Shown here: positions 1-51,829 of the stretch, one piece after another
Position numbering within the stretch: position 1 is the stretch's first letter
Layout: every line of letters starts with the position of its first letter
DNA from: Rubidibacter lacunae KORDI 51-2
GTDB lineage: Bacteria; Cyanobacteriota; Cyanobacteriia; Cyanobacteriales; Rubidibacteraceae
Length of the DNA: 51,829 nt
Direction: 5' to 3'
Assembly (NCBI RefSeq): GCF_000473895.1
Contig: NZ_ASSJ01000051.1
Coordinates: 1 to 51,829 of the forward strand
Made by a program: the position numbers and the translations under genes
Notes under the pieces: model-generated
Told to the model about the DNA's origin: nothing
The model's database searches: none
What the model saw: only the letters and a program-made list of their open reading frames with translations

Positions 1-546
1 AGCATCAGCGTCGGGAGGATGTCACAAGCAGAGCAGTCCAGCGCAGTCAAGCACGAATACGTGCGGGGTCAAGTGCACGCCATGTCTGGGGCAAGCGATG
101 TCCACGTGACGATCTCGCACAATCTCATATCACTTCTCAAGGCCCGTGTGCGCGGAAGCGGCTGTCGGCTTTATGGGCTGGACATGAAGGTACGCATCGA
201 AAGCTAGGATGTTTTCTACTATCCGGACTTGTTAGTCACCTGCGACCTGCGCGATCGCGCCTTTACCTACTACAAATGTTTCCCGAAACTCGTCGTCGAA
301 GTGCTTTCCGATCGTACGGAAGCGTTCGACCGGGGCGATAAGTTTGCCAACTACCGCGAGCTGGCAAGTTTGGAAGAGTATCTATTGGTGTCGCAAAAGC
401 GGAAACTCGTGGAGTGCTTCCGCCGCAATGCCGAAGGGTTGTGGGTGTTGCACGCCTACGGTGCGGGGGAGCAAGTGGAGCTGACCGGGGTAGGGTGGAC
501 TGGCGCGATCGCCGACTTGTACGAGGACGTTGAGGTTGCCTCGTGA
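1..546 (+). pseudogene. Uma2-family endonuclease, interrupted by TAG and cut by the window edge
   Basis: The frame is open from base 1 and reads like the Uma2 (DUF820) family, a PD-(D/E)XK-type restriction-like fold common in cyanobacteria. Recognisable stretches are KHEYVRGQVHAM, LDMKVRIES, YYPDLLVTCD, VVEVLSDRTEAFDRG and LEEYLLVSQ. The conserved acidic residue of the PD step lies in YYPDLLVTCD. A TAG at 205-207 breaks the frame exactly between DMKVRIES and DVFYYPD; family alignment resumes in the same frame right after it. The family usually has about 185-200 residues. The residues before the first ATG (19) also look family-like, so the true start probably lies upstream of the window. I call it a pseudogene by a single nonsense mutation. 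A sequencing error or a functional split gene cannot be excluded. Confidence 0.8.
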
Positions 547-1133
547 GGTGGGTGGCTGCGATCGCGGAGTCCGTTTTCTCCAGTCAACAATACTGATTTT
601 TTTGTTTTCATGGGCGAGGAACATCCTTACCTCAAGTGAATTGCCTGGATAGGATTAAGCATATTCAATTACCCCTTCAACCGATGCGCTCCCCCTGGCA
701 GACTGACACTTCTCCTGAAATGCCTGTGAGCTCGCTACAAGCTTGCTTGATTTTAGGTGCTCGTGACAGTCAGGCGCTACGCTCTTTCGATTCTTGGTCT
801 TGCCTGGGTTTTCTTGACCGGTCGGAGTGCCGAGCGGTAGCGGAGCTGGTTGGGAGCAGCGAGTGGTGGCAGAGAATTTGTAGGACCCCAGGGTGGCTGC
901 TGTCGCGTTGCGCCGCATCCTCTAACTGAATAAGGGGGGCGAGCGTGCAACTCGTAAATACTGCTAGAGGTTTGCCGAGTCCCGTGGATGTCGGCAGCGA
1001 TTGCCACTCAGAGTGAATCTCGTCAGCAACATTAATTAAAGATTGTGGGATTTCCTCGGGTGGATAGACTGAGCGTGGTGGCGGTCGCGGCATGCCTCAC
1101 CTATGATTGCACCAGAGTGTTAACCCATAAGCC
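547..1133. other. Gene-poor spacer, 587 bp
   Basis: No convincing gene was found here. Overlapping open frames exist on both strands (for example 636-929 plus and 770-1093 minus), but none resembles a known family and none has a good ribosome binding site. The stretch may hold the promoter of the large NACHT gene that follows. Confidence 0.5.
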
Positions 1134-4100
1134 ATGCCACCTGTCCGGGGACTTTCAGAGCCGAACGAGAAGACCGCCTCCAGGAAGTGCAAGCCCTCCC
1201 AGCGCTGTTGGGGTTTATCAACAGCAGTTGTTTTGGCGATGACGATCGCGCTAGCAGGAGGTGATGCGACCCGGGCGGAGGCATGTAAAGCTGAAGAGAT
1301 ACAAAACTGGGTTGAGGAACTCGAACAAGGAGGGGGAGGCGAGGAGCGAGCGAGAATCGAGCTGATCGATTGTGAAACAGATGCGATCGCCCCGCTGAGA
1401 AAAAAACTAGCGGTCAATGATTGGCAGTCCAACCCGCAGAAGTGGGAACTGCAGGAAGCGCTGCTCGAAGTCTTGACAGAGATTGCTGGCGATCTTGCCG
1501 AAGACGCACCGATGCTGGAGAAGGAGAAACTGAAGTCGGCGATCGCAAGGCTGAAGGACGGAATCTCTGTCCTGGAAAAGTTTGAGGAAGAGTTCCAGCA
1601 AACTCCTCCCAGCGTATCGGGGAACGCATTCGATACGCCTGAAAAGCGCACTGCTTATGCGGCAGCTCAAATCGCAAAGCTGCGACCGCCCCTGAGAAAA
1701 CTGCAATGGTGGTTGTGGTGGCAGCAGTTTGGGTTGTGGGTGGGTGGCGGCGCGATCGCGGTGCTGGGCTACGGCAGCGTGCTCTGGCTGCAGCCGCTTT
1801 GGTTGTTGCGGCTGCCTACCAAGTTCAAGATTCCGAAAACGGAAATCGAGCTCACGATGGGGATGATGCGCCGGCTGACATATCGGCCGCGAGTGCTAGA
1901 TCGGTGGGTGGCAATCCACCTTACGACAGCTCGGCAGGAGTTTGAGAAGAAGGATACGGTGCGCGAGCGGGCGGTGCATATCTCAATTCCTGCAAGGCTG
2001 GATAAGGAGTTATTGGTAGAGCCTAGCGGTAAAGACTTGCGGGGAATTTGCGCAAAACCGAGGTTCTGCGTGTTAATCGTGGCGGAAGGCGGATCGGGAA
2101 AGACCAGCCTGGCCTGTCAAATTGCCCTGTGGGCGATGTCAGATGACCCGGAGGAGCGCCTCTGCAAGCACCGAATGCTTCCAATATTGATCGAACAGGA
2201 ACTCCCCGTAGTTGAGGAGGGGAAAGACTCACTGTTGGAGGCGATTCGGGGGCAACTCAACGATTTGGTACGTGCAGTATCCCCGATACAGCCGGAGTTG
2301 GTAGAGCAGCTATTGCGTCAGCGTCGTCTGTTAGTGGTGGTAGACCACCTGTCGGAGATGACAAAGGCAACTCGCGATAAAGTTCGGCCTCAACAACCCG
2401 AGTTCGCTATTAACGCGTTGGTCGTAACCTCCCGGCTCGATGAAAAGTTGGGCGGTGTCAACCGAACACGCCTCGAACCGTTGCGGGTGGAAGGCGATCG
2501 CTTGTCGAGTTTCATCGCCGGATATTTAGAGCGACTCGGGAAACGCGACCTGTTTGAGGATGAAGACTATTTCAGTGCATGTCGCCGCCTATCCCGCATG
2601 GTGGGTCAGCGCAATATCACCGTCTTGCTTGCTAAGCTTTTCGTCGATCAGATGGTCGAGCAACAGCAAGGGGCGGGGGGGACGCTGCCGGCGAACGTGC
2701 CGGAACTCATGTTGAGCTATCTCAATCAGCTCAATCGCACGATCGAACCGGCCAATCGACGCGATCGCCTCCAGGTGCAGAAAGACGCGCAGATCGTCGC
2801 CTGGGAGTGTCTGAGGCAAACGTATCGACCCGCGCCAGCGAACAAGGAAGATGTCTCCAAAGCGTTGAGAAGAACTGGAAGCACTACAGAAACTGCCCAA
2901 GAGCAACTGGACTATTTGGAAACTCGGTTGCGCTTGCTGCAGACCCTGGAGCCGGGGGACAAACTCCGCATCATCCTCGACCCATTAGCAGAATATTTGG
3001 CAGCTTTGTGGCTGGTGGGTGACTGTCGAGATGGCTCGGACGATCGCTGGCGGGACGTTCTGGACTCCGTTGACAAGGTTCTAGAAAGCACAAACGATGC
3101 GCCCGAAGCCATTCGAGGTTTCTTGCTGGCCGTGCGCGATGCTAGCTTGCTCAAGAAAAAAGAAGCTCGGGTTCCAGACTGGGTGCCGGAAGAACTGGCG
3201 CGAAAAGCGGGCATCGATCCAGAGGAACTGCGCCAAATTGAAGAAAAACGCCGGATCCGCTTGCTGATTTCCGAACTGTCTGCCCCAGAGTTAGACTACC
3301 GAATTCGCGCGGCTGAAGACCTGGGCGATCGCGGTGCTGCAGCGGCGATCGCGGTGCCGAACTTGCTCGGCATGGTCGAAAACCAGGAACAGAGCGTCGA
3401 AGCCAGAAAAGCGGCAGCAACCGCTCTGGGCAAGCTGGGAGCCAACAGCAACGCGCTGCGAGACCAGATTGCTGATCGCTTGGTGGCTCTGCTCGTGGAT
3501 GAAGCCGAAGCGTCTTCTGCGGAAGATGACGATCGCCTTATAGTGAAGCGTAGCGCCGCTGAAGCGTTGGGGTGCATGCAGGCTGCGCGGGACGAATTAA
3601 TTGATATTCTCGAAAATACCGCTCGGCCTCTCACTGTGCATCAGGGATGCGCGCGGGCTTTAAGTCGGTTTGATGCTGAAAGTGGCGCGCAGATGCCGGT
3701 GCTGGTTGTGCGTATACAGAACGGCCAAACAACGACCCAAGTGCGGCACGTCCGGGTTTGGAAAGAGTCCTTGCCAGAAGGACTAACCCTCGACCTTGTC
3801 GATATTCCAGGCGGGAGTTTCTTGATGGGCTCGCCGCCTGATGAGGCCGGACGAGATGTGTACCAAAGCGTGTTTCCTGAAACCGAGGGACTGGATGTGG
3901 AGGCGCAACATAAAGTTGCGATCGCATCGTTCAAAATGAGTCGGTGTCTCATAACACAAGCTCAGTGGCGGACAGTGGCTGCTTTGCCTCGAATAAAGTA
4001 CGACCTCGACCCCGATCTGCCTCGATTCAAAGGAAACGATCGCCCCGTTGAGAACGTCAATTGGTATGAAGCATTGGAATTATGCGATCGCCTCTCAGCC

Positions 4101-4559
4101 CATACCGGACGACCCTACCGGCTGCTGAGCGAGGCGGAGTGGGAGTATGCCTGCCGTGCCAGATCGACGACGCCATTTCACTTTGGCGAGACAATAGATG
4201 TCGGGTTGGTGAATTACGATGGCAACTACACTTATGGGGAAGGAATACAAGGAGAGTATCGCCAGGAAACTACGGAAGTAGGTATGTTTGGGGTGGCGAA
4301 CGCCTTCGGGTTGTCAGATATGCACGGCAACTTGTGGGAGTGGTGTGCAGACCACTGGCATCCTTCCTACGAGGGTGCGCCGACGGACGGCAGTGCTTGG
4401 TTAACAGAGGACGAAAGCAGCTTCCGCCTGCTGCGCGGCGGTTCCTGGAGCAACCTTCCGTGGTACTGTCGCTCGGCGCTCCGCTACCGTTACAACCCAG
4501 ACGTACGCAACGGCATAAGCGGTTTCCGTGCGGCGTGCGACGCGCCCTGGACCGGATAG
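1134..4559 (+). CDS. Membrane-anchored NACHT NTPase with HEAT repeats and C-terminal FGE-sulfatase (C-lectin-like) domain
   Basis: The protein has 1141 residues. Residues 24-51 resemble a signal peptide or membrane anchor ending in a small-residue AEA motif. A helical region follows, then a hydrophobic segment at about 198-228. A STAND/NACHT NTPase comes next, with Walker A AEGGSGKT at 317-324 and Walker B LLVVVDH with D404. Residues about 705-850 are HEAT-like helical repeats. Residues about 883-1141 are a formylglycine-generating-enzyme/SUMF1-type domain, with IPGGSFLMGSP, RPVENVNWYEAL, RLLSEAEWEYACRA and HGNLWEWC. The end, LRGGSW to GFRAAC (1100-1135), matches the form of DGR variable regions. 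In related proteins the NTPase and repeats act as a sensor and the C-lectin fold as ligand-binding surface; a role in recognising invaders or self/non-self is inference. The ATG at 1134 has only a weak ribosome binding site. It stands alone, with repeats downstream. Confidence 0.88.
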   Translation: MPPVRGLSEPNEKTASRKCKPSQRCWGLSTAVVLAMTIALAGGDATRAEACKAEEIQNWVEELEQGGGGEERARIELIDCETDAIAPLRKKLAVNDWQSNPQKWELQEALLEVLTEIAGDLAEDAPMLEKEKLKSAIARLKDGISVLEKFEEEFQQTPPSVSGNAFDTPEKRTAYAAAQIAKLRPPLRKLQWWLWWQQFGLWVGGGAIAVLGYGSVLWLQPLWLLRLPTKFKIPKTEIELTMGMMRRLTYRPRVLDRWVAIHLTTARQEFEKKDTVRERAVHISIPARLDKELLVEPSGKDLRGICAKPRFCVLIVAEGGSGKTSLACQIALWAMSDDPEERLCKHRMLPILIEQELPVVEEGKDSLLEAIRGQLNDLVRAVSPIQPELVEQLLRQRRLLVVVDHLSEMTKATRDKVRPQQPEFAINALVVTSRLDEKLGGVNRTRLEPLRVEGDRLSSFIAGYLERLGKRDLFEDEDYFSACRRLSRMVGQRNITVLLAKLFVDQMVEQQQGAGGTLPANVPELMLSYLNQLNRTIEPANRRDRLQVQKDAQIVAWECLRQTYRPAPANKEDVSKALRRTGSTTETAQEQLDYLETRLRLLQTLEPGDKLRIILDPLAEYLAALWLVGDCRDGSDDRWRDVLDSVDKVLESTNDAPEAIRGFLLAVRDASLLKKKEARVPDWVPEELARKAGIDPEELRQIEEKRRIRLLISELSAPELDYRIRAAEDLGDRGAAAAIAVPNLLGMVENQEQSVEARKAAATALGKLGANSNALRDQIADRLVALLVDEAEASSAEDDDRLIVKRSAAEALGCMQAARDELIDILENTARPLTVHQGCARALSRFDAESGAQMPVLVVRIQNGQTTTQVRHVRVWKESLPEGLTLDLVDIPGGSFLMGSPPDEAGRDVYQSVFPETEGLDVEAQHKVAIASFKMSRCLITQAQWRTVAALPRIKYDLDPDLPRFKGNDRPVENVNWYEALELCDRLSAHTGRPYRLLSEAEWEYACRARSTTPFHFGETIDVGLVNYDGNYTYGEGIQGEYRQETTEVGMFGVANAFGLSDMHGNLWEWCADHWHPSYEGAPTDGSAWLTEDESSFRLLRGGSWSNLPWYCRSALRYRYNPDVRNGISGFRAACDAPWTG
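4431..4540 (+). other. Candidate DGR variable region (VR) at the 3' end of the NACHT-FGE gene
   Basis: Codons 1100-1132 read LRGGSW, then a run with variable-looking residues, then GFR. In known DGR targets with FGE domains the template repeat carries AAC codons at the diversified sites. Here those sites read AGC, AAC, CTT, TGG, TAC, CTC, TAC, TAC, AAC, GTA, AAC, GGC and AGC. Nearly all keep a non-adenine third base and differ at the first two, as adenine mutagenesis of AAC (or AGG for TGG) would give. The GC-rich end and a CCCTTTGC pyrimidine-rich stretch after the stop resemble the initiation-of-homing region in cyanobacterial DGRs. No template repeat or reverse transcriptase is visible in this window, so any retroelement must lie elsewhere. 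Confidence 0.55.
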
Positions 4560-4729
4560 CCCTTTGCTATTTTTCCATCGAGCCCGCGTGATTGAAGGAG
4601 TGGTAAAGCCGCCTACAGCATTTACCAGGCTAGTGAGGTACACATGTTTTTTGGATTGGCTAAATGGCGGGGGTTCAAAAAGTGAGAGCGCACCTCACGA
4701 GACCGATAAATGCTGTATCTTTCCCCTAT

Positions 4730-4930
4730 AACCGCGATCGCCATCCCAACGGCGAAGACTCCATAACGCCACCCCCACAGTACCAGCCCGGCTGTCAGCA
4801 CTGCCACCAGGAACAGCGATCGCATCTTCAACCTTCTCGCCCCCAGGATTACCGCGAGGAATTGCTCCAGCTCAGAATCTCCTCGGCGATCGCCTTTGCC
4901 CCTTGGGCTTTGAGAGCGATCGCGCCTTTG
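4730..4930 (-). repeat. Decayed copy 1 of the HTH/small-membrane-peptide cassette (3' part)
   Basis: On the minus strand this stretch matches the 3' end of the intact cassette at 7295-7950: the last codons of the HTH protein, its TAA stop, and then the small membrane peptide (LFLVAVLTAGLVLWGWRYGV). The peptide's start codon is ATC here instead of ATG, so its natural start is lost, and its frame now runs on to about 4622 without the usual stop. An internal ATG at 4831 could still open a peptide. I infer a remnant left by duplication or transposition. Confidence 0.65.
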
Positions 4931-4989
4931 CCACTGTCTCGACGAGCCACAATAGAGATGTAACCTTCACCCAGACGGTAGCCGCTCTC

Positions 4990-5241
4990 ATGACCATTCG
5001 AGAACTGCTCGAAGCTGCCCAAGAACTAAGCCAGCGCGATCGCATCCGGTTAGCCAGCGAGCTCATGCAACTCGTCGCCCGAGAACTGGAAGACCCCGAG
5101 CCCACGTCATCCCCGTCCACACCGTCCGAGGATCCTTTCGTCGGTCTTTTCTCTGGGTCTGCGGAACTTGCCACTCAAGCTGAAGAGATCCGCCAGCAAG
5201 AACTGCAAACCTCGTCTGGCTTCACGTGGAAGGCGTATTAG
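4990..5241 (+). CDS. Probable antitoxin of a VapBC-like module
   Basis: This 83-residue protein starts at ATG 4990; the open frame runs further upstream, but there it overlaps the decayed repeat. The N-terminus (ELLEAAQELSQRDRIRLASELMQLVARELED) is a charged amphipathic helix, and the C-terminus has PFVGLFSGSAELATQAEEI followed by GFTWK. This layout is typical of short cyanobacterial antitoxins encoded before PIN toxins: an N-terminal helical part and a C-terminal tail that would wrap the toxin. Its stop overlaps the toxin gene by 16 bp, so the two should be translated together. The family assignment rests on layout, partner and my memory of similar cyanobacterial proteins. I see no clear DNA-binding fold. 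Confidence 0.72.
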   Translation: MTIRELLEAAQELSQRDRIRLASELMQLVARELEDPEPTSSPSTPSEDPFVGLFSGSAELATQAEEIRQQELQTSSGFTWKAY

Positions 5242-5639
5242 CGGACACCGGCTTTGTTGTGGCTTTGGTCAACCGCAGCGATCGACGCCACCGCAACGTC
5301 GTCCCTATCTATCAACAGTATCCGCAGATTCCGCTCCCCCAGCTGGTCTTGGGAGAAGTTGCTTACCTCATTGGTAGAGATGCAGGCATCGCCACCACAG
5401 TTCGGTTCCTGAAGGGCATACCAGCCAGCCGATTTGAGACGATTTTTGCAACTGACGCTGACATTGCCCGCGCTGCAATGATTCTGGAGCAATACATCGA
5501 CAGCAAGGTCGATTTCGTTGATGCCTGCATTATGGCGATCGCCGAAAGGCTCGACATCCCAACCGTGCTGACTATCGACCGCCGCGACTTCCAGATTTTC
5601 AGACCGAGACATTGCCAAGGCTTTATCCTCAAACCGTAA
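5226..5639 (+). CDS. PIN-domain ribonuclease toxin (VapC-like)
   Basis: The protein has 137 residues from a GTG start inside the antitoxin gene. PIN-domain landmarks are present: ADTGFVVALVNRSDRRH near the N-terminus with the first catalytic Asp, the acidic residue in LGEVAYL, DFVDACIMAIAERL with the central acidic pair, and TIDRRDFQIFR near the end. PIN toxins are Mg-dependent ribonucleases that cut tRNA or mRNA when released from their antitoxin. Length and residue spacing are those of an intact enzyme. The adjacent antitoxin and the overlap support a complete type II module. It lies between decayed copies of an unrelated repeat, consistent with an accessory island. Confidence 0.88.
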   Translation: MEGVLADTGFVVALVNRSDRRHRNVVPIYQQYPQIPLPQLVLGEVAYLIGRDAGIATTVRFLKGIPASRFETIFATDADIARAAMILEQYIDSKVDFVDACIMAIAERLDIPTVLTIDRRDFQIFRPRHCQGFILKP

Positions 5640-5654
5640 ACAGTGTCAGAACAG

Positions 5655-5925
5655 CACCGCAATCGCTACCCCAACTCCGAGCCGCCATAACGCCACCGCC
5701 ACACGGCTAGCCCGACCGCAAGAGGAGCTCACAACAGCAGCGATCGCGTCTTCAACCGCCTCGCCGCCAGCATCAACGCGAGGAACCGCTCCAGCTCAGG
5801 ATCTCCTGGGCGATCGCTTCTACACTCTGGGACTTTGGGAGCGATTCTGCCTTTGCCCGCTCCACTGCCGCGCAAAGGTCGTCGGGCAAGTCATCGTCGT
5901 TGAGGTTGGCCGCAATCGCGTACGT
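5655..5925 (-). repeat. Decayed copy 2 of the HTH/small-membrane-peptide cassette
   Basis: On the minus strand, bases about 5925-5782 match the last 45 or so codons of the HTH protein at 7438-7950 (for example NLNDDDLPDDL and ILSWS). Its stop here is TGA. The following small ORF starts with ATG overlapping that stop, as in the intact cassette, but hits an in-frame TGA after about 14 codons. The rest of the peptide, with its VWRWRYG motif, can still be read beyond the stop. The 5' two thirds of the HTH gene are missing. This is a clear remnant. Confidence 0.7.
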
Positions 5926-5937
5926 GGTTGCAGCAAC

Positions 5938-6177
5938 TTGCTGCTCAACAGCTACTGGGAGGTCGCTGCCGAGTTGGGTGCCGACCTGGACCCGTTGCGG
6001 GACTTCCTGACCGGGCAGAGCGATCGCCTCCCCTCACACCTCCGAGAGTTCGTCGGGAGCAGCCAGCAACTTGCCGAGAGCAAGGACATCCCGGCGCTGG
6101 CGGCGGCCTTCTTCCTCGGCAGCGAGAACGGGACGGGCCTCCTGCGCGACTGGCTGCGGTTTTCGAGACCGCTGTAA
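5938..6177 (+). pseudogene. Fragment of an unrecognised gene, paralogous to 8091-8590
   Basis: An open stretch of 79 residues contains LLNSYWEVAAELGADLDPL, DRLPSHLREFVGSSQQLAE and IPALAAAFFLGSENGTGLL. The same sequence, further decayed and frameshifted, occurs at about 8305-8540. I do not recognise the family. It begins abruptly where cassette copy 2 ends and has no ribosome binding site, so it is most likely the C-terminal piece of a longer gene. The two-fold occurrence and frame conservation suggest the sequence once coded for protein. Confidence 0.5.
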
Positions 6178-6393
6178 TAAACGCGCAAGGGAGTCAGGGC
6201 AAGGATTTCAAGAAGCCGAAAAATTTGTCACTTAGATTTCGCATAATCTGGGGCCAATTCTAACGGTAATTAGCGGTAATTCTTTGACGATCGATGTGCA
6301 GATTGGGGTTGCGGCGGTTTGCTTTTTAGGAAGTGAGATCGCACCCTCCCACACGAGGCACTATTATGGCCGAGTGTCATCGCATGGGTACAA

Positions 6394-7221
6394 ATGTCCT
6401 ACGACAGCGTATGCAAATTTATCGCGGAGAACTTCACTGCTGATATCACCACCTGGTTGCTGGGCGAGCCGGTTGAGTTGGTTCGCCTGGAGCCCTCCGA
6501 ATTGGTGAGCAGTCCCATCTACGCCGATACCCTGGTGGCACTGGAAGACCGAAACCTATCGTTGCACATTGAGTTTCAGGTTGAGCCGAAGCCAGATATC
6601 CCATTCCGAATGCTGGATTACGCCGTACGCGCCATTCGCCGTACCCCCGAGAAAGCAGTGCGGCAGGTGGTGGTCTATCTGCGGCGATCGCGATCTCCGT
6701 TGGTGCGTCAAACTGTCTCTGAGCGAGATAGTACTCGCCACGAATTTCAGGTCATTCGCATTTGGGAAGAGCCTTCGTCCCGCTTTCGGGAATTACCAGG
6801 CCTACTTCCCTTTGCAGTACTCTCTGAGACAAGGGATCGCGAGCGGACATTACAGCAGGTGTCGAGGCAAATTGAAGACATAGGCGATCGCGGGCAACGG
6901 GGCGATGTCGCAGCCTCAACGGCAATTCTGGCAGGGTTAGTATTGGATAAGGATCTGATTCGGAACGTACTGCGGGAGGACGTGATGAAGGAGTCGGTGG
7001 TCTACCAGGATATTGTGGCAACTGCAGAAGAGCGCGGCCGACAAAAGGAAGGCCTCTCCTTTGCCTCGAGGATGCTGAAGCGCCGTTTTGGAGAGTTGCC
7101 TCCCGAAATAGTACAGAAGGTTGAGGGGTTATCTCTCGCATCCTTAGAGCAGTTGGGCGAGGCACTATTCGATCTCTCCGATCGAGCTGCTTTGGCTACC
7201 TGGCTTCAAGAGCATCAATAA
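6394..7221 (+). CDS. Rpn-family PD-(D/E)XK nuclease / putative transposase with DUF4351
   Basis: This 275-residue protein starts at ATG 6394. It follows the plan of cyanobacterial Rpn-like proteins. The N-terminal PD-(D/E)XK domain has FIAENF, a catalytic Asp in YADTLVAL and the E-x-Q pair in LHIEFQVEP, then FRMLDYAVRAIR and the QVVVYL strand. A linker and a C-terminal DUF4351-type helical segment follow (FASRMLKRRFGELPPEIVQKVEGLS, LEQLGEALFDL). E. coli Rpn proteins are DNA endonucleases that promote RecA-independent recombination, and the family is often mobile. The gene looks intact. It lies alone between repeat copies. Function in this organism is inferred from the family only. Confidence 0.85.
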   Translation: MSYDSVCKFIAENFTADITTWLLGEPVELVRLEPSELVSSPIYADTLVALEDRNLSLHIEFQVEPKPDIPFRMLDYAVRAIRRTPEKAVRQVVVYLRRSRSPLVRQTVSERDSTRHEFQVIRIWEEPSSRFRELPGLLPFAVLSETRDRERTLQQVSRQIEDIGDRGQRGDVAASTAILAGLVLDKDLIRNVLREDVMKESVVYQDIVATAEERGRQKEGLSFASRMLKRRFGELPPEIVQKVEGLSLASLEQLGEALFDLSDRAALATWLQEHQ

Positions 7222-7294
7222 GTGAGAGCAGGACGGCCGTCGGTATCCGACCGAAGAGCCCCCTCATTTAAACAATAAAACCCATTCGGCTCTC

Positions 7295-7438
7295 TCACGA
7301 AAGCCATCCACACGCTAACGCGATCGCGCTACCTACGCCGACCAGCACCCCATAGCGCCACCGCCAAAGCACCAGCCCCACTGCCATCGTCGCCACGACT
7401 AGCAGCGATCGCGCCGACAACCTTCTTGTCTTCAGCAT
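7295..7438 (-). CDS. 47-residue single-span membrane peptide coupled to the HTH gene
   Basis: The ATG at 7438 overlaps the HTH gene's stop (TAATG), so translation is likely by re-initiation. The peptide has a basic start (MLKTRRLSARS), then hydrophobic SLLVVATMAVGLVL, a WRWRYG turn and a second hydrophobic stretch ending in GWLS. It could form one or two short membrane spans. The same reading frame is recognisable in both decayed copies, which supports real coding. I do not know the family. Small basic-hydrophobic peptides beside a DNA-binding protein may be toxins, but nothing here proves it. Confidence 0.5.
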   Translation of the reverse strand: MLKTRRLSARSLLVVATMAVGLVLWRWRYGVLVGVGSAIALACGWLS

Positions 7439-7950
7439 TACCGCAAGGAATTGCTCCAGCTCAGAATCTCCTCCGCGAGCGCTTCTACACTCTGGGACTT
7501 TGGGAGCGATTCAGCCTTTGCCCGCTCCACTGCCGCGCGCAGGTCGTCGGGTAAGTCATCGTCGTTGAGGTTGGCCGCGATCGCGTACTTCGCCACTTCC
7601 ACCCCTGCCTTCCATTCCTGAGCCAAGCGCATCAGTTGGGCGAATTGCTGCTCCCGATATCCGCTTCCGCTACTAGATGCATCCGCGGTCTTCTGGGGAT
7701 GCACGACGGACTCCTCGGGCAACGTTACGGAACGTTGCGCTTCCAGAAATCCCTCAATCCTGCCGCGATCGCAGTAGTACCTATGTAGCGCGTCGAGCTG
7801 CCGTACGTGCTCGGCAGTAAAGTACGCGCGACGCTGCCGATCCTTGCGCGCCTGGATATCTAGGTATTTCAGCCATTCGTAGAACATCGTCTTGCCAATG
7901 CCGTACCGCTGCAGCAGCTCGCTGCGACGCGCCTGAGTGGGAAGTTCCAT
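7438..7950 (-). CDS. MerR-like helix-turn-helix protein of the repeated cassette
   Basis: The protein has 170 residues from ATG 7950; an upstream TTG would add three. Residues about 6-30 (RRSELLQRYGIGKTMFYEWL) look like a helix-turn-helix, and KDRQRRAYFTAEHVRQLDALHRY resembles the second part of a MerR-type winged helix. A linker follows, and the C-terminal helical part has ANLNDDDLPDDLRAAVERAKAE. It is probably a DNA-binding regulator or an excision/replication accessory factor. Two 3' fragments of the same gene occur at 4730-4930 and 5655-5925, so the gene was duplicated. The small membrane peptide gene follows with a 1-bp overlap. Confidence 0.72.
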   Translation of the reverse strand: MELPTQARRSELLQRYGIGKTMFYEWLKYLDIQARKDRQRRAYFTAEHVRQLDALHRYYCDRGRIEGFLEAQRSVTLPEESVVHPQKTADASSSGSGYREQQFAQLMRLAQEWKAGVEVAKYAIAANLNDDDLPDDLRAAVERAKAESLPKSQSVEALAEEILSWSNSLR

Positions 7951-8090
7951 TGCTCTCAACCTGCTGGAAACGTCGCCGGATGTCTACCCGGACGAGTTCA
8001 TTTTAGTACAAATGTACGCATTGCGTTCCGATTTGCTGCGGAATCCCGCGGACTGCTCCAGCATTGGTTTGTTCGAGCGCAGGTGTCAAT

Positions 8091-8590
8091 CCGATGGAAC
8101 CCAGCCAGAGTTATCACCAGACGGGGGTGGCGATCGCAGATGCCTTCTCCCGTCTCACACCCCCCAAGCGGGTGGCGCACGTCGCAGTAGCTCTCTGCTT
8201 TGGGGTGGGGGATTTCGCGCATTTGGCGCAGGCACTGTCGCACCAGCGCGCGCGGGCGACAGCTCATTGTGTTGATGCACCTCGACCAAACTGGTTGGCG
8301 GCGGTCCCGAGTTGCTTCCCAACCGCTATGGGGAGGTCGCCGCCACTCTAGTCCCAAACCTAAAACCGAAACGGACGTTCCCGGCCGGGCGCAGCGATCG
8401 CCTCCCCTGGCACCTCCGAGAGTTCGTCGTGGGCAGCCAGCAGCTTGCTGAGAGGGGGACATCCCGACACTGGCGGCTGCCTTCTTCCTCGCTAGCCAGA
8501 ACGGGACGGGCATCCTGCGGGTTTTGCGGCAGTATCTGCATCCGCCGAAATCTGCTCCTCCTTCCCAGCCTCCGCGCGATCGCCGACTAG
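8091..8590 (+). pseudogene. Frameshifted gene of unknown family, paralogous to 5938-6177
   Basis: Protein-like sequence passes through three frames. The first part has SYHQTGVAIADAFSRL, PPKRVAHVAVALCFG and DFAHLAQAL. A short stretch in the next frame reads GRQLIVLMHLDQTG. A third frame has LLPNRYGEVAATLVPNLKP and DRLPWHLREFVVGSQQLAE, after which it shifts again near AAFFLASQNGTGILR. The last part matches 5938-6177. At least three indels are needed to read it as one protein, so it is inactive. I do not recognise the family. Confidence 0.5.
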
Positions 8591-8746
8591 GAGCAATTCC
8601 ACGCGATCGCCCCCTTGAGCTGGTTTGCGGACTCTGTTCGAACGATCGCCAGAATACTGCCCTCGCGATCGCAGTCCAGACCCGCCGCCGTTGTGGGATG
8701 CAACCTCTCAACGGATGGCTTCTAATTCACTTGCTGTCTGAATGCC

Positions 8747-8947
8747 ATGTCCAACCGCCCCTGGTTTACCCGCCGCGAGCGCGTCTTCCATCTCCTCGAT
8801 GAGTGCTGGTGTGAAGGTCGCCGCTCCCATCAGCAGCTCAAAGGTCACGTCCGTCGTGCCACCGGCACGGCCTGCTCCCCGAAGCTGATTGTCGCGTGGA
8901 AGCGCGATCGCCACATTCCCCTAACTTGTCACAAGGAACCCGTATGA
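8747..8947 (+). CDS. Small basic protein, possibly DNA-binding, coupled to the PQ-loop gene
   Basis: This 66-residue protein begins MSNRPWFTRRERVFHLLDEC and is rich in Arg, Lys and His; helices around RRSHQQLKGHVRRATG and KLIVAWKRDR could form a small DNA-binding fold. Its TGA overlaps the ATG of the next gene (ATGA at 8944-8947), a strong sign that both are real and co-translated. I cannot place it in a named family. A frame on the opposite strand (8708-8914) is also open but has no such support. Confidence 0.55.
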   Translation: MSNRPWFTRRERVFHLLDECWCEGRRSHQQLKGHVRRATGTACSPKLIVAWKRDRHIPLTCHKEPV

Positions 8948-9291
8948 AACCCGCTACCGCCCGCCTGCAAGTCGTCAAAAAACAGCTCCCCCCCAAGCGC
9001 CCGCGTCGAAGTAAGCTGCGGAGGGAGTGGGAAGCGTTTCTGCGCTGGAACGCCTACGCCGTCGGTTTCGTAGCTCCCGCGTCGATGATCCCCCAAGTTG
9101 CTCTGGTTTGGCAGGGGCACATCGTGGGGATTGCCCTCATCTCCTGGATTTTGCTTTCTTTGAAGAGCACGCTGTTCGCTTTTTGGGGACTGGAGCGCCG
9201 CGTCTGGGTGGTGGCGTTCAAGGAGGGGCTCCAGGCGATCGCCAACCTGCTGGTACTGGCCGGCTTCATCTATCACGCATACTTGAAGTGA
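8944..9291 (+). CDS. PQ-loop / SemiSWEET-like small membrane protein
   Basis: The protein has 115 residues from ATG 8944, which overlaps the previous stop; the frame stays open upstream but this start is favoured by the ATGA coupling. A basic N-terminus (about 45 residues) precedes three predicted membrane helices. The first contains VAPASMIPQVALVW, with the Pro-Gln pair typical of the PQ-loop/MtN3 family. The second is GIALISWILLSLKSTLFAFWG, and the third ANLLVLAGFIYHAYL, with the conserved Asn. SemiSWEETs dimerise into sugar uniporters, but related cyanobacterial proteins have no proven substrate. The long basic N-terminal tail is unusual for a SemiSWEET. Confidence 0.68.
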   Translation: MKPATARLQVVKKQLPPKRPRRSKLRREWEAFLRWNAYAVGFVAPASMIPQVALVWQGHIVGIALISWILLSLKSTLFAFWGLERRVWVVAFKEGLQAIANLLVLAGFIYHAYLK

Positions 9292-9536
9292 GGTGAGCCA
9301 CGATCTGGTCGACGTCAGAGAAATCTGGCAGTGCAGGCGATCGCCTCCCCGATCGTGGAGGATCCTCCGTGCCAGAGCTGCGCAGCAAGCACAGCCCCCC
9401 TGCGGCTTCGGCACCCTGATTGATGAGGGTTGCCCCAGGGCATCGGGTCTACGAGCGCGTCATCGAGTTCGTGCGCCATCGCTCGGGGGGCTGTTGCTCC
9501 CGGCGAGCGATCGCCCGCTGGTTGCTAGAGAACGTG

Positions 9537-9830
9537 CATTACAGCGATCGTGGCCTGAATGCCTCGAAGGAAAACCATCGCTGGCAGGGAGCTTAAGGCA
9601 TCGAGTACTCGATGAGCCGTCGGGGCAATTTCTTGGACAATACTCTGGTTGAAAGCTTCTTTGCGACGCTGAGGACCGAGCTGGTGTATGACACCAACGC
9701 CCTCAACATGGAGGAAGCAAAGTCCGAAATCTTCGAATAAATCGAGGTGTTCTACGATCGGCAACGACGGCACTCGACCCCGGGCTGTGCCACTCCAGCA
9801 GACTTCGAGCAAGCCACATCAGCAACTTAA
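9537..9830 (+). pseudogene. IS3-family transposase (OrfB) C-terminal remnant
   Basis: The frame reads HYSDRG, then SMSRRGNFLDNTLVESFFATL, RTELVYDT, IEVFYDRQRRHSTPG and TPADFE. This is the C-terminal half of the rve/DDE domain of IS3-group transposases, with the D of HYSDRG and the E of VESFF as catalytic residues. In-frame TAA codons at 9594 and 9738 inactivate it. The 5' half of the transposase and the element ends are not visible. Confidence 0.85.
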
Positions 9831-10030
9831 CCGACTTGTGCAAAACCCGAGCAAGGCCAACTGGAGAGCAAGCTCTTGCAGCACCTCGAAGATCTCACAC
9901 CAAAGGTTGTAGCTGCGCTACGGTGCGAAGAGTTCGTTCTCGACGCTCTATCTGTCGCAATACTTCCAAGTGTTGGTATTTGCGCGCTTTAACTACTGAT
10001 GGCAATGGATAGCTGAAACGATGGATCTAC

Positions 10031-10048
10031 CTCCGAGCCGGCTCGGAG
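10031..10048. terminator. Perfect 18-bp palindrome between IS3 remnant and copper ATPase
   Basis: CTCCGAG-CCGG-CTCGGAG forms a 7-bp GC-rich stem with a CCGG loop. It lies 52 bp past the stop of the minus-strand ATPase gene and is followed on the plus strand by ATCTTTAT. No long T run is present, so it is a possible bidirectional terminator only. Confidence 0.4.
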
Positions 10049-10100
10049 ATCTTTATGCGAATAGAGGGCGAACAGAGCGCCTTTTTATACCCCCTCAAAG

Positions 10101-12368
10101 TTACTGATGAGGCGTGAGGCTTCGGGTCGATCGCTTCAAACGCAGCGCGTTGAATACCACGGATACCGAACTGAGCGCCATCGCTCCGCCGGCAATTGCC
10201 GGATTCAAGAGCAACCCGAAGGTCGGGTACAGCAACCCGGCCGCGATCGGAATGCTGGCAACGTTGTAACCGAAGGCAAACCAGAGGTTCTGTCGGACAT
10301 TCCGCATCGTCGCCCGACCGAGCTGAATCGCGATCGCGATGTCGTGGAGGTTGCCGGACATCAGGGTGATATTGCCAGCGGCGATCGCGACGTCGGTGCC
10401 GGTGCCGATCGCGATGCCCACGTTTGCTTGAGCGAGAGCTGGCGCGTCATTGATGCCATCGCCGACCATGGCAACGCGCTTGCCTTCCTGCTGTAACGCC
10501 TTTACCTCCTCGGCTTTACGATCCGGTCGCACGCCGGCCGCAAAACGCCAGATGCCGGCCTCCCGCGCGATCGCTTCGGCAACGCGTTCGTTATCGCCCG
10601 TCAAGACCATGACTTCCAAGCCCAGCAGCTGTAGCACCCGCACCGCTGCTCTTGCCTCCGGTTTCAGCACATCTGCCAGTGCGACGATGCCTGCTGCGCG
10701 ATCGCCGATTGCCAACCACACCACGGTTTGCGCGCGAGCTTCCCATGCGTTGGCGCGATCGCTTAACTCAGACGTATCGATACCATCTGCCTCCAACCAA
10801 GCACGCGTGCCAGCGCGAGCGGGGACACCCGCCACGTTCCCCTTCACACCGCAGCCCGGAACGGCCTCGAACTCCGCGACCGCTGGCAGCTCGGCACTGG
10901 CAATGCCCCAGTCGGTTACGTAAGCGACGATCGCCGCTGCCAGCGGATGCTCCGACTGCCGCTCCAACCCTCCCACCAACCGGAGTGCCTCCCGATCGTT
11001 TAGGGTGCCACCTGGAGCAATCGCAAAGTCCGTCACGGTAGGATTGCCCTGGGTCAACGTGCCGGTTTTATCCAAAATCGCCACCTGCAGCTTGCCCACA
11101 AGCTCGATAGTTTCCGCATCGCGGATGAGAATGCCCCGCTCGGCACCGATGCCAGTCCCCACCACAATCGCCATTGGGGTCGCCAACCCCAAAGCGCAGG
11201 GACAAGCAATAATCAGCACGCTAGCCGTGGCGACCATGCCCAAGCCCGGATTGCCGCTTGCCGTCCATACCGCGAACGTTACGAGCGCGATCGCCAGAAC
11301 CGCCGGGACGAACCAACTCGTGACGCCATCGGCAAGGTCTTGAATTGGCGCTTTGCTGCCCTGTGCCTGCCGCACCAGCTGCACGATCTGCGCGAGCACA
11401 GCATCCTTGCCAACGCGCGTGGCCTGCAGTTGAAAGCTCCCGGTTTTGTTGAGCGTGCCGCCGATAACCTCGTCGCCAACTTGTTTGAGGACGGGCAGCG
11501 ACTCGCCGGTCACCATAGCCTCGTCCACCGAGGAGCTGCCGGCAACCACCTCGCCGTCCACCGGCACCGTCTCGCCCGGACGTACGCTGACGCGATCGCC
11601 GACGACAACTGCCTGCACGGGTAGGTCGAGTTCTTCCTCATTGCGAATGACGCGCGCCGTTTTCGCCTGCAGCCCCAACAGCTTGCGAATGGCAGCGGTG
11701 GTTTGGCCGCGCGCCCGACTTTCCAACCAGCGTCCGAGTAAAATCAGCGCGATGACCATTGCCGCACTCTCGAAGTACACCACTGGGTCTGCGCCGCGCG
11801 CGCGCAACCAATCCGGTCGTACCGTTGCGAAGACGGAGTACGCATAAGCCACTCCCGTTCCCAGCGCCACGAGCGTATTCATATCTGCCGTGCGGTGCCG
11901 AAGCGATCGCCACGCGCCGACGAAAAACGGCTGGCCGCACCACATCACGACCGGCGTTGCCACCAACCCTTGCACGAGCGGGGCGTGCAGCCACATCGGT
12001 CCGCCTAACATGCCGCCCATCAGTGCGGTACTGGCTACCGCCGCAACAACGAAACGTCGCAGGAGTTGTTGTTGGTGCGATTGCCGCTCGTCTGTATCCA
12101 CCGGATCGATCTCCATCGACAGATCGTCCAGCGGCTCGGCCCGGAAACCAGCCGCCGCGACTGCCTGCTGCAGCGCCGACAAATCAACGCGATCGTCGTG
12201 CCGTATCGTCGCCAATTCTGCTCCGAAATTCACCTCGCAAGTTTGAACGCCGCCGATCGCTTGCAATGCCGCCTCGATGCGTCCGGCACAGCTCGCACAA
12301 CTCATGCCATATAGGCGCAGGTAATCGATAGAGAGGTCAACACTGGCGCGGATCGGTTGAGTTGGCAT
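10101..12368 (-). CDS. pacS: Copper-translocating P1B-type ATPase (PacS/CtaA type)
   Basis: The protein has 755 residues from ATG 12368 (MPTQPIRAS); the frame is open further upstream, but this start matches family length. An N-terminal heavy-metal domain carries MSCASC (C24 and C27). Membrane helices and the actuator motif TGES follow. The transport site is CPC at 389-391, the phosphorylated Asp is D433 in DKTGTLTQG, the SEHPLA motif binds nucleotide, and GDGIND is at 636-641. It closely recalls cyanobacterial PacS, which pumps Cu(I) into thylakoids for plastocyanin and cytochrome oxidase; the paralogue CtaA works at the plasma membrane. The two cannot be told apart safely here, so the symbol is tentative. 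No CopY/CopZ-type gene adjoins it. Confidence 0.9.
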
Positions 12369-12460
12369 GGTTTGCAGCTCCAAGTTCGATCTCCTGTCAA
12401 ACATCGCATCGGCATCATCAGGGGCGTTCTCGATACACCCGAGCACGCCGCCAGCCGCTC

Positions 12461-13030
12461 CTACGGCAACTCGATGCTGTTACCAGAACGATCGCGGACG
12501 AATACGTCCCAGCGACCGTCAGGGGCGGCCTCAAAGGCAATCGTCGAGCCGTCGGCGCTGATCGTGGGATGGCGAACGGCGGCAGGTAAGTCTGCCGTTA
12601 GGTTACGGGTTATCTGCGTCTCGCGATCGTACAAATAGATAGCTGCATTGCCCCGCCGGCTGGCGGCAAAGACAAGGTAACGTCCGTCCTCCGATACCGA
12701 CGGATGCGATGCGATCGCGTCGAAGCGATTCAATCCCGGTAGCTCCACGAGACGGCGACTGTCGGCATCGAACAGATATACATCCTGCGAGCCGTTGCGA
12801 TCGGACACGAAGGCAATGTAGCGTCCGGCGATGCTCGGCATCAGCTCCGATGCCGGACTGTTAAGCCCGCGCCCGCCCTTATCAAAGGAAAACTGCAGCG
12901 CGCGCGGATAGCCACCGCCACAGCCGACTAGCAGCAGCGCGATCGCCGCCCAGACGCTATGCCCGCGCCAACGGCGGGCGGCGCACCCCCAAGAGATGCG
13001 ATCGCTACGGCACTTGAACGGGCGTTCCAT
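12461..13030 (-). CDS. TolB-like beta-propeller lipoprotein, second of a tandem pair
   Basis: The protein has 189 residues from ATG 13030, inside the end of the upstream paralogue. A positively charged N-terminus, a hydrophobic stretch and the lipobox LLVG-C give a lipoprotein signal. Three or four WD40-like/TolB PD40 blades follow, each with the pattern [24 protein letters not shown] or [19 protein letters not shown] full propeller needs six or seven blades, so this protein may assemble with its neighbour or stay open. TolB-type propellers bind partner proteins in the periplasm; no target is evident. The open frame extends upstream to 13171 but overlaps the other gene heavily. Confidence 0.75.
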
Positions 13031-13571
13031 CAGCAATGTCCGGTTCCACATCGGGACCGCGGTCGAGCACTTCGATATCCCATTGCCCTTGACGGGCGCG
13101 TTCGTAGACGACAAACCGTCCGTTCGGGCTGATGCTGGGGTTGCGAATCCAACTGCGCGAGGGCAGCGCAATGATAACTGGCGTCTGCACCGCGCGGTCG
13201 TAGAGCGCTACCGCCGGCCGGCCGCGATCGTCGACCAGATAGGTCAGGTAGCGCCCGGTTCGGCTGAGGCTGGGACTCTCCACAAGCGCGAGTTGCCGGT
13301 CGAGACCGGGGAGCATTACGTAGCGCTGTCGCTCCAAGTCGTACATCAAAATCTGACGCCGACCGTCGCGATCGGACACCCAGGCCAGATAGCGCCCGTT
13401 GCCGCTGAGTGCCGGATGTTCGTCATTAAAAGGACTGTTTGCCGCCTGCGGACCCTCTGGCAAGCGTGGCCCGCCACAGGCCGAGATCGCGACGATCGAG
13501 CAGAGCCCCGCACACCAGTACAGCCACCGCCGGACGCAATCGTGCCTCTGCTGTTTCGGTGATGCCTTCAC
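13005..13571 (-). CDS. TolB-like beta-propeller lipoprotein, first of a tandem pair
   Basis: The protein has 188 residues from GTG 13571. The signal sequence ends in a lipobox (AISAC, Cys 32). PD40-type blades contain NGRYLAWVSDRDGRRQI, TGRYLTYLVDDRGR and NGRFVVYERARQGQWDI. It is clearly homologous to the next gene, with about the same number of blades, and their ends overlap by 26 bp. The pair probably arose by tandem duplication and is co-translated. The protein should sit on the periplasmic side of a membrane. Its role is unknown. Confidence 0.75.
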   Translation of the reverse strand: MKASPKQQRHDCVRRWLYWCAGLCSIVAISACGGPRLPEGPQAANSPFNDEHPALSGNGRYLAWVSDRDGRRQILMYDLERQRYVMLPGLDRQLALVESPSLSRTGRYLTYLVDDRGRPAVALYDRAVQTPVIIALPSRSWIRNPSISPNGRFVVYERARQGQWDIEVLDRGPDVEPDIADGTPVQVP

Positions 13572-13677
13572 ACCTGCCCCACCTTTGCCTGCATCCGTCA
13601 GTTCTAAGCTCCTGTCGATTCCGCTCCCGCCAACCGATCGTCACTCGGGACGCGATGGATCGGAACGAATACCGAAA

Positions 13678-14619
13678 TCAGTAATCGAAGTTGCTCGTGT
13701 CGTCATCGCCATCGCCGCTGGGAGGACGCTCCGGGTCGATCGGTTGGTAGTCCGCATAATCGGCGTTGGTGGCCGCGCTCGATCGCTTGGGCGGGCGCTC
13801 GGACGAGCCGGACGGACGGCGCTTGCTCGGGCGGCGCGGCAAGTCGGATTCGTCCGAGCGAGCACTCGTCGGACGCGGCCGCCGGGCGGGCGGACGCGAG
13901 GAAGGCGGCTCTTCGCGTCCGTCCTCGCGGCTGTTGTCAAAATCGATGTCGAGATCGTCGTCCGGGGGACCGTAGCTGGAGCGATCGCCACCCGGTCGGT
14001 CGGTGGCGTAACGATCGCGCTCGGCGGCTGGTGGACGCGGACGACGCTTGCGCGGGGGGCGTCCGGTTGGGCCACCAGTGCTGTTACTGCTAGCGCTACC
14101 GCGCGCTCGACGGGATGCAGAACGCTCGTCGCGGGCGTACTCGTCTTCGAAGGAGTCCCGGCGCGCGCGCGGATCGGCCGTCCCGCGCAACTGGCGCTTC
14201 ATCTGCCGCGGTTCCTCTTCAAGGGAGTCAAATTCGTCGATTTCGGCGCGATATACCCGGCTCGCGCGGCGATCGCGATCCACCGTCGGGGTGCTGCGTC
14301 GCGCTTGCTCGGCCGTCACCGACCGCAGGCGGATTGTCTCGAATGCAAAGGCCACCGACACGCCGGCCAGTAGAAATTGACCGAACTGCAAAATGGGATC
14401 GAGCCGCCAGCCTTGGAAAATCAAAATGCAGCCGCACAGAAGCCCCACGGCTGCCACGACGATATCTTGATCGCGCGAGAGTTCGGGTCGGAACGAGCGC
14501 ATGGCATACAGCAACGCACCCGATACGACTAAAAACAGCCCGAGCAAGAACGCGGCATTCAATCCGAAGTTAACCTGCGCGAGCACTTGCGGCGAGTACA
14601 GCCAGAAAAAGCTCAACAT
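13678..14619 (-). CDS. ycf66: Ycf66-family protein with a long charged tail
   Basis: The protein has 313 residues. The first 100 hold three predicted membrane helices and the Ycf66 signature RPELSRDQDIVVAAVGLLCG followed by FQGWRLDPILQFGQ. Ycf66 occurs in cyanobacteria and some plastids; its exact function is unknown. The remaining 210 residues are low complexity, rich in Arg, Pro, Asp and Ser, and probably disordered. The family usually has a shorter or more variable tail. The gene is on the same strand as the lipoprotein pair, about 100 bp upstream of it. Confidence 0.88.
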   Translation of the reverse strand: MLSFFWLYSPQVLAQVNFGLNAAFLLGLFLVVSGALLYAMRSFRPELSRDQDIVVAAVGLLCGCILIFQGWRLDPILQFGQFLLAGVSVAFAFETIRLRSVTAEQARRSTPTVDRDRRASRVYRAEIDEFDSLEEEPRQMKRQLRGTADPRARRDSFEDEYARDERSASRRARGSASSNSTGGPTGRPPRKRRPRPPAAERDRYATDRPGGDRSSYGPPDDDLDIDFDNSREDGREEPPSSRPPARRPRPTSARSDESDLPRRPSKRRPSGSSERPPKRSSAATNADYADYQPIDPERPPSGDGDDDTSNFDY

Positions 14620-14887
14620 GACTTGACATTACCTGCAGTCAGTCCCATGTTAGCGGTTTAGGGCTGACCGACGCGATCGCCCGGCCTGCTGGCAAGGCTG
14701 CCCGGTCGTTCCGACGGACTCGCACCGCACCAATCGCACGTCTGTAGTCCAGAGGGACCGCCGCCCGCCCGACCAATGGCGCCGGACGCGTGCCCTGCAA
14801 CCAAAGCGATCGCACTCCCCGACTGCCCCCGGTACCGTTAGGATCCTGGTTGCAGCCATCTTCACAACCCCGACAGCAACTACCATC

Positions 14888-16084
14888 GTGATTCCTGTTA
14901 TTGGCTTGGTTAGCGGCACCTCCGCCGACGGTATTGACGCCGCTCTTGTCAACGTCGATGGTACCGACACCGATCTGCGGGTCGAACTCCTAGCCGGCGC
15001 GACCTATCCATATCCGCCCGACCTCCGCGCGACGATCCTGGCTGTTTGTGCGGGGCAACCGCTCTCGCTAGAAGAACTGGTCGCCCTCGACGACGCGATC
15101 GCCTGGGAGTTCGCCGCTGCCGCTCGCGCCATCCAAAGCGGACAGCCTGCCGCCCGCGCGATCGGCTCCCACGGACAAACGGTCTTCCATCGCCCGCCCG
15201 CGCCCACCGCACCCGTTCCCCTCGGTCGCAGCTTCCAGCTCGGGCGCGGGGAAGCCATCGCCCACTTAACCGATCTGCCCACCGCTAGCAACTTCCGCGC
15301 TGCCGACATCGCCGTTGGCGGCGAAGGCGCGCCCCTGGTCTCCAAACTCGACGCGTGCCTGCTCGCTCATCCGACTGAAGCTCGCTGCATTCAAAACCTC
15401 GGCGGTATCGGTAACGTTACCTACCTACCGCCCAAATCTTCTCCCGATTGGGAACGCAGCATCTGCGGCTGGGACACTGGTCCGGGCAACGCCTTGCTCG
15501 ACCTTGCCGTCACCGCTCTCACCAACGGCGAACAAACGTACGATGACGGCGGGGCCTGGGCAGCACGCGGAACTTGCGATCGCGCCCTCGTCGATACCTG
15601 GTTAGAGCATTGCTTCTTCCACCAACCGCCACCCAAATCCACCGGCCGCGAACTGTTCGGTGCTGGGTTCCTAACCGCCAACCGCCACCATGCGGAGCGG
15701 CTCGACCCTGCCGATTGGCTGGCTACCCTGACCGAACTCACCGCCGCGACTGTCGCTCACAGCTACCGCAGCTTTCTACCGGCCCTGCCCAACACCGTTC
15801 TGCTCTGCGGCGGCGGCCGTCACAACCAAACGCTCGTCGGGCGCTTGCAAGCCCTATTGCCGGAAACAACCATAACGACAACCGATGCTGCCGGTCTCGA
15901 CGGCGATCGCAAAGAAGCGATCGCGTTTGCCGTTCTCGGTTATTGGCGCGCGCGCGGTGACGTGTCCGGCAACCTTCCCGGTGTAACCGGAGCGCGGGCC
16001 CCAGTCCTACTCGGCGACCTCCACCTGCCTGGGAAATTCCCCACCAATGGAGGCCGGCCGCTCCCGATGCGGCAGGTATACTAG
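14888..16084 (+). CDS. anmK: Anhydro-N-acetylmuramic acid kinase
   Basis: The protein has 398 residues from GTG 14888. It shows the AnmK plan: [15 protein letters not shown] (phosphate-binding, residues about 6-20), [46 protein letters not shown], and near the end [12 protein letters not shown]. AnmK cleaves the 1,6-anhydro ring of anhMurNAc with ATP to give MurNAc-6-phosphate in peptidoglycan recycling. No murQ is next to it. The length is slightly above the usual 365-390, from a longer C-terminus. Confidence 0.95.
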
Positions 16085-16191
16085 GACAACGCCAGCTAGA
16101 CTTGCGTCCGGCACGTACGCATATCCGGCACTGGGCCGGATTCAGCACCTGGCAGACCCGGTGCGACACACTGGACGATCGAGGGGAATGC

Positions 16192-16662
16192 ATGGCTCAC
16201 ACCTTCCTACTAGAAGCAGGACGCTGGACGCTGCGCGGAAGATGGCAGGATCGCAGCGGTCAATTCACCAACATGATCGGAAAAACGGTCATCGTTTGGA
16301 GTACGGATCGTTGGTTTACCTGGAAAACCAAGATCGTCTGTATCGACGGCGACCTTCCTGGCAGTAAGTCTGGCGAGCGCATCACCGAGATAGCTTCTCA
16401 ATACCGCGGTCGCATCGATAGCGGGCAAATGCAGTATACGTTTATGCTGCAACAAAGTTTCCTCGGGCGCCTTGAAGGGGAGGGCTGGATCGGTCCCGAG
16501 GTAATCGTCCAGCGCTACTGGGTACTGGACGACCGACAACGTCGCAGCGGCTTTGAAACACTCCATCGCCTCAACGAATCTACGTATTACCTCACAAGCG
16601 GCCTTCTCACGGGGCATCACTTAGCCGGTACATTCGAGGCGACCCTCGAACGCCGGATCTGA
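16192..16662 (+). CDS. Conserved cyanobacterial protein of unknown function
   Basis: The protein has 156 residues from ATG 16192, preceded by GAGGGG at good spacing; an upstream in-frame start at 16102 is less likely. The sequence (MAHTFLLEAGRWTLRG, QFTNMIGKTVIVWS, MQYTFMLQQSFLGRLEGEGWIG, QRYWVLDDRQRRSGFETLHR) looks like a compact beta-rich soluble fold, perhaps a lipocalin-like barrel. No signal peptide or catalytic motif is visible. It lies just after anmK, about 107 bp away, and may share its transcript. Confidence 0.7.
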   Translation: MAHTFLLEAGRWTLRGRWQDRSGQFTNMIGKTVIVWSTDRWFTWKTKIVCIDGDLPGSKSGERITEIASQYRGRIDSGQMQYTFMLQQSFLGRLEGEGWIGPEVIVQRYWVLDDRQRRSGFETLHRLNESTYYLTSGLLTGHHLAGTFEATLERRI

Positions 16663-16710
16663 GGAGGCTCTTATTCCTACTGCTCGAATAATTACAGTGG
16701 GACTACATCC

Positions 16711-16810
16711 AGGGCACCTCGAAAAATTGTCGAATTTTGGCTTACCGGCTTTTGAAATGCCCGTGCTGCCCTGCCGGCCTTCGCTCTTGAGTGAATCATC
16801 GAGGTGCCCT
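16711..16810. mobile_element. 100-bp MITE-like element with 12-bp terminal inverted repeats
   Basis: AGGGCACCTCGA at 16711-16722 is the exact reverse complement of TCGAGGTGCCCT at 16799-16810. The 76 bp between have no coding capacity. This is the layout of a miniature inverted-repeat element mobilised by a full-length IS elsewhere. No obvious target duplication flanks it. Confidence 0.6.
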
Positions 16811-17022
16811 ACACGTTAAGCCTGAACCGTGATGCTCGAGTTGGGTTTAGAGCATGGCGATGTAAGGGTTCCGGACCTGCACCACTCTCACCGTGCAGGA
16901 CTAGCATAGACAGTTGCCCAGTGCGTCAAAACAATATCAACCATAGCAATCGCCGTTTTGCTAAGGACGTAGGATGAGCACTTTCTCCTCTATCTTCATC
17001 CCATGCCCACAAACCCCACAAC

Positions 17023-17885
17023 CACGACCTTCGCAACAATGTCCTCGACGCGATCGCGCGGGGCGACGTGACCGCCATCGAGGCAAGGACTGCCTTCCGT
17101 ATCAGTCGCGACACAATCTACTTCTGGATGCAGAGCAAATTAGGATAGGGTGACTTTCACCCACGGCCCGCTCCCTAAACCGGTCACAGCGATAAAATTC
17201 CATAAAATTTCTGACTAGTAGCAATTTCAGCGTTTTTCGAAGCCGCTCCCAATCGGGCGCAGCAGGAATCGGTTAATTTGTGGCCGGGGGCCGTCAGAAG
17301 CTGCCGCATCTTCCGTGTACTGCGCAAGATTGGGTTCGCGCGCATGAAAAAACTGACGGGTACCCAGAGCGTGACGAAGCCTAAAGACCCCCTCAGGGAG
17401 CAGTGAGGCCACCGCAAGCGAAAACCATGGTGTCGCCGCTAACGAGTTGAGCAGGGACCAGCAAGACTTATGAGACGATGGCAACAGCCCGCGCGGAGAG
17501 AGGCTCAAAGACCTCAAGCCGGTGTCGCAAGGGCGGCGGGTCCACACGATCGCTGCACAGTGTGAGGGCATTTGTGGGCATCATTCGCCGTGGAGCAAAC
17601 GAGCAAGCAAATGGCGTTTGAGACCTACCTGGAGCAGTGCTTGATTCCCGAGTTAAAAACGGATAGAAAGTAGTGATAAACAATGCGACCTTTCACAAGT
17701 TTGGTATGACCCAGGAATTGGTGAGGGCGGCCGGATGTGAGATGTGATATCTGTCGTTCGAATCGCCGGACTCGATCGAAATCGAGCGTTGTTGGTCGCG
17801 ATCGAAATGTCGGATACGGAAATGCTGGCAGGAGCTTGAGATGTTGCGGGAGGCAATAAAGTACGGACTTAGCAAGGTGTCCTAA
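17023..17885 (+). pseudogene. Scattered fragments of an IS630-type transposase
   Basis: Three pieces can be read. At 17023-17148, HDLRNNVLDAIARGD and RISRDTIYFWMQSK resemble the N-terminal HTH of IS630 transposases. At 17611-17673, AFETYLEQCLIPELK corresponds to the middle of the DDE domain. At 17673-17885, INNATFHKFGMTQELVRAAG, then a TGA at 17745, then SPD, IEIERCWS and RIRKCWQELEMLREAIKYGL give the C-terminal part with the final catalytic Glu region. Frames differ and much of the centre is lost. The element is dead. Confidence 0.75.
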
Positions 17886-18115
17886 TCTAGGTACCTATTG
17901 CTTTATTATTACCGGTCGTTTTACATTGTTTGCTAGGGATGCTGGAGCAATGCAGGGCTTGCAATTGCTGTCCTACATGACACGAAGCCAGCGCAGCGGG
18001 CTACATACGCTTTCTATGACTGTTACCGAGCACGCAGGCTGCTAGACTCGGAGCAGCAACGGTCGCTTGTTTACCTCTCCTAAATGATTTCGCCTCGAAC
18101 TTGCTATCTGCAGAA

Positions 18116-19666
18116 ATGCCCAGAGACATTAACCGAGAAAACCTCCTGGCGGACCGCTACCAGCTCGTAGAGCTGGTAGGCAAGGGGGCCATGGGCGAGG
18201 TTTATCGTGCCAAAGATGTTCTCCTCGGCAGGCTGACCGTAGCGATTAAGTTTATTTCTCAAGCATTGTTAAACGACAAGCGGCGCGATCGCTTCGAGCA
18301 AGAAGCAACAATTTGCGCGCTCCTTGGAGAGAAAAGCATTCACATCGTTCAAGTGCGCGATTACGGCGTCGACAACCGTGACGTCCCGTTCTACGCGATG
18401 GAGTTTCTAGAAGGAAGTAGCCTTAGCGACATTGTCAAGATCCAGCCGCTGCCACTCGTACGCTTCGTTAACTTTTCGCGTCAGATCTGTTTGGGATTGC
18501 AGTGCGCGCACCAAGGCATTCTTTACGAAGGCGAAATCTGCCCGATCGTCCATCGCGACATCAAGCCTAGCAATATCCTAATCGTGCAGGATCCGACTCT
18601 AGGCGAGTTGGTCAAAATTCTCGATTTTGGCATTGCAAAGCTCGTTCAAACCAATCAGTCCCAGACTCACTCTTTCCAGGGCACACTAGCTTATTGCTCG
18701 CCCGAACAAATGGAAGGAAAAGAACTCGACAATCGCTCTGACATTTATAGTCTCGGCGTGATGATGTACGAGATGCTGACAGGGGAGATGCCGATCTTAC
18801 CGGAGCACAACTCCTTCGGCGGTTGGCACAAAGCTCACCGTCACAGCCCACCCGACCCTTTCCAGCCATCGCTAAATATTCCGAAAAAAGCGGAAGAGCT
18901 GATTCTGGGCTGTCTGGCCAAGAGTCCGCAAGCACGCCCGCAGACTATTAGCGAAGTTCTTGAGGAGTTGAATGCACTGAGTTTGCTGGTTTCGAACGGG
19001 GGCGTGCCCGAACCAGCAAACTCCAGCAGTAAAACCTGGCGCACGCCCGCACCGACCGAACCGAATATTAAGGTACCAAACCATCTATCGAGCGTTGACG
19101 TACAGCTCGACAACCTTTGCCTCAAATCGACCTGGCCGAATAGCAAGCCGCGCGAGAAGATCGTGTTCCCCCGCATGCTGGCAACCCCATTAGGCGAGAC
19201 GCCGACGTTATGGGCAATGCTCGATCGCGTCGATATCGAACAGCGGACCGTTTGCAAGCGTTACAACCAATTTTTATTTTTGATGTTCCCGCACCCGATG
19301 GTGTTATGGATTACTGCACTCCACAGTCACGCTCGGCCGACGCGCTGGCTGCCATGTTATCTGGACCTTAAATCCGGGACGGGTCAGCAGGTGGCACGCG
19401 GTTTGGGGGAAACGGGGATGTACCGCATTCTGCTGTTCGCGACGAACGCACCGCAGCAGTGCCTGCATGTCTTGAAAGCCCGAGTTGCAACTATTCAGCG
19501 TCAGAAGCTCTACGATTGGGCCAGCTCCAGCCAGTCTTGGCAGTCTTATGCCAGCCCGCAAATGAGCAAGCAACTACTCCGACGCGAGTTCGACAATATC
19601 AAACCGAAGATTCAATCCAAGCTCGACGCTATTAGCGATTCGCGCAGCCAAGTGTCTGAAGTTTAA
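18116..19666 (+). CDS. Hanks-type serine/threonine protein kinase, soluble
   Basis: The protein has 516 residues from ATG 18116. The kinase domain (about 15-285) has the glycine loop VGKGAMGEVYRAKD, VAIKFI with the catalytic Lys, HRDIKPSNIL with the catalytic Asp, LDFGIAK, the SPEQ motif in place of APE, and DIYSLGVMMYEMLTG. All key residues are present. The remaining 220 residues are not a PASTA, WD40 or TPR region. They contain FPRMLATPLGETPTLWAM and FLFLMFPHPMVLWITALHSH and match no family I can name. No transmembrane helix is obvious, though the FLMFPHPMVLW stretch is hydrophobic. The neighbours do not suggest a substrate. Confidence 0.9.
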   Translation: MPRDINRENLLADRYQLVELVGKGAMGEVYRAKDVLLGRLTVAIKFISQALLNDKRRDRFEQEATICALLGEKSIHIVQVRDYGVDNRDVPFYAMEFLEGSSLSDIVKIQPLPLVRFVNFSRQICLGLQCAHQGILYEGEICPIVHRDIKPSNILIVQDPTLGELVKILDFGIAKLVQTNQSQTHSFQGTLAYCSPEQMEGKELDNRSDIYSLGVMMYEMLTGEMPILPEHNSFGGWHKAHRHSPPDPFQPSLNIPKKAEELILGCLAKSPQARPQTISEVLEELNALSLLVSNGGVPEPANSSSKTWRTPAPTEPNIKVPNHLSSVDVQLDNLCLKSTWPNSKPREKIVFPRMLATPLGETPTLWAMLDRVDIEQRTVCKRYNQFLFLMFPHPMVLWITALHSHARPTRWLPCYLDLKSGTGQQVARGLGETGMYRILLFATNAPQQCLHVLKARVATIQRQKLYDWASSSQSWQSYASPQMSKQLLRREFDNIKPKIQSKLDAISDSRSQVSEV

Positions 19667-19702
19667 TTCTTGTTGTCCTAGCCAGTTCGTGCTGCGATGC
19701 AA

Positions 19703-19730
19703 GCAGCTGGGTCTAGAGCAGCTGGGTCTA
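19703..19730. repeat. Short direct repeat after the kinase gene
   Basis: GCAGCTGGGTCTA occurs at 19703-19715 and again at 19718-19730. It lies in the 275-bp spacer between two convergent genes, in which I see nothing else. Confidence 0.6.
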
Positions 19731-19941
19731 TATAGGATAGGACGCATCATCAGCTAAGCCAGGCACGAGCCAAAACCAGGGTCCTGCGCTCGCTTCCCTG
19801 CGAATACTGATGAAATCAATTGCGGGTAGAGCATCTGCAGACAGTTTGATGACAAACTGGATACCGCAAGTTGCAATTGCAACGGGTTTCCTTAGCCACT
19901 GAATAAATGCGCAGCCAGGCAGTCCTCAAGAAGCTTAAGCT

Positions 19942-21060
19942 TTAAGGAAGTAGCAAGCGATCCAGTTCGGGAATGTCGACCCAAGCATTTGACTGGCTTG
20001 ATTGATGCGTGGCGTCCATCAGCAACTGGGAAAAGACACCTTCACGCAGAGACGGCACCATCGTCGTTCCCTGTTGGATGGCATCGAGCCAACGATCGGC
20101 AATGCGGATGAAGGGCGCGAGGCGTCCGTCGGGGTAAACGCGATCGAACGCCAATCGTTCTGGAACGTCGACTTCAGCAAGCACTCCACCGGCAGGTGCT
20201 GCATAAAGATGGAAGCCGTGGACGTAGTCTTTAGGGTTGCTACTACCCAGGGCTAGCGTGCCCCGATCGCCGTAGACCTCGATCCAGTGACCGCGACCGG
20301 CGTAGGTAGCGGAGCTGAGGGCAAGCTGGCAGGGGGCGCCATCGGCCAGCTCCAGCATCAGGATGGCGGTATCGTCAGCATCAACGGGTTTCGACGCGCC
20401 ACCATCTTGTGGGTCGGGGCGGGTGGGAATCGAGGTTACCAGACGCGCGCAGAGCTTGCGGACGCCGCCGAACAGCCAAAGTAGGTAGTCAAAGCTATGA
20501 GAGCCGATCGCGCCGAGAGCGCCGCCACCTTTGTCCTTCTGGGCATACCAGTTCCAGGCACGTTCGGGATTGGCCCGGCTGGCGACAAGCCAGTCGATGG
20601 TAACGAGGCGAATATTGCCGACGTAACCCGCACTCAAGTATTCGGCGAGTAGCTGCCAAGACGGCACGCACCGAAACTCAAAATCAACCGCCGCAACGAG
20701 ACCGCGATCGCGGGCGAGCCGGTAGAGTTCGATCGCATCATCGACATTGAGAGCTAGGGGTTTTTCCAAAAGTAGGTGTTTGCCGGCATCCAGAACGGCT
20801 TTGGCCATGTCGTAGTGCAAAAATGGCGGCGTGCTGATGCTGACGGCCTCGACCTCCGGCAGGGCAAGCATTGCGTCAAGGCGATCGCTGGCATGGGGTA
20901 TGTTGAAGGCTTCGGCGATTTGGCAGGCTTTGGCGCGATCGCGATTGTGGACGGCAACAACGCGCGCGCGCGGATGCGCCTGAAAACCGGGAATGTGAAT
21001 GCTTTGCCCGAAGCCCGTCCCAACGACGGCGACCCCTACGGTGTCGGTTTCGGCAACCAC
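19942..21060 (-). CDS. Gfo/Idh/MocA-family NAD(P)-dependent oxidoreductase
   Basis: The protein has 372 residues. I choose GTG 21060 because AGGAGG lies at good spacing just upstream; the frame is open to 21141 but that part is not family-like. The N-terminal Rossmann fold has VGVAVVGTGFGQSIHIPGF. EKPLALN is the conserved Lys-Pro motif near the active site, and GAIGSHSFDYLLWLFG carries the catalytic-site His of the family. Members oxidise or reduce sugars, inositols or tetrapyrroles (BvdR). The substrate cannot be read from sequence. It lies downstream of an AllA-like gene on the same strand, about 100 bp away. Confidence 0.88.
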   Translation of the reverse strand: MVAETDTVGVAVVGTGFGQSIHIPGFQAHPRARVVAVHNRDRAKACQIAEAFNIPHASDRLDAMLALPEVEAVSISTPPFLHYDMAKAVLDAGKHLLLEKPLALNVDDAIELYRLARDRGLVAAVDFEFRCVPSWQLLAEYLSAGYVGNIRLVTIDWLVASRANPERAWNWYAQKDKGGGALGAIGSHSFDYLLWLFGGVRKLCARLVTSIPTRPDPQDGGASKPVDADDTAILMLELADGAPCQLALSSATYAGRGHWIEVYGDRGTLALGSSNPKDYVHGFHLYAAPAGGVLAEVDVPERLAFDRVYPDGRLAPFIRIADRWLDAIQQGTTMVPSLREGVFSQLLMDATHQSSQSNAWVDIPELDRLLLP

Positions 21061-21164
21061 GAACGTTCCTCCTGCGTGCTCTGTGGCATCGTAGCAGTCG
21101 GCGTGCCCGTTCGTGCCTGTCGCATCGGCACGAACGGGCAATAGTCCAAACCAGCGCGGATCGC

Positions 21165-21653
21165 TCAGGCGATCGCGAACTCGAATCCGTGGCTGCTGCG
21201 GAAGTCGTGGGTTTGGCGATCGATAAGATTGGTGTCGCTGAGTTCGAGGTTGTAAAAGTCAAGCTGGTCGGCATCGAAGTAGGGTCCAGCGTGCCAAGTA
21301 CCGACCGCCAGTTTGAGAAAACACGGTCCCTCCATCCGAAAAACCGCGATCGTGTCCGGGTCGGGTTCGGGCGCGCGGGATGGCGGCGCGACAGCGAGGA
21401 ACCAGGGTTGCCCCGACACCGTGCCGAGGCATTGGGTACAGCGTTGGTGGCGGGTGATGCGGTGAAAGCGCCGGCCGCGAAATTGCAGCCGCATGATATA
21501 CAACCGCGGCGTGCCCTGGCTCAGGTCGAGTTGAGCGTCATCGGCGTCGAAGGGTTTGCCATCGGGCGTCGGTCCGACGAGTTGTCCGAACGGGGCAAAC
21601 ACCTCAATCGTGCCGGGGACTGCACTCAGCGTGCGCGTGGCCGGCATGCGCAT
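21165..21653 (-). CDS. Ureidoglycolate lyase (AllA)-family protein
   Basis: The protein has 162 residues from ATG 21653, whose A is shared with the preceding stop (TGATG). It has the AllA cupin pattern: FHRITRHQRCTQCLGTVSG, WFLAVAPP, TWHAGPYF and LDFYNLELSDTNLIDRQTHDF. In E. coli AllA splits ureidoglycolate to glyoxylate and urea in allantoin breakdown. Cyanobacterial homologues are common without other allantoin genes, so the real substrate is uncertain. The gene overlaps the upstream gene and is probably co-translated. Confidence 0.82.
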   Translation of the reverse strand: MRMPATRTLSAVPGTIEVFAPFGQLVGPTPDGKPFDADDAQLDLSQGTPRLYIMRLQFRGRRFHRITRHQRCTQCLGTVSGQPWFLAVAPPSRAPEPDPDTIAVFRMEGPCFLKLAVGTWHAGPYFDADQLDFYNLELSDTNLIDRQTHDFRSSHGFEFAIA

Positions 21654-22336
21654 CACGAGCTAAGCCCTCCAGCAGTTGGGCGATCGCCGCGCACGACCAA
21701 ATCTAGCAGCGGTTGACCGCTGACGCAGAGCCAATGGGCGGTAAATAGATCCGGCTGCTGCACGCCGAGGCTGGCGAGGGCGGGAGCGGCAGGAAACGGC
21801 CACAAGCGCGAAAATGCAACGCGATCGCCATCCGTACCAACTTCGACCAAATACAGGGCAGCTGGCGCGTCTAGCCACCGCAGCAACCGGAACGCCAGAG
21901 CGTAAAGCGATTGGCGTATCCGGTCGGGAAAATCCGCCGGTTGCACGTAGCCGATCTTACGGTTGGGGTTGGAGGCAATTGCCTCGCCATAGAGCGGTCC
22001 GCGAGCGGTGAGCGCCACGGGCAACCAATAGGTTGGCAGATCGGCAGTCGCGATATCGACTGAGAGGTCGCGCGCCGCGCGCGCTTGCAATCCTTCAACC
22101 TCGCGGCAAGCATCCCAAAGCCAGCGGCCGGGAAACTGGAACGCAACGGGTAACTCCAGCTCGAGCGGCAGGTAGCAAAGCTCCGGCTTGGCAACAGCGA
22201 GTAACGCTTCGGGGGCCACAACCACAGTTGCAATCTTGGGATTGCAGCGCGCGATCGCGGACTGCAACGCTGCTGAAATGGGATTGGTGCGATCGCCGAC
22301 GATGGCGATCTGTTGGGGTAGGACCCGTTCAGACAT
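21653..22336 (-). CDS. Conserved cyanobacterial protein of unknown function
   Basis: The protein has 227 residues from ATG 22336, which overlaps the end of the upstream coiled-coil gene by 8 bp. The sequence (IAIVGDRTNPISAALQSAIAR, LCYLPLELELPVAFQFPGRWLWDACREVEGLQ, LPTYWLPVALTARGPLYGEAI) suggests an alpha/beta fold without a signal peptide. I do not recognise a named family. It is the middle member of three overlapping genes, which argues for joint function with the coiled-coil and AllA-like proteins. Confidence 0.75.
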   Translation of the reverse strand: MSERVLPQQIAIVGDRTNPISAALQSAIARCNPKIATVVVAPEALLAVAKPELCYLPLELELPVAFQFPGRWLWDACREVEGLQARAARDLSVDIATADLPTYWLPVALTARGPLYGEAIASNPNRKIGYVQPADFPDRIRQSLYALAFRLLRWLDAPAALYLVEVGTDGDRVAFSRLWPFPAAPALASLGVQQPDLFTAHWLCVSGQPLLDLVVRGDRPTAGGLSS

Positions 22337-22898
22337 TCTCGAACTTAGGATACGGCTCGGCTTCGCGCTGGGGTTGAGATAGGTCGAGGGGCTGGGCTCC
22401 ATTGCGCGTGCGCATGGCAAGACGATAGCTCACGCTCTGCAGTTCGGCATACAATTGACGATTTTCCCGTTGCAATCGCTCGACTTTATCGCGGACTGGC
22501 TCGATGCGCTCGGAGAACTTTTGCCGGTAAATTTGCGGTAGCTCTTGCACCACTTGTTCGAGCATGTGGTTGCGATCCGATAGGGCTTGAACTGACTGCT
22601 GCAACCGGTAAAGTTCCGCATCGCGCGTGGAAATTTGCTCTTGGTAGAAGCGAACCTGTTGCTCGATGTCTGCAAGTTCCCCACGCAACTGATGGAGCTG
22701 TTCCGATTGCTCTTGCAGGGCTGACGAACTTTCCATGCCGCTCGGCGGCAAAACGCGATCGCCGTCTTTAACGATGCGAAACAACTCTTGGGAAAGCTGT
22801 TCGACGAGTTGATTGCGCAAGTCAAGCTCGGCACGCAGCTCGGCAACATCCGCGAGGGCGTGGGAGGGTGGAGAAGCGGGAAAGTCGGACTGGCTCAC
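22329..22898 (-). CDS. Coiled-coil protein, first gene of the overlapping operon
   Basis: From GTG 22898 (VSQSDFPASPPS) the protein has 189 residues. Most of it is a heptad-rich coiled coil: ADVAELRAELDLRNQLVEQL, HQLRGELADIEQQVRFYQEQ, SVQALSDRNHMLEQVVQELP and RDKVERLQRENRQLYAELQS. The C-terminus is short and charged. An upstream extension of the frame would add a Cys-rich hydrophobic stretch, but no start there is better placed. It may be a scaffold or septum/pole organiser. That is inference only. Confidence 0.72.
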   Translation of the reverse strand: MSQSDFPASPPSHALADVAELRAELDLRNQLVEQLSQELFRIVKDGDRVLPPSGMESSSALQEQSEQLHQLRGELADIEQQVRFYQEQISTRDAELYRLQQSVQALSDRNHMLEQVVQELPQIYRQKFSERIEPVRDKVERLQRENRQLYAELQSVSYRLAMRTRNGAQPLDLSQPQREAEPYPKFENV

Positions 22899-23207
22899 AG
22901 TTGCAATCGCTCCGAGACACAGAATTAGCGGGGCAGACCCACAGCAGCACCTTACGACAAAAACTGCAGCTACCTTAACATTGATGGCAAAGTAGTGACG
23001 TATTGCAGTACGTCCAACGCGGCAGCTCGAACCATTTTTATCATTGCCGTCGATCCAGCAAGATCGGGGATGACGCACGCGTCCGCAATGTTCCCGATCG
23101 CCTTCCAGGCGTAAACTGCATCGGCTTCGATCTGCACCAAGACTGACGGCAGCTTGCGCAGTGAAGGCGTCAGTCCAACTTTCTTCGTTCTGGGTGTCGA
23201 GAGCGTT

Positions 23208-23474
23208 ATGAGAGCAATTGCCAATCTAATGACTGCCTTAATCTTTGCCAGCTGGCTGGCTGGGATTGCCGTTTTATCCATCCAAAATATCCGCCCGCTC
23301 GCACTTCGGTTTTTGACGTGGCAGTCGGTCGAAATTCCCTTCGGCGTGATGCTGAGTTTCAGCGTCGGTGTCGGTTGTGCGGTTGGAGCGATCGCGCCGT
23401 CACCGATCGCCGCGCGTCGCCCTCAAGCGAGCGAGCCCGACCCTCTTGAGGATTGGGAAGATGAGGAGGACTAA
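23208..23474 (+). CDS. LapA-domain (DUF1049) small membrane protein
   Basis: The protein has 88 residues from ATG 23208. Two membrane helices (LMTALIFASWLAGIAVLSIQN and FGVMLSFSVGVGCAVGAI) are separated by a short loop with RPLALRFL. This is the typical LapA_dom arrangement. The tail is acidic and ends in EDWEDEED. LapA in E. coli takes part in LPS assembly regulation with LapB; the cyanobacterial members are not characterised. An upstream TTG would extend it by 18 residues but is not favoured. Confidence 0.75.
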   Translation: MRAIANLMTALIFASWLAGIAVLSIQNIRPLALRFLTWQSVEIPFGVMLSFSVGVGCAVGAIAPSPIAARRPQASEPDPLEDWEDEED

Positions 23475-23563
23475 ACGCCGGGGGTGCGGGAAGATTCCTC
23501 GACGGAATAGGTATAAACCAGCAGCAGTTCATACTTTGCTGCTGCCGTTAAGCTCGCGTTACT

Positions 23564-23941
23564 TCAGTCGTCCGCTGCTGTAGAGCGACGTCCGAGATCG
23601 TAAATACCGCAGGCAAAACACGCAAGGATGCCGACGCTGACGGCCCAGCTACGCCCCAGGCCGTACTCCACGCCAATGTTGCAAAGAACACCAGCAATCA
23701 GGAACGGTACGATGCTGGTCACCGATGCATAGAAGGCATTTTGAGACTCCCGTGCCGCCCGCGTGCGCTCGAACTCTTTCGCAGAGGTATACATCCAGCG
23801 CTCGGCGAAATTGAACCAGCGATCGAGCATCTCCGTGACCCATTCGCGCAGACTGGCAAACCCCAAATACAGCGCAAACGCCCACAGGCAGGCCCCGGCG
23901 ATCGAAGCGCGCTCGATTGAGAACGGCAGCAGATCCAGCAT
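23564..23941 (-). CDS. Conserved cyanobacterial membrane protein
   Basis: The protein has 125 residues with ATG at 23941. Hydrophobic helices are seen at about 12-30 (SIAGACLWAFALYLGFA), 74-92 (VTSIVPFLIAGVLCNIGV) and 97-115 (SWAVSVGILACFACGIYDLG). Between the first two lies an amphipathic charged helix with RWFNFAERWMYTSAKEFERT. No enzyme motif is visible. It is convergent with the LapA-like gene. Confidence 0.72.
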   Translation of the reverse strand: MLDLLPFSIERASIAGACLWAFALYLGFASLREWVTEMLDRWFNFAERWMYTSAKEFERTRAARESQNAFYASVTSIVPFLIAGVLCNIGVEYGLGRSWAVSVGILACFACGIYDLGRRSTAADD

Positions 23942-24149
23942 GACGCGTCGTTACGCCTCGTAATCTCTTGAATGGTACGCATCCTAACAAACCGGTTTGG
24001 ATTGGGCGGACTTTGCTGTTCGCTTGCAGACCAGACTGACAACTTTCACGGTGTCACGCAAAGGTCACTGCTAGTAAGCAATGAAGGTGGCACAAGGGTA
24101 ACTTCTACGCAGCGAACTCCCTCGGGAAATTCCGAGACATGACAGGCGA

Positions 24150-24345
24150 TCGCTTCAGTACCGCGTTTCTGTAGCGATCGCGACTTTTTTGCTTCGACAC
24201 CGTTGTCCGCAGGAGCAAGCGTATCGAGAAGTGTTGGGAGCTCTTTTGCAAGCAGAGAACTGTTGCTCGACCGTGCTGCTGACGTTCTCACGCCGGATAA
24301 TTTCGGGAAAATTTCGAGCAATCGTCCTTCCCCAGGGCAGGAGCA
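24150..24345. repeat. Upstream repeat of the duplicated secreted-pair unit, copy 1
   Basis: About 190 bp (from CCGCGTTTCTG to CCTTCCCCAGGGCAGG) is clearly similar to 26065-26250. It lies about 430 bp upstream of the first small secreted gene. Bases 24345-24735 between the repeat and that gene have no counterpart in copy 2 and no evident gene. A short tandem AACCCCAAGTCAGC lies near 24628-24655. Confidence 0.6.
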
Positions 24346-24776
24346 CTTTGCAGACTGTGTTGGCAATACACTAGCGGCGGTTGTTACGCCGACAGGCTCG
24401 GCTAAGGAGGATGCGGCTTTGGTGTCGTATTTATAGGTAGCGCTTTCGGTCGGCTGGTGCTGAGTTGTCTGGCTTATTGTATGCAGACCCGATCGCTGGT
24501 GGACCCGGTGTACGGGAATATCTTCATGCGGCATCAGTTGGGAGGGGGTGAAGGCAGCACTGTACGCGAGTTGGCAGCTTTAGTGGGAGGTGCGCTTCTG
24601 TGACTACACCGCTCCAGAACTAGCGCAACCCCAAGTCAGCAACCCCAAGTCAGCAGCAGGAGCAAAGCCGCTATCGGCTGTAATTCGAAATTCAGACTGC
24701 TCGCTATGTCTCCGCTCCTTTATAAACTATTTCATTTAATCAGGTTACGATTGCGGTGACTTGATTTATATTCGGT

Positions 24777-25235
24777 TTGAAAACTGACTATAGAGGTGCA
24801 ACGAATTGTTTCATTTCTTTACTTGCCGTAGGATTTATGCTCGCCGTGACCATCATTTGCCCTGCCATTGTTAACGCGCAATCAGCACCATTACAGCCGG
24901 TCGAGATTGCGATCAAGTCCGATCTTGGAGAAGACATTAAATTGGCAATTTCGGACCGATTCACGACTCCGATCGAGGAGCTTGAGCTGCATTACACCGT
25001 GCGGGTAAGCGACTACGTTCTCGCGTTTTGGCAACACGTGCATACCGCTGGCGTAGTGTTTCTGCAATGGTCCGACCTGTTCGAGGAGTGGGAGGTCGTT
25101 GGTGGTGGTGGCGGCGTGCCTGATGTGAATGACGCGATCGACTTGGGCGTGCCGACTGATGTAGCACCGGTTTTGATTGGGGCAATGGACGAGTATTTGC
25201 GGAAATACGATCTGGAGGCAACGAGTGAGCAATAA
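24777..25235 (+). CDS. Secreted protein of unknown function, gene A of duplicated unit, copy 1
   Basis: From TTG 24777 the protein has 152 residues. A signal peptide (LLAVGFMLAVTIICPAIVNA, cleavage before QSA) leads into LQPVEIAIKSDLGEDIKLAI, PIEELELHYTVRVSDYVLAF, HTAGVVFLQWSDLFEEWEVV and VPTDVAPVLIGAMDEYL. I know no family. An ATG at 24837 inside the signal is an alternative start. The stop overlaps gene B by 11 bp. Copy 2 at 26336 is about 90 percent alike in the mature part, by eye. Confidence 0.65.
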   Translation: MKTDYRGATNCFISLLAVGFMLAVTIICPAIVNAQSAPLQPVEIAIKSDLGEDIKLAISDRFTTPIEELELHYTVRVSDYVLAFWQHVHTAGVVFLQWSDLFEEWEVVGGGGGVPDVNDAIDLGVPTDVAPVLIGAMDEYLRKYDLEATSEQ

Positions 25236-25889
25236 GAAGTTTCTGTGGATAGGGTTGGCCGTGCTGACGGCGATTGCGATAGTGGGTCTGTCGTCACTGT
25301 TTGCTAGGGGGGACGGGCAGATTGCAGCGGGGGCGGAAGGCCGCGTCGATCGCGAGGAGGTTGCCCCTGGGTACGACCTCTACAACTACGTTCGGCCCGC
25401 GCTGGAGGGGAATCCAATGCCCCGTAGGTTGCCGAGCTTCGTTCCTCAGGTAGTCGACCACAATTTTGTAGCGACTCAGGTGGCGGGTACGGAGCCGGAG
25501 GCAGACCACTACGAAACTGAGTTTGATTTCTCCCCGAATGCGTTGGCGCGAGTCCGCGCCCCTGGGGGACGGTTTAGGGGTACCTCCGCGATCGCGCCAG
25601 TTATATCGTGCCCGACCCAGAAAGATAAGCCGTTTACATTAACGAAGGTTAGAGTTCCGAGGGTCCGCGTAATCCACCAGGAAATGTTGAGTTGCCATAT
25701 GGCATCACCGGCTTTTTCTTCCCGTCGGTGCTGGCTGCATACCCGTCGGACGCGGCGGTGATGTGGGATGAGGGACCTTACCTATATCGCGTTAGCGCGA
25801 AGAGGGGCTCAAAAGAAGAAGTCGTCGAGATGACGCTCTGCCATCCTCAATCCCACGAGTCAAATTCCCGGATGGGAGGCAGGAGGTGA
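25225..25889 (+). pseudogene. Frameshifted secreted/anchored protein, gene B of duplicated unit, copy 1
   Basis: From GTG 25225 (VSNKKFLWIGLAVLT) the frame matches the intact copy at 26754 up to EFDFSPNALAR near 25540. There a deletion replaces the stretch with CGGATACHWGRV, and indels shift the frame. The copy's own frame ends at 25761, while the homologous C-terminus (GITGFFFPSVLAAYPSDAAV, EEVVEM) continues in another frame to 25889. The end is again altered. It is probably non-functional. Confidence 0.72.
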
Positions 25890-26064
25890 AGCTGGGAATG
25901 GGTGAAGAGCGGACCGAAGTGGCTGACCTGCTGAAAAAGAGAGGAAATACGAGAGAAGATCGGGAAACGACTGCAGTAGGAAGGACGGGACCTCATCGCC
26001 TTGCTAACCAGGGGCGGTGGCTCATCGACCAGCTATCAGTATTAGGACTTTAAGGAATTGGTGT

Positions 26065-26250
26065 TACCGCGTTTCTGGACCGAGCGCGAGTTTTTGCGGC
26101 GACACCGTTGTCGACCGGAGCGAGTGTAAAGAGCAGTGTTGGGAGGACCGGTGCGAGAAGCGAAACCGCGGTTTGACCGGGATGCTGACGTTCTCCCTCT
26201 GGATAGTTGCGAGAAAATTACGAGCAATCTCCCTTCCCCAGGGCAGGAAT
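26065..26250. repeat. Upstream repeat of the duplicated secreted-pair unit, copy 2
   Basis: This stretch matches 24150-24345, ending in the same CCTTCCCCAGGGCAGG. A second conserved block follows directly (26265-26330, ATCAGGTTACGGTTGCGG to AAAACTGACTA), which in copy 1 lies at 24738-24790. Copy 2 thus lacks the 390 bp between. The conserved block may be the promoter and leader of gene A. Confidence 0.6.
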
Positions 26251-26335
26251 GTAAGGTATTTCGGTCAATCAGGTTACGGTTGCGGTCGACTTGCTTTATA
26301 TTCGGTTTGAAAACTGACTAAAGAGGTGTGATGAA

Positions 26336-26764
26336 TTGTTTCGTTTATTTACTTGCCTGGGGTTTACACTCGCTTTGACTATCATTAGTCCTGCCATTGT
26401 TAACGCGCAATCAGCAACATTACAGCCGGTCGAGATTGCTGTCGAGTCCGATCTCGGAGAAGACATTAAATTGGCAATTTCGGACCGATTCACGACTCCA
26501 ATTGAGGAGCTTGAGCTACATTACACCGTGCGCGTAAGCGACTACGTTCTCGCGTTCTGGCAACACGTTCATACCGCTGGCGTAGTGTTTCTACAATGGT
26601 CCGACCCGTTCGAGGAGTGGGAGGTCGTTGGCGGTACGGGCGGTGTGCCTGACGTGAATAACGCGATCGTCTTGGGCGTCCCGACTGACGTAGCACCGGT
26701 TTTGATTGGGGCAATGGACGAGTATTTGCGGAGACAGGATCTGGAGGCAACCGATGAGCAATAA
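26336..26764 (+). CDS. Secreted protein of unknown function, gene A copy 2
   Basis: From TTG 26336 the protein has 142 residues: a signal peptide (CLGFTLALTIISPAIVNA) and a mature part nearly identical to copy 1. Compared with copy 1 one base is missing near 26355, so the ATG at 26331 is in another frame and gives only about 15 codons. The true start is therefore uncertain; TTG 26336 keeps a workable signal peptide. The stop overlaps gene B copy 2 by 11 bp. Confidence 0.6.
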   Translation: MFRLFTCLGFTLALTIISPAIVNAQSATLQPVEIAVESDLGEDIKLAISDRFTTPIEELELHYTVRVSDYVLAFWQHVHTAGVVFLQWSDPFEEWEVVGGTGGVPDVNNAIVLGVPTDVAPVLIGAMDEYLRRQDLEATDEQ

Positions 26765-27425
26765 GAAGATTCTGAGGATAGGGTTGGCCGTGCTTTCGGC
26801 GATCGCAGTAGTGAGTCTATCAGTGGTGTTTGCTAGGGGGGACGAGCGGTTTGCAGCAGTGGCAGAAGGACGCGGCGATCGCGAGGAGGTCGCCCCTGGG
26901 TACGACCTCTACCATAACGTCCGTCCAGAGCTGGAGGGGAACCCGGTGCCGCGTCGGTTGCCGAGCTTCGTGCCTCCCGGCGGCAGGCAGATAGTCGAGG
27001 AAAATATCATTGCGACTCTGGTGGCAGGTACGGAGCCGGATGCAGTCCATTACGAAATTGAGTTTGTTTTCGCGCCTGGATGCGGTGGGGCGACTGCGTG
27101 CCATTGGGGGAGGGTCTCGGGCTATGTCCGCGATCGCGCCGGGGATATCGTGCCCGACCCAGAGAGGTCAGCCGTTTACATTAATGAAGGCGAGTTTGCT
27201 AAGCGGGCGCCTAATCCACCAGGAGATGTCGAGTTGCCGAATGGCATCACCGGCTATTTCTTACCGTGGGTGCTGGCAGCATACGCGTCGGACGCGGCGG
27301 TGATTTGGGATGAGGGACCCTACCGGTATCGCGTTAGCGTGAAGGGGGGCTCGAAGGAAGAAGTCGTCGAGATGGCGCGCTCTGCCATCCTCAATCCCAC
27401 GGGTCAAACCCCAGGAGGGGATTAA
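26754..27425 (+). CDS. Secreted or membrane-anchored protein, gene B copy 2 (intact)
   Basis: The protein has 223 residues from ATG 26754. One hydrophobic segment (ILRIGLAVLSAIAVVSLSVVFA) forms a signal anchor or uncleaved signal. The exported part has PGYDLYHNVRPELEGNPVPR, CGGATACHWGRVSGYVRD, RSAVYINEGEF and GITGYFLPWVLAAYASDAAV. Two cysteines (in CGGATACHW) could form a disulfide. No known domain is recognised. It is the only intact gene B in the window and presumably works with gene A, given the conserved 11-bp overlap. Confidence 0.65.
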   Translation: MSNKKILRIGLAVLSAIAVVSLSVVFARGDERFAAVAEGRGDREEVAPGYDLYHNVRPELEGNPVPRRLPSFVPPGGRQIVEENIIATLVAGTEPDAVHYEIEFVFAPGCGGATACHWGRVSGYVRDRAGDIVPDPERSAVYINEGEFAKRAPNPPGDVELPNGITGYFLPWVLAAYASDAAVIWDEGPYRYRVSVKGGSKEEVVEMARSAILNPTGQTPGGD

Positions 27426-27612
27426 TGAGAGGAGGAATGAGCACACGCGATCGTAATTTTGAAGTGCGGCTTTGCCAAACCGACCGACCGGCGATCGCGA
27501 AGCATTCTACCTGACTGTCTTAGGGCAAACGCATGCAGATTGCTGTACCACCTAGTTAAGGTTTCAGCGATCTGGATTGCATAAACTTGGCTCTCGGGTT
27601 TCAATAAGTCTG

Positions 27613-27643
27613 GCTCGGTTTTCTCAATAAGCGAAAACCGAGC
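27613..27643. terminator. 11-bp perfect hairpin downstream of nadK
   Basis: GCTCGGTTTTC at 27613-27623 pairs with GAAAACCGAGC at 27633-27643 around a 9-nt loop. It lies 37 bp past the nadK stop and 190 bp past gene B copy 2, between convergent genes. No T run follows on either strand, so a bidirectional terminator is plausible but unproven. Confidence 0.5.
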
Positions 27644-27680
27644 TGAGATTTCGATTTGGCGTTTGCCCCAGTCGTATGAT

Positions 27681-28646
27681 TTATCGAGTCTCTTCCCAAG
27701 CGCTATCGGTACTGTCGGCAAGACCACCGTTGCCGTTCTCGGTTTCAAAATGAACGCGCGTGCCCGCCCACTGCAGTTTCTCTCGTAGCGTGCCATAGAA
27801 CGAGTAATCCTCGCGCAGAACGATCAGCTGTGCTTGGCACCGCGACATCCGTACGGCCACTCGCTGCCCCGGCCAAATCGTCGTACCCAACACACCATCG
27901 GTCCATAGCTTTGTGTTGACCTCACGATCCCCGACCGGCCAAATATTTACCACCGACCCCGGCGGCAAGACGATCGGACGACTTGACAGACTCAACGGGC
28001 AAATCGGCGTTACGACAATTGCCTCCATGCCAGGGTGCAAAATGGGCCCGTTTGCCGAGGCGGTATAGCATGTGGAGCCCGTTGGTGTAGCAACGAGCAA
28101 CCCATCGCCCTGAAACTGATCGACCATTTGCCCGTCGATTTCCATCTCCAGTACCGATGTTGGCATGCGATCGATGCTGGCGGGTTTGACACACATCTCG
28201 TTCAGGCACAAAAACGTGTCGCTCACTTGCTCGGGATAGCGACGGCTGCCTTCTTGCAAGCAGGCCTCTAGCATCATTCGCCGCTGCACCGCATAGCGAT
28301 CGCCGATCAAGCGATCCAGCACCACCTCCACATCCTTAAACAGTTCGAACGGCTCGGTCAAAAAGCCCAAATGACCGCCGACATTCACGGCTAGAATCGG
28401 CACGTTCTCGCAGGCAAGTTGCCGGGCGGCTGCCAGTACCGTTCCGTCACCGCCAAGGACGATCGCCAAGTCAATCGATGCGTGCGCGGACGCAAGAAAA
28501 ACCGGGTAGGGATTGTCGCTAACCCCACTCGGACCCACCATCACCCGACAGCCCCGCTCCTCGAGTGCTTTGGTGTAGGTCTCCGCCCAAGCTTTGCTCG
28601 CGGGGTGACCGGATTTGTGAGCAATGATGATTTGTTTGAGCTGCAC
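27681..28646 (-). CDS. nadK: NAD kinase
   Basis: The protein has 321 residues. The signature GGDGT is at 65-69, followed by NVGGHLGFLTEPF; the second conserved motif is GDGLLVATPTGSTCYTASANGP. It phosphorylates NAD to NADP with ATP. Cyanobacteria carry two NAD kinases; the N-terminus (MQLKQIIIAHKSG, VMVGPSGVSDNPYPVFLASA) fits the slr0400-like group. The gene is convergent with the duplicated secreted pair. The start is the only good ATG, with no strong ribosome binding site seen. Confidence 0.95.
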   Translation of the reverse strand: MQLKQIIIAHKSGHPASKAWAETYTKALEERGCRVMVGPSGVSDNPYPVFLASAHASIDLAIVLGGDGTVLAAARQLACENVPILAVNVGGHLGFLTEPFELFKDVEVVLDRLIGDRYAVQRRMMLEACLQEGSRRYPEQVSDTFLCLNEMCVKPASIDRMPTSVLEMEIDGQMVDQFQGDGLLVATPTGSTCYTASANGPILHPGMEAIVVTPICPLSLSSRPIVLPPGSVVNIWPVGDREVNTKLWTDGVLGTTIWPGQRVAVRMSRCQAQLIVLREDYSFYGTLREKLQWAGTRVHFETENGNGGLADSTDSAWEETR

Positions 28647-29737
28647 GAGAGAGGGGGGCGTCCTGCCGGCTTTAGAAAGGAGGCAAGCCTACACGAGTGT
28701 ATGACAACTCTCCTTCGCAAATTATAGACATCTGCTCTAAACGGTTAAGCTGCTGCACCATAGTAATGCGATCGACAAGTAACAGAAAATCATTAACCCC
28801 CTAAAAAACTGGATAGACTACAATCAATTACAACCTGACCTATAAAAAATATTGCGTCAAACAAGTACTAGACTTCGATCTGCCTCAGGTAGCTCGAACC
28901 GGTCGAGATCGACATGTAAGTCGATCTAATATTGACTGCGATATGCAAGCCAATGTGGATTTTCGATCCACTTCGATCGTTCCAATAATTATTCTTGCAG
29001 TATCGGTTTTGTACAATTGTTTTGAGATATAGGTTTCAGCGATCGCTGCTGCCAAATATAGCATTTGGAGCTGCGTTTTCTACTCTATTGAGTACCACTC
29101 AAGACGACTGCGATGACTAAAGTAAGAATGGCTGCGCCTTGGGTTCAAGCACCGCTCACTTATTGAGAAAGCAGTGGACGATCGCTATAGTAAATTGACA
29201 TTGCTGCATCCCTCCTCGCTATTGCCCATGAAAACCTAAACTTTCGATAATCCACCCATCGTTCGGATCGCTCGCGTGCGAATGAAGTAGACCTGCACAG
29301 CGCCGTTGTATCTCGCCATTACGTCGATTTGCGCCGCTAGGGTTTGTAATGGCGGTTAGTCAACTTAGTTTTAGTGAACCTTCGTTGACAACGAGCTCGT
29401 TGCTGAGGAGTTCGGCTTCAATGGTGCGAAAGTCCGTCCTGCGAGATCCTGCCCGCGCCAGAATTGCGAACGCGGTCTTTCGACGCACTCTCCCGCCGCA
29501 CTGGCACTGAAGTGTCAGGCAACCGACATCGATTCGGCAGAAGAATCAGAGCGAGCCAGAGGTCCGGTTAGCGAATGCAAGCTGCAGTCAGACGAACGGT
29601 TCTTGAGAACGGTTCTTGCTCGACGCAGCGGATCGGCAAAGGTAGTGGGGGACGCCGGTCGAGCAGTAGCGCGCAATCGCGTTAGCCGAACGATAAGCTG
29701 AAAGCAACTTTTTAATCGATGAGAGTGCTGCACAGCG
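28647..29737. other. Long intergenic region, about 1.1 kb
   Basis: No open frame here looks like a protein. The stretch is AT-richer than its surroundings between about 28740 and 29060. A 10-bp direct repeat, ACGGTTCTTG, occurs twice near 29593-29614. I found no B12 riboswitch core before cbiC, no tRNA and no recognisable ncRNA. It may hold promoters of the divergent genes nadK and cbiC. Confidence 0.5.
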
Positions 29738-30376
29738 GTGAATTTATCCCAATCGCCCAAACTGTCCGTGCATCCCATCATGGCCGAAAGCTTTGCCATC
29801 ATCGATCGCGAACTCGGCCCCCATTCCTTCGCCCCAGACGCCTACGCGATCGTGCGTCGCGTCATCCACGCGACCGCCGACTTCGAATTCTCCGAGCTAC
29901 TGCACTTCAGTCCAGGCGCGATCGCGAGCAGCATTGCAGCGTTGCGGGCAGGTGTGCCGATCGTTGTCGACGTAGAGATGTTGGAACGAGCCGTTGCGAG
30001 TACTGTCGCGCGCACCTTCGGCAATCCATTACTGAGTGCGATCTCCCGCGCCGATGCCGCAGAACCCGGAAAAACCCGCACGGAAACCGGGCTATTGCGG
30101 TGCTTTGCCGAATATCCGCACGGGCTGTACGCGATCGGTAACGCACCTTCGGCTCTGAAAGCATTGTGCACCGCAACGATAACGTCATCCGAGCGCCCGG
30201 CCGCAATTGTCGGCGCACCGGTCGGGTTCGTTGGAGTTGTTGCTGCCAAGCAGTTACTGGCACAAACACCCGTGCCGCAAATCCGCATCGACGGTCGTAA
30301 GGGGGGAACGCCTGCTGCTGCTGCAATCCTTAATGCCCTGCTCGTCCTCGCATATGAAAGTGTGCGATCGGGATAA
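29738..30376 (+). CDS. cobH: Precorrin-8X methylmutase
   Basis: The protein has 212 residues from GTG 29738; an ATG at 29780 falls inside the conserved HPIMAESFAII start and is less likely. Family motifs are VIHATADFEFSELLHF with the catalytic His, IVVDVEMLERAV, YAIGNAPSALKAL, APVGFVGVVAAK and DGRKGGTPAAAAILNALL. The enzyme moves a methyl from C-11 to C-12 to give hydrogenobyrinate or its cobalt form, in cobalamin synthesis. It is also called CbiC. No other corrin gene is nearby, as is usual for the scattered pathway in cyanobacteria. Confidence 0.93.
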   Translation: MNLSQSPKLSVHPIMAESFAIIDRELGPHSFAPDAYAIVRRVIHATADFEFSELLHFSPGAIASSIAALRAGVPIVVDVEMLERAVASTVARTFGNPLLSAISRADAAEPGKTRTETGLLRCFAEYPHGLYAIGNAPSALKALCTATITSSERPAAIVGAPVGFVGVVAAKQLLAQTPVPQIRIDGRKGGTPAAAAILNALLVLAYESVRSG

Positions 30377-30985
30377 AAGCACCACCCAGTCGGCAATCGC
30401 TTCAATTGATGTTCGCTAGCTTGACAGTAGTAGTGGCAAAACTGCTTGGCAGACCCTAAGGGTTCCGGCAAAAATTAGCGTCTGCCCCAATCTCTCAGAT
30501 CGCAATCGTCAGATAAATTCTATTTCGTCAACTGACCTAATTCCAGATGCCTTTCCTCCCTTGGGAGCTACCCTCTATGGAGGAGAATCAATCACCCAGC
30601 TCAAAAACGTCCTAAAGTGCATACAGCTGGCAAAAATAGAAAGTGGAGAAGAGGCTACAATTGCTACGGCTCTTCGGCACAATTTGGGATATTCAAACCA
30701 CAACTTAGGCGATGACAACCTCGATCGCGGTCTCGATGACCTTCACAAACAGCAAGGTTGGGTTTAGCTACACACGCGATTCCCTGTTGACTTTAGCGAA
30801 TCCGTTCGCCTGCACGTCGTTGTAAAAACGCTACTTGTGTGCCTTGGATGCCGACTAACTGGGCGAACTGTCCCACACATCTGTCTGAGTATGGCCCATT
30901 CAGGGTGGAGTTTATTTCCTGAAGCTACTAGTAGACTCTTTACTTGCATGCACTGCTCCTAACAGGAATGTCGTAACAGGGAGCC
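30377..30985. other. Gene-poor spacer with one doubtful short frame
   Basis: The only frame with some protein character is 30561-30767 plus (68 residues, GATLYGGESITQLKNVLKCI to DLHKQQGWV). It is open further upstream, has no ribosome binding site and no family I know, and may be a gene fragment. Nothing else is visible here. Confidence 0.4.
30561..30767 (+). CDS. Doubtful short ORF, possible gene fragment
   Basis: It is a 68-residue frame with TTG at 30561. The composition (GESITQLKNVLKCIQLAKIE, NLGYSNHNLGDDNLDRGL) is protein-like and lacks the Arg/Pro bias of shadow frames. No start signal or homologue is recognised. It may be the remnant of a longer gene whose 5' part is lost. Confidence 0.22.
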   Translation: MGATLYGGESITQLKNVLKCIQLAKIESGEEATIATALRHNLGYSNHNLGDDNLDRGLDDLHKQQGWV

Positions 30986-31750
30986 TTAGCTATTCAGGAG
31001 CTGGACGATACGATCGTGGATATTAGCGCAAGCAGCCACGCAGGAATTCGAGCGCACCGGATCGGCTCCCGACCAGTCTGTAACGATACCACCGGCACCT
31101 CGAAGGATTGGAATCAGTGGTAGAACGTCCCATGGATTCATAATCGGATCGAGCATGATATCTACTCCACCTTTTACGAGAAAGATATAGCCATAGCAGT
31201 CCCCCCACGTTCGAAATAGACCGGTCGCTTGTAATAATTTCTCAAATCCTTGCCGCTCGTGGTGTTTGTAAATGTTTTTGAGGTCAGTCACAGAAAGCAT
31301 GGCTTGTTCAAGAGAGCGAGCCGGTCTCATCAGTGCAACGCGATCGTTAACCGTGGTTTGCTCGCCGTCACCGATACAAAACTGCTTCAGGATGGGGTTA
31401 TGAATGGCACCTAAAATGGGCGTGCCGCGGTGAAGTAGACCGATGGCAGTTCCAAACAGCGGGCAGCCACGAGAAAACGAAACCGTGCCGTCAATCGGAT
31501 CGAGCGTCCAAACGTACTCGGCAGAGCTATTTTCGGAGCCGTATTCTTCACCGATAATGCCGTGATGAGGGTATGTCTTACCAATTAACTCTCTCATCAC
31601 AGCCTCCCCTTCCCGGTCGGCTTTTGTGACTGGAGACCGATCGGCCTTCAGTTCCACCGTCAAATCGTGTCGTGCGAAGTACGGTGCGATCGCGTCACCG
31701 CTGCGCTCTGCTAAGACACGTATGAACGCTCGATACTCTTCAGTCTTCAT
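30986..31750 (-). CDS. hisN: Inositol-monophosphatase-family enzyme, probably histidinol-phosphatase
   Basis: The protein has 254 residues. Metal-binding motifs are the Glu-Glu pair of GIIGEEYG, then LDPIDGTVSF (Asp-Pro-Ile-Asp-Gly) and the C-terminal NPWDVLPLIPILRGAGG. The WGDCYGYIFLVKGGVDIMLD stretch is typical of the HisN branch, which removes phosphate from histidinol phosphate in histidine synthesis. Inositol-1-phosphate or a sugar phosphate as substrate is possible. ATG 31750 is the likely start. The gene lies alone. Confidence 0.85.
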   Translation of the reverse strand: MKTEEYRAFIRVLAERSGDAIAPYFARHDLTVELKADRSPVTKADREGEAVMRELIGKTYPHHGIIGEEYGSENSSAEYVWTLDPIDGTVSFSRGCPLFGTAIGLLHRGTPILGAIHNPILKQFCIGDGEQTTVNDRVALMRPARSLEQAMLSVTDLKNIYKHHERQGFEKLLQATGLFRTWGDCYGYIFLVKGGVDIMLDPIMNPWDVLPLIPILRGAGGIVTDWSGADPVRSNSCVAACANIHDRIVQLLNS

Positions 31751-31862
31751 CTTTAAACGCGATTTATATGGCGCTGCTAATGGTTATGAATGACCTTATC
31801 AATCGGCTGGCACCAGATGAGTAACGAACGCGATCCGATCGGAGACAGCCAGTAGCGATCGC

Positions 31863-32561
31863 TTAGTTCAGTTCCGCTCGCGACTGTTGGTAGTGTTGCC
31901 AATACTGTTGCAGACAGGCAACTGCCTCATCGATACTCACCTGCGGGAAGTCCCGATAAGAGGCACTGACGCTTCCGAATGGAACCGGCGTCGATACAGC
32001 TAGTACTCGCTCGCTCCATTGGGGCGGATGAGATACGAATCCGAGCGGTGCGACAGGAACGGCGATCCACAACTGCAGGGGTCGGCGAGCGTGTAATGAT
32101 CGCGCAGCAGCTGCGGCAGTCGTTCCAGTCGCTGCGCCGTCGTCCACAATAATTGCCAGCCGTCCGAACGGATCGACCGGTGGAAAGTGAGCGTCGAGCT
32201 GGGTTTGGCGGGCGATCGCGCAATTGCGAGCGTTGCGGGCGGCTTGGAGCAGTGCTGCCGAATGAGTTTGCAATTCCCGTTGGGGTAGCGTCCACAACAC
32301 GTCATCCGCCGACGTGACGGCTCCGAGCGCAAGTTCGGGATTGGTCGGCAGCACCACTTTCTTGGCTGCAACCACACCGAGCGGACAGTCCAGCTGGCGA
32401 GCGACGATCGCTGCCACCGGAATCCCACCGCGAGGGAGCCCATATACGACCGCCGGAATATCGTCACCGGACGCTCGCACTTCATCGAACGCTGCCGCCA
32501 CAATGCGGGCAAGGGCCAATCCAGCGTCGCGGCGATCGCGAAAGAGAGTTGTTATCGCCAT
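31863..32561 (-). CDS. Phosphoribosyltransferase-family protein
   Basis: The protein has 232 residues from ATG 32561, with GGGGAGG upstream. The N-terminus has TTLFRDRRDAGLALARI and VVYGLPRGGIPVAAIVARQL. The PRPP loop is IIVDDGAATGTTAAAAARSL. This is the type of stand-alone phosphoribosyltransferase often annotated ComF-like or erythromycin-esterase-linked; here it is alone. It probably uses PRPP with an unknown base or acts on an inverse substrate. It is divergent from the uracil-DNA glycosylase, with an 83-bp shared promoter region. Confidence 0.85.
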   Translation of the reverse strand: MAITTLFRDRRDAGLALARIVAAAFDEVRASGDDIPAVVYGLPRGGIPVAAIVARQLDCPLGVVAAKKVVLPTNPELALGAVTSADDVLWTLPQRELQTHSAALLQAARNARNCAIARQTQLDAHFPPVDPFGRLAIIVDDGAATGTTAAAAARSLHARRPLQLWIAVPVAPLGFVSHPPQWSERVLAVSTPVPFGSVSASYRDFPQVSIDEAVACLQQYWQHYQQSRAELN

Positions 32562-32644
32562 CAATTCCAACCTCCCCGCACAATTGGCTTACAATGCTAT
32601 GAGCGTTCGCGCCTTTGCCCGTTTGCCCCGATCGCGATCTCGAT

Positions 32645-33367
32645 ATGAGCGCAGACCAATTCAGCTTATTCTCTACACCGTCTGAAAATTCAACGCCGTC
32701 TGACGCAAGTTCCGAGTTCGACCGCATACCTTCCGACGCTAGCGTCCAAATTCCGCCCGGAACCTATGTCGATCTAGATCGACTCAAACATCACTGCGAA
32801 ACTTGTCATCGCTGCGAACTCAGTGGCGGCCGCACTCAAGTCGTCTTATCGCGGGGTAACCCGAAGGCACCGATCGCCATCATTGGTGAAGCGCCCGGGC
32901 AAAGCGAGGACGAGCAAGGCCTCCCCTTCGTCGGCAAATCAGGTCAGCTTCTCGATAAAATCCTAGCGTCCGTTCGCCTCGATCCCGCGCGCGATACGTA
33001 CATCTGTAACATCATCAAATGCCGCCCGCCGGGCAACCGCACGCCAGTCGCACCGGAAATTGAGGCGTGCAAGCCCTATTTATTGGAACAATTGCGCCTG
33101 GTCGATCCTCAGATCGTCTTGTTCACAGGTGCAACCGCTTTAAAGGGCGTCACCGGCGAAAAACGCGGCATCACGAAAATTCGCGGTCAGTGGCTCAACT
33201 GGGAGGACAGGCTGGCGATGGCAATCTTTCACCCAGCATATTTGCTCCGCAATCCATCGAAGGAAAAGGGCAGTCCCAAGTGGCTCATGTGGCAAGACAT
33301 TCAAAAAGTTCGGGCCAAGCTTGACGAATTGTCATCAGTGACTGACAACTTTGACTCTGAAGGCTGA
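32645..33367 (+). CDS. Type 4 (Fe-S) uracil-DNA glycosylase
   Basis: The protein has 240 residues from ATG 32645. A Ser/Pro-rich N-terminal tail of about 45 residues precedes the enzyme. Cluster ligands start with CETCHRCEL; then come AIIGEAPGQSEDEQGLPFVG (active-site motif A), GQLLDKIL, CNIIKCRPPGNRTP with further cysteines, and HPAYLLRNPS (motif B). It removes uracil from DNA as the first step of base excision repair. It is convergent with pyrB, ending 16 bp from its stop. Confidence 0.93.
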   Translation: MSADQFSLFSTPSENSTPSDASSEFDRIPSDASVQIPPGTYVDLDRLKHHCETCHRCELSGGRTQVVLSRGNPKAPIAIIGEAPGQSEDEQGLPFVGKSGQLLDKILASVRLDPARDTYICNIIKCRPPGNRTPVAPEIEACKPYLLEQLRLVDPQIVLFTGATALKGVTGEKRGITKIRGQWLNWEDRLAMAIFHPAYLLRNPSKEKGSPKWLMWQDIQKVRAKLDELSSVTDNFDSEG

Positions 33368-33382
33368 GTTCGAAACCGAGCG

Positions 33383-34381
33383 CTATATTGGCTCGGTCAG
33401 CTTGCCCGTCCCGACCAGGAATAATAAGGCCATGCGGACGGCCACCCCGCTGGTAACTTGGTCCAGGATCAAACTCGACTCAAGGTCGTCAACGGCCTCC
33501 GAACTTAGCTCTACTCCGCGATTGACCGGCCCCGGATGCAGTACCTTCACCTGAGGAGATGCCAGCCTCAGGCGATCGCGTCCCAAACCATAATCCCGAC
33601 GATATTCGCGCAGACTAGGTAAGAGATTGGCGCTCATGCGCTCCCGTTGCAGGCGCAGCGCCATTACGTAATCGGCACCATCAATGGCTGGTTCGACTGC
33701 CCTGTGGAGGAACACTTGCTGGGATCGAGACGCGTCGAGAAGGTCTAGGAACTCCCGCGGTAACAGCGTTGGCGGTCCAGCCAAATGTACTTCAGCCCCC
33801 ATTGCCGTCAGGCTATAAATATTTGACCGCGCCACCCGCGAGTGCACTATATCGCCGACGATTGCCACCTTTCTACCCCGGAGGAACTCGCGCGGCGCTT
33901 CCGAAGCACGCAGGGTATAAAGCGAGAACAAATCCAGCAGAGCCTGAGAAGGATGCTCGTGCTGGCCGTCGCCGGCATTGATCGCGCTCACACCGGCGTT
34001 CAAGCGGTCGAGCTCGCGGGCGATCGCAGCCGGAACCCCCGCTCGATTATGGCGCACGACAACAATCGTCGCTCCCATTGCCACGTAAGTCTTAGCCGTA
34101 TCGAGAATTGTCTCGCCCTTAGCCAGAGATGAGGAGCTGGTTGCGAAATTAAGCGTATCTGCCGACAGCCGTTTGGCTGCTAGCTCGAAGCTGCTGCGCG
34201 TGCGAGTCGACGGCTCGAAAAATAAGTTCGCCACCACCGCTCCCTGGAGAGCTGGAACCTTCTTCGTGCGGGTGGTTAAGACTTTCCGGAACCCCTCGGC
34301 CGTCTGCAACACCGAGTCATACTCCGCTGGCGTAAAGTCCGCCAGGGAAAGTATGTGCTGCCGCGTCCATCCCGTGGTCAT
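33383..34381 (-). CDS. pyrB: Aspartate carbamoyltransferase catalytic subunit
   Basis: The protein has 332 residues. [18 protein letters not shown] is the carbamoyl-phosphate site. Other ATCase motifs are [47 protein letters not shown] and, near the end, [14 protein letters not shown]. It joins carbamoyl phosphate to aspartate, the committed step of pyrimidine synthesis. No pyrI or pyrC is next to it, as usual in cyanobacteria. ATG 34381 fits family starts. Confidence 0.96.
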
Positions 34382-34779
34382 TGTCGAGTTCGCAAAACTG
34401 TGCGCTACTACCCTACACTTGCTCGGAACTTCATGCTAGCGACCCATAAGTAACCGAACTTAGTCAGCGCACGATGTCTCGAAATGTCAAGTTTCATTGC
34501 GGGAAAGTCGCGCCTCAGGAGAGCAGCCGCCATTTGCGCAAGTGCCTTCTCAGACTGAATCTCGAGCCAGTGGAACGCAAAACAACACGTAACTACTTGC
34601 AACGTCTCGTTAAAACTTCTTTCACGAGTTAGAACGAATGTTGGGCGCGGCGCTTAAATGAGCAATAGGTCGATTGCAATGTACCTGCACGAATGCAGTC
34701 CAGCTCCGCACTCGGATTCGAAGCGACTGATAGAGAAGCGACCGAACGATGATAAGCCGCATTGGCACGGCCAATCGAC
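34382..34779. other. Spacer between pyrB and a conserved gene, about 400 bp
   Basis: Short frames on the minus strand (34408-34602, 34629-34817) show no family resemblance. The pyrB promoter should lie at the left end. I see no clear regulatory structure. Confidence 0.45.
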
Positions 34780-35103
34780 ATGACTTTGCTTGCTTTGCTT
34801 CGGCAAACCTTTACCAAAACCCTACCGAATCAGCACTACTCGCAGATCGCGCACTTGATTCGCGACTTCTACCGCGAAGATCCAGCCGATCTTCAGAAGC
34901 TTAAGCCGCTGGCAAGTTGCCGTCTCGTTCGCCGGTGGGGCAAGCTCCGCATTCATTGCCCCGACCTTGCTACGGCATCAGCAGTCATTGATGCCCGCGG
35001 GATCTTGGAAGTACCGATTGCTCAATTACGCCTCGCTAAAACGATCGGGGTGCTGACCGACGAAGGACCCGTCGAGATATTCAAGGTATCCTCTCACCCG
35101 TAG
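34780..35103 (+). CDS. Conserved cyanobacterial small protein
   Basis: The protein has 107 residues from ATG 34780; an in-frame TTG at 34762 is less likely. The sequence (MTLLALLRQTFTKTL, YSQIAHLIRDFYREDPADL, RLVRRWGKLRIHCPDLATA, VIDARGILEVPIAQLRLA) has mixed helices and strands and no signal peptide. The function is unknown. It is convergent with the DoxX gene, with the latter's terminator between. Confidence 0.62.
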   Translation: MTLLALLRQTFTKTLPNQHYSQIAHLIRDFYREDPADLQKLKPLASCRLVRRWGKLRIHCPDLATASAVIDARGILEVPIAQLRLAKTIGVLTDEGPVEIFKVSSHP

Positions 35104-35145
35104 GGACTGTAAACCGACCGAACTATTCAACTACAGCTCCAAACT

Positions 35146-35182
35146 AAAAAATAGCGACTGCACCACTTGGGCAATCGCTATT
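35146..35182 (-). terminator. Intrinsic terminator of the DoxX-family gene
   Basis: On the minus strand, AATAGCGA pairs with TCGCTATT, with extra inner pairs (TTGC/GCAG with one wobble) around a 9-nt loop, followed by a run of T. It lies 84 bp past the gene's stop. This is the clearest rho-independent terminator in the window. Confidence 0.8.
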
Positions 35183-35265
35183 AAGAGGAGCAAACCCGTT
35201 TTAGTTCGAATCGAGTTCGCTAAAGTTTCCTCCCTAAGGTCGAACCACTAGCTGCACCAGCAGTC

Positions 35266-35805
35266 CTACTTAGACCCTAAGTTTGCTGGAACGGACTGGT
35301 AAGTGCTTTCCAGAGCGGCACGCTTGGACTCGTCCTGACGACCAGAAAGCGATATCAACCAGCCGCCAATCAAAGCGTCTAGGGAGAAGATGCCTGCACC
35401 GTTAATCGCAAAAAACAAGAAGCAAGCTGCGTAAACTGCCGACAGTTCCAAATATGGAATGCTGAAACCGGCAACCTTGACGTGGTGGTACATTGCCACG
35501 CACATCGTAGAAAAGAGACCGAATGCTGCCGGACGGGTCAGCAAACCGACAGCCACCAGAGGAGCTGCCAGTAACTCGGTGAAGGCAGCCACGTAACTGA
35601 AGACGATCGGGAACGGTAAACCGATCGCTTCCACATAAGCCGCGGCGAAGTTCTCGATGTCGGACAGCTTGTCGAGACCGTTGTGAATCATCATCAGTCC
35701 GACTGTCAATCGCAGCACAGTCCAGCCAATCTGAGAGATGTAGCTTGCACTGAGGGTCGGGCGCAACACAAGGGTCAGCAGATCGATCGCGCTCTTCATG
35801 TTCAT
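35266..35805 (-). CDS. DoxX-family membrane protein
   Basis: From ATG 35805 (MNMKSAIDLLTLVL) the protein has 179 residues; a TTG at 35841 would add 12. Four membrane helices are seen: IGWTVLRLTVGLMMIHNGLD, FPIVFSYVAAFTELLAAPLVAVGLLT, AFGLFSTMCVAMYHHV and LSAVYAACFLFFAINGAG. RLTVGLMMIHNGLDKL and the LTRPAA turn fit DoxX. Related proteins take part in quinone-linked or redox-stress functions; the role here is unknown. A hairpin GCAGACcgtGCGTCTGC lies in the 5' region at about 35881. Confidence 0.85.
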   Translation of the reverse strand: MNMKSAIDLLTLVLRPTLSASYISQIGWTVLRLTVGLMMIHNGLDKLSDIENFAAAYVEAIGLPFPIVFSYVAAFTELLAAPLVAVGLLTRPAAFGLFSTMCVAMYHHVKVAGFSIPYLELSAVYAACFLFFAINGAGIFSLDALIGGWLISLSGRQDESKRAALESTYQSVPANLGSK

Positions 35806-35841
35806 GGTGGAGGGATTGAAAAGATTCTGAGGTGATGTCAA

Positions 35842-36271
35842 TTGTCAGATCGCTTCACGGAATTCAAAATTCAGCCGATTCGCAGACCGTGCGTCTGCGG
35901 ACAGCAGCCAGAGAACCCGAGCCCACTAACCCTGCTAATGCACGAAAACGTATTCCCGTGCCTCGCAGCAAGGATAATGGACACAAGTCTTAATACCGAT
36001 TCACGATAATTAATAATTCTAGGCACATTTTAGTGGTAGGGCAACTCAATCCACTAATTTTTGTTTATGTCACTTGCGGTGATAATTGCGAGAGCGCTTT
36101 ACTGCTCTGGTTTTAGGGTGCCATACCACTAAAGAGAGATCTTTTCGCTGAGGGATGTGCATGCTCTAATAGCTGTTGACAGTGGGTGGGGAGGCACAAA
36201 GGGGTTGGCGCAACAGGCTATGGGTCTTTGCCAGGAGCTTAAAGTATGCACGGAGAGAGGGAGAACAGCCT
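35842..36271. other. Divergent promoter region of the DoxX and moaE genes
   Basis: About 430 bp without a gene. The hairpin GCAGACCGTGCGTCTGC lies near 35881-35897. An AT-rich tract spans about 35990-36070. TTGACAGTGG at 36176 resembles a -35 box, but no matching -10 is clear. Confidence 0.4.
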
Positions 36272-36772
36272 GTGGCAGTAGCAGCTGAAGTATCCTCAGC
36301 GGACAGTTTCGCAATTTCGATCGCGCCCCTATCTTTGGCAAAGGTATACGAACTTGCCGAAACTCCCGCAAATGGGGCACTGGTAGTGATGAGCGGTACT
36401 GTGCGCGACAATACCGAAGGGAGAGCTGTGGCATACCTGGACTACCAGGCATACGAGCCGATGGCTCGGGTTGTCTTCCAACAAATTGCTCAAAGGATGC
36501 GCGAGCGATGGACGGACATTAACCGTGTAGTCATTCACCACCGTATTGGTCGTTTGCGTGTTGGGGAAATCAGCGTTCTCGTAGCAGTGGGCTGTCCGCA
36601 TCGCGTGGAAGCCTTTACTGCCTGCCAATACGCCATCGATACACTCAAGCACAATGCACCGATATGGAAGAAGGAATTCTTTCTGGGCCCGGACGGTACC
36701 GAAAGCGGTGAATGGACTCAGGGCTGCCGGGTTAGCGATCTAGGCGGGTCTGCTGCCGGAACCTACAGCTAA
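36272..36772 (+). CDS. moaE: Molybdopterin synthase catalytic subunit
   Basis: From GTG 36272 (VAVAAEVSSADSF) the protein has 166 residues, matching family length; GGGAGA lies upstream. The frame is open to TTG 36176, but that part is not MoaE-like. Motifs are GALVVMSGTVRDNTEGRAV, LDYQAYEPMA, VVIHHRIGRLRVGEISVLVAV, HRVEAFTACQYAIDTLK and APIWKKEFF with the active-site lysines. With MoaD it inserts sulfur into precursor Z to make molybdopterin. No moaD is adjacent. Confidence 0.92.
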   Translation: MAVAAEVSSADSFAISIAPLSLAKVYELAETPANGALVVMSGTVRDNTEGRAVAYLDYQAYEPMARVVFQQIAQRMRERWTDINRVVIHHRIGRLRVGEISVLVAVGCPHRVEAFTACQYAIDTLKHNAPIWKKEFFLGPDGTESGEWTQGCRVSDLGGSAAGTYS

Positions 36773-36823
36773 CCACACTCGGTAAACGCGATCGCTCTCC
36801 GCGGCGAGTTATGAAAATCAAGC

Positions 36824-37261
36824 TTACTGGTTGAGTTCGGCATAACGCTTGAGCTCGCGAGCCATGCGCCGCAGACCGATTGCCTCGTCCTCGCGGACGA
36901 AGGGTATCAGTATCGGAGCCAGGAATCCCGAGAAGTGATGGGCATGGACGTACTTCGTGCGCCGGAAGCCAATTTCTTGGAGTTCGAAAACCGTTTCGCT
37001 CTTGAGTCCCGGAATTGACGCCTGCCATTTCAAACATATCTCTGGCAGTACTAGCATCACGCGCGGCTGAAACTCGGTTTTTTCCTCGTGGGCAAGTCGG
37101 CGCATCGATAACAGCACGCGTTTGCCTTGCAGCAAAGGCTGCGAGGCGTCGCCGTCAAACAGAAAGGTATTCCACAGTTGCCACTGCTCCTTCGCAAGCA
37201 GCAAGTCCCAGACGACCGACTTGGGAGCGTTGATGTCAATTTCAGTGTAGAGACTGGCCAT
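36824..37261 (-). CDS. SRPBCC (START-like) family protein
   Basis: The protein has 145 residues from ATG 37261. The fold is suggested by ASLYTEIDINAPKSVVWDLL at the N-terminus, LLAKEQWQLWN, ETVFELQEIG, YVHAHHFSGFLAPIL and a C-terminal helix RRMARELKRYAEL. Such proteins bind lipids or other hydrophobic ligands in a deep pocket. No partner can be inferred. It is convergent with moaE. Confidence 0.82.
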   Translation of the reverse strand: MASLYTEIDINAPKSVVWDLLLAKEQWQLWNTFLFDGDASQPLLQGKRVLLSMRRLAHEEKTEFQPRVMLVLPEICLKWQASIPGLKSETVFELQEIGFRRTKYVHAHHFSGFLAPILIPFVREDEAIGLRRMARELKRYAELNQ

Positions 37262-37445
37262 GGAGGGCAATCCTTCAACAAGGCAGTGGGTAAAGACCGA
37301 CGCGATCGCAATTGTTATCGGGTTGCGCGCGGCTTAACTTTATAATGTTGCATCTGGAACTTGCAACTGCTGTCCACCACCCCCGGTCGACTGCCGACTT
37401 CTTCCCTTTGAGTACGCGTTAGCCACCCCATCCATAGCGAGCTGC

Positions 37446-38843
37446 ATGGTCAACCTCACGCCGAATCCGAGTTACAGCCTCACCATCCATCTGCGCTATC
37501 CCAATCGCGCTGGCATGCTCGCCGCTGTGACAAGCGCGATCGCCGATGCCGGAGGCAACCTAGGACCGATCGGGCTAATCGAACAAAACCGCAAAACCTG
37601 TTTGCGCGAGGTCGTAGTCAATGCTTACAGCACCGAACATGCAGAGAAAATCACCACAGCTCTTAAAAACCTTCCGGATATAGAAATCCTGAACGTTTCC
37701 GATCGCACGTTCGACCTTCATCGCGGCGGTAAAATCTACATTCAAAGTCGCATCCCGCTGCAATCGCAAGGCGACTTGGCAATGGCATACACTCCCGGAG
37801 TCGGGCGGATCTGCAAAGCCATTCACGAGCGACCGGACGACGTCTTCAATTTAACGATTAAAGGCAACACGATCGCCGTTGTGACCGATGGGAGCGCCGT
37901 GCTTGGCTTGGGCAATCTCGGTCCGGAAGCCGCACTGCCGGTAATGGAAGGTAAGGCGATGCTGTTCAAAGAATTTGCCGGGCTTGAGGCGTTTCCAGTT
38001 TGTTTGGCAACTCAGGATGCCGACGAGATCGTCGCGATCGTTAAAGCAATTTCACCCGTTTTTGGCGGTGTCAATCTGGAAGATATTAGTGCACCCCGCT
38101 GCTTCGAAATCGAGCGCAGACTGCGCGCGGAACTGGATATCCCAGTTTTCCACGACGACCAACACGGTACGGCAATTGTGTCGCTAGCCGCTCTCTTCAA
38201 TGCGCTAAAGGTCGTACAAAAAACTCTCGATACGGTAAGTATCGTTATTAACGGTGCAGGAGCAGCTGGTGTTGCCATCGCGCGTTTGCTCGTGCGGGCG
38301 GGAGCGCAGCGCGAGCGCATCGCCATGTGCGACTCCCAAGGCATCATTTCAGCCAGCCGCGTCAATCTGACTACCCAGAAACGCGAATTTGCGATCGCCG
38401 CCAGCGGCTCGCTAGCGGATGCCATGAAAGGGGCCGATATTTTCATCGGTGTGAGCGTACCGGGCGTGGTGTCGCCGGAAACGATCGACTCGATGGCACG
38501 GGATTCGATCGTGATGGCGATGGCCAATCCCATTCCTGAAATCCAGCCGGAATTAGTTGCCGATCGCGTCGGCGTGATGGCCACCGGACGCAGCGACTAT
38601 CCAAATCAAATCAATAACGTATTGGCGTTTCCGGGCGTGCTGCGCGGAGCCCTCGATTGTCGGGCAACCGCGATTACGGAAAACATGTATCTTCACGCCG
38701 CTCAAGCGATCGCGGCGCTTGTCAGCTCGCACCAGCTCGATCGCGAGCACATCATTCCCTCGGCATTTGACGAGCGCGTTGCGCCAGCAGTCTCGGCAGC
38801 AGTGCAGCAAGCCGCTCGCGAAGATGGGGTTGCTCGTACTTAG
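37446..38843 (+). CDS. NAD(P)-dependent malic enzyme with N-terminal ACT domain
   Basis: The protein has 465 residues. Residues about 10-85 are an ACT domain (YSLTIHLRYPNRAGMLAAVT), usually an amino-acid-binding regulatory unit. The malic enzyme part follows: AMAYTPGVGRICKAI, VTDGSAVLGLGNLGPEAALP, MEGKAMLFKEFAGL, FHDDQHGTAIV and the Rossmann loop INGAGAAGVAIARLL. It converts malate to pyruvate and CO2. Only the short bacterial catalytic form is present, without the phosphotransacetylase domain of MaeB. The ACT fusion is a known cyanobacterial type. Confidence 0.93.
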   Translation: MVNLTPNPSYSLTIHLRYPNRAGMLAAVTSAIADAGGNLGPIGLIEQNRKTCLREVVVNAYSTEHAEKITTALKNLPDIEILNVSDRTFDLHRGGKIYIQSRIPLQSQGDLAMAYTPGVGRICKAIHERPDDVFNLTIKGNTIAVVTDGSAVLGLGNLGPEAALPVMEGKAMLFKEFAGLEAFPVCLATQDADEIVAIVKAISPVFGGVNLEDISAPRCFEIERRLRAELDIPVFHDDQHGTAIVSLAALFNALKVVQKTLDTVSIVINGAGAAGVAIARLLVRAGAQRERIAMCDSQGIISASRVNLTTQKREFAIAASGSLADAMKGADIFIGVSVPGVVSPETIDSMARDSIVMAMANPIPEIQPELVADRVGVMATGRSDYPNQINNVLAFPGVLRGALDCRATAITENMYLHAAQAIAALVSSHQLDREHIIPSAFDERVAPAVSAAVQQAAREDGVART

Positions 38844-39218
38844 AAAATATTAGAAAGGCGATCGCTTAGCTCGGCAATTGTGTTTGCTGATTTTCAAGTC
38901 ATCGACTGCGATGCAACCTACATCACCTAATAAGTTTGCGAACTCAACTCGGAAGGTGTGTTCTCTAGTCTGGCTGCGACTCCATCCCTAGCAGGCGATC
39001 GTTTCGCGTCTGTTTCGATCGCGTATGCTCAGGTTTTTAAATCAGATACAGTCGGGGGGCAATGGTAGCAGTGTGGGTAACATCTAAAGATACTGTTCCG
39101 CTCGCCAGTGCCGCATACCCCAAACCCCTTGCTCGATCGCAGCCGTTTACTGCAAAAGGCACTAACAAAGCCATGCTATTCTTTTTGGTGTGTCAGTCAG
39201 ACAATTAGGGGAGGGCAA
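38844..39218. other. Spacer before the GYF_2 gene, 375 bp
   Basis: No gene is seen. A good ribosome binding site AGGGGAGGG lies at its right end, directly before ATG 39219. Upstream frames (from 39108) are not family-like. Confidence 0.45.
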
Positions 39219-39974
39219 ATGTGGCACTTTATAGATGAAGATCGCAAAGTAAGGGATATAGAGAGCTCTGAAGAGATGGAACTTCTCATTGAGAGCCGCG
39301 CTATCACCTCCGAGACCCTGGTTTGGAAAACCGGGATGGGTAGCTGGCTGCCTGCTGGAGAAACGGAGCTGAGAGAGTTGCTACCAGAGGAGGATGCTGC
39401 TCCTCACAATCCTGCAGCAGGTTCTCCTCCAACTATCCCTACAGATTTAGAAGATTCCTTCACTTCGACAAGCAAGAATATTCCAAAACAAATACAAACG
39501 TTAGAGACTTGGTTCACAATTTATTGGATTTGCTTAGCAGCAGGTATTCCACTATGTATTCTCTTTATAGGTGTCTTTGGTGTTATCACTGCATGGGTGT
39601 TGTCTCTGGTAATGCTTCATGAGTTCTGGAAAACCATCCAGGATGGCGGACGGGCAAGAACGACTCCGGGTAAAGCAGTTGGCTTTCTTTTTATTCCTTT
39701 CTTCAACTTCTACTGGAAGTTTGTGGCCTTTTGGGGTTTAGCGAAAGACATGAACCAGTACATAAAAAGTCGAGGGATTCGAGGTCAGAGAATCGAGGAG
39801 GAGCTTGTCCTTGCCCTTTGCATTTTGAACTGCTGCTCGCTGATTCCTTACGTGAACATCATTACAGGTATTGCCTATCTTGTTATTTGGATAATCACGA
39901 TCCGGTCTTTCAAAATAGCAACTGTAGCAATTCTCAAGCACAGAATGAGAGGTGGGTTAACTCAACCGGCTTGA
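39219..39974 (+). CDS. GYF_2-domain membrane protein
   Basis: The protein has 251 residues from ATG 39219, with AGGGGAGGG upstream. Residues 1-60 form a GYF_2-like domain (MWHFIDEDRKVRDIESSEEM, TLVWKTGMGSWLPAGETEL), a small fold that binds proline-rich peptides. A linker is followed by four or five membrane helices, including WFTIYWICLAAGIPLCILFI and LALCILNCCSLIPYVNII. The region VGFLFIPFFNFYWKFVAFWG resembles the DUF4328-like partner of such domains. It is clearly AT-richer than its neighbours and lacks HIP1 sites, which may indicate transfer. Confidence 0.78.
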   Translation: MWHFIDEDRKVRDIESSEEMELLIESRAITSETLVWKTGMGSWLPAGETELRELLPEEDAAPHNPAAGSPPTIPTDLEDSFTSTSKNIPKQIQTLETWFTIYWICLAAGIPLCILFIGVFGVITAWVLSLVMLHEFWKTIQDGGRARTTPGKAVGFLFIPFFNFYWKFVAFWGLAKDMNQYIKSRGIRGQRIEEELVLALCILNCCSLIPYVNIITGIAYLVIWIITIRSFKIATVAILKHRMRGGLTQPA

Positions 39975-40095
39975 AAGATAAACGAATATCTCGTTCGTCA
40001 TCATCCAAATTAACTGTTGTTAGTCTGAATGACTGACGAATTTGACTCATGAAACGCAAGCTCGTCGCGAGATTTCAGGAGTTTCTGGAAATGTG

Positions 40096-41295
40096 TCAGT
40101 CAGCCAGATTGTCAGGTTCAACTGACTCCAGCGAGCGCGGTTTGCCAAAAGCTGGGTTGGTTAAAAACTCGCGGTCGGTGAAACTCTCCAGCAGTGCTAG
40201 CAGATCTTGCTTCTCCTGCTCGGTGAGTTCGAAGCCGGTCATGAAATTGCTCTTCAGGGGATTGCTCCTGCCGTCACCCACGTACTTACCCTCGACGATC
40301 GCGCGACCACCGGAAGCGTAGTGGGCGATCGCTTCTTCGAGTGAAGCAACGCTGCCGTCGTGCATGTAAGGAGCTGTGAGAGAGATGTTGCGGAGCGTTG
40401 GGGTTTTGAAACGACCCATATCTTCAGGATCGTGGCTGATCTCGAACACGCCGCGATTGTTAGGTGGGTAGCCTCCCATACCATCGATGTTGTAAAGGCC
40501 GGTGTTATGGAAAGCAACTTCAGTAAATTCCAGATCCTGGTGTTGAACGGAGTCGGTGTAGTTGATGCCACCGTGACAGTGAAAGCATTCCAAGCGCTCG
40601 GAGTTAAACAAGGCTTCGCCGCGCTTGACTGCCTCGGACACGGCGTAATTGTCCCCGCCGTAGCGAAAGCGATCGTAGGCGGAGTTCCCAGAAATCAGCG
40701 TGCGTTCGAAACTCGCGATCGCGAAAGCCACGTTCTGTAGCGTCACCGGGTCGTCGGCATTGGGAAAGGCCAGAGCAAACAGATCGGCATACTCGCGATC
40801 GCCCCGCAGGGTTTCCAGTAGCTCTTGTTCTTTGCCAGCCATACCCATCTCTATGGGGTCCTCTCCAAACACCGGAATCAGCGCTTGGGCTTCTAGGCTG
40901 GTCACTAACGGATTCGCCCACGTCAACACCGGATTGTAGGCAACGTTAGCCAGGCTCATGGAACTGCGGAAATGCACCTCTCCTGTGGTTCCGATCGCGC
41001 GAGGGCGTCCGTCTGTGAAGGCTAATTCTTGCTTGTGACAGGTCGCGCAAGATTGCTCGCCATTGACCGATAAGCGCGGTTCGTAAAACAAGTGACGCCC
41101 GAGTTCGACTTTCTCCGGCGTCATCGGGTTGTTAGCTGGCACAACTGGTTCGGGCATCCAGTCTGGCAAGTGCCACGTGTAGGCTGGCGGTGACCCCACA
41201 TCGGCCGCATCGGCTGCCAACCAGTGGGAAAATCCGACGGAAAGGCATGTCGATAACAGGCAGCATAGCGACCAGTGCCACCATCGACGTCTCAT
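40096..41295 (-). CDS. Di-heme cytochrome c peroxidase / MauG-family protein
   Basis: The protein has 399 residues from ATG 41295. A Tat/Sec-like signal (RRRWWHWSLCCLLSTCLS, ending ADAAD) sends it to the periplasm. Two CXXCH heme sites are present: CATCH and CFHCH. Other family parts are NPMTPEKVELGRHLFYEPRL, SCATCHKQELAFTDGR and FKTPTLRNISLTAPYMHDGS. Peroxidases of this type reduce H2O2 with cytochrome c; MauG-like members oxidise proteins. The Met/Tyr axial ligand cannot be settled by eye. Its start overlaps a small upstream ORF (ATGA). Confidence 0.9.
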   Translation of the reverse strand: MRRRWWHWSLCCLLSTCLSVGFSHWLAADAADVGSPPAYTWHLPDWMPEPVVPANNPMTPEKVELGRHLFYEPRLSVNGEQSCATCHKQELAFTDGRPRAIGTTGEVHFRSSMSLANVAYNPVLTWANPLVTSLEAQALIPVFGEDPIEMGMAGKEQELLETLRGDREYADLFALAFPNADDPVTLQNVAFAIASFERTLISGNSAYDRFRYGGDNYAVSEAVKRGEALFNSERLECFHCHGGINYTDSVQHQDLEFTEVAFHNTGLYNIDGMGGYPPNNRGVFEISHDPEDMGRFKTPTLRNISLTAPYMHDGSVASLEEAIAHYASGGRAIVEGKYVGDGRSNPLKSNFMTGFELTEQEKQDLLALLESFTDREFLTNPAFGKPRSLESVEPDNLAD

Positions 41296-41498
41296 GCGCG
41301 CCTCAACCTCCACTCCTCAATACTACAAATGTAACGACCGCGACCGAACAACGAGGCGATCGCCTCCACTACCGCACGGCAGCATTTTAGCAATGCGACC
41401 CTTGAGTCACTCCAAGCAGACAGTACTTGAAGCCACCGATCTTTATTCATAACTGCTCGGACAAACTTCTTGAAGCGGGAAAACAGGTTGTCCCACAC
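41292..41498 (-). CDS. Small ORF translationally coupled to the di-heme peroxidase
   Basis: This 68-residue frame starts with GTG 41498, preceded by AGGAG at good spacing, and its TGA overlaps the ATG of the peroxidase gene as ATGA. The sequence (MWDNLFSRFKKFVRAVMN, WLQVLSAWSDSRVALLKCC, AVVEAIASLFGRGRYIC) is amphipathic and basic. No family is recognised. Coupling plus a ribosome binding site make it more credible than a chance frame, but it could be only a leader. Confidence 0.42.
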   Translation of the reverse strand: MWDNLFSRFKKFVRAVMNKDRWLQVLSAWSDSRVALLKCCRAVVEAIASLFGRGRYICSIEEWRLRRA

Positions 41499-41548
41499 AC
41501 TCTCTCCTGAAGCGATCCAAGGTTCAAAGCCTGCGAGTCAGCGATCGC

Positions 41549-43378
41549 CTAGCGTTTTCGGTCCATCTCCATGGTTTGCAAACCCGTTTGTACCCGCCAC
41601 AAACCGGCATAAATCCCATTAATTGCCAACAGTTCTTCGTGGCGGCCGCGCTCGACAATCTTGCCGCGATCCATCACGTAGATGCAGTCGGCATTCCGCA
41701 CCGTGGAGAGACGATGAGCAATGGCAATCGTCGTGCGATCGCGAGTGATGCGCTCCAGCGACCGCTGAATCGCTGCCTCTGTCTCGTTATCGACTGCCGA
41801 CGTAGCTTCGTCCAGAATCAACACCGGCGGATCGCGGAGAATCGCCCGCGCGATCGCCAGTCGCTGTCGCTGCCCGCCCGAAAGCTTCTGACCCCGCTCG
41901 CCGACAATCGTGTAGTACCCTTTCGGCAAACAGGATACGAACTCGTGGGCTTCTGCCATCTTTGCAGCAGCAACGACGTCATCGAAACCTGCCTCCGGAC
42001 TGCCATAGGCAATGTTTTCCAGAACCGTACCGTGAAACATGTACACGTCCTGGTTGACCCAGCCAATCGCACGACGCAGATCCTGCAGGCGCAATCTGCG
42101 GATGTCCGTGCCGTCGAGAGCAATGGTACCGGCGTCCACATCGTATAGCCGCAGTAGCAACTTCACTAGCGTAGTTTTTCCCGACCCCGTCGCACCCACA
42201 ATCGCGATCGTCTTGCCCGCTGGAACGTGCAGCGAGAATTGCTCCAGCACAGGCTGTGCATCTCGATAACTAAACGTCACGTCGCGCAGGTCGATTTCGC
42301 CGCAAACCGTCTGCACCGGGAGCGCTAACTGCCCCGACGGTATCGAGATCGGTGTATCGAGAACGTCGAGCACCCGTTGGGTCGATGCCATCGCCCGCTG
42401 ATACAAATCCAAGGTTTGGCCGAGGCTCGTCAGGGGCCACAGCAACCGCTGCGTCAGGAATACCATCACGCTGTAGGTGCCCACAGCCATCTGCCCGTCC
42501 ACCGCGGCCAGCCCACCCACTAACAGGGTTGCCACGAAGCCAATCAGAATGACGATGCGGATCAGCGGCACGAAGGCGGAACTCAAAGCGATCGCGCGTT
42601 GGTTGCTTTGGCAATATGCATCGCTATCGCGGGCAAGACGCTCGAGTTCGGAGTCTTCAGCTGTGAAGCTCTTGATCGTTGCGATGCCACTGAGGTTGTT
42701 TGCCAGCCGCGCGTTCAGGAAGCTCGCGCGATCGCGCACTTCGGCATAGCGCGGTGCCAAGCGGTTTTGAAAGGCAATCGAGCCCCACAACACAAAGGGA
42801 ACCGGCAGCATCGCCCACCACGCTACCTGCGGAGCCAAAACGAAAAATGCCCCTCCAATCGCCACCACCGTCGTCAGCACTTGCAAAATGTCATTGGCAC
42901 CAACATCTAGAAAGCGTTCGAGCTGGTTGATATCGTCATTGAGCACGGCCATCAAATCGCCCGTGCTGCGCTCTTCAAAATACGCCAGCTCCAGCTCCTG
43001 CACGTGTTCGTAAGCATCCAGACGCAATTGATGTTGCATCTTTTGAGCCAAACCGCGCCACAACCGCTCGTAGGCATACTCAAACGCCGACTCAAGACCC
43101 CAAATTATTAGACTGAGTAGGGCTAGCGTCGATAGCTGTGCGAACGTCCCGCGGACGCCCACCCGCGCCAGCAACGACGCATCCTGCTGTACCACCACAT
43201 CTACCGCTGCTCCGATCAGTGCTGGCGGAGCGAGATCGAAAATCTTATTGAGCACCGAGCAAATGCTCGCCATCCAGACTTGTTGGCGGTACGCCCGCCC
43301 GTATCGCAGCAACCGCCGCAGCGGATGGCGAGGATTGACGTGCCCTGTGTCCGGGCGATCGCGCAACGGTCTTTTCAT
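41549..43378 (-). CDS. ABC transporter, fused permease and ATP-binding protein
   Basis: The protein has 609 residues from ATG 43378, preceded by AAAGGG. Six membrane helices (about 30-320, with [20 protein letters not shown] and [20 protein letters not shown]) form the exporter domain. The ATPase has Walker A GATGSGKT at 395-402, the signature [15 protein letters not shown], Walker [13 protein letters not shown] and the switch [10 protein letters not shown]. This is a half-transporter of the MsbA/MDR type working as a dimer. The substrate is unknown; lipids or drugs are possible. Confidence 0.93.
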
Positions 43379-43481
43379 GGTTGCCCTTTCAGCTGCCACA
43401 GATATCCGGTCTTAAATCGCTCGTCTTACCTTATCCCAGCCATCCTTCAAGCATCACGTGAGGGCGGACTGTGCTCGTTGC

Positions 43482-43534
43482 TATGATGAAGAGCGGACTA
43501 CTTAGACATACATGCAACTTAGGAGATCAAGCAG
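43482..43534 (+). promoter_or_regulatory. Promoter and ribosome binding site of rpmB
   Basis: TATGAT at 43482-43487 is a good -10 box about 50 bp before the start. No clear -35 is visible. AGGAG lies 9 bases before ATG 43535. Confidence 0.4.
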
Positions 43535-43771
43535 ATGTCGCGTCGCTGCGCGTTAACGGGTAAGAAGGCCAACAATGCCTTTGCCGTTTCTCACTCTCAC
43601 CGCCGTACAAAAAAGCTACAGCAGCCCAACCTACAGACCAAGCGTATTTGGTGGCCCGAGGGCAAGCGCTGGGTGCGTTTGCGCGTATCCGCCCGCGCGC
43701 TCAAAACCCTTCAGAAGAAGGGGCTGCAGGCGATGGCTGCCGAGATGGGCATCGATCTCAATAAAGCTTAA
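43535..43771 (+). CDS. rpmB: 50S ribosomal protein L28
   Basis: The protein has 78 residues: [20 protein letters not shown], the basic [14 protein letters not shown], then [20 protein letters not shown] and KTLQKKGLQ. This is full length for bacterial L28 and free of in-frame defects. It is part of the large ribosomal subunit. The gene is monocistronic here, with its own promoter and a hairpin downstream. It is divergent from the ABC transporter. Confidence 0.97.
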
Positions 43772-43809
43772 AAGAGTTCGGATATTCGACAAAGCTAGGG
43801 CTGTATGGG

Positions 43810-43835
43810 GAACCGGAACCTTCTGGTTTCGGTTC
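43810..43835 (+). terminator. 11-bp hairpin downstream of rpmB
   Basis: GAACCGGAACC at 43810-43820 pairs with GGTTTCGGTTC at 43825-43835 (one G-U pair) around a TTCT loop, 38 bp after the rpmB stop. No T run follows. It is a likely terminator or 3' stabilising hairpin. Confidence 0.6.
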
Positions 43836-44002
43836 TACACTGCGGAAATGGGTTCGTCGCGATCTTCGGGACTCAGGATTATTTTGAGCATAAAATGAGG
43901 GATAAATTCGCGCCAAGTGACGAAAATCACCTATTGATAGGCAACTATGGTCACAGCCTCAATCTTTCATTACTTGTTTAATCGTTTTTGTGGTCTGCAC
44001 CT

Positions 44003-44031
44003 CTTATTTTGCAATCACTTTTTGCAATAAG
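44003..44031 (+). promoter_or_regulatory. Hairpin in the 5' region of hpsA
   Basis: CTTATT pairs with AATAAG and GCAA with TTGC, separated by a 2-nt TT bulge, around a short loop. The structure lies about 120 bp before the hpsA start and is followed at once by GCGGAGG. It could be a leader element that controls the cluster, or a terminator for readthrough from rpmB. Bases 43836-44002 hold nothing else that I can name. Confidence 0.4.
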
Positions 44032-44153
44032 CGGAGGTTTCGAAGGGGTCTCAAACTGATTTGTGTGCTCTGCGCATCGAAATCGTTTCAACTTCTTCGA
44101 TACCGCCAAGATTCCATTGAACATCCTCTTTCCAAGCGCTGCGAGAGTGCGAC

Positions 44154-47100
44154 ATGCTACCCAAGAGTTCTGCCGCTCGTTTTGTCCGCCGGATCGCACA
44201 CCTGCTTGGCTCAGGTGTGCGATCGTTCGCAGGTCTGCTCGCCCGCGCCCTGCTGCGATTGCTCAATCGCCCGCTCCACTCGAACCGCGGACGGAGGGCG
44301 CGGGCGGGATTCGCGCTACCGACAGCCACAATGGTTTTGTTGGTTATTTCTCTGTTGATAGGAGCAATGGTAACCCGTTCCTCAGAGCGCGCGAACGAAG
44401 TTATTGTCCAGCGACAGCTGGCAAAAGTTTCCAACGCCGCCAGCCCCGCCATCGAGCGTGCCAAGGCGAAATTAGAGTTTCTTTTCGAGCGCGACCCACG
44501 AATACCTGCAGCTATACCAGCTGAAGAATTGCTCAAGAGCCTCGTAGCAAATGATGGCATAGAGGCAGCGGCACTCCCAACAGATCCCTACACGTTGCCG
44601 GGCGAAAAGCGACTTAATCTGGATGGAAATCCAGCCACTATTGAGAACGCTTGGCTTATTCAAGAAGATATCGACAACAATAAAACTATCGACTCAGGCG
44701 AAGGCGTTCGTTACTCGATCAATATGCTTTATGGCGTCGACACCAACGATGACGGAGTTAACGACGTCGATCTTTCCAGTAGTAACTTAGATAAAGCTGA
44801 ATATAATGTCGTCCGCTCGGGGCCAATCGCAGTGGGCGATGCCACGGGTCGCTGTGCTTCAGGGGGTCGCGGTCTCGACGGAGGGTGGTTTGAGGTTTCC
44901 GGCGCGAGGCTGCGCAAAAATTTCCAAGTTGATGCCGTTGCCAATCGTCCGAACAGCGTTACGCCCGTACTTGCAACCTTGGAATTCCAACAAGATCGTC
45001 AGCTAGACCGTGGCAACGCTTATGGTGCATGGTTTCGTGCCGATCTAGAGGTGACTCCAGGCAGCGACTTCAGGTGGAATGGGACGATGCACACCGAAGG
45101 CAGTGTGTTTATAGGTCAGACTGACGGAGGAAATTTTTTGAATGATACCAGACTTTACCTCATAAGTTCTGATGAATCGTGTTTCTACGACCCCGGGGCA
45201 TCTCAAATCACCATGGCCCAGAACCTGGACCCAAATGGGGATACTATTTTTCAAGGGCAAGCGATTTCGGGAAGATTGCGATTCAATGACTTTAATCAAG
45301 TTGATACTTTCATTGACATACATCCTAAGGATGATACTGGGCCATCTGGAGATACTCTTCAGCAGCCTTTTATCGGTGCTACGGACTTGGTCCTTGCCGA
45401 TAATAATGAAACACCCTTCAATTACACGCTCGACCCAATTGTTTTATTTACGCAAGACGTATCGCAGTCGAGAAATCCGGGCGATCCAGAGAATGACGGC
45501 AATCGCGATAATACCCAGTTTATGGGTAACAAACTCTATAACGATCTTGAAAATCCTCGCATTCTAAATACGAATATTCCCCGCCCCTATGTTGACGACA
45601 CATACCGTGCTGACGACAGATGGGGACCAGAACCCGTCTATAACAGAGATATTTCGACTTCCGTAGCAGACTACGGCCAGACGATCACCGTTGCCAATGC
45701 TGGTAGCACCGAGACTTTTGACGAATTGACTCGAGACGCAAATCCGATCCTGCCCGAAAGCGCCGGACTGGATGGTTATTGGGAACGTCGCGCCTCCGCT
45801 CAAGGATTGCGTACGATTGTTGGCCAGCGTTTAGAGTTGGGGAATCCATTTGGTTGGCGCAGTAATGACGAACCTTTGTACCCCCCAACAGATATCTTTC
45901 CAGATCCTGGGGTTACCGGAGCTTCTACGGTCGCTGCCTCTGATAATCGAAACGAGCAAATTCAGCGCCGAACCTTACGCGATAACCTAGCGGCGGTTCA
46001 ATCCACGGCAATCTACCACTATCTCGAAGATGCCGAGTTTCCGGTTGCATGCATGTCAACAACCGTTCATCCCGGCACCTTCAAAACCTTCACAAACAGC
46101 ATTGACTTCAACCAGCTTACCTACAGAGATAGCACCGGCACTAATATATCTTCACGCAGCAACTTCTTTTTTGGTAAGGGAACTAACGGTTGGGAATACG
46201 CCCCCCCTGCCAAAGGTACCTTTGCTAGTGACGTTGCTAATGCAACTAGCGAACTAGGGAAGGCGCTGCGCAACCTAGCTTACTTTGCAGGCGATCCCGA
46301 CGGAGCCTTCCCGCCCTTGCAGGAGGTCAGTGCGGGAGCATCACTTTATCCCGTCACCCACCCTTACCCCTATCTGTCTATGTGGGGAGATTTTTCCGGG
46401 TTACGCCGGGCTTTGAGTCTTCTAGATAGTGGCACCCCTTACATCGATCTCAGTTTGGCCGATAAAACCACTCTTCAAACAGCATCTTGTACGCTGGGCA
46501 TCTTGGCTCGCAATCTAGTAGAGCTTGATAATTTTGACTACCAAGAAAGCGCCACTTCCGCTGCCGCCCTCATTGTTAATAACCCAGTAAATCCGTTGGA
46601 AGACGAGCGCCTTTTTGGTGCCCTTGCGCTTCTGACCGACGGTATTGGTGAAGGTAATGGCGAGGTCGTACTTGAGGGGGATTTTGGACCAAAGGACCCA
46701 ACTAATCCCCAGGAAATCTTAATTGATGGAACAACAACCCTTCGTAAAATCGATCTAAGAGAGGAGGACTCTTCAGCTCCACTTCCTGGCGATGATACTG
46801 ACGACAATGATATCCGCATGTTCATTGATAACGGCAGCCCCGCTGGGGAGGTTCAATATGTCTCAGTCAATACAGAGGATCGACCTTACACAACCCCTTA
46901 CGAGGCTTACAACACAGCTATCAACTTTATCGAGCCAAGTTCTTTCAAAGGGACCGTAGATGATCTTCGACTTGCCCGCCGTTTTCTGCGCTTCTTGCAC
47001 ACGCGCGAGCAAGTGCGTCGCGACCGCGAACATGGATTTGAAAATGGCCTGCCGTCCGACGGATTTTGCTCAGAAGGTGGTCCCTCAGGCACGGGTTTCG

Positions 47101-49109
47101 GAACGGGTGTCGGCGATATCGATGCAAATAAGGCTGATTTATTACGAATGGCAGTTTGCTCTGATATTCCTAAGTTTCCAGCGCTGCATTTCCTGTTCCC
47201 GGTTTTTTCGGATACCACCACCAGCAATTTCGAGTACACAGGGTCTCCCGTTGGTGCCAAAGTAGCTGATGATGACGACGAACCCTACTTAAATCGCAGC
47301 ACCCCTGATGGTGAGACAAACATTCCTGCGGGAAGTTGTAATGGCAGGAATCCGGCAGACTATATCTGTCGTGTGAATGTAGGTATTCGCTTTAACAGAG
47401 TCAATCCTTCTGATGTCGCCCTGAACCCTCGCGCCAATGCAACTGCAGCTAGCTGGTCCACCCCCCTGGATCCTGGCAACTCCACTGGTCCGAACGTCAT
47501 CTTTACGGGCTATGACGGAGGGGCGCCCGACAGCCCCGTATCTATCGCCTTCCAGGACAAGGCATTTTTTGATGGTCGCCAAATGATGGAAGTAAGGACT
47601 CTCGACTACGACCTCGAATTGTTGCGTAACAATACTGTCGGCGGTGGAGATTTCTGGCTACCCACCAGCGGTGTGGTCTATGCATTCCGCGAGGATGCCG
47701 TGCGCGAAGATGCCATTTCAAGACCGCGCCGCGCTGCATGGTCTGATTGCAATACAGAAGTAAAGCTCACGGGTTTTGACCCGCTTTCACGAAGTGTGCA
47801 AGGTGCGAATGCACAGTGTCGCATGCTCGTTACCGGAAACCAACCTACAGATCCTCCAGTACTGGATTCGGGAACGGCGAGCGCGTCTTATGGTATCAGT
47901 CCAAAGCCGGTTGATTTCTTTATGGATCCCGAGCGACGGGCACATGGGTTCCGGTTGCGCCGGGGTGCCGATCTGCGTCGCGGAGGCGCAGATGTTGCGA
48001 GTAGCTTGTCTTTTATCACCGACAATTCTCTATACATTCAGGGAGATTTCAATCTCCACACGGATGGGTCCAACCGGCTAGAGGAGTTTAAAGGGAATGG
48101 TTTGCTCAAAGACAATTACTCAAACTTTTACCTTCGGACGGCAAATGACCTTGACGACAAATTTGCCGACCCGGAAGGCGATCGCTGGCGGGTTGCCGAG
48201 CTTCTGGCTGATAGCATTACCATTCTGACCGAGACGTTTTGTGATGGAGCAGTTGAAGGTGGACTCCGCTCTGTTCTTGGTTTGAGTAGCAGCCCATACG
48301 AAATATGCACCAATAGTGAGTCTTCGTCTTATGCCAGCGGTCGTTGGGAAGGCGATCCCCAAACAACGGGCTCCTTCACGGGTTCACTCGAACGGTGGTA
48401 CCGCGAGAATCCCTTTGACGTCGATCAAGGTGGGTTTCAGTCCAATTTCGACTTCCGGAGAAAAGCAACCTACAGCTCTCCAATTTTCGTAGATCGTGAC
48501 GGTCGCTTCTACTACATTGAGAGTTCGACGAGTACTTATCAAGATCCTGGCGATGCAGGGTCAGCGAACAACCCCCTGGATGGCTGGAGCGAATACTACG
48601 GCGATGTGAATGACTACTTAAACGGCACAGGCGGTTTAGGAGATGTAGCTCGAGTTAAAATTCAGAGACCTGCGAGTGGCACCGATATGACAGTCAACGC
48701 AATTTTGGTATCCGGAATCACTCCTTCTCGGTCCGGCCAAACTGATGGTGGATTTGTCAATTTCCCGCGCATGCTTCAGGACTGGGACACTAATAGAGCT
48801 ATTTTGCGAATCAACGGAGCGTTTATTCAGCTTAACTACAGCACCTCGGGGACAGGACCGTTCGATCAAGAACTTCTGGAGTCGGACTGGGTTGGAGGTA
48901 ATCCAGGAAATCTTGAATTTGATGAGTTTAATGGCTACTACACACCACCCATCCGTCGCTGGGGATATGATATAGGCTTGCAATACCTTCCACCGGGGCC
49001 AGTTAGCGAACGCTTCGTTACTGTCGGGAGCCCGCGCACCGAAACCTATCGGGAAATTCGCGCGGACGATCCCTACATTGACAGACTTTTAAAAGGAGTT
49101 CCGAATTAA
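44154..49109 (+). CDS. hpsA: Hormogonium polysaccharide biosynthesis protein HpsA homologue
   Basis: The protein has 1651 residues. The N-terminal 45 residues are basic. A single membrane segment follows (GFALPTATMVLLVISLLIGA, about 56-75), with a pilin-like RAG-F start but no Glu at position 5. The long exported part is rich in Asp, Asn, Gly and Ser (TNDDGVNDVDLSSSN) and has short acidic stretches such as EDSSAPLPGDDTDDND, which may bind Ca. It is followed by two pseudopilin genes in the order known as hpsA-B-C from Nostoc punctiforme, where the locus is needed for polysaccharide secretion and gliding with type IV pili. The length matches. The codons are less HIP1-rich and AT-richer than neighbours. 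Exact role is unproven. Confidence 0.85.
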   Translation: MLPKSSAARFVRRIAHLLGSGVRSFAGLLARALLRLLNRPLHSNRGRRARAGFALPTATMVLLVISLLIGAMVTRSSERANEVIVQRQLAKVSNAASPAIERAKAKLEFLFERDPRIPAAIPAEELLKSLVANDGIEAAALPTDPYTLPGEKRLNLDGNPATIENAWLIQEDIDNNKTIDSGEGVRYSINMLYGVDTNDDGVNDVDLSSSNLDKAEYNVVRSGPIAVGDATGRCASGGRGLDGGWFEVSGARLRKNFQVDAVANRPNSVTPVLATLEFQQDRQLDRGNAYGAWFRADLEVTPGSDFRWNGTMHTEGSVFIGQTDGGNFLNDTRLYLISSDESCFYDPGASQITMAQNLDPNGDTIFQGQAISGRLRFNDFNQVDTFIDIHPKDDTGPSGDTLQQPFIGATDLVLADNNETPFNYTLDPIVLFTQDVSQSRNPGDPENDGNRDNTQFMGNKLYNDLENPRILNTNIPRPYVDDTYRADDRWGPEPVYNRDISTSVADYGQTITVANAGSTETFDELTRDANPILPESAGLDGYWERRASAQGLRTIVGQRLELGNPFGWRSNDEPLYPPTDIFPDPGVTGASTVAASDNRNEQIQRRTLRDNLAAVQSTAIYHYLEDAEFPVACMSTTVHPGTFKTFTNSIDFNQLTYRDSTGTNISSRSNFFFGKGTNGWEYAPPAKGTFASDVANATSELGKALRNLAYFAGDPDGAFPPLQEVSAGASLYPVTHPYPYLSMWGDFSGLRRALSLLDSGTPYIDLSLADKTTLQTASCTLGILARNLVELDNFDYQESATSAAALIVNNPVNPLEDERLFGALALLTDGIGEGNGEVVLEGDFGPKDPTNPQEILIDGTTTLRKIDLREEDSSAPLPGDDTDDNDIRMFIDNGSPAGEVQYVSVNTEDRPYTTPYEAYNTAINFIEPSSFKGTVDDLRLARRFLRFLHTREQVRRDREHGFENGLPSDGFCSEGGPSGTGFGTGVGDIDANKADLLRMAVCSDIPKFPALHFLFPVFSDTTTSNFEYTGSPVGAKVADDDDEPYLNRSTPDGETNIPAGSCNGRNPADYICRVNVGIRFNRVNPSDVALNPRANATAASWSTPLDPGNSTGPNVIFTGYDGGAPDSPVSIAFQDKAFFDGRQMMEVRTLDYDLELLRNNTVGGGDFWLPTSGVVYAFREDAVREDAISRPRRAAWSDCNTEVKLTGFDPLSRSVQGANAQCRMLVTGNQPTDPPVLDSGTASASYGISPKPVDFFMDPERRAHGFRLRRGADLRRGGADVASSLSFITDNSLYIQGDFNLHTDGSNRLEEFKGNGLLKDNYSNFYLRTANDLDDKFADPEGDRWRVAELLADSITILTETFCDGAVEGGLRSVLGLSSSPYEICTNSESSSYASGRWEGDPQTTGSFTGSLERWYRENPFDVDQGGFQSNFDFRRKATYSSPIFVDRDGRFYYIESSTSTYQDPGDAGSANNPLDGWSEYYGDVNDYLNGTGGLGDVARVKIQRPASGTDMTVNAILVSGITPSRSGQTDGGFVNFPRMLQDWDTNRAILRINGAFIQLNYSTSGTGPFDQELLESDWVGGNPGNLEFDEFNGYYTPPIRRWGYDIGLQYLPPGPVSERFVTVGSPRTETYREIRADDPYIDRLLKGVPN

Positions 49110-49411
49110 AGGGGATAGTACAAGCAAATGGCACTGACTTAGGCCTAACCCTCTGATGCAAGCGGTGTTGAGGACATGAAATCTTAGCTCCTTTAATCTC
49201 AGCTAAACAGTTAACCAAGGGTTAGGATCGGCCCACAACCTCTCCGATATGTATAACCGAGTCAGGAGGACCGCTGCTCAAGCTCCTAATACCCTTGCCT
49301 GGATTAGTTCTCTCGGATTCGAACCTCCTTAAGTTTGTGACATTCGATACCGGAGCCAACACTTCCCAACCCGAACCGAGCATCCTTCATGCATCAAGCT
49401 GGAGTCTTAAA
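49110..49411. other. hpsA-hpsB spacer, 300 bp
   Basis: An open frame joins the region 49295-49411 to hpsB, but this part is not pilin-like. The stretch GATTCGAACC near 49315 resembles part of a tRNA T-arm, but no cloverleaf forms around it. I see no gene here. Confidence 0.45.
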
Positions 49412-50095
49412 ATGGCTAAATTCAATGTAAATATAAGGCAATGTTTGTGTCAGCACGCTCGGCATAGTCGACCCAACAACATGGGTTTGAGCTTGGTGGA
49501 GGTCGTGGCAACAATCGTAATGACTGGCATCATATTGGCCTTTATGGCTCCACCAATTTTGATTTCAGTGGGAACTCGCTTCCAGAATCGTCGCGGGCAG
49601 CAAGCTCAGCTCCTGGCGCAGCAAGAGATCGATCGCGTCCAGGCAGCGATGGCCCGCGGCGATGACACCCTTAGCCCCCCAGAATTGGGAGCTGGAAACC
49701 CGGCAGAGTCAGCCGCCGCACCAACTCAATTTGTTAACAACCGAGCGAGTGCTACAAATCCAACATATGCTTTTGAGCAAGATATCGATGGCGACGGCCG
49801 GACTGACTTTTTTGTACAGCGCTTCCGCGACGAAGGAGTTGACTTCACTGCCGGTATCGAACAAGGTCAACTGGCTGTGTTTCAAATGGGCGTAAGAGTT
49901 TATACTCTAGAGGCTAAAAAGACTGTTGATGCGGGCGTTACCCTTGAGACCGATCAGGCTCCCTTGGGACTGACAGCCGGCATTGGCAAACAAGCAACGC
50001 AGCCTCTTGCTGTGCTATTCTCCGAAATCAGCCGAAGCGATCGCGAATTATCCTTGGAAGAATATAAACGTTACTGCAACAAATATTGTAAGTGA
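49412..50095 (+). CDS. hpsB: Pseudopilin HpsB homologue
   Basis: The protein has 227 residues from ATG 49412. A type IV prepilin leader ends in NNMG, with cleavage before LSLVEVVATIVMTGIILAFM; Glu is at position 5 of the mature protein, as in true pilins. The rest is a soluble domain with acidic stretches (EQDIDGDGRTDFF). The prepilin peptidase PilD should process it. It lies between hpsA and hpsC and probably joins a pseudopilus for polysaccharide secretion. Confidence 0.85.
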   Translation: MAKFNVNIRQCLCQHARHSRPNNMGLSLVEVVATIVMTGIILAFMAPPILISVGTRFQNRRGQQAQLLAQQEIDRVQAAMARGDDTLSPPELGAGNPAESAAAPTQFVNNRASATNPTYAFEQDIDGDGRTDFFVQRFRDEGVDFTAGIEQGQLAVFQMGVRVYTLEAKKTVDAGVTLETDQAPLGLTAGIGKQATQPLAVLFSEISRSDRELSLEEYKRYCNKYCK

Positions 50096-50128
50096 ACCTC
50101 GAGTGCACCGTACGGGGAATTCAATAAC

Positions 50129-51223
50129 ATGAAATCTTCATCAGTCAACTACCTTCTCGAGCAACTCGTGCGGTTGCAGCAGCGATCGCGCAGTCACCAA
50201 CGCGGATTCACTCTACTTGAGTTGATTGTTGCAACGCTGATGTCGCTTCTCATCGTTGGAACGCTCCTGTCCATGGTGATAGATGTATTCCGAACGAACA
50301 CTAGCGAGGAAGTTCAAACCGAGACTCAGCAGGAGATTGATGCAGCTCTTGACTACATTGCAAGGGATCTTCGAGAAGCAGTCTTCGTGTATACCGGAGA
50401 CGACATCGAAGATGATCGGATTATCCCGCAAGACGATGGGGATGTAACTGTTGACAGTTTTGGAGCACAGCTCGCAATTCCCAACAATTCTGGCGAAACA
50501 GTCGTCTTAGCGTTGTGGATAATTGAAGATCTACCCTACAACGGGGATGATGATGTAGCCAATTTATTACCGAGCGATACCGGTAAATGTCCTACAGGTT
50601 CTTTAGAAGTTGAGTGCAAAGGGCTTGGCACCGAGCGTCGGGCTTTCTCTCTGGTGTTTTACACGATCGATACTAGCGTGGAGCCTACCTGGGAGGGCCC
50701 CGCTATAATTCGTCGTACCATCCTGCGTAAATACGATGCTCTTGATAGCAGCGGAGCGTTCGACCTAGCGAAAGGCTATGTAGACCCTCGCAAAGATGGA
50801 AGCTCGTTTAAATTCTGGCCATTTGACAATGAGGGGATCGATCTCCAGGGTGACAGTATCGACTATACCAAAACTAAACGATGGGCTCTTGTAGATCGCG
50901 TCGACGATCCAAACAATACCGACCCTAACGTATTGGTGCCAAACTGCCCGGCGGGATACTCACGATCTCCGAGAGCAGGAGGTAGCATCGCCCACACTAG
51001 TTTCTATGCCTGCATCCGTAATCGCCTGGAACCGAATCAGATCGTCGTCAATCAACTTCTAGGCGGGGATGAACAAGCTTTTAACTACAGTGGCGGAAAC
51101 CAGGATGTATTTGTCTACTTGCGTGGCAATCCTGGCAAAGCACCTAACGGTTCTTCTTTGCCATTACCAACATTGCAAACACAGGTCATAACCCGCGGCG
51201 TTATTCAGAAGTTGAATAATTAA
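50129..51223 (+). CDS. hpsC: Pseudopilin HpsC homologue
   Basis: The protein has 364 residues. The leader ends QRG, with cleavage before FTLLELIVATLMSLLIVGTL, Glu at position 5. The mature part has EEVQTETQQEIDAALDYIAR, a PulJ/GspJ-like helix, and a long soluble domain. It belongs to the minor-pseudopilin (GspJ-like) group and fits HpsC by position and length. It starts 33 bp after hpsB, so the two are probably co-transcribed. Confidence 0.86.
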   Translation: MKSSSVNYLLEQLVRLQQRSRSHQRGFTLLELIVATLMSLLIVGTLLSMVIDVFRTNTSEEVQTETQQEIDAALDYIARDLREAVFVYTGDDIEDDRIIPQDDGDVTVDSFGAQLAIPNNSGETVVLALWIIEDLPYNGDDDVANLLPSDTGKCPTGSLEVECKGLGTERRAFSLVFYTIDTSVEPTWEGPAIIRRTILRKYDALDSSGAFDLAKGYVDPRKDGSSFKFWPFDNEGIDLQGDSIDYTKTKRWALVDRVDDPNNTDPNVLVPNCPAGYSRSPRAGGSIAHTSFYACIRNRLEPNQIVVNQLLGGDEQAFNYSGGNQDVFVYLRGNPGKAPNGSSLPLPTLQTQVITRGVIQKLNN

Positions 51224-51829
51224 CCGAAATACATCAGCGACAGCCTACTAGAATTTCGCTTAATATATGGTGCCCTTCAATGCAGTCACTATTGTGCATC
51301 TCCGGCAACCGCTTTGTTCGCCGCCTGCAATGTTGCCTGTGACGGACTTCTCAAAAGAATCCACTTCATCGTATGTCATTGTCGTCGCATTTACTTAGCA
51401 CGCTGCTCTTGGGATTTTCGTATTAATCCAGCCTGCACGCCTAAGCTAGATCGGGCCATGCGACTTTATAATTCCCTATCGAAAGTGCAAAGAATCCGGA
51501 TTCTTCTTTTCGATTCGCATGTGACTGCGCTATCACAGCGAGAATTACTTTGGGAAGTATTGCACGCTGCCTGGAGGCAGTCGGATCGTTCGCAGCAGCC
51601 GCATTAGCATGGAAGTGCGCTAAAAATGCTCTAATAAAAAGTGAACTCCCCCACAGAGTGGGGAAGAATCCGCATTATAGCTTAGAGGTAGAGGTCGGCG
51701 ATGCGTGGATGCCACTACTAAAAACTCAATACTAGTGCCAGAGGGGAGGGTGATTCCTGTCTGACGGACAGAACGCTTGAAAGGTTTACTATGCCGTCAT
51801 TGTCGGCATATTGAAGTGAGTCGCCGAGC
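51224..51829. other. Hairpin-rich spacer downstream of hpsC, to the window edge
   Basis: No gene is evident; an hpsD would be expected in this position but is not found. Three hairpins occur: CCCCAC-AGA-GTGGGG at 51649-51663, CTGTC-TGACG-GACAG near 51757-51771, and TATGCCG-TCATTGT-CGGCATA at 51790-51810. None is followed by a long T run. They may be terminators or parts of an RNA element. Confidence 0.5.

Follow-up and report, generated by a model that had tools for sequence, protein, structure and literature searches.

A probable former target of a diversity-generating retroelement on an NLR-like receptor of Rubidibacter lacunae

NACHT-lectin fusions and remote targets of diversity-generating retroelements (DGRs) are both already published; the initial annotation of this locus had named FGE-type DGR targets and NACHT fusions as known. 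The gene analyzed here carries a target domain of the FGE type on a NACHT scaffold. In Dore et al. (2024, PMC10907252), the DGR-diversified NACHT-CLec proteins of Thiohalocapsa PB-PSB1 DGR 3 and related loci, described as putative antigen sensors, share with it a NACHT STAND NTPase, a C-terminal C-lectin domain of the DGR-target type and a genome that has several targets of this sort. Trans targets were called there on perfect matches to the template at non-adenine positions. A looser rule, at least 50% nucleotide identity, defines remote variable proteins in the work of Vallota-Eastman et al. (2020, PMC7517822), whose cyanobacterial examples resemble our gene in a C-terminal CLec far from the reverse transcriptase (RT) and in more than 50% identity to template and cis targets. 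Bacterial NLR-related bNACHT proteins (for instance bNACHT25, PMC12169576) likewise have a NACHT C-terminal helical domain behind NACHT. FGE genes elsewhere in the genome, on contigs C41 (T1) and C49, adjoin MoxR-like and vWA genes and in this resemble the MoxR-vWA ternary conflict systems of Kaur et al. (2020, PMC7159879).

The window is the entire contig C51 (G000:C51; 51,829 nucleotides) of a 4.15 Mb genome assembled in 99 contigs and 99.63% complete. The receptor gene and its parts are as follows.

1134..4559, + strand: ORF of 1141 aa with signal-like segment, transmembrane segment, NACHT, NCH4, HEAT and FGE (ORF list and profile searches)
1200..1274, + strand: N-terminal hydrophobic, signal-like segment (by hydropathy alone)
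1728..1808, + strand: probable transmembrane segment, residues 199-225 (by hydropathy alone)
2073..2420, + strand: NACHT domain, residues 314-429 (below the Pfam cut-off; Walker-like motifs)
3090..3221, + strand: NCH4 (NACHT C-terminal helical domain 4), residues 653-696 (Pfam)
3258..3473, + strand: HEAT repeats, best HEAT_2 stretch (Pfam, region scanned alone)
3792..4535, + strand: FGE-sulfatase/C-lectin-like domain (Pfam and FGE matches of the genome)
4434..4547, + strand: homologue of DGR variable regions and of template TR1, contig C41 (alignment)
4557..4576, + strand: stop codon and remnant, about 18 bases long, of a pyrimidine tract found behind DGR targets in relatives (flank comparison)

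The ORF coordinates were borne out, and so were the HEAT and FGE parts of the NACHT-HEAT-FGE architecture proposed for the protein. FGE-sulfatase (residues 887-1134; 142.8 bits, Pfam cut-off 23.3), NCH4 (69.1 bits, cut-off 27) and HEAT_2 (34.5 bits, cut-off 27.7, with 3240-3740 scanned in isolation; the whole-protein Pfam scan found no HEAT) all score above their cut-offs, and NACHT itself stays under Pfam's 26.7 with 20.9 and 22.8 bits. The motifs GGSGKT at residue 319 and VVVDHL at 401 we take, from their look, to be Walker A and Walker B. By sequence, the FGE domain matches PvdO (5hha, 5.8e-32) and also the Treponema variable protein 2y3c (E 5.7e-19), a DGR product of known structure. PADLOC gave no match for the receptor protein. 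A partial Uma2 ORF lies upstream at 229-546 and a PIN-domain ORF just downstream at 5226-5639; the left contig end is only 1.1 kb from the start of the gene, and the sequence further left is unseen. Elsewhere in the window, positions 44154-49109 hold a 1651-residue ORF without Pfam match at E<=1e-4, near an ORF (50129-51223) with a near-threshold N_methyl motif.

A search of the whole genome with RVT_1 (E<=1) gave a single match, on C41, and no RT on C51, in agreement with the earlier remark that no retroelement lies nearby. The C41 RT is an open frame (36407-37531, 374 residues) with a YADD motif, directly preceded by an Avd gene (NCBIfam DivGenRetAVD 132.1 bits, cut-off 80; bAvd 73.2, cut-off 40). 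Template TR1 lies at C41:37802-37916 and is the only undeleted one, a second C41 template at 41319 carrying an internal deletion. The genome-wide check proposed with the initial annotation thus finds a template and an RT, whose absence would have spoken against its proposal. Four FGE targets, T1-T4, flank the two templates, and T1 comes after two genes, one MoxR-like AAA and one VWA_CoxE. The genome has 10 FGE matches in all. FGE also occurs in a caspase fusion on C7 and, on C49 (23686-31911), in a WD40-TPR fusion and a short gene (the pair C49a and C49b), which adjoin MoxR-, vWA- and caspase-like ORFs by eye. The variable-region comparisons do not include the FGE proteins of C1 and C79, which are of other kinds by eye; C1 served as tree outgroup. 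A pattern search for further templates returned nine known copies and one match with 3 mismatches on C82, T4 not being listed, and none matching the C49 pair. T1 and the C7 gene (stretches C41:33779-34906 and C7:8947-11117) continue with identical sequence after TAGCCCTTG and then near-identical transposase-like ORFs, apparently IS110-like; the C7 copy is followed by an apparent Avd fragment (by eye).

Relatives of residues 200-865 were found in 69 of the 388 genomes of the order, our own counted, whereas the other eight members of the family gave none. Among the 29 best-matching of them, FGE is part of the ORF itself in 2 (L165 and L172), and L069 has NACHT and FGE in two neighbouring ORFs. 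A C41-like RT (37% identity) is present in G175, the genome of L165, and at E<=1e-10 none was found in G367 (L172) or G388 (L069); the search for Avd gave nothing in G175 and G367 and a score under the cut-off in G388. NACHT relatives that bear FGE are thus also seen where no C41-like DGR was detected. FGE is an optional sensor on a common scaffold.

The LRGGSW-to-GFR ending, previously read as the pattern of DGR hypervariable regions, was located as an RGGSW...GFR block at 4434-4547. The block belongs to the conserved FGE core; it is also present in, for example, L069, L145 and L172, from genomes in which no C41-like RT was found. The alignment of the receptor variable region with TR1 is gap-free over about 115 bases, with differences at about 14-15 of the 25-26 adenine sites and at 16 of the 89 non-adenine sites (p=0.0005). 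This adenine bias is not specific to TR1, because it also arises against foreign templates (p<0.05 for 8 of 9 from other genomes), and we rejected it as proof of diversification. When 14 templates of other genomes were compared alongside it, the genome's own TR1 was the nearest of the 15 to the receptor region at non-adenine sites, for which shared codon usage may be the cause. None of the 14 being nearer, a template of another genome was rejected as the source.

Nucleotide identity between the receptor variable region and those of T1-T4 is 0.61-0.71 over 38 codons, and the region reaches the at least 50% identity of a remote variable protein (PMC7517822). At non-adenine sites, by the rule of Dore et al. 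(PMC10907252), neither the receptor region nor any of T1-T4 (8/89, 7/89, 3/89 and 18/89 mismatches, respectively) matches TR1 perfectly, which for T1-T4 suggests that the C41 DGR is slow or quiescent. Since T4, which adjoins the DGR, is as distant as the receptor region, distance to TR1 alone is no proof of retirement. T1-T3 and C7 retain the GC-rich 3' end that reads GCGTGCGCCGCGCCGA in TR1, which T4 and the receptor gene have altered. With the C49a region, the receptor region shares 84% identity over 51 bases.

According to the initial annotation, the variable codons look like AAC or AGG with the adenines changed and the last base kept. Indeed, 12 of the 14 expected variable codons end in C or T, the two deviating ones, GTA and ATA, lacking the template's final C; with amino acids matched, the excess was not significant, codons at degenerate residues ending in C/T in 6 of 8 cases against 4.4 expected (p=0.20). 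None of T1-T4, C7, C49a and C49b passes this test singly (p 0.083-0.284), so that it leaves any one gene undecided (low power), and C/T endings were discarded as proof of diversification for a single gene. Pooled, these seven genes have 31 of 36 codons ending in C/T against 20.6 expected. The endings are as common (65/70) in 5 genes labelled as coming from genomes without a C41-like DGR, an imperfect label in that G002 and G175 hold other RTs.

Homing overwrites non-adenine bases, and co-targets are therefore expected to share synonymous codons in the variable region. Shared codons number 21/23 for T1-T2 (upstream 76/138), 24/26 for T2-T3 and 21/22 for T1-C7; among T1-T4 and C7, 6 of 10 pairs gave p<0.05, a level missed by T2-T4, T3-T4, T3-C7 and T4-C7. 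The two C49 regions are significantly homogenised with each other (17/20; upstream 63/118). The receptor gene showed no significant homogenisation with any of the seven others taken singly (p 0.08-0.45), sharing 9-14 of 17-21 codons (0.53-0.67 vs 0.34-0.51 upstream). Pooling without amino-acid matching gave p=0.04 (C41 group), 0.03 (C49) and 0.003 (all). We relied on a stricter version with sites permuted within amino acids (nine tests, p values uncorrected), in which the receptor gene scored 0.64 vs 0.49 when compared with all seven (p=0.008), with p=0.10 for the C41/C7 group and p=0.029 for C49; positive controls gave 0.0002-0.016 and negative controls (C49 against the C41/C7 group) 0.21 and 0.26. 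The signal of the receptor region is faint, and perhaps old. An FGE tree of 92 rows was computed by a quick method with the variable region removed; 46 of its 89 inner branches are open. It joins T1-T4 and C7 in one clade (99) and C49a/b in another (97); the receptor gene falls outside both, its own position being unsupported.

Homing in Bordetella is described as being aided by a GC-rich inverted repeat that lies behind the variable region (PMC3240598; also PMC12875486); for the reaction itself, identity stretches of at least 8 bp are reported to be enough (PMC3240598). FGE-type targets often carry a pyrimidine tract (CCCTTT...CTCTTTTGCCCTTT) after the stop codon, sometimes with a short GC-rich inverted repeat. 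Literature searches on 'polypyrimidine' with DGRs and on Rubidibacter with DGRs returned no report. All 14 targets that adjoin an RT or template have a pyrimidine fraction of at least 0.70 over the 45 bases after the stop, as do 43 of 71 other relatives, compared to 2.6% of 420 other ORFs. The receptor gene, where TAGCCCTTTGCTATTTTTCC is kept and the rest of the tract lost, has a fraction of 0.58 and no stem, and a homing element was not recognized after its variable region. Within the genome, T2 and T3 reach 0.82, T1 0.60, C7 0.62, C49a 0.64 and C49b 0.49, T4 being missed by the motif of the scan; T1 and C7 fall below 0.70 because of an insertion. Stop codons followed by CCCTTT occur in 27 of 107 FGE ORFs (overlapping loci, the receptor gene itself included), in 5 of 861 other ORFs and in 0 of 125 others from stretches of the same genome. 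An HMM of the downstream tract gave no match at 4557, a weak result as T2 and T3 themselves reach no better than E 0.036 and 0.14. Compared to the tract, the hairpin counts for less, since a perfect stem of at least 5 is found in 4/14 targets beside an RT or template, 25/71 relatives and 16% of other ORFs, and in none of the seven own-genome rows scanned, the receptor gene, T2 and T3 included. L069 and L165 keep tract and hairpin; L172 has a fraction of 0.71 and no hairpin. The tract with an occasional GC mini-hairpin was seen after FGE stops in L069-L152 and at C41:35911 and 38895. This tract is possibly a homing element of cyanobacterial FGE-type targets, and may serve as a marker for orphan ones.

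We consider that the FGE domain of this NLR-like receptor is probably a former DGR target that is now fixed. For retirement speak the mismatches to TR1, a genome with one RT and no further template found, the place outside the clade of T1-T4 and C7, the lack of significant pairwise homogenisation, the reduced tract behind the stop, and the FGE-bearing NACHT relatives of genomes in which no C41-like DGR was detected. Between a retired target and a gene that was never diversified, the tract remnant and the faint pooled homogenisation (p=0.008) point to the former, and the 84% identity with the C49a region likewise argues against the latter. An ordinary FGE-fold sensor of that kind, which we regard as rather unlikely, would owe its likeness to DGR targets to family resemblance, because the compared cyanobacterial FGE genes share the RGGSW...GFR core and C/T-ending face codons; it would fit the frequency of such endings in the genes labelled as lacking this DGR, the amino-acid-matched codon test of the receptor gene and its place outside both target clades. 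Also to be set against retirement are the codon pattern, which is no proof of past diversification, the equal distance of T4 from TR1, the 8 bp or more of identity reported to be enough for homing in Bordetella, the tract fractions below 0.70 of T1, C7 and C49a, and the homogenisation test against the C41 group alone (p=0.10, several tests having been made).

Present diversification in trans, as inferred in the initial annotation, was not upheld. An active remote target, either diversified slowly by the C41 DGR or served from an assembly gap by another template and RT, seems very improbable to us and was rejected as the main reading on the mismatches to TR1, the weak homogenisation and the truncated tract, to which the mutated 3' end and the single RT in a 99.6% complete assembly are added; these weigh against an RT frame that is open with its YADD motif, an Avd over the cut-off, the rank of TR1 as nearest of 15 templates, and the unseen sequence to the left of the gene. 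Were the gene still diversified in trans, its membrane-anchored, NLR-like product would have a cytosolic sensor that is hypervariable, and would be a bacterial analogue of an adaptive receptor.

As a retired target, the receptor would be a membrane-anchored, NLR-like STAND protein with a NACHT switch, a HEAT linker and a C-terminal FGE/C-lectin sensor module drawn from a cyanobacterial pool of DGR targets. An older or lost template may once have diversified the FGE domain; homing into the gene would then have stopped, and the binding face would now be inherited as any other sequence. By analogy with these families, the NACHT switch would open when the lectin face binds its ligand, and the opened switch may trigger a membrane-linked response, probably against phage. 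This suggests that a sensor which used to be hypervariable can stay on in NLR-like receptors in fixed form. Active and retired remote DGR targets can be separated by the non-adenine template match, codon homogenisation and the non-coding tract after the stop.

Compared to the described systems, the receptor gene has no MoxR-like or vWA neighbours among the ORFs scanned, unlike the MoxR-vWA systems (PMC7159879). Relative to bNACHT25 (PMC12169576), it has NCH4 and not NCH1, no nuclease domain was found and PADLOC does not match it. From the remote variable proteins of PMC7517822, where the word NACHT is absent from the main text, it differs in its decayed tract and template match. Compared with the NACHT-CLec sensors of Thiohalocapsa PB-PSB1 as presented in PMC10907252, for which alone there is metagenome evidence of diversification, its template match is imperfect at non-adenine sites, and it adds a membrane anchor, HEAT repeats and NCH4.
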